The translations under genes and the position numbers were made by a program. A stretch of 26,912 nucleotides of DNA from a virus. The stretch's first letter is position 1; every line of letters starts with the position of its first letter. The stretch spans positions 1 through 26,912 of the IMG/VR virus record IMGVR_UViG_3300025128_000262. One strand, given 5' to 3'. Of this stretch, positions 1 to 26,912 are shown in pieces. Below the pieces are notes generated by a model that worked only from the letters and a program-made list of their open reading frames with translations, had not been told where the DNA came from and did no database searches.

Positions 1-1226
1 TATGGATCATCCAAAGAAGCTATTTCTTTACCAGGCTTCTTATGGTTAATGGTAAATTTAACGCTTTTTCCATCAGTTTGGAAACCAATAGTAGTGAAAG
101 CACCATCACCAACAACCAACATTGGGAAGATATCTGCACCATTTTTACCAGTACCTGCAGTATCAGAACTAGCTGCACCACCTTTTCGGTCATGCTGCAT
201 TTCCGGAACTACAACAATACGAAACTGGTCAACAGTACCAATTTCACCATTCATAATATTTCCAGCGTCAGCATATTTTTCTACACTAACAAATCCGGAA
301 CCAACACCTGAACCAGAAATATCAGTCAATTTACGTACTACAGGAATCAATTCAGATCCTATATACATAACTCGACCACCATTAATAGTTTTAGTGTCGA
401 TCATACGAGAACCACTAATAATCTTTGTTTGCTTAGGTGTTTTATTATCATCCAAAGCAATAGAAAGATTCATGAGATCTTCATAAACAACAACTTCATC
501 AACATCTAGTTTACTACCGGTAGTTACTGCACCAGAGGCGCCAGAACAGTAATAAACAGTACCACTAGAAGTTGCAGTAGTAATAAGATCTGCTTGAAGC
601 TCTGCTTCAGTTAGTTCATTTGCACCAACAAGTGCTTCCTCAGTAATATGTGATAGCAATTCAGCATCTGAATCGAAATCCATTGATTCCTGAGTGTACT
701 CAGTAAAGAAACCACGTTTAAGCAATTCACCTTCAACTTGAGTACGTGTAAAACCAACCCGGTTAACCCTACCACCGTTTTCACGGAGAGTCGGGATTTT
801 ACGTTGAATAGCGCCGGTATCTTTAGATGAACCATAAAGATTACCACCAACTTCTGCAACATCAACTGCACCACTAGCTGCAATAGCTGCTGTTTCGTTA
901 GCGTATGCGCCTTCAGCACCAATCAAGTCGCCACTTGAATCCCAAGCAGACCATTTGTTTTTGGTAATAACAGCACCAGCTGCATTCAATCCTTGATCGT
1001 TTTCATTTGTATCATCAAGCAATGCAACATATACATCTTGCTTGATTTTTTTACCCATATGCTTAGGCATCGCACGTACATCAGCCAATGGCATAAAGTA
1101 CTGACGATCTCTAACAGCAATAAGGGCTTTCTTAAAATAGTAATCGGTTCTCGCTTGAGCGCCGATATCCGATGCTGTTCCACTAGCAGTACTAGAGGGA
1201 GCATTGTACATATTTTCGTTAGCCAT
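1..1226 (-). CDS. Major capsid protein, N4-gp56-like (3' end outside window)
   Basis: The reading frame is open from the ATG at 1226 to the left edge of the window, giving about 408 residues without a stop. It starts MANENMYNAPSSTASG. A central stretch reads TKIISGSRMIDTKTINGGR followed by a YIGSELIPVVRKL segment, which matches my memory of the N4-gp56 family of phage major capsid proteins (HK97-type fold). The last visible residues, SLDDPY, sit close to the expected C-terminus, so only a short tail should be missing. The protein would build the icosahedral head. It lies 29 bases after the scaffold gene, with an AGGA ribosome site ahead of the ATG, and is the last visible gene of the head operon. 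The family assignment comes from motif memory, not from a search. Confidence 0.85.
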   Translation of the reverse strand, partial: MANENMYNAPSSTASGTASDIGAQARTDYYFKKALIAVRDRQYFMPLADVRAMPKHMGKKIKQDVYVALLDDTNENDQGLNAAGAVITKNKWSAWDSSGDLIGAEGAYANETAAIAASGAVDVAEVGGNLYGSSKDTGAIQRKIPTLRENGGRVNRVGFTRTQVEGELLKRGFFTEYTQESMDFDSDAELLSHITEEALVGANELTEAELQADLITTATSSGTVYYCSGASGAVTTGSKLDVDEVVVYEDLMNLSIALDDNKTPKQTKIISGSRMIDTKTINGGRVMYIGSELIPVVRKLTDISGSGVGSGFVSVEKYADAGNIMNGEIGTVDQFRIVVVPEMQHDRKGGAASSDTAGTGKNGADIFPMLVVGDGAFTTIGFQTDGKSVKFTINHKKPGKEIASLDDP

Positions 1227-1255
1227 AATAATATCCTAGTTTTAAATAATGATAA

Positions 1256-2422
1256 TTACCTGGTAGCATACTTCTTCATAAACTCATCATCTGATAATCC
1301 TAAAAAGTCATCATCAGTTGAAGATTTTTGTGAAGTAGTTTGCTTAACAGGTGCTACTGCTTTTCGTTTTTTATTACGATCAGCATTAGCTTTTTCGTCA
1401 GGTCTTGATACGGCTTTAGATGTTTGCGGATTATCAGCCGGATTACGTAACATACCTTGATTGTACAGATATTCAGCAATTTGCTTGTAAGCTTCTACAT
1501 CAGCAATCCCGCCTAGTTTACCTAGTGCTTTTTCCTGTTGTAGTACTGAATTAACTTGATCAAAAACACCATTACCCATATGAGTATTAATAATACCTAT
1601 AATTTCAGGTTGATCTGAAATTATAGTCTTACTCTGTTGGTCCCACTCTTTAGTTAACGTATTAATTGTTTTACTAAAAGTTTCAGTGTCTTTAATCTCA
1701 TCTAGTACAGAATCCAAATTGTATTCTTTATCTGTAAGTGAGTAATTTGTAGGTTGATAATCCGTAGGTACATCTTTGTCGATATCTAGAGGGTCTATCG
1801 TGCTCTCTTGAATTAGCTTGGTGATTGCTTTAGGATCCTTTTTAGATATATCGATTAATGTGTTTAATTTTGATTCGTCTAGAAGTTCATTCTTTTCTAG
1901 CATTTTAACTATCTTTAAATGAGGCTTTAATTGCATCATTTTCTTTTGATAGTTAGCGCCCATCTGCATTAAACGCACAATATCTTCTGGATCTCTAACT
2001 TGCATATCAGTGCCATTGGCTTTAAAAGGACTAGACACTCTTTTATAAGCACTTTTGTAATCAAACTCTGTAGTTTCTGGAGTATCCCCCTTTGTTTCAG
2101 TTGAGTCTGGCTTACTAGTATCAAGAGATTCTGTCGTATCACTATCAGTAGATGTTTCAGGCTCCGTCTGAGTATCCTCAGCTGGTTGGCTTACTTTATC
2201 TTCTTCAGTCGCAACGTCAGTTTGCTCCTGTGCTTCACTTACCTCTTCTTCAGAGGTAACTTCAGTATTCTCATCAGTTTGATCTGATGATTCAATAGCC
2301 GGTTCTTCCATATCTAATTTTTGTGCAGCTGTAGGTTCTTCAGCCACATCATCAGATAAGAATTTACTCGGGTCTTGTTCTAAAAAATCTTTATCAGATA
2401 AGCCTAAGGAAGTTTCGGTCAT
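1256..2422 (-). CDS. Scaffold-like head assembly protein
   Basis: A 388-residue acidic protein directly ahead of the capsid gene. Residues about 1-115 are very rich in Glu, Asp, Ser and Thr and look disordered. The middle (about 120-340) is mostly predicted helical, with a PEDIVRLMQMGANYQKKM segment that I associate with podovirus-type scaffold proteins. The C-terminus is basic (ANADRNKKRK) and then ends in FLGLSDDEFMKKYATR. Position between portal and coat plus this composition support a scaffold that guides coat assembly. The motif LGLSDKDFL at residues 6-14 reappears as LGLSDDEFM at 374-382, so the two ends carry the same short element. The start ATG overlaps the stop of the upstream 110-aa gene by 4 bases, implying translational coupling. 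Confidence 0.75.
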   Translation of the reverse strand: MTETSLGLSDKDFLEQDPSKFLSDDVAEEPTAAQKLDMEEPAIESSDQTDENTEVTSEEEVSEAQEQTDVATEEDKVSQPAEDTQTEPETSTDSDTTESLDTSKPDSTETKGDTPETTEFDYKSAYKRVSSPFKANGTDMQVRDPEDIVRLMQMGANYQKKMMQLKPHLKIVKMLEKNELLDESKLNTLIDISKKDPKAITKLIQESTIDPLDIDKDVPTDYQPTNYSLTDKEYNLDSVLDEIKDTETFSKTINTLTKEWDQQSKTIISDQPEIIGIINTHMGNGVFDQVNSVLQQEKALGKLGGIADVEAYKQIAEYLYNQGMLRNPADNPQTSKAVSRPDEKANADRNKKRKAVAPVKQTTSQKSSTDDDFLGLSDDEFMKKYATR

Positions 2423-2751
2423 ACATTAATCTCCTCAGCTAAAATTTCTTCACGAGTTTCTTCATGTTCACCTATTGCTTGATCCATTTCACTACCACGT
2501 CTTAATAATTCTTTTAAGAAATTTTTTAAAGATCCTATTCCATATTGCATATTATCTATTACTTTTAATGAAGCTTCAGGTAAAGGAGCACTTTTAGCCA
2601 TAACTAATCTAGCTGCTTCTTCTTTAAAATATGCTTCTTCAATTACATCTTTAAAGTATTTATTCTCCATTAATTTAACACAGTTATCTCGTAACTTTCT
2701 AATTTTCTCTGCTGTTTCAATCTGAATTTGAACTTCTTCCAAGTCAGTCAT
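2419..2751 (-). CDS. Small helical protein between portal and scaffold
   Basis: A 110-residue protein with no motif I recognise. It is charged, predicted almost entirely helical (residues 1-50 and 60-105), and has no signal peptide or membrane segment. It starts 8 bases after the portal stop and overlaps the scaffold start by 4 bases, so it is expressed with the head genes. Small helical proteins at this place in podoviruses are usually unassigned or thought to assist portal or scaffold assembly; that role is inference from position only. Confidence 0.7.
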   Translation of the reverse strand: MTDLEEVQIQIETAEKIRKLRDNCVKLMENKYFKDVIEEAYFKEEAARLVMAKSAPLPEASLKVIDNMQYGIGSLKNFLKELLRRGSEMDQAIGEHEETREEILAEEINV

Positions 2752-2759
2752 ATCTCTCC

Positions 2760-4880
2760 TTATGATGGTTTAGTTAATGCGTCGAATGCAGTTTTATCTA
2801 AAGCAGACATTCTGTCATGCTCCTTCTTATCCATGTCAGATAGTCTATCAAATTCTTTATTCTCCATTTGCTGTGCATGTTTTCGATCATCAGAATCTAT
2901 TTCCCTAGCGTGAGATACACCAGATTCTTTTTCAACAAAATCAAGATCAGATAAATCAGAAGAACTATGCATACTTCTTGCTTTAGCTTGTTCAGTTGCT
3001 GCTTTAGCTTTCTTAAGATGTACATCCACTTCATTTTCTTTAGCTTTAGCAGATTCATTCATAACTTGTGCTTCTAATAAAGCATTTTCAAGTTGCGCAC
3101 GTTGTTGAGCCATTGGATCAGGTTGAGGTTCATATTCTTCAATACGTTTAGCTAAATCAGGCATTTTACGTAGTTTAGCAATGTCTGCTAAAATCATATA
3201 ACTCATTTCTGGAGGCATGGTATTACCCATAGTTTGTAGCATAAATGCTAATTCACTAGCTTTTTGTTCATCTGCTTCCGCAGTAGAAATATTAAGTTTA
3301 ATATCATATTTACCGCCTAAATCGTTTCTATTAATAGCCATGAACTCTTCATTTGTAACACGAATAATTTCTTCATCATCCAAAAATTCTGCATTCATAG
3401 AAATTATTTTACGCCCTATCTGGGTTAAACCGTTAGATAGTCTACGTAAAATTCCTAATTCACGTTTAGATGTTGCATCTAATGCTGATCGAATACCAGT
3501 AGCAGTCGCACCTAAAGCTTGACCAGAAATACCTTGAGTAAATGCTTTAACGCCAGTTAATGCTTCGGCGTCATTGTTTTGCATATTAAGTACTTCTAAT
3601 GCAGATCTAGGTATTTCAGGATAAACTTCCATATGAAATGCCTGCCGTGGATCTACATTAGCATTAAATTTATAGTCTTCCCCACGTTCAAATTTACGAG
3701 CATTAGTTACATCTAATGCATCTTTTCTAATTCCTTGCTGCCCATTAGCACTGCGTCCAATAATATCAATAATACCGCGAGTTACTGCTCCTACTATTTT
3801 TTGGTTATCTTCAATAAGAGATGCATCAGGTTCTCCATAAATATTTTTACGCCGTGGTAAATATTGGACTAATACAAAAGGAATCTTTTTATCTGGATAA
3901 GGGTTTTCTTCTAATCTAATAAATGTACTGCCAACCCAGGTAGCAACTATTGGTTTAACTTCCCCAGTATCATCAATATCCCAATACCCCCAATACTCTC
4001 TAGCAATAACTTTTTTACGGGCTTTATCCTTAAAAGTAAAAGAAGTATCATCTGCATTAACTTCATGATCTGGCTCAGATAATACAGAAGCGCTTTCAAA
4101 GTTAATATCATCCAAATTTTGATAACGCCCATCTTTTTTTAACTCAGATAAAGATGTTTCAAAACTATAAATAGCAAAACTAGCTTTTTCTATATCCCCA
4201 TCACAGGTTGGATCTACAATTACATTGTTATAATCACACACTGTTAGTACAGGATGGTTTTTAATTATGACCGTTTGCATTGTTTCTTTTGTACCAACTT
4301 TTACTTCCTGCATTGCAGGTTGGCCAGTTTGAGGATCAACAGCCATTTGTCCTGTGTTAGGATCCATAACTGGTTGTGTTTCCATTACATCTTCATAAAT
4401 TTTACGCTCCCCTTCCTCAAATTCCCAACCAGTACGTACTATTACGGTCCCTTCATCAACAGCTGTTCGCACATATTCGTCAATAAACTTAACTTTATCC
4501 ATACGGCAATTAAGTTGATAATTAACTACCATACCATTTTGTACTGCTGATTCTTTATCTTCAAAGGTTTGTGGAGATGTATTAAATAAATCATCGGTAG
4601 ATAAAAAAGGCTCTGATAAAGCAGCGTATCGCCATTCTGCTTGTCTACGCGCTAATCTAGGAACTAGTTTAGATCTACCCCTTTTAGCATTAATAGTTTG
4701 TTCGCCATTAAGAACTCTTAACCAATTATCAACTTCTTCTGTATGGACATCATGAGCTACTTTAGCTGAATCATAATCAGCTTTAAGATCTCCTAAACTA
4801 GGAGGATTTTTCCAATCTACTAAAGTAGTTGCATCAGTTTCTACAGTATCTGTTGTATCTGCAATATTAGTATCACTCAT
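2760..4880 (-). CDS. Portal protein (head-tail connector)
   Basis: A 706-residue protein of the long podovirus portal type (P22 gp1 / N4 gp59 size class). It would form the dodecameric ring at the DNA-packaging vertex. Recognisable parts are an N-terminal segment with VDNWLRVLNGEQ and RSKLVPRLARRQAEWR, a central wing region with VARGIIDIIGRSANGQ-like sequence, and the stretch containing GISGQALGATATGIRSALD followed by LGILRRLSNGL, characteristic of portal stems. The last 120 residues are strongly charged coiled coil (repeated KKEHDRM / DKKEFDRL-like units), as in barrel-bearing portals. It overlaps the 114-aa gene upstream by 4 bases (ATGA) and is followed after 8 bases by the next gene. Family assignment is from memory of motifs, length and context next to scaffold and capsid. 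Confidence 0.88.
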   Translation of the reverse strand: MSDTNIADTTDTVETDATTLVDWKNPPSLGDLKADYDSAKVAHDVHTEEVDNWLRVLNGEQTINAKRGRSKLVPRLARRQAEWRYAALSEPFLSTDDLFNTSPQTFEDKESAVQNGMVVNYQLNCRMDKVKFIDEYVRTAVDEGTVIVRTGWEFEEGERKIYEDVMETQPVMDPNTGQMAVDPQTGQPAMQEVKVGTKETMQTVIIKNHPVLTVCDYNNVIVDPTCDGDIEKASFAIYSFETSLSELKKDGRYQNLDDINFESASVLSEPDHEVNADDTSFTFKDKARKKVIAREYWGYWDIDDTGEVKPIVATWVGSTFIRLEENPYPDKKIPFVLVQYLPRRKNIYGEPDASLIEDNQKIVGAVTRGIIDIIGRSANGQQGIRKDALDVTNARKFERGEDYKFNANVDPRQAFHMEVYPEIPRSALEVLNMQNNDAEALTGVKAFTQGISGQALGATATGIRSALDATSKRELGILRRLSNGLTQIGRKIISMNAEFLDDEEIIRVTNEEFMAINRNDLGGKYDIKLNISTAEADEQKASELAFMLQTMGNTMPPEMSYMILADIAKLRKMPDLAKRIEEYEPQPDPMAQQRAQLENALLEAQVMNESAKAKENEVDVHLKKAKAATEQAKARSMHSSSDLSDLDFVEKESGVSHAREIDSDDRKHAQQMENKEFDRLSDMDKKEHDRMSALDKTAFDALTKPS

Positions 4881-5221
4881 GTATTACTCCCAGCTCTTTC
4901 TTTATGCTTTTCATAATTACTGTATTGCTTTTTAAGATAATTATCAACTTTATATATCTTACGTCCTTCTATAGTATCATAATATGTCGTGTAATTAGCA
5001 AACATAGAATTAGATAAAGCTATAGGAATAGATGCATATATATCATCTGCCTGTACTACTTCTGATACAAAATATTTCCATACTTTAACAAAATCTAATT
5101 TTGCTTCCATATTATCTGTAACCAGTACTCCTGCTATCATATATCCATTTAACTTTCTGTCAAATCTATAAAATAAAGCAGCTTCACCTTCCTGTATTAA
5201 ACTTACGTGTGTAAATATCAT
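4877..5221 (-). CDS. Unknown 114-aa protein between KAS and portal
   Basis: Not recognised with confidence. It is a compact mixed alpha/beta sequence: a hydrophobic strand-like LNGYMIAGVLVT near residue 25, a helix around 40-55, then DDIYASIPIALSNSMF and an aromatic GRKIYKVDNYLKK segment at about 87-99. The 'GD/DD-x-Y...IP...GR-x-IYK' pattern faintly recalls degenerate GNAT-like small virion proteins of podoviruses, but key acetyl-CoA motifs are not visible. It overlaps KAS upstream and portal downstream by 4 bases each, so it is tightly coupled to both. It could be a third component of the ACP-KAS pathway or a head protein. Nothing in the sequence decides between these. Confidence 0.6.
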   Translation of the reverse strand: MIFTHVSLIQEGEAALFYRFDRKLNGYMIAGVLVTDNMEAKLDFVKVWKYFVSEVVQADDIYASIPIALSNSMFANYTTYYDTIEGRKIYKVDNYLKKQYSNYEKHKERAGSNT

Positions 5222-6231
5222 ATAATCTCCACAATTACAGATGAATATACATTGCCCATTCCTGCTCCTAAACTAAGAAATCTGCCTGATTCCTCTTGTA
5301 TCGCAATAGCTGTTTCAATTGCAGTAGACACTCCCATAGTATGACCAATGCGTAATTTATAGTTTACAGTTCTAATATCTCCAAATTTCTTTTTAATTAA
5401 TATGTCCTCTATTTCATTATCCTCCGAAAAAGTACTATGAGTCTTAATAAAATCAATACCATCCGTATTAACTCTATCCATAACTTTTTCGTATCCAGCT
5501 CCTGTGCATGAGATACCTAATGGAGAGGCGTGATATTCCGCCGCGATATGTATATCTGGAATATTAGCTACTATGTTATTGTTTGTACTATAGTTACAGG
5601 TTTCACTTTCAAAAACCGATATATTACATCCTTGCCCTAAATGAAATTTAGTAATTTCTGAATTATTCTCTTCGTGCACTAATTTACTTAATTTATGCTC
5701 TCCAAATACATGTAAATACTCTTCTGAAAGGCCATTATCTACTGAAACTACTATAACTGCATCCAGACGCCCAGAATGTAACATATTATATGCAGTATAC
5801 CAGGCAGAATGTCCACTAATACAACTTACACTATCTGTTGATATATAGTCAAAAGATCCAAGCTGACTAGCTAAATACCCTGTATATACTTGAGTAACTG
5901 CCATTGGAACTACTTTATACGCTGGGTATTGCTCAGTTTTAGGAACAACTGACGTGTATCCTGTCCAAGAAGTACTACCAGAAGCTAATATTAATCCTAC
6001 TTTCCGAGTAGGACTAGCTAATAGTTCCGCAATAAACTCGTAGGTTCCAGGATTAGCTCCATATTGCCCTTTAAGTACATAATTAACTAATTCTCCTGTT
6101 ATTAATTTAATACCATTTTTAACAATTAAACCTCCCCCATTTCCAATTTGATGGGCATACTGGGGATACGGAATATTATCTAGTAATGTTAATTTCTCAG
6201 AATATACAGAATTAGTGTGAGTTAACAGCAT
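5218..6231 (-). CDS. Beta-ketoacyl synthase-like condensing enzyme (KAS I/II type)
   Basis: A 337-residue thiolase-fold protein. Condensing enzymes take an acyl group on an active-site Cys and join it to malonyl-ACP. All expected catalytic residues are visible. Cys137 lies in SVSCISGHSAWY, equivalent to the S-A-C-A nucleophile elbow. His265 lies in IKTHSTFSEDNEIE, equivalent to the HGTGTP..DE motif. Lys292 and His297 lie in YKLRIGHTMG, equivalent to K-S-x-x-GH. FHLGQGCNISVFE (196-208) matches the GFVLGEGAGVLVLE strand, and LSLGAGMGNVYSS (319-331) matches the C-terminal FGFGGTN loop. The second His, rather than Asn, places it with FabB/FabF and not FabH. It is about 70 residues shorter than FabF, mainly at the N-terminus. 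Its ATG directly follows the ACP stop, and it overlaps the next gene by 4 bases. Known cellular homologues act in fatty acid or polyketide synthesis. The product made here is unknown, and a non-catalytic role is not excluded. Confidence 0.85.
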   Translation of the reverse strand: MLLTHTNSVYSEKLTLLDNIPYPQYAHQIGNGGGLIVKNGIKLITGELVNYVLKGQYGANPGTYEFIAELLASPTRKVGLILASGSTSWTGYTSVVPKTEQYPAYKVVPMAVTQVYTGYLASQLGSFDYISTDSVSCISGHSAWYTAYNMLHSGRLDAVIVVSVDNGLSEEYLHVFGEHKLSKLVHEENNSEITKFHLGQGCNISVFESETCNYSTNNNIVANIPDIHIAAEYHASPLGISCTGAGYEKVMDRVNTDGIDFIKTHSTFSEDNEIEDILIKKKFGDIRTVNYKLRIGHTMGVSTAIETAIAIQEESGRFLSLGAGMGNVYSSVIVEII

Positions 6232-6579
6232 TCAATTAGGTCTATCTTTATCATCAAAGCAATGTTTACTATACTCTTTAGCCTGGCTGTAAGAGAAAGT
6301 ACGGGTAGATTCTTTAGTTACAAAATTTTTTAATGTTTGAATACTGAAATTTGGTTGATTTGACAGTTGTTTAAAAGTTTCTTCTTCAATACCAAAAAAT
6401 TCACATATCCATATAAAAAACATCATAGTACTTAAACTATCTAAATCTCGTATATTAAAACTGTCTTCCATGTTTGTTATAGGAATGAATTCATCACCAA
6501 TAGGCGTATCACTTTTTAAAATCCTATTAATGATATCTAAAAATTCCGTATCGGTAAATTTAAAAGTATCTGTAGTCAT
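6232..6579 (-). CDS. Acyl carrier protein
   Basis: A 115-residue protein. Residues about 10-90 have the four-helix ACP pattern: helix 1 EFLDIINRIL, a long loop, then DLDSLSTMMFFIWICEFFGIE, where Asp47-Ser48-Leu49 is the phosphopantetheine site and the helix 2 pattern follows, and a final NFSIQTLKNFV that matches the conserved 'T-V-x-D-l-x-x-x-i' helix 4. In cells Ser48 would be loaded with 4'-phosphopantetheine by a host AcpS-type transferase; none is encoded here. Residues 91-115 form a charged tail beyond the usual ACP length of about 80. It is the first gene of the leftward head operon, and its TGA abuts the ATG of the KAS gene with no spacer. No clear Shine-Dalgarno site precedes the ATG at 6579. 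The helix 2 surface is unusually hydrophobic (MMFFIWICEFF), which may reflect a dedicated partner. Confidence 0.85.
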   Translation of the reverse strand: MTTDTFKFTDTEFLDIINRILKSDTPIGDEFIPITNMEDSFNIRDLDSLSTMMFFIWICEFFGIEEETFKQLSNQPNFSIQTLKNFVTKESTRTFSYSQAKEYSKHCFDDKDRPN

Positions 6580-6583
6580 AACA

Positions 6584-6612
6584 TTGAATAGCTTATCATT
6601 AGAGTGTATATT
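6584..6612 (+). promoter_or_regulatory. Sigma70-like promoter for the HU-like gene
   Basis: TTGAAT at 6584-6589 and TATATT at 6607-6612 are separated by exactly 17 bases. Transcription would begin near 6619, followed by AAAGGAGG at 6634-6641 and the ATG at 6647. The element sits in the 67-base gap between the divergent ACP and HU-like genes. I do not see an equally good promoter for the leftward ACP operon in this gap. Confidence 0.5.
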
Positions 6613-6646
6613 AATGCAACTGTTACGTATTCTAAAGGAGGTTTAA

Positions 6647-6916
6647 ATGAGTAAAAGCACCTTAACTAAAAAAATTGCTATTATATTAGATATTACATAC
6701 AGCAAAGCCTATGACATTGTTGAAATTGTACTACAAGAAGTAAAACAAGGAATTGCTGAAGGAGATCTAATAATACGCGGATTTGGTAGATTCACTGCAA
6801 TTAATAAAAATAAGCGTATAGGAAGAAACCCAAAGACCGGCAAACCCGCTGAAATTAAACCCCGTAGAGTTACTACCTTTAAAGCATCGAAGATATTTAA
6901 AAATAATTTAAATTAA
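6647..6916 (+). CDS. HU/IHF family DNA-binding protein
   Basis: An 89-residue complete member of the HU/IHF histone-like family, which binds as a dimer and bends DNA. The N-terminal helices span about residues 3-38. The signature GFGRF is at 45-49, and the beta-arm tip RNPKTGKP is at 60-67, with Pro62 in the DNA-intercalating position. The C-terminal helix is VTTFKASKIFKNNL. Length matches the family (about 90). It has a strong AAAGGAGG ribosome site. It heads a three-gene plus-strand island inside otherwise leftward late genes. It may condense phage DNA or aid packaging or regulation; host-derived IHF is the alternative origin. Confidence 0.93.
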   Translation: MSKSTLTKKIAIILDITYSKAYDIVEIVLQEVKQGIAEGDLIIRGFGRFTAINKNKRIGRNPKTGKPAEIKPRRVTTFKASKIFKNNLN

Positions 6917-6920
6917 CGTC

Positions 6921-7334
6921 ATGAGTATTTATGACGTTAGGATTTATAAACCTGATAAAGACGGTAATCTTCAATACGAAAAAACTATTTCTAAAGAAGA
7001 ACTGTCTAAAATTCATTGGCATGGTTTTAAACGAGGATTAGGAGATGATGTTTCTGATGAAATTAAGTTTCATCGTATAGGAGCTGATTTAAATAAATGC
7101 AGCGAATGTGATAATAAAGTACCAGCAGCAGGTAGGGTTACTTGTTCAGTTCCTTGTAAATTACAACGAGAAAGTAAACAACGTATTATAGCTCGAGAAA
7201 AAGAACAAGTAGAAAAAAATTGTGCTAGATGTGGAGTTAAATTTTTAGCTAAACGATTTGACAGATTGTATTGTAGTAAAGAATGCCGTTACTCTCAAAA
7301 GAAAGGAATTGATTATGGGAAACCTAACACCTAA
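6921..7334 (+). CDS. Protein with two Cys4 zinc-finger motifs
   Basis: A 137-residue basic protein. Two similar C-x2-C...C-x3-C units are visible: Cys60, 63, 75, 79 and Cys101, 104, 118, 122. They are separated by a charged helix rich in Arg, Lys and Glu (about 80-100). This arrangement suggests two treble-clef or zinc-ribbon knuckles binding one zinc each, likely for nucleic acid or protein binding. The N-terminal 55 residues have no recognised motif. The ATG lies 4 bases after the HU stop with no good Shine-Dalgarno site, suggesting coupled translation. The 3' end overlaps the start of the M15 gene by 20 bases. Specific function unknown. Confidence 0.75.
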   Translation: MSIYDVRIYKPDKDGNLQYEKTISKEELSKIHWHGFKRGLGDDVSDEIKFHRIGADLNKCSECDNKVPAAGRVTCSVPCKLQRESKQRIIAREKEQVEKNCARCGVKFLAKRFDRLYCSKECRYSQKKGIDYGKPNT

Positions 7335-7677
7335 TTTTGATAGAGAAGAATATGCTTGTAAATGCGGATGTGGTAAAGACAACATTAAAGATGAACTTGC
7401 TGCAAAAGTACAACTAGTAAGAGATATTGTAAAAAGAGGAATTCGTATAAATAGTGGGATTAGATGTGAAAAACACAATGCTACTATTAAAGCCACTCCT
7501 TCTAGTTCTCATATAGATGGGTGGGCAGCAGACCTAGGCTATACTGGCTCTGCGGAACGGTATCAAATATTAAATGCCGCATTACAAATATTCGATAGGG
7601 TAGGTATTGCAAAAACTTTTATTCATGTAGATGTAGATAAAAATAAAAGTCCTGGTGTAATTTGGTTATACTCTTAA
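7315..7677 (+). CDS. M15A-family zinc peptidase, probable endolysin
   Basis: A 120-residue peptidase of the D-Ala-D-Ala carboxypeptidase / endolysin M15A type, expected to cut peptidoglycan peptides at lysis or entry. Zinc ligands fit His66 and Asp73 in SSHIDGWAADLGY (S-x-H-x(2)-G-x-A-x-D pattern) and His104 in FIHVDVD. The N-terminal EEYACKCGCG segment is also typical of this family. I choose the ATG at 7315, not the upstream frame opening, because GAAAGGA at 7299-7305 is well placed and the protein then begins at the family's usual N-terminus. It has no signal peptide, so release would need a holin. Its stop overlaps the end of a convergent membrane peptide gene. Confidence 0.87.
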   Translation: MGNLTPNFDREEYACKCGCGKDNIKDELAAKVQLVRDIVKRGIRINSGIRCEKHNATIKATPSSSHIDGWAADLGYTGSAERYQILNAALQIFDRVGIAKTFIHVDVDKNKSPGVIWLYS

Positions 7678-7766
7678 TGTATCCTTGACATTGCTACAAC
7701 ATAAGCAATCAGTAAAATAGTAACAATAAGAGATACCCCTCCAAAAATCCAAAGAAATATTTTCAT
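7674..7766 (-). CDS. 30-aa single-span membrane peptide
   Basis: A tiny gene encoding a peptide that starts MKIFLWIFGG and is nearly all one hydrophobic helix (residues 3-26) ending in a short SRIH tail. Its ATG overlaps the stop of the upstream 220-aa gene as ATGA, so it is probably translated by coupling. Its 3' end overlaps the convergent M15 gene by 4 bases. Size and topology would suit a small holin or antiholin next to the endolysin, but that is only a suggestion from position. Confidence 0.55.
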   Translation of the reverse strand: MKIFLWIFGGVSLIVTILLIAYVVAMSRIH

Positions 7767-8425
7767 TTTGTTTTAGTCATAGCTGCAAGTGGATTTTCTA
7801 ATGCTTTCATAATCTTTTTATCAATTTTGGTTTCCAATGCTTCTATTTGGGAATCAACTTTTGTAAGTTTATCATCCCATCTTTGAGACGTATCAAGTAT
7901 TAGTTCTCGTACTTCTTTCTCTGTATTCCTCATAGCTTGCCTAGTCTCCAAGCCATCTGCTCTCGATCTCTTATCTATAGCATCAATCTGATCTAGTTGT
8001 TGATTAACGGTGCTTTTAATATCTGTTCTAATATCCCTAGCAGTTGCCTGGGCATCAGATACCAGGGTCTGTACTGCTAATATTTCAGCTCTTATTGTAT
8101 CTTCTGTTTCAGTAACTACTGCTCCTAGTGTCCTTATTTCAGCATTAATAGTTTCTTTAAGTGCCGTAACTTCAGTACTAACTACTTGTCGCTCAAGTTC
8201 TAATGAAGCTTTTACACCATTTACTGATGTTGTTATAACTTCTAAGCGTTTATCAAAAGTCGATAAATCTGGAGCTACATAAGTAGTAATTTGCTCTTTC
8301 ATATCCATGTAATCTTTATAGAATTCAAATCCGCCCCACAAACCTCCACCGAGAGTTCCCAACAAGGACATAATAATAAACAGCTTTCCACCCGTTGCTT
8401 TTATTCCACCGTATTCAACTTCCAT
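7763..8425 (-). CDS. Membrane-anchored coiled-coil protein
   Basis: A 220-residue protein with one transmembrane helix at about residues 14-36 (glycine-rich LLGTLGGGLWGGF) followed by a long helical coiled coil to about residue 205, rich in Thr, Glu, Lys and Asp in heptad-like patterns. It lacks a cleavable signal peptide, so it should stay in the inner membrane. It is separated by 2 bases from the exported 515-aa gene upstream and overlaps the 30-aa membrane peptide downstream. It could be a spanin-like or membrane-remodelling protein at lysis; no family motif is recognised. Confidence 0.65.
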   Translation of the reverse strand: MEVEYGGIKATGGKLFIIMSLLGTLGGGLWGGFEFYKDYMDMKEQITTYVAPDLSTFDKRLEVITTSVNGVKASLELERQVVSTEVTALKETINAEIRTLGAVVTETEDTIRAEILAVQTLVSDAQATARDIRTDIKSTVNQQLDQIDAIDKRSRADGLETRQAMRNTEKEVRELILDTSQRWDDKLTKVDSQIEALETKIDKKIMKALENPLAAMTKTK

Positions 8426-8427
8426 AA

Positions 8428-9975
8428 TTATTTCTCAAAGTTATATTGTGAGTCAATCATCTGATTCATCATAATGTCACTGCCTAATGAATAAATTGAA
8501 CTAAGTGGGTCTATTAACGCAACTTCATATGGAGTTTCGCTTTCATAAAACATAGCGTCTGGTAATTGAGCTTGTTGGTAAGATTGAAATTTTAAATCTC
8601 CGCCCATCATATTCATCATTAAAAGACGTGTTCCTTCTACATCTCCACCTTGATCTGTAACTCTTGATATTACTTGTTGAACAACTGCAGCTACTAATTT
8701 AGCTTTAATAGATGCTTTAGCAGAAGCTTGTTGTGTTTCTTCTTCCTGTTCTTCTGATTCAGATTCAGCTTCTTGTTCTTCTTCTTCCTGATCTTGAGCC
8801 TGTGCAACTTCTGCTTCTGGTTCTGGTTCAGATTCCATTTCCGGTTCTGGCTCCGATTCGGATTCATTATCAGCTGCAGCCATTGTCATTTCAGTTTCTG
8901 GCTCAGCCTCCATCTCTTGAGTTTCAGGTTCCATTTGTGTATCTGATTCAGTAGTTGTAGTTTCCATAGGAGCAGATTCTGTTTCTGTACTTACTTCAGG
9001 TTCTGGAGCTGGCGGAGCACTATCCATCTGTATCTGTTGCATTTCTTCTGCAATGTTAATTTCCATTGTTTCCATTTCACCAGCACTATCAACAGAAGTT
9101 ACATACATTGTCCCTACTGAATCTATAGAATCAATATTCATATCTAAATTTACTATTTCCGCACCTGCCGCATCAGTTATATTAACGGATATATCAATGT
9201 CCTGGTAATCCCCTCCTGCTTCCATTGTCATTATTTCTTCAGATTCCATAACATCACTTACAACTTGGTTAAAAAAATCATCATCCATAGTATTATTACT
9301 AGGAGTATTAACTAGTAGTTGTTGTGTTAAGTATTGTTCTAAAACTTGAATTTCAACAGGAGTTTGCTCTGAATAAGTAGCTGTTATAAAAGGATCATCA
9401 AATCGAGGTCCGTACATTCCGGCAACATAACCAGCATCTATTCCATATAAAGACATTTGAGCCCATAGATTTTGAAAATCATTAGCTGCTATAGTTTGGC
9501 TGTAATTAAAATCTCTCCAACCAGAATAAGCTTGTACTTCATTATGTGTAAAAGTCTGAACAGTTTCACTACCATCACCTAAAATTACTTTAACTGTAAA
9601 AGAATCTTTACAATCGTAATTAGTATTTTCGCATAAAGGTACAGATAGATTAGAAGAGTGGCTCCAAACTTTTACTCCATAGTCTAATTCAAATCCAGCT
9701 TGCCATTCATCTATAGTCATTTCATCTGCAAAATAAGCTTTATCAGAAACAATAGTTCCACCTAACCATCCAGTTCTATATTCGTTAGTGCTATTATTAA
9801 TTTGACCCCTTCCACTTGATCGTCCTTGAATATCATCTCCTGTCCAATCATCACTAGAAATTACTCCTGAATTATCTAGTATATTAGGCGTAGTAATATT
9901 TCCGTCTTCATCTTCATGATTTATTGCAAAGGCAGGAACGGTAAATAATAAAAAAATAAAAATTAATAGCCTCAT
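8428..9975 (-). CDS. Large Sec-exported acidic protein, unknown
   Basis: A 515-residue protein with a signal peptide (MRLLIFIFLLFTVPAFA, cleavage after residue 17) and no lipobox. Residues about 60-200 are rich in aromatic and polar residues and look like an all-beta, possibly carbohydrate-binding-type domain, with a Cys pair at about 114 and 122. Residues 318-414 are extremely low complexity: repeats of Glu with Pro, Ser, Thr and Gln. The C-terminal 100 residues include a helical KAKLVAAVVQQVISRV and a Met-rich patch. Its start overlaps the stop of the upstream exported gene by 1 base. A phage protein exported to the periplasm suggests action on the envelope before or at lysis; the function is unknown. 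Confidence 0.7.
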   Translation of the reverse strand: MRLLIFIFLLFTVPAFAINHEDEDGNITTPNILDNSGVISSDDWTGDDIQGRSSGRGQINNSTNEYRTGWLGGTIVSDKAYFADEMTIDEWQAGFELDYGVKVWSHSSNLSVPLCENTNYDCKDSFTVKVILGDGSETVQTFTHNEVQAYSGWRDFNYSQTIAANDFQNLWAQMSLYGIDAGYVAGMYGPRFDDPFITATYSEQTPVEIQVLEQYLTQQLLVNTPSNNTMDDDFFNQVVSDVMESEEIMTMEAGGDYQDIDISVNITDAAGAEIVNLDMNIDSIDSVGTMYVTSVDSAGEMETMEINIAEEMQQIQMDSAPPAPEPEVSTETESAPMETTTTESDTQMEPETQEMEAEPETEMTMAAADNESESEPEPEMESEPEPEAEVAQAQDQEEEEQEAESESEEQEEETQQASAKASIKAKLVAAVVQQVISRVTDQGGDVEGTRLLMMNMMGGDLKFQSYQQAQLPDAMFYESETPYEVALIDPLSSIYSLGSDIMMNQMIDSQYNFEK

Positions 9976-10505
9976 TAATAATCTTCCTCATCTTCAGGCC
10001 ATAAATTATTAGGGTCCGAAGTAGATTTAAAATTTTGAGGAGGACTTGGTTTCTTTTCTAAATCAGCAAACCTTTTTTCCCATAATTTCTTTGCCTCTTC
10101 ACCTATTTTACCGTTAATAGGGCAAGGAGTACCTGCCATATTCATAGCGTCAAATACTCGCTTATCTTGGCATAAGAGACTAACTGAAGCTACTTTCATA
10201 CCCATACCATACAAAGATCTAGCTAATTTAAGCCTTTCGCAATTTTTATCACGAATAGTTGTACCTAAAGATATTCCAAGTATTCTTGTTTGAGCTGCAC
10301 TACCTAAAGCAGTAACACATACATCCTGATTATTAATTACAATATTAGGAGTAGATGCAGTTGCGGCATTGCGATCTATAGTATTAGAGGAAACAGTGTT
10401 ATTACTGGAAGTTACGGTAGAGGATACCGTTGTATTAGTATCTGCAGCAAATACGAAGGAGGGGCTAAATAAAACAATAAAAAGTAAAATCTTCCATGAT
10501 TTCAC
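9975..10505 (-). CDS. Sec-exported 176-aa protein, unknown
   Basis: Starts with GTG at 10505, preceded by GAGG. The signal peptide is MKSWKILLFIVLFSPSFVFA, about 20 residues, with cleavage after FVFA. A Thr/Ser/Asn-rich linker (about 21-55) leads to a core with CVTALGSAAQTRILGISLG, NCERLKLARSLYGMGMKVA and VSLLCQDKRVFDAMNMAGTPCP. Four cysteines in the core could form disulfides in the periplasm. The core reminds me of proteins common in uncultured marine phages, but I know no function. It overlaps the next exported gene by 1 base. Confidence 0.7.
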   Translation of the reverse strand: MKSWKILLFIVLFSPSFVFAADTNTTVSSTVTSSNNTVSSNTIDRNAATASTPNIVINNQDVCVTALGSAAQTRILGISLGTTIRDKNCERLKLARSLYGMGMKVASVSLLCQDKRVFDAMNMAGTPCPINGKIGEEAKKLWEKRFADLEKKPSPPQNFKSTSDPNNLWPEDEEDY

Positions 10506-10514
10506 AGCGTAACC

Positions 10515-10613
10515 TCATTTACGTGGTTTTTTAGTTGGTTTTCGAGGTTTTTTGGGAGGTCTCCCTCTTGTAGTTCCGTAAGTTCCCTTTCCTTGTCTAC
10601 AATATATCATCAT
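10515..10613 (-). CDS. 32-aa basic peptide with AT-hook-like tail
   Basis: A very short gene whose ATG overlaps the stop of the lipoprotein gene (ATGA). The product begins MMIYCRQGKGTYG and ends in RGRPPKKPRKPTKKPRK. The R-G-R-P core followed by Lys/Pro repeats is the AT-hook minor-groove binding pattern. It ends 9 bases before the GTG of the exported 176-aa gene. Coding status rests on coupling, position and composition. It may bind DNA; no homologue is recalled. Confidence 0.5.
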   Translation of the reverse strand: MMIYCRQGKGTYGTTRGRPPKKPRKPTKKPRK

Positions 10614-10771
10614 TCATTTCCTTCTGTTTCAGATTCAGGTTCAGATTCTTCCATTGCATCGTTAATTTTATCTCCTATTACATCTCCTAACGTATTAGTC
10701 AATATACCAACCCCTACGTTAGTAGCTACCGTACAACTTTGTAGTAGTAGTATAAATACTAAATATTTCAC
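10610..10771 (-). CDS. Small lipoprotein, copy A
   Basis: A 53-residue protein starting with GTG at 10771. The signal has lipobox LLQSC, with the lipidated Cys at residue 13, followed by VATNVGVGILTNTLGDVIGD and an acidic Glu-rich tail. The GTG overlaps the stop of the upstream lipoprotein (GTGA), and the stop overlaps the start of the AT-hook peptide. A paralogue (copy B) lies at 22393-22548 with about 58 of 65 identical bases over the core. It would be anchored in the host envelope. Function unknown; too small for a usual o-spanin but not excluded. Confidence 0.7.
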   Translation of the reverse strand: MKYLVFILLLQSCTVATNVGVGILTNTLGDVIGDKINDAMEESEPESETEGNE

Positions 10772-11082
10772 TCTTCCTCTGCTGGTTCTTTAGCATCACA
10801 AACTTCTTTATAAATATCATTATTTCTAGCTACGTAAGCTAGATCTTTACTGACAATTTCTGGCGGATTATTCTGAAGTAACCACTGTTTAGTATCTTCA
10901 CTAAACTTAACCTGTTCATACCAGGCACACTCTTTAGAATAATAAGTATCAGCATTATAGAGTCCTAAACCGAAGTTGGCGACAGGAGCCGCCAATTCGG
11001 ATAGAATACCCATACTGCTACAACCCGTCAAGAACGTCAGGCATACCAGCCCTGTCACGAACCTTTGCTTTAGCTTCATCAA
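10768..11082 (-). CDS. Lipoprotein, spanin-like
   Basis: A 104-residue lipoprotein with a basic N-region (MMKLKQRF), a hydrophobic core and lipobox LTGC, lipidated Cys at residue 21. The mature part carries SKECAWYEQVKFSEDTKQWLL and a VARNNDIYKEVC ending; the C-x-W...T-x-x-W-L...N-x-x-x...C layout resembles small phage lysis-associated lipoproteins. The start lies 65 bases inside the upstream holin-like gene, an overlap of the sort seen in spanin gene pairs. Alternative downstream starts would lose the signal peptide. Lysis role is inferred. Confidence 0.7.
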   Translation of the reverse strand: MMKLKQRFVTGLVCLTFLTGCSSMGILSELAAPVANFGLGLYNADTYYSKECAWYEQVKFSEDTKQWLLQNNPPEIVSKDLAYVARNNDIYKEVCDAKEPAEEE

Positions 11083-11305
11083 TTTCTTTCTCTACAGCTG
11101 GAGCTGCAGCCATTCCTTTTGGGTGATTAATATTGTTAAATACATTTCCAGCCAACCAATTAAAAATAGGCCAGACAGTTCCTAATACTGGGATTTTCTG
11201 TACAAATTTATCAGGCAAAGATCCAGTAATAGCAGTAAATACAAGTACTATTTGCCCTACTATTGCAAACCATCCTTGTCCTTCAAACATTGCAGCTATA
11301 TCCAT
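11018..11305 (-). CDS. Small membrane protein, holin-like
   Basis: A 95-residue protein with a hydrophobic segment at about residues 11-29 (GWFAIVGQIVLVFTAITGS), a second moderately hydrophobic stretch at 36-57 (VLGTVWPIFNWLAGNVF), and a charged C-terminal tail. Size, topology and overlap with a spanin-like lipoprotein gene suit a class II holin. A clear AGGAG lies ahead of the ATG. No signature motif, so the role is inferred. Confidence 0.55.
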   Translation of the reverse strand: MDIAAMFEGQGWFAIVGQIVLVFTAITGSLPDKFVQKIPVLGTVWPIFNWLAGNVFNNINHPKGMAAAPAVEKEIDEAKAKVRDRAGMPDVLDGL

Positions 11306-11323
11306 AGTTATCTCCTAACAAAA

Positions 11324-11599
11324 TTATTTCTTAACAGGAAACCAAAAATCTTTATGTCTAATAAATTTAGGATCATTTAAATCTTTAACTAAATAACAAT
11401 GCTCTGCACTAGCTTGAAATACCATCTCCAGGTCATGCTTAGGACGGGTATTACATGATATAGGAGTTGCGGTGTAACTCACTTGTAAACCAGATTTATG
11501 ACTAACCTGTATCTGAGTAGGAACCTCGTTTACAGACCAACCAATTAACTTATATGGAGATGGTACTAGAAGCATGATCGTAATGATCAGCTCTTTCAC
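11324..11599 (-). CDS. Small exported or membrane-tethered protein
   Basis: A 91-residue protein starting with GTG at 11599, which overlaps the upstream stop (GTGA). A short hydrophobic N-terminus (MKELIITIMLLVPSP) could be a weak signal or anchor. The rest is a small beta-rich sequence with Cys49 and Cys68 and an FWFPVKK end. No family recognised. It sits among small membrane proteins thought to serve lysis. Confidence 0.5.
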   Translation of the reverse strand: MKELIITIMLLVPSPYKLIGWSVNEVPTQIQVSHKSGLQVSYTATPISCNTRPKHDLEMVFQASAEHCYLVKDLNDPKFIRHKDFWFPVKK

Positions 11600-11790
11600 T
11601 TTTTCTTACGATCTTGCCCCATCTTCCAAGTAGCTGCACCGCCAATGCCTAATACTCCCCAAGCTTCTTGATCGAATTGATGATAACCTAGCATTTGGCA
11701 AACCATCATACCTATACCGATTAACATTATTGCGTAAGTTTTGTGACCAGGCATCATCTTATCAACAAATTGAATAACTGTTTTAATCAT
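11596..11790 (-). CDS. Holin-like two-span membrane protein
   Basis: A 64-residue protein with an amphipathic start, a hydrophobic helix at about 16-34 (TYAIMLIGIGMMVCQMLGY), a second glycine/alanine-rich hydrophobic region at 44-55, and a strongly basic end (KMGQDRKKK). The layout is typical of small phage holins. Its ATG overlaps the stop of the upstream gene as ATGA and its stop overlaps the next GTG start, so three genes are chained. Several nearby genes could equally be the true holin. Confidence 0.55.
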   Translation of the reverse strand: MIKTVIQFVDKMMPGHKTYAIMLIGIGMMVCQMLGYHQFDQEAWGVLGIGGAATWKMGQDRKKK

Positions 11791-11999
11791 GATGAATCTC
11801 CTTTTTTATTTATTAAATGTGAGACAATCATCTCCACATTACGTTCAATATGAATAAGATCATCTTTAGTCACGACAGTCTTTTCTAATGCAGTGATACG
11901 ATCACTTACACTATCGTGGTTATTAAAGACTCTCTTAGTAATGAATCCACCTACTATAGCAAGAGCACCAATTAACATCTCATTAAACTTATCTGTCAT
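11787..11999 (-). CDS. Small membrane protein with coiled coil (TM + helix)
   Basis: A 70-residue protein with one hydrophobic helix at about 7-22 (EMLIGALAIVGGFITK) and a charged coiled-coil-like helix after it (SDRITALEKTVVTKDDLIHIERN). Same plan as its upstream neighbour. It overlaps that neighbour by 11 bases and the holin-like gene by 4. Function unknown, possibly lysis or membrane regulation. Confidence 0.55.
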   Translation of the reverse strand: MTDKFNEMLIGALAIVGGFITKRVFNNHDSVSDRITALEKTVVTKDDLIHIERNVEMIVSHLINKKGDSS

Positions 12000-12315
12000 G
12001 GTTCTCGCCGTCCTTCATCTTGATGTCAACGCGGTGGATTCGTTCAGCTTTACGTTGTTCAAGATCATTTATCCTATTATGAGCTAAAGTAATATCACTC
12101 TTAAATTCATCTCTATTTATACTTGTTGATCCTAATTGATCTACTCTTCTATCCATTTCATGTAATCGTTTAGCATGAATCTTAATAGCTTCCTGTATTT
12201 GATCTGCATCTGCCTTATTCTTATCTAAATCATCTAATTTACTACTTAATCTATTAACAAACCAGGACCCTATTCCAACAAATAAAACCCAAGCCTCATG
12301 TAGTATAGCATCCAT
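11989..12315 (-). CDS. Membrane-anchored coiled-coil protein (TM + long helix)
   Basis: A 108-residue protein with an N-terminal hydrophobic helix (AWVLFVGIGSWFV, about 8-20) and a long charged coiled coil (about 24-95, with DLDKNKADADQIQEAIK and DRRVDQLG). The architecture matches the 220-aa gene at 7763-8425 and the adjacent 70-aa gene. It begins 5 bases after the previous stop. No family recognised; phage i-spanins share this anchor-plus-coil design, so that is one possibility. Confidence 0.55.
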   Translation of the reverse strand: MDAILHEAWVLFVGIGSWFVNRLSSKLDDLDKNKADADQIQEAIKIHAKRLHEMDRRVDQLGSTSINRDEFKSDITLAHNRINDLEQRKAERIHRVDIKMKDGENHDR

Positions 12316-12320
12316 AAGGT

Positions 12321-12644
12321 CTATTTGGGATATTTACCCTTAATTTCGTTAATTTTATCCACCCAAGTGGTAGTACCATCTCTCTTGTCATCAAACATCA
12401 TTTCATACTGGTTGAGTTGATCGTATTCTTCTCTGCGTTTATCAGAGTAAGTCTTTATAGAATTATCATAAGCATTAATCATTGATTGAACATCCACACC
12501 AGTAGCATCAATTACAATAGTATGATCTTCTACAGACAATCCTCTGGATGTAAGAAAATGTTCAGCGTTTTCTTGCGTCATAGAGCCGTGCCATAATATC
12601 GCTTCGCTTGCTTTGTTCTGAATGTATCCGTATATTTTTGCCAT
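12321..12644 (-). CDS. Fibre-partner small protein (tail chaperone-like) 1
   Basis: I choose the ATG at 12644 (MAKIYGYIQ, 107 residues) because a GGAA ribosome site precedes it; an in-frame TTG further upstream is unlikely. The C-terminal third reads EEYDQLNQYEMMF...WVDKINEIKGKYPK, which matches the 'QLD...W...K-x-x-x-PK' ending of the partner proteins at 14107 and 15153. Such small proteins after fibre genes resemble phage tail assembly chaperones. It follows the fibre gene at 12646. Confidence 0.55.
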   Translation of the reverse strand: MAKIYGYIQNKASEAILWHGSMTQENAEHFLTSRGLSVEDHTIVIDATGVDVQSMINAYDNSIKTYSDKRREEYDQLNQYEMMFDDKRDGTTTWVDKINEIKGKYPK

Positions 12645-12645
12645 C

Positions 12646-13326
12646 TTAGTTTCCAAAAAGGATTAAAGAAAAATAACCAGTTCCCGATAAACTCGAACCG
12701 CCTTTAACATTTGTAATGGTGTATGTGCCAGCCCCAGTACTAGTCATATCAATAAATTGTGCGCCACCTGTGCAAGCACATTGTATAAACCCATTTCCCT
12801 GCCAATATTTTCCAGCACCGGCCTGTGAAGCGTTTTGACTTGCCGCTGCACCACCACCATCATTCATCCAACCAGTAGCCATTCCTATAAACGCTCCATT
12901 AGGGTTATACGTCATCCACGCTAATTCAGGAGTAAAGTTTGCAGTAAGTGTGTGAACAGTTGTGCCATTAGCAGATGACATATCTAAAGACCAATAATCT
13001 TCCTCCATTTGTATTGGCAAACTTGTAAGGGCTGAACCATTGAGTGCAGGTAGAGTTCCAGATAGTCTAGCCATCGGCAAAGTGCCTGAAGTTAGATCAC
13101 TAGCACTTGTTGAACCTGCTGTCTGCCAAGAACCATCACCTCTTAAAAAGTTTCCAGAACCAGCAGTACCAGTTGCACTAAGATGGGCTAAGTCTACTGC
13201 CCCCGATACTAGCTGTGCCGAATCCACCGAGTTTGTCGCAAGCGTTCCTGCATCTACTATGTTATCAGGCAATCCACCTACAGATATACCAGTAATAGTT
13301 CCATCTCCGTTTATTGTGATAGCCAT
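12646..13326 (-). CDS. Tail fibre protein 1
   Basis: A 226-residue Gly/Ser/Thr-rich fibre protein. The N-terminus (MAITINGDGTITGISVGGLP) and the SAQLVSGAVDLAHLSATG and SGTLPMARLSGTLPALNGS repeats are typical of marine phage fibre stalks. Residues about 105-226 form a beta-rich C-terminal domain probably contacting the host receptor. The ATG at 13326 overlaps the stop of the 56-aa gene upstream (TAATG). Copies of the same stalk repeat are found in the 15497 fibre. Confidence 0.75.
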   Translation of the reverse strand: MAITINGDGTITGISVGGLPDNIVDAGTLATNSVDSAQLVSGAVDLAHLSATGTAGSGNFLRGDGSWQTAGSTSASDLTSGTLPMARLSGTLPALNGSALTSLPIQMEEDYWSLDMSSANGTTVHTLTANFTPELAWMTYNPNGAFIGMATGWMNDGGGAAASQNASQAGAGKYWQGNGFIQCACTGGAQFIDMTSTGAGTYTITNVKGGSSLSGTGYFSLILFGN

Positions 13327-13496
13327 TAGTTGTTCTCCTTAACTGTTTCAAGATATTCTTCATACTCTTTAGTCCATTTATCTTGATCGGCTTGTGATGG
13401 AATACCATTTGGGAATTTAGTGATAACTCCATCTCTAGTTTCCATCCCATCTTGATGATTAAATTTCCAACCAATAACTAATCCTATTGGAATCAT
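13326..13496 (-). CDS. Small fibre-linked protein, 56 aa
   Basis: A short gene chained between two fibre genes: its ATG overlaps the upstream stop (ATGA) and its TAA overlaps the downstream ATG (TAATG). The product starts MIPIGLVIGWKFNHQDG and ends YEEYLETVKENN. Perfect chaining on both sides supports coding. It holds the same position between fibre genes as the chaperone-like proteins at 12321, 14107 and 15153 but lacks their C-terminal motif. Confidence 0.6.
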   Translation of the reverse strand: MIPIGLVIGWKFNHQDGMETRDGVITKFPNGIPSQADQDKWTKEYEEYLETVKENN

Positions 13497-14107
13497 ACTG
13501 CTATCTCCGTTATTGTGATTGAGGAAGCCATTACTCCACCAAAATGTCTGCTTCCTGCGTGTCCATTAAAAGTTAGTGTTCCTGCATTTACGTTCCCTGC
13601 ACGAACTTTAAAAGTTGTAGCTGAAGTCGTGCCTGCCGTCATATAATGGGTAAAACTTACTACAGACCTAAATGTGGATGCAGCAGAATGAGCCTGTGCA
13701 GCTAGTGCATTTGCTGTACTGTCTTGAAACAAAGCTGTACCTCTCCACGCTGCTGCACTATCGGTATGGTTGATATGAGCCACTACATCAATGCGTAGTT
13801 TATTACTAGCGTTTGTTGGTGTTATTGCGAGAGTCATTAACTCAACACCCTCAGTATTTTGAGGAATGGTATCGTCAACTGGCATAACAGTAGTACCTGT
13901 CGCTACAGCACCATCCATTACATTTACCACTTGCACAACTTTTCCCAATGCCCCAGCTTTAACAGCCGTACCAGCAATAGTTAATCTGTCGGCATCCGTA
14001 ATTGCAACTGTATGCCCTGTGGGAACGGTTACAGTTGTTCCACTTTGTCCCTGTATCTTGTCCGTTTTAACCAGACTATTAGCTCCATCGAAATCTATTT
14101 GGGGCAT
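13493..14107 (-). CDS. Tail fibre protein 2
   Basis: A 204-residue beta-rich protein. It begins MPQIDFDGANSLVKTDKIQG, then GTTVTVPTGHTVAITDADRL, a common marine phage fibre N-terminal pattern. The C-terminal 110 residues (SNKLRIDVVAHINHTD... SSITITEIAV) look like a compact receptor-binding head; the ITITEIAV ending is frequent in such fibres. It overlaps the chaperone-like gene upstream by 1 base (TAATG). Confidence 0.7.
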   Translation of the reverse strand: MPQIDFDGANSLVKTDKIQGQSGTTVTVPTGHTVAITDADRLTIAGTAVKAGALGKVVQVVNVMDGAVATGTTVMPVDDTIPQNTEGVELMTLAITPTNASNKLRIDVVAHINHTDSAAAWRGTALFQDSTANALAAQAHSAASTFRSVVSFTHYMTAGTTSATTFKVRAGNVNAGTLTFNGHAGSRHFGGVMASSITITEIAV

Positions 14108-14340
14108 TATTCAGCCTCCTTCGGTATGTCTGATTTAACTTTTGCAACGTGGTCTTTCCACGTTCCGTGATACATCATATCTAATTGTTCCTCCCAAGTT
14201 CCGTAGAGAGATTTTCTATCTCGTTGGTATTGAGTCTTGACTTGCTCAGTTGCGTAATTCGCTTCTTCTTTATCTCTTGCGGTTTCTTCTTCTGGTGTGA
14301 ATGGAACTATTTTATTGTCTATATTGTGATGTCTTGTCAT
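14107..14340 (-). CDS. Fibre-partner small protein (tail chaperone-like) 2
   Basis: A 77-residue charged helical protein ending WEEQLDMMYHGTWKDHVAKV then KSDIPKEAE. Its last part is nearly the same as that of the protein at 15153; a 20-base stretch at 14123-14142 recurs exactly at 15163-15182. Chained by TAATG overlaps to fibre genes on both sides. Probable chaperone-like partner of the preceding fibre; by analogy only. Confidence 0.6.
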   Translation of the reverse strand: MTRHHNIDNKIVPFTPEEETARDKEEANYATEQVKTQYQRDRKSLYGTWEEQLDMMYHGTWKDHVAKVKSDIPKEAE

Positions 14341-14945
14341 TATGATTTTTTCAACCCATAAAGTGTTATGTCACCTGTATGCGTTCCGCTAACTGCTTTA
14401 TATCGAAACTGAGTAACCGTCATTGTAGCGTTCCTCTGCCCACCAAATGTTCCCTGTGTTAAATAACCACTACCATTGGTTGTAACGTGGTGTCCGTAAA
14501 TATGAGGCCAAGTGGCAGAACCAGAAGAAAGGCAAATGAATACTGTGCAATGACCTCCCTCTCCTGTCGCAGTACCAACACCACTAAAAATTTGCATCCC
14601 TGTCGCATCAGCTGTATTACCTACCTCCAAATATCCAGCCCCATCAGATCGAGTTCTATGTATATTAAAGTCGTAATCATTACTCGCTTCATCTATTCCA
14701 CCTGAATCACCTAAAGCTAGAAACCCATTTTGGTTATCTGTGCCGTGTCTCCAATTTTCAAAAACAGCCATATATGTACCATAACTTGACACATCAAGAC
14801 CTGTAACGGTTGTAGTGGTTGCTCCAGATGGAGAGGTCGTGCTAATCAAGTTCCAAGTACCACCACCTGCTAACGGTCTATCTAAAGTTATATTCCCTGC
14901 ACCGCTAGGAGTATCAATCGTGTCTACTTTTATTGTTGATGCCAT
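14340..14945 (-). CDS. Tail fibre protein 3
   Basis: A 201-residue fibre. The N-terminus MASTIKVDTIDTPSGAGNIT is a frequent attachment motif of marine phage fibres. The rest, rich in Gly, Thr and aromatic residues, with WRHGTDNQNGFLALGDSG and GDITLYGLKKS at the end, fits a beta-sandwich receptor-binding domain. It is chained to the 77-aa partner gene downstream by TAATG. Confidence 0.7.
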   Translation of the reverse strand: MASTIKVDTIDTPSGAGNITLDRPLAGGGTWNLISTTSPSGATTTTVTGLDVSSYGTYMAVFENWRHGTDNQNGFLALGDSGGIDEASNDYDFNIHRTRSDGAGYLEVGNTADATGMQIFSGVGTATGEGGHCTVFICLSSGSATWPHIYGHHVTTNGSGYLTQGTFGGQRNATMTVTQFRYKAVSGTHTGDITLYGLKKS

Positions 14946-14954
14946 TTTATATCC

Positions 14955-15149
14955 TTAGATTATAGTCCACACACCGTTTACAGTAACGGTATAGGTGTTG
15001 CTCACAGTAATAGGGCCAACACTTGAGCCATTCATATTAAGCGGTATAGTTAGATCCTGGTTGATCTGATTTGAATTAGTCCTTATATACTCATCCCCTG
15101 ATCCAACATAAGGGCCATCATTTTCTGGACTGTTTCCAATGTATGCCAT
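14955..15149 (-). CDS. Short fibre-related protein, 64 aa
   Basis: A 64-residue protein starting MAYIGNSPENDGPYVGSG, related to the MPYIGNKPTNVPLS start of the fibre at 15497. It then has DLTIPLNMNGSSVGPITV and VTVNGVWTII, a pattern common in short fibre-tip or adaptor proteins of marine phages. It may be a truncated paralogue that joins the fibre to the baseplate. It follows the 114-aa partner gene by 3 bases. Confidence 0.6.
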   Translation of the reverse strand: MAYIGNSPENDGPYVGSGDEYIRTNSNQINQDLTIPLNMNGSSVGPITVSNTYTVTVNGVWTII

Positions 15150-15152
15150 TCG

Positions 15153-15497
15153 TTACTCCTTTGGTATGTCTGATTTAACTTTATTTACTTTAGCTTTCAT
15201 TTCATCCGCATCAACCCCACCCTTCCAGAGTGCATCTAATTGATCGCCTATATTGGGGTATGCTTGCCTTCTTGCTCGTACATATTCTTGCGAGGCATAA
15301 AGGTTTTTTAACCGTGTAACCTCATCAGCAATTTCTTGTTCTGTAGGTTTTTCCATACCCCCTTTTATACATTCCCAATGAATAAGTTTTCCTTCCCTTA
15401 TACCAATATTAACTTCTGAACCTTCAGTTAGACTAAGAACAGCATGTCCTGCCCAGTCATCAATCGTATAATCATCAGTTATCATTTCTATATTCAT
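15153..15497 (-). CDS. Fibre-partner small protein (tail chaperone-like) 3
   Basis: Start chosen at 15497 (MNIEMITDDYTIDD, 114 residues), where TAATG overlaps the stop of the fibre gene and GGGA lies upstream; a longer frame from 15512 would overlap more. The end reads NIGDQLDALWKGG...KVNKVKSDIPKE, matching the 77-aa protein at 14107. The middle is helical and charged. Likely a fibre chaperone or assembly partner of the 271-aa fibre. Confidence 0.6.
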   Translation of the reverse strand: MNIEMITDDYTIDDWAGHAVLSLTEGSEVNIGIREGKLIHWECIKGGMEKPTEQEIADEVTRLKNLYASQEYVRARRQAYPNIGDQLDALWKGGVDADEMKAKVNKVKSDIPKE

Positions 15498-16312
15498 TAT
15501 GCTAATTCCCATAAAATAATTGTACCTTGAGCCCTAGAATTATTGAATGACCCATTTGGTGCGTGTTGTCTCCACCTTCCTCGAAAATTCCAAGTTTGTG
15601 CAGCTAACCCTGTAAACGTATGTGTAATACAACCATTACTAAAACTAGCTTGTGCAGGAGAACCAGAATCATTATCACCAATAACAATAGCTGATTCTTC
15701 AAATTGGGTACTGGAAGATGCAGTATAATTTTGTATTGCAGCAAACCCTCTTACTCCGGGATGTGATACAGCCCCACCAGTATAAATTTGCACCATAACA
15801 GTCGAGTTACCACCAGTAGTTGTGATGCTCGCAGATATACCAGCAATATCTACATAACTTGTTGAAGTCGTTGCTCCCCAAGTAGTAGCACTTACTTCTA
15901 CTATTTGTTTAAATGCACCAGAAGAAAGGCCTGTAAGACTTGCACCACTAATCGCTGGCAAAGCATTTTCTAAATCCCTAGCATCTAGGTTGGTTAAACT
16001 AGCACCACTTATTGCTGGCAAAGCACCACTTAATTTACTTGATGTAAGAGTAGATATTCGAGCATCTGCTACTGTACCAGTAAGATTACCAGCAGGAATA
16101 CTTGTCAAACTACTCGCATCCAACGCTGGTAACGCACCTGATAATTTAGATGATGCAATACCAGTAGCTAAATGTGCATTATCAACTGCCCCAGATGCAA
16201 GCTGGTCTGAATCAACTGCATCATCAGCGATTTTTGCAGATGTAACAATATTGTCTGCTAAATCAGCAGATGACAATGGTACGTTAGTTGGTTTATTTCC
16301 TATGTATGGCAT
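15497..16312 (-). CDS. Tail fibre protein 4
   Basis: A 271-residue fibre. After MPYIGNKPTNVPL come repeated stalk units: SADLADNIVTSAKIADDAVD, SDQLASGAVDNAHLATG, and several copies of SSKLSGALPA...SLTSI/NL. These hydrophobic-heptad-like repeats probably form a trimeric stalk. Residues about 135-271 (IVEVSATTWGATTSTSYVDI... GTIILWELA) form a beta-rich head; the IILWELA ending is common in marine fibres. ATG preceded by AGGAG. Confidence 0.78.
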   Translation of the reverse strand: MPYIGNKPTNVPLSSADLADNIVTSAKIADDAVDSDQLASGAVDNAHLATGIASSKLSGALPALDASSLTSIPAGNLTGTVADARISTLTSSKLSGALPAISGASLTNLDARDLENALPAISGASLTGLSSGAFKQIVEVSATTWGATTSTSYVDIAGISASITTTGGNSTVMVQIYTGGAVSHPGVRGFAAIQNYTASSSTQFEESAIVIGDNDSGSPAQASFSNGCITHTFTGLAAQTWNFRGRWRQHAPNGSFNNSRAQGTIILWELA

Positions 16313-16321
16313 TTATAACTC

Positions 16322-16651
16322 CTATGTGCTGATAGCATCAACTGTAGACACCCAAGTATCCAAGCTGGATGCGGTATCACTAACCACCTTTAAAATATCT
16401 CCACTTTCCACTACAATCTTAGCCCCACCATCAATCAACTCTAATGATCCACCAAAACTTATTGGTGCGTTTTTAAGTAAATAATGATCGTTTGATCCGT
16501 CATTGATATAAACATCAACCGTTATAGAAGAAGATGCGTGTACGTTGGCACATCTAATCCCAATAACCGTGTCGTAGCTATTAGCAGTAAAGACGGTTGC
16601 AGGGCTAGTCCCTGTGTTTCTGTTTATGTATCTTCTAAAATTTTGTGCCAT
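16322..16651 (-). CDS. Small tail-associated beta protein, 109 aa
   Basis: A 109-residue mostly beta protein: FRRYINRNTGTSPATVFTAN then YDTVIGIRCANVHASSSITV, DGSNDHYLLKNAPISFGGSL and KIVVESGDILKVVSDTASSLD. This pattern of a small beta-sandwich occurs often in cyanophage and other marine phage tail regions, without assigned function. It sits between two fibre genes, with 12-base (16652-16663) and 9-base (16313-16321) gaps. Probably a virion structural protein. Confidence 0.6.
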   Translation of the reverse strand: MAQNFRRYINRNTGTSPATVFTANSYDTVIGIRCANVHASSSITVDVYINDGSNDHYLLKNAPISFGGSLELIDGGAKIVVESGDILKVVSDTASSLDTWVSTVDAIST

Positions 16652-16663
16652 TAATTTTCTCCG

Positions 16664-17464
16664 TTATAGGGCGATGCTCATAGCAATACTAAAACCAGCC
16701 GAAACCCCTGCTGTCGGTGTATCTATTGTTAGTGTATCTGTACTTGCGTTTGTTGTAATTGTTGTACCGCCAGTGCCAACTAGTGTTAGTGTATCCGTTG
16801 CGCTATCTGCTACAATATCTGATTGCCCGGATACTGTAATAGTATTAAATACATTATCTTGTGCGGGAGAAGTAAAAGTTACCGTATCAGTACTTGCGTT
16901 AGTAGTAATAGTTGTTCCCCCACTACCTACAAACGTTAAAGTATCCGTTGTATTATCTGCAACTATGTCTGATTGGCCAGAAACAGCAATTGTTTTAAAA
17001 ATATCATCAGGTACTGTTGTACTAGAAATGGTTAATGTATCCGTACCAGCATTAGTAGTAACACTTGTTCCACCACTTCCAACAATAGTTAACGTGTCTG
17101 AAGTTGAATCAGCAACAATACTAGATTGCCCACTGACTGCAATTGTATTAAAAATATCTGCATTTGAATCAGCAATAGCATCCGTTAACATTGCCGTGGT
17201 AACACGTAATTCTACACGATCTCCGCCATCTGCTGCTGTTCCAGTCGTACCATCCTGACCTCTTACACATGTAAGAGTAGTTCCAGATACCCCAGTTACT
17301 TTAATAATTTCAACATAGGTAGATCCAATAATGCTCAAGTACATATGGTCACTTCCACCTAAAGTAGGGAAAGTAGATACACTAGCTACATCAAAAGACG
17401 TAGCACTACTTGTTATGCCAGCGCTTAATGTTGAGTATGCATTATTACTAAATTTAACTGCCAC
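16664..17464 (-). CDS. Tail fibre with three 50-residue repeats
   Basis: A 266-residue protein. Residues 1-90 form a beta domain (AVKFSNNAYSTLSAGITSSA, then FPTLGGSDHMYLSIIG and TTLTCVRGQDGTTG) shared by many marine tail proteins. From residue 104 three near-identical repeats of about 50 residues follow, each beginning FNTIAVSGQS or similar and containing DIVADS..TDTLT.VG.GGTT and ITTNASTDTLT. The period is 50-51 residues and the DNA repeats are visible too. The unit count may vary between relatives and change fibre length. ATG at 17464. Confidence 0.72.
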   Translation of the reverse strand: MAVKFSNNAYSTLSAGITSSATSFDVASVSTFPTLGGSDHMYLSIIGSTYVEIIKVTGVSGTTLTCVRGQDGTTGTAADGGDRVELRVTTAMLTDAIADSNADIFNTIAVSGQSSIVADSTSDTLTIVGSGGTSVTTNAGTDTLTISSTTVPDDIFKTIAVSGQSDIVADNTTDTLTFVGSGGTTITTNASTDTVTFTSPAQDNVFNTITVSGQSDIVADSATDTLTLVGTGGTTITTNASTDTLTIDTPTAGVSAGFSIAMSIAL

Positions 17465-17474
17465 AGGTATTCTC

Positions 17475-17927
17475 CTAAGAAATAGTTACATCCCAACTAA
17501 TTGTCATTGTATCTAATTCACCTTTATTAACCGCAGTAAATACTGTACGACATAGCATTGTGCCACTTGAAGCAGCATTAAGAACAGCAGCTTCTGTAAT
17601 TGCTGCTGTAGCAGGTGCTGTTACATTTGGAGTATCCGCCGGGATAGTTGCTGTATACGTAAGAACGTTATTAGATACTGAACCCCCAGAAGTAGTTAAT
17701 GCTACTCGGGCTACTTCAGTAACTAGTGCAGTTTGTCCAACTGCCGCAGCTGTAGTTCCAGTACCAATAGCCATATGTGTCATTACACCAGCAGAAGCCG
17801 CATTCATTCGAGATGCAACCCAATTTTTGCCGGCAGTAACAACTAAATTTTTAACTGTTTTTACAATTTCTCCGTTAATAGAAATTGTTAATTGACCTGT
17901 TAAAGCCACTGTGTCTTTCTTATCCAT
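17475..17927 (-). CDS. Virion structural protein, beta-rich, 150 aa
   Basis: A 150-residue Thr/Val/Ala-rich protein with strand-like segments (TGQLTISINGEIVKTVKNLV, GVMTHMAIGTGTTAA, LTYTATIPADT, GELDTMTISWDVTIS). The 'HMAIGTGTTAAAVGQT..' and 'LCRTVFTAVNKGELDTMTI..W' patterns recur in short tail or baseplate proteins of many phages. AAGGA precedes the ATG. No enzyme motif. Probable tail or baseplate structural protein. Confidence 0.6.
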   Translation of the reverse strand: MDKKDTVALTGQLTISINGEIVKTVKNLVVTAGKNWVASRMNAASAGVMTHMAIGTGTTAAAVGQTALVTEVARVALTTSGGSVSNNVLTYTATIPADTPNVTAPATAAITEAAVLNAASSGTMLCRTVFTAVNKGELDTMTISWDVTIS

Positions 17928-17952
17928 GATAGATTCCTTATTTCTATGTTAG

Positions 17953-18522
17953 TTACGATATATCAACATTATCACCAGTTACTTCTAAATCTCCAGCTGA
18001 TATTAGACGCGTATTCAGCATGTTAGTATTTAACATGCCATCATGGTACATAAGAACTGAATCAGAAACAGATACGTTATCTGTTGGATCGACATGGTAA
18101 ATCTGGCCGATTCCTGGGGTATCTCCAGCTGTTACATTATCTGACTCATTAACTTTATGTATCTTACCAATACCAGGTGTATCAGAAGTAGTAATTGATT
18201 CCGTAACATTTTTACCAAATGTCCATGCTAGTGAATCACTACTAGATAAAGAATCTGATATTGCTAAATTAAACTGCATTGCTACTACAATTTGTTCTGC
18301 AACGCTTACTGAATCAGTAGCAGTTCTAGTATAAGCTACAGTAACTTCAAAAGTATCACTAAGAGTTACTGATTCAGATCCATCTCTTCCAAATTCTTTA
18401 TTTTTACTATTGTACTCTACATCAATGTCAGTACGTGCATTTACGTATGTAATATTGCATGCTTGACTATTAACGTAATCAATTTCCGCTTCTGCGGTGC
18501 CAACTAATGCAGATCCCAGCAT
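17953..18522 (-). CDS. Repeat-rich tail protein, 189 aa
   Basis: A 189-residue protein built of degenerate acidic Ser/Asp/Thr/Val units such as ESVTLSDT, DSVSVAEQ, AISDSLSSSDS, ESITTSDT and DNVSVSDSV, twice followed by PGIGKI or PGIGQI. These are beta-repeat or low-complexity stalk units known from marine phage tail proteins. The start shares one base with the previous stop (18522). Role as tail or baseplate component is inferred from position and repeats. Confidence 0.6.
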   Translation of the reverse strand: MLGSALVGTAEAEIDYVNSQACNITYVNARTDIDVEYNSKNKEFGRDGSESVTLSDTFEVTVAYTRTATDSVSVAEQIVVAMQFNLAISDSLSSSDSLAWTFGKNVTESITTSDTPGIGKIHKVNESDNVTAGDTPGIGQIYHVDPTDNVSVSDSVLMYHDGMLNTNMLNTRLISAGDLEVTGDNVDIS

Positions 18523-18899
18523 TAAAAATCATCCCTTACTTTAAATTTTAATTTGTCATATAAAGTTAATATAGCTCCACTAGTATAGGTTAATTCAATT
18601 TCACCTTCATATGTACCAGCCGCAACAGCTAACGTAGTTGCATTCCAAGGCATATAGCATTTTCCATTTGCTGTAGGCGCAACTTTAACACAAGTCATTG
18701 TATCTAAAATAGTTGAAGCGCCTAATAAACGGAATTTTACTTTAATGGTAGGATCGGTAATATCAATAGCTGCCCAGGTAGCAGAGTCATCTGGATCTAA
18801 GGTTTGCCCAGACGCGGCAGTATTGGAATCTTTTAAGGTAAGATTTATTTCTGGCTTTGTATCATTAGCTACTACTTGTATCTCGTCATAATATGCCAT
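18522..18899 (-). CDS. Ig-like baseplate/tail protein, 125 aa
   Basis: A 125-residue beta protein: VVANDTKPEINLTLKDSNT, the DPTIKVKFRLLGASTILDTM segment, YMPWNATTLAVAAGTYEGEI and a terminal TLYDKLKFKVRDDF. This resembles the N-terminal Ig-like fold of baseplate upper proteins (BppU type), which polarity 'x-D-x-x-P-x-l-x-l-x-l-x-D' also suggests. It starts 84 bases after the adaptor-like gene and is preceded by CTCCTTAGGAG, which contains an AGGAG site. Likely a tail structural protein. Confidence 0.6.
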   Translation of the reverse strand: MAYYDEIQVVANDTKPEINLTLKDSNTAASGQTLDPDDSATWAAIDITDPTIKVKFRLLGASTILDTMTCVKVAPTANGKCYMPWNATTLAVAAGTYEGEIELTYTSGAILTLYDKLKFKVRDDF

Positions 18900-18983
18900 T
18901 GTTAACTCCTAAGGAGGTTGTTCTCAGCGTAGGCACCCTGCGCAACTATAAGATACGTTAGTTCGCCCGAATGTCAAATTAAT

Positions 18984-19664
18984 TTATACAAATCCATTAT
19001 CCTCTAATTTTGTATTAATCTCAATTTCGTTATTGCCCCACATGCCTGAATTAATAAGTTGTTTACAACTTGATTCATATCGCATGTAGTAAGTGTTATT
19101 TTCATCTTTTAAGTCACCACTAGTAGTAACATGTGCTTTATATGCTGCGTAATTAATTAAAGCTTCTGTATATACTTCATTGATTTTTAAGTCTGTATAT
19201 GTATTTTTAGCTTTTTTAGGTGCAGCTGCATATCGTAATATAATTTGACTACGTTTAGGAGTTTCGGCATCTGTACCTTTAATTTCTGCTTTAAATGGTT
19301 CTGGTATAAGAATAGCTACATGCTGATCAACTTTTTTTACCAATTTAACGGAGTCATCTTTAATTGCCACTTGATCAAAATCTGAGGCGTAGTAAGCATG
19401 AATAGGAACTAAAAAATCCGTAGGTAAGGCGTATTCCTCACCATCTACAGGTCGGTCCATTTCATAATCTTTTTTTAATAAATGAAATCGTTTATGTAAT
19501 GCTAGATTAGCAAGATTAACATAATTAATAAATTTATTTTGATTAGTTGCTTGTACTGCACTAGGGGCTGGACTAGGATTAGCAGTCATATCTCCAACAT
19601 CAGAAATAGCTAATTTACTGCATTCACCAGTAACTAAGTAATCAATATATTCTGAAACTTTCAT
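18984..19664 (-). CDS. Head-tail adaptor-like protein
   Basis: A 226-residue protein of mainly helical start and end. Segments NKFINYVNLANLALHKRFHL, EEYALPTDFLVPIHAYY, and the C-terminal EALINYAAYKAHVTTSGD followed by YYMRYESSCKQLI look like the head-to-tail connector / tail tubular family of podoviruses, where 'YALP-D' and 'YAAYKAH' segments recur. Located between large terminase and tail genes. AGAGG ribosome site. Assignment is moderate since no search was made. Confidence 0.6.
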   Translation of the reverse strand: MKVSEYIDYLVTGECSKLAISDVGDMTANPSPAPSAVQATNQNKFINYVNLANLALHKRFHLLKKDYEMDRPVDGEEYALPTDFLVPIHAYYASDFDQVAIKDDSVKLVKKVDQHVAILIPEPFKAEIKGTDAETPKRSQIILRYAAAPKKAKNTYTDLKINEVYTEALINYAAYKAHVTTSGDLKDENNTYYMRYESSCKQLINSGMWGNNEIEINTKLEDNGFV

Positions 19665-19681
19665 AATAACCTCTAAAGGGA

Positions 19682-19714
19682 GGGTAGGCGGGGAGCCGAA
19701 GGCCCCGCCTACCC
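19682..19714. promoter_or_regulatory. Strong GC hairpin between terminase and adaptor genes
   Basis: GGGTAGGCGGGG (19682-19693) and CCCCGCCTACCC (19703-19714) pair perfectly over 12 bases with a 9-base loop. It lies in the 94-base gap on the transcript leading from the terminase into the adaptor gene, 18 bases ahead of that start. There is no U-run after it on the minus strand, so a processing site or attenuator is as likely as a terminator. Confidence 0.6.
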
Positions 19715-19758
19715 CGGAGGCACACTATTAGCCTGAGAAAGGAGGCCTAGCGTGATGG

Positions 19759-21354
19759 TTAAACAAAATAAGAACTGTCTCCTTTATGTGGAGTCATATT
19801 TTCTCCCCACAATATTGAATCTTCTAATTTATCTTTTTCTTCTTCTTGTGGTCCTACTTCACTTGGTTTCCAAGCATTTAACTCTGCTAACATAGTAATG
19901 GTATCAATTTGGTCATCATGCTTACTTTTAAACCCTTTTAGAGTAGCTAAAGATAATTCAAAAAGCAACTCTTCAAGTTCTACACTATCTTTTAATTCCT
20001 CTGGAAACCAAATTTTCTTAGATTTAAATAATGGTATTGCATTTTGTTGAAACCGGCTCATTTTATCTTTAGTTGGCCTAATTCCTATAGTATTACTATT
20101 TTTTCCTTTCGACAATGTAAAATAATTATTACGATTGCCCATTTCATTTTGGATCCAACTAATAAATCCACCCTGCTGTCCTGTTGTTTCAATGCCTACT
20201 TCCTGAGGACTATATTCCTGAACTAATCTAAATAGTGCATCAATAGTATTATCCATTAGTGTTCGTTTACAAAAGCCATCTACCCACAACCAATCTCCAT
20301 TATTATTCAAAGCCCAAACATTAATTACACTAAAATCAGCATGTTCTCTATCAGATGTAGCAAAATCGGTAGTGATATAAAAATTATAAGCTCCTTTATT
20401 TTTAAGTACTGTACTTCTTTTATACCAAATTAAATCAGAATCATTAACGAGACGGTCTTCTTCACTCGTAATCCGTAACATTAACTCTTGATTAAAAGAA
20501 TCTAGTTTTCCGGCTCCTTTAGCTTTGTGATACTGCGTATTAACATACTCATAACTAAAACGATCCTCCCAGGCACCTTTAAATTCTTCTTCACTACACG
20601 GGAATTTTTCACAAACAGGATAAACATTTACATGCCAGACACCAGATTCAATAGCTTTATACAAAGGGTCTTTAGCATTGAACGGAGTCCCAGACCAAAT
20701 AACTTTACGTTTATTAGGATGTAGCGCGTAGTCAATGGCAGAATAGACGGTGTTCTCAACGTTTTCAATAATAGTCGCAGAACGGGCATCTTCATCACCT
20801 AATAAATCGTCAAGTACTGCAAGTTGAGGTCGAGTATTCAATTCCACTGTACCACGAACACCTGTCTTTGCACCATGACCAGTAACAACAAATTCTTTTC
20901 CTTCCATGTTTTTAAAATACCATCTGATATCCGTGAACCTGGATTCTTTAATAAATGATTTTAAAAATTCACTTTGCTCACATCGGCGCTCTATACGAAG
21001 ACGCATTTTCTTTACACCGTTTTCAATACTATCTGAAAGGTATAACGCATAATCAACTTTTCCAAATCCTGGAATAGATCCATATACAGCAATGTATAAA
21101 AATAAATACTCAGCAAATATTGTAGTCTTGGCAAGGCCACGGGCGCACATATTAGCGGTGTTTTGGGTTTTCCCCGCGATTTTGTCAAGCATCTTATAGT
21201 GAATAACAGGAGTTTTATTTTCTTCTCCTTTTTCTCCATTAACTAATTTAATAAACGAAACAAATTCTAAAGCAAACTCACTAGGAACATATGTAGGATC
21301 ATCTGCATACTCACAATCATTGAGCCACTCGTCGACTGTTTTCTTAGCTAGCAT
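19759..21354 (-). CDS. Terminase large subunit (DNA packaging ATPase/nuclease)
   Basis: 531 residues from the ATG at 21354, preceded by GAGGT; an in-frame TTG two codons upstream is less likely. The enzyme pumps DNA into the head through the portal and cuts it. The ATPase domain has a Walker A-like CARGLAKTT (70-78), Walker B LAVLDD (178-183) with the catalytic acid next to it, and the coupling motif SGTP (221-224). The RNase H-like nuclease domain shows Asp330 in FYITTDFATS, Glu389 in VGIETTGQQGG, and Asp480/Asp481/Asp484 in SKHDDQIDTI. Length and motif order match the family. Upstream overlap of 11 bases with the probable small subunit. Confident. Confidence 0.94.
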   Translation of the reverse strand: MLAKKTVDEWLNDCEYADDPTYVPSEFALEFVSFIKLVNGEKGEENKTPVIHYKMLDKIAGKTQNTANMCARGLAKTTIFAEYLFLYIAVYGSIPGFGKVDYALYLSDSIENGVKKMRLRIERRCEQSEFLKSFIKESRFTDIRWYFKNMEGKEFVVTGHGAKTGVRGTVELNTRPQLAVLDDLLGDEDARSATIIENVENTVYSAIDYALHPNKRKVIWSGTPFNAKDPLYKAIESGVWHVNVYPVCEKFPCSEEEFKGAWEDRFSYEYVNTQYHKAKGAGKLDSFNQELMLRITSEEDRLVNDSDLIWYKRSTVLKNKGAYNFYITTDFATSDREHADFSVINVWALNNNGDWLWVDGFCKRTLMDNTIDALFRLVQEYSPQEVGIETTGQQGGFISWIQNEMGNRNNYFTLSKGKNSNTIGIRPTKDKMSRFQQNAIPLFKSKKIWFPEELKDSVELEELLFELSLATLKGFKSKHDDQIDTITMLAELNAWKPSEVGPQEEEKDKLEDSILWGENMTPHKGDSSYFV

Positions 21355-22105
21355 CTTCAATTACCTCATAAGTTGCTTCTTTAAGTTCTTTTGGTTTAAC
21401 AATAATCTCACTTTGTGCAATTTCTCCGGCGCTTGCCTGACCATTCATAATCATTCGCAATTGCTGTTGAGCAAGTGCTTTAGTTGTATTTCTTAAATCT
21501 TCAACTATGTCATTACTATAACCAATATCTATTTCAACTTTAGCAGCAGCTGGAGCTGTTAAATTACTAATTAGTGATTCAGCTGCCTTTTGTCTTACTA
21601 ATTCTGATTTAGCTGTACGCATTAAATCGGCCTGGGTATTAATAGCTTCCTGGTAGATACCGGCATTTAGTATATGCGTCGGCACCATCGTCTGTTCCAT
21701 GATTTTTGTTATTAGTCCTGTTTTTCCGTAGTTATCGGCAAAACTCGCAATATAAGACGCGGAAGAGCCTTTATCTATTAGGTTCTGATAGCGATCCGGG
21801 AATACTTTACTATAAGCAGTAGATGACTTATCTCCCATTAATTTAAGAGATACGAACTTAATAGCATTAATATACGCAGCTAATGAGTATTTTCCTGTTG
21901 AAAGTACATTTGCAAAACTTAAGACATTATCTCGAAATACTCGTTTAAGTTCAGAATCCGGCTCTGAATTAATCATATTAACGATATCATCAGTTAAATG
22001 CTTACGAAATCGTTTATCAGGCAGTGCGCCGGACAATTGCTCTTTAGTTAAGTGATTAGTTGTTTCTATATCCGCATCAATATCTTTTAAATTAGCTAGT
22101 TGCAT
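21344..22105 (-). CDS. Probable terminase small subunit
   Basis: A 253-residue, mostly helical protein with no signal or membrane segment. It lies directly before and overlaps the large terminase by 11 bases, the usual place for the small subunit that recognises DNA and activates the ATPase. The central part (LTDDIVNMINSEPDSELKRV to YINAIKFVSLKLMG) could hold a helix-turn-helix, and the C-terminal part is long and helical (NTTKALAQQQLRMIMNG). It also overlaps the previous gene by 14 bases. Function inferred mainly from position. Confidence 0.65.
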   Translation of the reverse strand: MQLANLKDIDADIETTNHLTKEQLSGALPDKRFRKHLTDDIVNMINSEPDSELKRVFRDNVLSFANVLSTGKYSLAAYINAIKFVSLKLMGDKSSTAYSKVFPDRYQNLIDKGSSASYIASFADNYGKTGLITKIMEQTMVPTHILNAGIYQEAINTQADLMRTAKSELVRQKAAESLISNLTAPAAAKVEIDIGYSNDIVEDLRNTTKALAQQQLRMIMNGQASAGEIAQSEIIVKPKELKEATYEVIEDAS

Positions 22106-22400
22106 TGTAAACCTCGTTCCATTTAGTAATTAAAGCAGTATGAGATGCCGCGTCGGTGTAGCACTCATGAGGCGATACCATCCAGGTACTCTTATCTAAT
22201 TGGGTTAAAATACCTTTATCCTCCAGTTCTTTCCAATATTTATTCCAAGTTCTATAATCAGATATCCAGCTTACAGTTTTCGTAAAATATCGTTTATTAA
22301 TCTCATTGTTTTTATTAGATAATAACATAAGAGGCAATAAAATCGCATGCGCTGTACGCGATAAGTTTTTATGATCATTAGTATTGATGTATTTATTCAT
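22092..22400 (-). CDS. Winged-helix-like protein A, 102 aa
   Basis: A 102-residue protein. LSRTAHAILLPLMLLSNKNN, RYFTKTVSWISDYRTWNKYW and KELEDKGILTQLDKSTWMVSPHECY have the order of a winged helix: first helix, recognition-like helix, then wing. The 'W-M-V-S-P' wing-like segment mirrors 'Y-M-L-N-P' in the neighbour at 22545, so the two may be distant paralogues resembling plasmid RepL/RepA-type domains. Possibly a regulator or initiator. The lipoprotein copy B overlaps its start by 8 bases. Confidence 0.5.
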   Translation of the reverse strand: MNKYINTNDHKNLSRTAHAILLPLMLLSNKNNEINKRYFTKTVSWISDYRTWNKYWKELEDKGILTQLDKSTWMVSPHECYTDAASHTALITKWNEVYNATS

Positions 22401-22548
22401 CTACCTTTTCTTCTTCCTCAGCTTCATCGATTTCATCGTTAATCATATCTCCTATTACATCTCCTAATGTGTTAGTTAGTATACCAACCCCTACATCAGT
22501 AGCTACCGCACATCCATTTAACATTAACACGAGTATTAAGTATTTCAT
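22393..22548 (-). CDS. Small lipoprotein, copy B
   Basis: A 51-residue protein starting MKYLILVLMLNGC, with Cys13 as the lipidation site, then AVATDVGVGILTNTLGDVIG and an acidic tail (EEEEKVDE). Its core is nearly identical to copy A at 10610-10771 in protein and DNA. The ATG overlaps the stop of the 113-aa gene (ATGA) and its stop lies 8 bases inside the next gene. Missed easily because it is so short. Function unknown. Confidence 0.7.
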   Translation of the reverse strand: MKYLILVLMLNGCAVATDVGVGILTNTLGDVIGDMINDEIDEAEEEEKVDE

Positions 22549-22886
22549 TCACTCTTTAGCCCTTTACTAGTTTGTGTGTCCCACATGTGCTTAATTATAT
22601 AATATTGCTTGTCATTCCCATTAAACATAACATCTGGATTTAACATATACTCTTTTTTAGTAAATTTCCTAATTAAATCACATTTTTTCAAATCACGGAC
22701 TCCCGTAGAAAAGTCATAAAGCGTCATGCCAGATGTCGCGCAAATTGTGGCCGGAGTCCCAACTACCATATTTACTCGATTAATCCTATACATCATTTTT
22801 AGTAATACTAGGGCCGCATTACTTGAAAGCTTCGTATTAGCTAAAAAAGTCGCAGGCGCGGTCCCCAGTTGAAATTTATTAAACAT
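22545..22886 (-). CDS. Winged-helix-like protein B, 113 aa
   Basis: A 113-residue protein with SNAALVLLKMMYRINRVNMV, TPATICATSGMTLYDFSTGV, RDLKKCDLIRKFTKKEYMLN and PDVMFNGNDKQYYIIKHMW. The order resembles a winged helix ending in a 'Y-M-L-N-P-x-x-M-F-x-G' block seen in RepL-like replication initiators. It could be a regulator or replication-related DNA-binding protein. The start is preceded by GGGAGG and by a very short open frame at 22903-22929. Confidence 0.5.
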   Translation of the reverse strand: MFNKFQLGTAPATFLANTKLSSNAALVLLKMMYRINRVNMVVGTPATICATSGMTLYDFSTGVRDLKKCDLIRKFTKKEYMLNPDVMFNGNDKQYYIIKHMWDTQTSKGLKSE

Positions 22887-22965
22887 TCCGTGGTGCCTCC
22901 CATTATGATACCCTATTAGTGTTTCTCATTTCCTACCTCCTTAGGATGAAGCAGGAAGGGCCCGC

Positions 22966-23166
22966 TTATTTACGTCTGGATGAGCGGGTCTTTTCATTTC
23001 TCTTACCAATACAAACTACACAATATTTTTTATTTGAAGTATTCTCCCCGCAGCTCGGGCACGGGTGCGCCTGGAACCGCCTTGCAGGTTTACTATCCGG
23101 ATCAAACACTGGCTGAACTATCCTTAATAGATTTCCTTCCCCATCAAATATTTTAACTGGATACAT
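22966..23166 (-). CDS. Zinc-ribbon small protein, 66 aa
   Basis: A 66-residue basic protein. CPSCGENTSNKKYCVVC (36-52) is a C-x2-C...C-x2-C zinc ribbon, and the C-terminus is GKRNEKTRSSRRK. The N-terminal half is KIFDGEGNLLRIVQPVFDP. It has a perfect AGGAGG site. Likely nucleic-acid or protein binding. It is followed on the minus strand by a CCCGCT...AGCGGG hairpin overlapping its end. Confidence 0.65.
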   Translation of the reverse strand: MYPVKIFDGEGNLLRIVQPVFDPDSKPARRFQAHPCPSCGENTSNKKYCVVCIGKRNEKTRSSRRK

Positions 23167-23174
23167 TAAACCTC

Positions 23175-23300
23175 CTATTTAGTGTTTTCTTTCCATATTC
23201 CCATATCTACAGTATCGGTATTAAATATTGATGTTTCATAACTAAAAAAATACCAAGCTACAAATAATGTAATCCCAAGTGCCACATACCATTTAGTCAT
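23175..23300 (-). CDS. Small membrane peptide, 41 aa
   Basis: The product reads MTKWYVALGITLFVAWYFFS and then a polar tail YETSIFNTDTVDM... It has one transmembrane helix (4-20). AGGAGG lies 9 bases before the ATG, and a promoter-like pair lies just upstream. It is the first leftward gene after the divergent control region. Function unknown. Confidence 0.65.
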   Translation of the reverse strand: MTKWYVALGITLFVAWYFFSYETSIFNTDTVDMGIWKENTK

Positions 23301-23333
23301 TGTATTAGTCCTCCTATTATATTTATATAGACC

Positions 23334-23362
23334 ATTTTAACTAAAAAACCTACATATTTCAA
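23334..23362 (-). promoter_or_regulatory. Leftward sigma70-like promoter
   Basis: On the minus strand TTGAAA (23357-23362) and TAAAAT (23334-23339) are separated by 17 bases. Transcription would begin near 23327 into the 41-aa membrane peptide. The palindromic site at 23374-23399 lies immediately upstream of the -35. Confidence 0.55.
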
Positions 23363-23373
23363 TATCTATTCTC

Positions 23374-23399
23374 GTTTAATTTGATATACCACATTAAAG
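23374..23399. promoter_or_regulatory. Palindromic operator-like site 1
   Basis: GTTTAAT (23374-23380) and ATTAAAG (23393-23399) flank a 12-base spacer containing GATATA. It is the near copy of site 2, 32 bases away; 22 of 25 bases agree between 23374-23398 and 23406-23430. Likely a binding site for a dimeric regulator, shared by the two divergent promoters. Confidence 0.6.
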
Positions 23400-23405
23400 T
23401 ACCCT

Positions 23406-23431
23406 GTTTAATACGATATAGCACATTAAAC
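23406..23431. promoter_or_regulatory. Palindromic operator-like site 2
   Basis: Arms GTTTAAT (23406-23412) and ATTAAAC (23425-23431) are perfect inverted repeats with a 12-base spacer containing GATATA. Its right arm overlaps the -35 of the rightward promoter, so bound protein could block that promoter. The 32-base spacing from site 1 is about three helical turns. Confidence 0.65.
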
Positions 23432-23454
23432 TTTTTGTATCTCTTTGTTATATA
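23426..23454 (+). promoter_or_regulatory. Weak rightward promoter candidate
   Basis: TTAAAC (23426-23431) and TATATA (23449-23454) with a 17-base spacer. The -35 is poor (three matches to consensus) and overlaps operator 2, which suits a regulated promoter. It would transcribe the 23746 gene across a 290-base leader. Confidence 0.35.
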
Positions 23455-23482
23455 AGACTTATTACTTCTCTAAGAATAAGAA

Positions 23483-23532
23483 GCGTCCGCGGACTTCACA
23501 GAGCCTGCGGCCCTGTTCGTCCTGCGTCCGCG
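23483..23532. other. GC-rich inverted/direct repeat element
   Basis: GCGTCCGCG occurs at 23483-23491 and 23524-23532. CGCGGAC (23488-23494) also pairs with GTCCGCG (23526-23532), and the interior ACAGAGCC/GGCCCTGT can form an inner stem. The block is far richer in G and C than its AT-rich surroundings. It might be a structured RNA in the leader or a protein site; cannot tell. Confidence 0.45.
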
Positions 23533-23629
23533 AAATAGACATAATATATTAATATATAAAGAGTTATTTAATTTTTTAAGAGCCATTAGCAATTTTTTAT
23601 TTTTAGGTACGAATGCAATACTAACTGTC

Positions 23630-23661
23630 GGGGGCGGTACTCCTCAACCTCCCCCGCCCCC
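23630..23661. promoter_or_regulatory. GC hairpin in early leader
   Basis: GGGGGCGG (23630-23637) and CCGCCCCC (23654-23661) pair perfectly with a 16-base loop. It lies 84 bases before the 23746 start. No U-run follows on the plus strand, so a simple intrinsic terminator is not clear. Confidence 0.5.
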
Positions 23662-23688
23662 TTAAAATCTCAAACTATCTTTTTACAC

Positions 23689-23702
23689 AGGCCTAAAGGC
23701 CT
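23689..23702 (+). promoter_or_regulatory. TAAA-loop hairpin 1 (leader)
   Basis: AGGCC-TAAA-GGCCT hairpin followed by CGGGG. Related hairpins with the same TAAA loop and G-rich 3' flank occur at 24149 and 25339, each ahead of an early gene or structured element. Confidence 0.5.
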
Positions 23703-23745
23703 CGGGGCACATTATTAACCTTTTCTAGAAAGGAGATCACTTGCC

Positions 23746-24012
23746 ATGATCAAGATATTCAAAGCAACAAACGAGTTACTAGATGTTACTGTAGAAGCAG
23801 TACGCGATATTGGCGGCACCATCAAGCCAATAACCTCCTCGTTTAAGGAAGCCGGTTTCATGCTAGAAGACGAGGTTCTTCAAGCTGGCATGCAACAGCG
23901 CGAACAGCACGATCTTGCTAACGAAGCATTGTATGCGCGTATCAAGAAGCTTCCTAAAGCTCGCCAGCTCTACATCCTCTCGCGTGAACGCCAACCAGCA
24001 CTGCCTGCGTAA
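23746..24012 (+). CDS. Early unknown protein, 88 aa
   Basis: First plus-strand gene after the control region. An 88-residue charged, mostly helical soluble protein: MIKIFKATNELLDVTVEAVR, then MLEDEVLQAGMQQREQHDLA and ARIKKLPKARQLYILSRER. No motif recognised. AAGGAG lies 10 bases before the ATG. Codon use is noticeably more G/C-rich (ATC, AAG, GGC, CGC) than in the structural genes, which may reflect strong early expression or different origin. Followed by a perfect terminator. Confidence 0.7.
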   Translation: MIKIFKATNELLDVTVEAVRDIGGTIKPITSSFKEAGFMLEDEVLQAGMQQREQHDLANEALYARIKKLPKARQLYILSRERQPALPA

Positions 24013-24028
24013 GTTCTCCTGCCTCACC

Positions 24029-24063
24029 GCTTGCCCCAGAACAACGGGGCAAGCTCCTTTTTT
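24029..24063 (+). terminator. Intrinsic terminator after 88-aa gene
   Basis: GCTTGCCCC (24029-24037) and GGGGCAAGC (24046-24054) form a perfect 9-base stem with 8-base loop, followed by TCCTTTTTT. Confidence 0.85.
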
Positions 24064-24148
24064 ACACACAAGAAGAAAACACATAACACGGTAAGATAGC
24101 TCCTAGAAAGATTATACCTTTATTTAATACTTAATTGTACTTAATAAC

Positions 24149-24160
24149 GCCCTAAAGGGC
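24149..24160 (+). promoter_or_regulatory. TAAA-loop hairpin 2 (leader)
   Basis: GCCC-TAAA-GGGC hairpin followed by TTTGCGG, 15 bases before an AGGAGG. Second of three related leader hairpins. Confidence 0.5.
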
Positions 24161-24174
24161 TTTGCGGTATATTT

Positions 24175-24293
24175 AGGAGGTAGGACTACCCGTGCTGAGT
24201 TAGGGGCGTTACTTAAGCGCAATTGCATACTACGCGATTGTTTAAGTAACTTGCACAGTTAAAGATACTGAAAAGCAAAGTCCTACCTCCTTA
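24175..24293 (+). ncRNA. Putative structured RNA with 13-bp closing stem and anti-SD arm
   Basis: AGGAGGTAGGACT (24175-24187) and AGTCCTACCTCCT (24279-24291) are perfect inverted repeats enclosing 91 bases. Inside, GTTACTTAA and TTAAGTAAC form a second 9-base stem. The right arm region ACCTCCTTA (24285-24293) equals the conserved 3' end of bacterial 16S rRNA (anti-Shine-Dalgarno). No open frame of use is present; a GTG-CTG-AGT-TAG mini-frame follows the left AGGAGG. It may be a leader switch for the 24321 gene or a free RNA. The structure is seen by eye, not folded by program. Confidence 0.4.
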
Positions 24294-24320
24294 TATTAAT
24301 TTCTAATTAAGGAGACAGTT

Positions 24321-24692
24321 ATGAGTATAACAGTACGATTACGACCTTGGTATTCACCAATAAGCATATTAAACAGGCTTAGATCTACTTTAGGTAGAAT
24401 GGCATACTCAATTATCAAGGATCTCCCTTGGAAATTCAGAAAGCCTGCATTACGATTATTCAGACTGGAATGGTCTGATGCTGATTGGGATGACAGCTAT
24501 CTCGATTACTTACATCAACCATATCCACCTTTTGATACTTGGGATGAGTGGGCTGAAGCAGGTTATGAGCTATCCATGGAAGAAAATATGTATAGCCCTG
24601 AGCATTACAAAATAGCATGCGAAATGCATGCTATGGCAGAACCTGCAGTTAAAGATACCGACCAAGTATCGCGGGACGACATCCCTTTCTAA
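24321..24692 (+). CDS. Early unknown protein, 123 aa
   Basis: A 123-residue protein with a basic N-terminal half (VRLRPWYSP, LNRLRSTLGR, PWKFRKPALRLFRL) and an acidic, Trp/Tyr-rich second half (WSDADWDDSYLDYLHQPYPP, WDEWAEAGYELSMEENMY). Ends RDDIPF. AAGGAG precedes the ATG. No family recognised. Two halves of opposite charge may form a compact binding protein. Followed by a strong terminator. Confidence 0.65.
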   Translation: MSITVRLRPWYSPISILNRLRSTLGRMAYSIIKDLPWKFRKPALRLFRLEWSDADWDDSYLDYLHQPYPPFDTWDEWAEAGYELSMEENMYSPEHYKIACEMHAMAEPAVKDTDQVSRDDIPF

Positions 24693-24705
24693 ATGTCACC
24701 TTGTA

Positions 24706-24740
24706 CAGCACATGACCTTATGGGTCATGTGCTGCTTTTT
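24706..24740 (+). terminator. Intrinsic terminator after 123-aa gene
   Basis: CAGCACATGACC (24706-24717) and GGTCATGTGCTG (24723-24734) form a perfect 12-base stem with a 5-base loop, followed by CTTTTT. Confidence 0.9.
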
Positions 24741-24772
24741 ACTAATCATAGTAATAGATAGAAGGAGGTAAC

Positions 24773-24982
24773 ATGGGTGCTTTAGCAAACAATTTTTATG
24801 CAAGAATATCATCAAACTACTACGAAACACATCATGAAAGACAGTCTGATGCCGTTGTTAATGGGACTGTCTGGGTTAATAACCTTACTAATTTACCTTG
24901 TAACGAAAGTAATGGGTATTGTGATAATTGTAAAGAATTTGTTATCACAGGATACCCTTTACCTACTGGAGGTGAATTATGA
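24773..24982 (+). CDS. Early small protein, 69 aa
   Basis: A 69-residue protein with GAAGGAGG ahead of the ATG. It contains a Cys-rich segment CNESNGYCDNC (43-53) that may bind zinc or form a knuckle. No family recognised. Its TGA overlaps the next ATG (ATGA). The overlapping +1-frame reading at 24798 is rejected as it lacks a ribosome site. Confidence 0.6.
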   Translation: MGALANNFYARISSNYYETHHERQSDAVVNGTVWVNNLTNLPCNESNGYCDNCKEFVITGYPLPTGGEL

Positions 24983-25128
24983 CTAAAACATTAATAACAT
25001 TATTTATGCTAATGACATTTGGTGTAGTAATGATGGGATATGTTGTACCAGAAATATGGATGTGGGAAGTAAATAATAACTATCCATACGGTAAGTTGTG
25101 CGACATATTCAATAATTGCTCTAAATAA
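24979..25128 (+). CDS. Small membrane/exported peptide, 49 aa
   Basis: The product begins MTKTLITLFMLMTFGVVMMG, a hydrophobic anchor or signal, then YVVPEIWMWEVNNNYPYG and a short tail with two Cys (KLCDIFNNC). Coupled to the previous gene by ATGA, with GGAGGTG just upstream. Function unknown. Confidence 0.6.
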   Translation: MTKTLITLFMLMTFGVVMMGYVVPEIWMWEVNNNYPYGKLCDIFNNCSK

Positions 25129-25130
25129 AA

Positions 25131-25156
25131 GAACGGGGCTCGTAAGAGCCCTGTTC
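25131..25156 (+). terminator. Long hairpin, terminator-like
   Basis: GAACGGGGCTC (25131-25141) and GAGCCCTGTTC (25146-25156) pair over 11 bases with one G-U and a GTAA loop. It has only a short U-poor tail, so it may be a processing hairpin; a better terminator follows at 25172. Confidence 0.5.
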
Positions 25157-25171
25157 GTTACCTCAATGTAA

Positions 25172-25210
25172 GCAAATACATACCCTTCGGGTATTTAATT
25201 TGCATTTTTT
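25172..25210 (+). terminator. Intrinsic terminator
   Basis: GCAAAT...ATACCC-TTC-GGGTAT...ATTTGC forms a two-part stem with TTTTTT after it (to 25210). Confidence 0.75.
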
Positions 25211-25225
25211 ATCCCTCAGTCATGC

Positions 25226-25306
25226 CATTTGCAAAGCAAATGTCACGCCATCGTCAATTAATAAGGCGTAGGCAAGCTCGTCGCCTCGCTTAGCCTTCTT
25301 TTTTTA
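25226..25306 (+). other. Dyad then second terminator-like hairpin
   Basis: CATTTGC-AAA-GCAAATG is a perfect 7-base dyad (25226-25242). Further on AAGGC...GCCTT with an inner AGGC/GCCT precedes TTCTTTTTTTATT (to about 25309), a second terminator-like end. The 25129-25424 stretch holds only these elements and the hairpin at 25339. Confidence 0.45.
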
Positions 25307-25338
25307 TTGAAGTATAGTCTAAAGATAAACTATGGAAC

Positions 25339-25375
25339 GGCCCTAAAGGGCCTTGGGGGTTCTTATAAGCCCCAA
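25339..25375 (+). promoter_or_regulatory. TAAA-loop hairpin 3 with second G/C stem (leader)
   Basis: GGCCC-TAAA-GGGCC (25339-25352) is followed at once by TTGGGG (25353-25358) pairing with CCCCAA (25370-25375). It lies in the leader of the 25425 gene, before AGGAGG. Third member of the hairpin set. Confidence 0.5.
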
Positions 25376-25424
25376 AAGGGATATCGTGTGTATCCTAATT
25401 ATAATCCTTCCTATAGGAGGTAAT

Positions 25425-25817
25425 ATGGCACTGTTAGATAATAGTGAAGTTGAAGTAATGGAAGTTAGTGAAGACGAAGTAGTTAAAGATAGGTTTCTAC
25501 TTGGGTCTACAGGTTGCTACTTTGAGGTAGCAAAGAAATACTCTGGGAATAAGAATATTAACCCAGAGAAGGTTAGAAGCCTTGGTAATAATCCGGCCAT
25601 GAAGTTAATGGATACCAAGGGAAAAGGACGTTCTCTGAAGGTTCTTTTCACCACAGCAGCTGGCGAAGTTAGATTTCTTGGCTTTGTAACAGCTGGAGAT
25701 GCATCCATTGAGCTGGATGTAGCCGAACATGGGGATCAAATCCTCGAAGCTTGGAAGGACGATAAAGAGCTGATCATTAAGGCAGCTACGAACGACGAGC
25801 TTATCGGCGAGTGGTAG
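25425..25817 (+). CDS. Early unknown protein, 130 aa
   Basis: Start at ATG 25425, just after TAGGAGGT; the longer frame opening at 25353 runs through a leader hairpin and lacks a ribosome site. A 130-residue acidic protein: MALLDNSEVEVMEVSEDEVV, then FLLGSTGCYFEVAKKYSG, PEKVRSLGNNPAMKLMDTKG, TTAAGEVRFLGFVTAGD and ELIIKAATNDELIGEW. Beta-rich; no motif recognised. The 3' half is more G/C-rich than phage structural genes. A terminator-like hairpin follows. Confidence 0.7.
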   Translation: MALLDNSEVEVMEVSEDEVVKDRFLLGSTGCYFEVAKKYSGNKNINPEKVRSLGNNPAMKLMDTKGKGRSLKVLFTTAAGEVRFLGFVTAGDASIELDVAEHGDQILEAWKDDKELIIKAATNDELIGEW

Positions 25818-25830
25818 TTATTCAGGGTTT

Positions 25831-25861
25831 CAGGTATCCGCAAGGGTACCTGATTCCTTTT
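25831..25861 (+). terminator. Terminator-like hairpin after 130-aa gene
   Basis: CAGGTATCC-GCAA-GGGTACCTG with one G-U pair (25831-25852), then ATTCCTTTT. Confidence 0.65.
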
Positions 25862-25971
25862 AGTAAGATAGTGCTTGGCTTAGCCAGATAGAGCTGAATA
25901 AGTCACGTTAAGGCTGAACTAACTGTAGTACGGTGAAGCTTAGCCCAGCTAAACAACTCAAGGATTATATT

Positions 25972-26070
25972 ATGAAACCTATTAACCCTATAAATATTAC
26001 TTTAGCAATGATTGTAGCCTTTCCATCAATAGTAATATTGATGATTTGGGCTTTATTTAATAGAAAATAG
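25972..26070 (+). CDS. Small membrane peptide, 32 aa
   Basis: The product begins MKPINPINITLAMIVAFPSI and is hydrophobic through VILMIWALF, ending NRK. One transmembrane helix. AAGGA lies ahead of the ATG. Same small-gene style as neighbours. Function unknown; possible early host-envelope effector. Confidence 0.5.
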   Translation: MKPINPINITLAMIVAFPSIVILMIWALFNRK

Positions 26071-26142
26071 CGCGGCCGAACCAATCGGAGCAAATCTGGA
26101 CAAATCTCAGCGTTATAAAGCCAAGTAGCGCATATCAAGGTA

Positions 26143-26160
26143 TAGCAACTCATCACAAGG
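26143..26160 (+). repeat. Leader repeat TAGCAACTCATCACAAGG
   Basis: 18 bases just ahead of the 26169 start; recurs with one change at 26403-26420. A shorter relative (TAGCACCT...AAGG) is at 26670-26688 and a partial one ahead of 25972. It includes the AAGG ribosome-site core. Confidence 0.6.
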
Positions 26161-26168
26161 GTATTACC

Positions 26169-26354
26169 ATGTATAAAATAGACCTAGATCATCATGTATG
26201 CAAATGGATAGAAGAAAAGCATATGGAAGTTTGGACTGCCTGGCTAGATCATTTGTATGTACTTAAAGACAAAGGAGATAAAGATCTTATAGAAACCCAT
26301 TTAAGTAAAGAGCCTAGCTTTAAACCTAGAATATCTAGAATAGTAATGGATTAG
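26169..26354 (+). CDS. Early small protein, 61 aa
   Basis: MYKIDLDHHVCKWIEEKHME then VWTAWLDHLYVLKDKGDKDL and a basic end. Helical, charged, soluble. The ribosome site lies in the repeated leader CATCACAAGG. Not recognised. Confidence 0.55.
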   Translation: MYKIDLDHHVCKWIEEKHMEVWTAWLDHLYVLKDKGDKDLIETHLSKEPSFKPRISRIVMD

Positions 26355-26402
26355 AAGGACCTCAGCGAAGCTGAACTAATCTTAACCGAGTGGAGCAGAA
26401 CT

Positions 26403-26420
26403 TAGCACCTCATCACAAGG
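26403..26420 (+). repeat. Leader repeat TAGCACCTCATCACAAGG
   Basis: 17 of 18 bases match 26143-26160. It lies before the 26428 start and supplies the AAGGAG site. Confidence 0.6.
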
Positions 26421-26427
26421 AGATTAT

Positions 26428-26613
26428 ATGCAAACTTATGCTATCTACGAATTGATTGAATTATTTAACGGTAAGATGGATATGAAAAAGAGAGAAGTAG
26501 TTAAAGCTACGAATAGTGAGACAGCAATACGTAAATATTTAATAGGTACATCAAAAAAGTACGAAAACATACGAGCATATCTATTTACAGACAAGATAGG
26601 TGGCGGGGTATAG
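26428..26613 (+). CDS. Early small protein, 61 aa
   Basis: MQTYAIYELIELFNGKMDMK then KREVVKATNSETAIRKYLIG and NIRAYLFTDKIGGGV. Mixed alpha/beta with a basic middle. Good AAGGAGA site. Not recognised; perhaps a small host-takeover protein by location only. Confidence 0.55.
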   Translation: MQTYAIYELIELFNGKMDMKKREVVKATNSETAIRKYLIGTSKKYENIRAYLFTDKIGGGV

Positions 26614-26695
26614 GATTTATGGACCTATCAATGCTACCAGGGTGTTCAGGGTCTACGCTGAGTGGGCCCTAGCACCTAAATTCTAAGGAGAAAAT

Positions 26696-26912
26696 ATGAG
26701 TTCTGAATTTAGTAGGTTATTAACTGCATTGCTAAATGAATACACAAGTATGGTTTATAAACATAAAAATTTTACAGATACTTACAGTACAGCATACTTA
26801 GAAAAATTTATAACAGTTGTTAGAGATTTAACTATGTTTCAGCATTCAGTAGAGGATAGAGAAGCCCAAGCTGAAGCATGGAACATTAAAGTAGATCGTT
26901 TAGCTGATGAAG
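26696..26912 (+). CDS. Early unknown protein (partial, 3' cut by window)
   Basis: ATG at 26696 preceded by CTAAGGAGA. The first 72 residues are visible with no stop: MSSEFSRLLTALLNEYTSMV, KHKNFTDTYSTAYLEKFI, then a charged helix (SVEDREAQAEAWNIKVDRLADE). Likely helical. Not recognised. Confidence 0.6.
   Translation, partial: MSSEFSRLLTALLNEYTSMVYKHKNFTDTYSTAYLEKFITVVRDLTMFQHSVEDREAQAEAWNIKVDRLADE

Follow-up and report, generated by a model that had tools for sequence, protein, structure and literature searches.

A predicted winged-helix regulator and a conserved operator pair at the late promoter of uncultured N4-like phages

Linear N4-like phage genomes have their ends between the leftward late genes and the rightward early genes. 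In phage N4, the early genes are transcribed rightward by the virion RNA polymerase and the late genes leftward by the host sigma70 RNA polymerase with N4SSB, which binds the β′ subunit of the polymerase and whose DNA binding is dispensable; N4-like phages also use extruded hairpin promoters (PMC4496689). In Bacillus phage phi29, the early-gene product p4 recognizes four sites with the consensus CTTTTT-N15-AAAATG, located next to the late promoter A3, which it activates, and over the −35 regions of the early promoters A2c and A2b, which it represses (PMC3100819). In MerR proteins, correlation between protein columns and DNA columns has been used to locate contacts (Prot-DNA-Korr), and a significant fraction of the correlated positions were side-chain-to-base contacts (PMC5045206).

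The locus described here lies in a 26.9-kb viral fragment, hereafter the window, and its closest analogy is phi29 p4, although we do not claim membership of the p4 family. In both systems, a small phage DNA-binding protein (a predicted binder of 113 aa in the window) is accompanied by inverted-repeat sites between opposed early and late genes, in a compatible geometry. Unlike the p4 system, the window has two sites 32 bp apart with a variable inner triplet, and a RepL-like winged-helix (wHTH) protein encoded in the late operon; homology of this protein to p4 was not found, as its profile matched RepL only and a sequence search of the PDB matched no solved chain. With N4, the window shares leftward late genes, sigma70-like promoters, and the predicted use of host RNA polymerase, and its relatives carry genes for a virion RNA polymerase and an N4-type RNA polymerase, whereas activation in N4 is described through N4SSB and the window has a predicted site-specific DNA-binding regulator with dedicated operators.

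Two palindromes are located at the border between the leftward and the rightward genes of the window (Table 1). The promoter-proximal palindrome O2 (GTTTAATTTGATATACCACATTAAAG) contains one mismatch and the distal palindrome O1 (GTTTAATACGATATAGCACATTAAAC) contains none, and a spacer of 6 bp lies between them, with a centre-to-centre distance of 32 bp, exactly as located in the preliminary description. When at most one mismatch was allowed, these were the only matches in the window, and dinucleotide shuffles of the window yielded a mean of 0.03 matches and two matches in 0 of 100 shuffles, which places the pair far above chance. The half-sites of the window include the imperfect inner triplets TTG and ACG. 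The leftward operon following the promoter PL comprises small ORFs, the 66-aa four-cysteine protein, the 113-aa protein, the 102-aa protein, the TerS-position protein, and TerL, in this order, and the genes to the right of the palindromes are rightward.

Table 1. Features around the operator pair of the window and in the leftward operon.
Feature	Position	Strand	Remarks
Operator O2, promoter-proximal palindrome	23374..23399	.	Centre at about −59.5 of PL; kept in 48 loci
Operator O1, distal palindrome	23406..23431	.	Centre at about −91.5 of PL; outer edge is the expected −35 place of the rightward candidate
Leftward late promoter PL, TTGAAA-17-TAAAAT	23334..23362	-	Consensus match 10/12; conservation
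Candidate rightward −10, TTATAT	23448..23453	+	−35 would sit inside O1, poor match
Conserved element CTAAGAATAAGAAG, then GC-rich stem-loops	23470..23483	+	Rightward side
First small leftward-operon ORF, 41 aa, TM-like	23175..23300	-	Other genes take its place in relatives
66-aa four-cysteine (zinc-ribbon-like) protein, leftward operon gene 2	22966..23166	-	
113-aa RepL-like winged-helix protein, predicted operator-binding regulator	22545..22886	-	Pfam, AlphaFold2, covariation, one gene per contig
Predicted recognition-helix codons (residues 56–68)	22683..22721	-	Specificity residues 57, 60, 61 are Y, S, T in the window
102-aa second winged-helix protein	22092..22400	-	Recognition helix nearly invariant, without covariation
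Small-terminase-position protein, control "TerS"	21344..22105	-	phrog_2109, weak TerS match
Terminase large subunit TerL, first clearly late leftward gene	19759..21360	-	

Judged by sequence comparison, the phage of the window is an uncultured N4-like (Schitoviridae-type) phage. Its near-complete relatives are 75 kb in size with TerL proteins 76–81% identical, and the contig of L022 (75.5 kb) encodes both a 583-aa N4-type RNA polymerase (phrog_2051/2166) and, in a region beyond the reach of the window fragment, a 4247-aa virion RNA polymerase ORF (phrog_2206, 4.6e-176; L160:1169-13912, minus strand), in which a Dda-like SF1 helicase region (872–1489) precedes the polymerase region. The virion RNA polymerase of N4 is reportedly smaller, at 3500 aa. 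PF00940 was present in 9 of 11 relative contigs, the N4-type second RNA polymerase was accompanied by the leftward gene order of terminase and a gp69-like gene, and the best cultured TerL matches included Schitoviridae (Pectobacterium phage CB1, Cbunavirus and relatives). The window portal matched the SU10 portal family, which hinted at a phiEco32-like system; this was rejected because a sigma70-family factor (PF04542) was detected in 0 of 11 relative contigs (some of them incomplete, and a sigma factor of very divergent sequence could escape detection) and because the virion and N4-type RNA polymerases place the clade with N4. A nucleotide search of cultured phages, Rfam and tRNA scans, and a search of GTDB genomes returned nothing informative. 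Elsewhere in the window, a FabF-like ketosynthase (5218–6231, minus strand; phrog_35856; TIGR03150, 7e-10) lies amid structural genes and adjoins a small protein whose DSL motif is acyl-carrier-like (6232–6579, minus strand), and FabZ-like ORFs were spotted by eye between TerS and TerL in L006 and L025; together, these genes point to a fatty-acid-type set in N4-like phages.

To follow the operators beyond the window, relatives were drawn from 78 TerL relatives and 72 regulator relatives. In 48 loci including the window (37 non-redundant), the regulator gene was preceded upstream by a palindrome pair with a spacing of 31–33 bp and a spacer of approximately 6 bp. Most of the 48 loci had the GTTTAAT form; the pairs of 10 loci were obtained by a palindrome-pair search without a fixed sequence, which gave the GTTAAACGTTG, CGCA, and TATAAGTTGT types, and are less certain, since one pair was picked per locus from the top-ranked candidates. 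The outer half-site GTTTAA was nearly fixed, and the inner triplet was variable (CTC, GTG, GTC, GTT, CGT, ATC, and others), with symmetry in 199 of 288 cells and with imperfect or mixed half-sites in L118, L130, and L134. For the most divergent regulators (L019, L150, and L151, with WDFTHG; L141 and L142; and L030–L032), a convincing operator pair was not found. The preliminary description had named scatter of the motif through the genome as the observation that would count against it; in contigs as long as 75 kb, the operators occupied a single place and the regulator gene occurred once.

The leftward promoter that had been placed beside the first palindrome is supported by its consensus match and by its conservation in relatives. 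The distance from the O2 centre to the TTG of the −35 box was 23.5–25.5 bp in all 37 non-redundant loci, and the −10 box was nearly always TAxxxT. Relative to the start predicted from the −10 box, the O2 centre was located at −57 to −60 and the O1 centre at −89 to −92.5 in the 37 loci, and neither operator overlapped the −35, the −10, or the start of PL. The distance between the operators and the regulator gene ranged from 105 to 2116 bp across relatives because the genes between them are exchanged; since the promoter geometry is fixed while this distance varies, the geometry is tied to the promoter. PL is expected to be a host promoter, given that no sigma factor was found in the relatives and that N4 late genes use host sigma70 RNA polymerase; as those genes are likewise leftward, the leftward promoter of the window fits a late promoter. 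PL was also considered as a repeated promoter of a phage polymerase and rejected, since the PL spacer motif was matched in other places no more often than a reversed-pattern control; two near matches, one at each end of the contig of L142, lie in unrelated sequence without operators.

Next to the operators, the 113-aa protein is the predicted binder. It matched Pfam RepL (PF05732, 1.8e-7) over residues 32–98 with 31.3 bits against a curated cut-off of 20.3, and this was its only significant family match. The AlphaFold2 model (mean pLDDT 80.6) showed a winged helix in which residues 56–68 form the recognition helix, and its fold neighbours were MarR/ArsR-like wHTH proteins. We compared the operator triplet with each variable column of the regulator, the 102-aa protein, and TerS (390 columns), in an approach similar to that applied to MerR proteins, except that the protein family is a different one and that each virus genome here has a single regulator with a single operator pair. 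The triplet of each locus was the consensus of its four half-sites, and the register of the L110 row was corrected by hand. The three top-ranked of the 390 columns were residues 57, 60, and 61 of the regulator, with MCC values of 0.80, 0.73, and 0.71, followed by 0.61 and lower values; because the statistic and the operator positions were picked once visual inspection had already revealed the pattern, this ranking confirms the pattern on a larger set and is not blind. In the model, these residues form one face at the start of the predicted recognition helix. Triplets and residues 57/60/61 corresponded almost one to one: CTC went with His-His-Arg (16 of 16), GTG with Tyr-Ser-Met/Thr (3 of 3), ATC with Leu-Asn-Gln (2 of 2), GTC with Arg-Ser/His/Asn-Val/Leu (4 of 5), and GTT or ATT with Gly-Thr-Leu/Val.

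Shared ancestry with TerS cannot explain this match, as the operator type was not clustered on the TerS tree: it required at least 16 changes, compared with a mean of 17.3 and a minimum of 14 for shuffled labels. The nearest TerS neighbour had the same operator in 17 of 37 loci, and the nearest regulator neighbour in 26 of 37. In two pairs of loci (L131 and L103, L090 and L094) whose flanking proteins were 87–88% identical, the operator and residues 57/60/61 both differed. The gap between operators and regulator gene is about 0.5 kb, so that block co-inheritance adds to the correlation; such linkage could produce a general correlation but cannot single out columns on the helix face. On these correlations, the 113-aa protein very probably binds both operators.

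The preliminary description had put forward two winged-helix proteins as candidate regulators, and covariation retained the 113-aa protein alone. The 102-aa protein was also predicted to be a winged helix (pLDDT 86.8), and it was rejected as the operator binder because its recognition helix (DYRTWNKYW) was nearly invariant and its best column ranked seventh. A nearly invariant helix should have a constant site, perhaps the conserved operator flank GTTAAGTGTTGC or TTTGTAAC. Just upstream of the regulator gene (22935–22995), there are conserved stem-loops, GCTCATCCAGACGTAAAT and CCTGCTTCATCC.AAGGAGGTAGGA, which were also found in L123, L143, and L155 and for which translation control of the regulator gene is a possible role. 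The window further encodes an 89-aa HU/IHF homologue (6647–6916, plus strand; IHF-alpha model, 9e-22), a possible DNA-bending partner.

Class I activators at CRP-type promoters occupy dimer sites near −60 and −90 on one helix face, leave the −35 box free, and raise transcription through contact with RNA polymerase. The sites of the 37 loci are placed in the same manner, near −60 or beyond and off the −35, and we propose that the 113-aa protein, a different protein from CRP, binds both palindromes and, in all likelihood, activates PL in the class I manner, in a switch resembling that of phi29 p4. Presumably as one dimer per palindrome, it would read the fixed outer GTTTAA, with residues 57, 60, and 61 reading the variable inner triplet. 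Bound at approximately −59 and −91, three helical turns apart and on the same face of the DNA, it would most likely touch host sigma70 RNA polymerase and thereby activate PL; we infer the sign of this effect from the geometry and favour activation somewhat over the contrary. PL would drive the operon of the regulator itself as well as the late terminase and structural genes, and since the regulator gene lies within this operon, an activator would establish positive feedback and a self-reinforcing commitment to late expression, which basal PL activity or N4SSB-like help could start.

The same protein and operators could instead serve a repressor or autoregulator that shapes timing by lowering PL (or looping the sites) and the rightward promoter, a reading that we regard as rather unlikely. 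The PL sequence of the window matches sigma70 promoters well as it stands, so it may be active alone and an activator may be unnecessary, the rightward −35 would fall where O1 lies, many MarR/ArsR-like wHTH proteins, the fold neighbours of the regulator, are repressors, and many phage immunity or autoregulatory circuits work in this way. In contrast, no operator covers the −35, the −10, or the start of PL, and the distances are of class I (−59, −91) in 37 of 37 loci, which argues against a repressor.

For the activator as well, occupancy of O1 would mask the −35 of the candidate rightward promoter. The preliminary description had the second palindrome overlapping this −35, and the two parts of that claim fared differently: a TA-rich box is conserved 17–22 bp from the operator edge, but the hexamer within the palindrome shares only some 3 of its 6 positions with TTGACA. 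As this conserved box is the sole backing for the rightward promoter, repression of the rightward genes is conceivable but weakly indicated, and we put forward repression of this promoter by the 113-aa protein as a tentative and somewhat doubtful suggestion. Likewise, the operators are firmly placed at the proposed border of late and early genes, but a simple divergent switch of two promoters is less secure, because the early start of N4-like phages is usually made by the virion RNA polymerase at hairpin promoters and the genome ends lie between the two blocks. In CB1, a 647-bp terminal repeat starts approximately 1.8 kb upstream of the TerL start, and the window operators are approximately 2.0 kb upstream; the operators may thus be in or next to a terminal repeat, in which case the two promoters need not share one end of the virion DNA.

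Further elements were observed on the rightward side. The stem-loops following CTAAGAATAAGAAG (23470–23545, plus strand) differ in sequence between relatives, and this segment of the window folds modestly better than shuffles (z −2.0); the element may be a leader RNA, a terminus signal, or a polymerase site. At 24175–24291, a perfect 13-bp inverted repeat (AGGAGGTAGGACT / AGTCCTACCTCCT) has arms 91 nt apart and a Shine-Dalgarno-like AGGAGG in its left arm. A search near the operators for N4-type hairpins with a 5-bp stem and a 3-nt loop found none before 25180, where ATACCC-TTC-GGGTAT (25180–25194) followed by TTAATTTG is a candidate rightward promoter of the N4 hairpin type, to be used by the virion RNA polymerase.

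A replication role, in which the 113-aa protein would be a RepL-like initiator and the palindromes iteron-like origin sites, with replication starting near the genome end, appears improbable. It would agree with the RepL match, RepL being named as a plasmid replication protein, with a weak match to the annotated RepL of Pseudoalteromonas phage HS1, and with a position near an N4-type genome terminus; however, the likeness to RepL is limited to the wHTH, the spacing to a sigma70 promoter is rigid, the regulator gene lies in a late phage operon with the terminase, and the rightward block of the relatives has its own DNA polymerase and RNA polymerases. That the tandem palindromes act as nucleic-acid hairpins (an RNA leader or an N4-type extruded promoter) rather than as protein operators is very improbable: extruded hairpin promoters do occur in N4-like phages (PMC4496689) and the inner triplets change together on both arms, but these changes follow the recognition-helix residues of a protein, the triplets keep their symmetry in just 199 of 288 cells, the AT-rich 10-bp arms are unlike the type with a 5-bp stem and a 3-nt loop, and both palindromes are upstream of the point where PL, which is conserved, would start transcription.

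With site-specific activation of PL as the preferred reading, these data name a probable regulator together with its sites and specificity residues for a group of uncultured N4-like phages; their late control would otherwise be assumed to follow N4, with host polymerase and a single-stranded DNA-binding protein. The natural series of matched protein and operator pairs allows a direct test of the wHTH recognition code, and the pairs are possibly usable as orthogonal switches. The system may quite plausibly represent a family, not described before, of N4-like phage proteins that control late genes site-specifically, each genome having a single winged-helix protein and a single pair of operators, in which specificity would have switched repeatedly (about ten triplets) and related phages would carry mutually orthogonal switches, perhaps against cross-activation of late genes in co-infection. 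Why close phage relatives keep altering the address of one switch thereby becomes a testable question.
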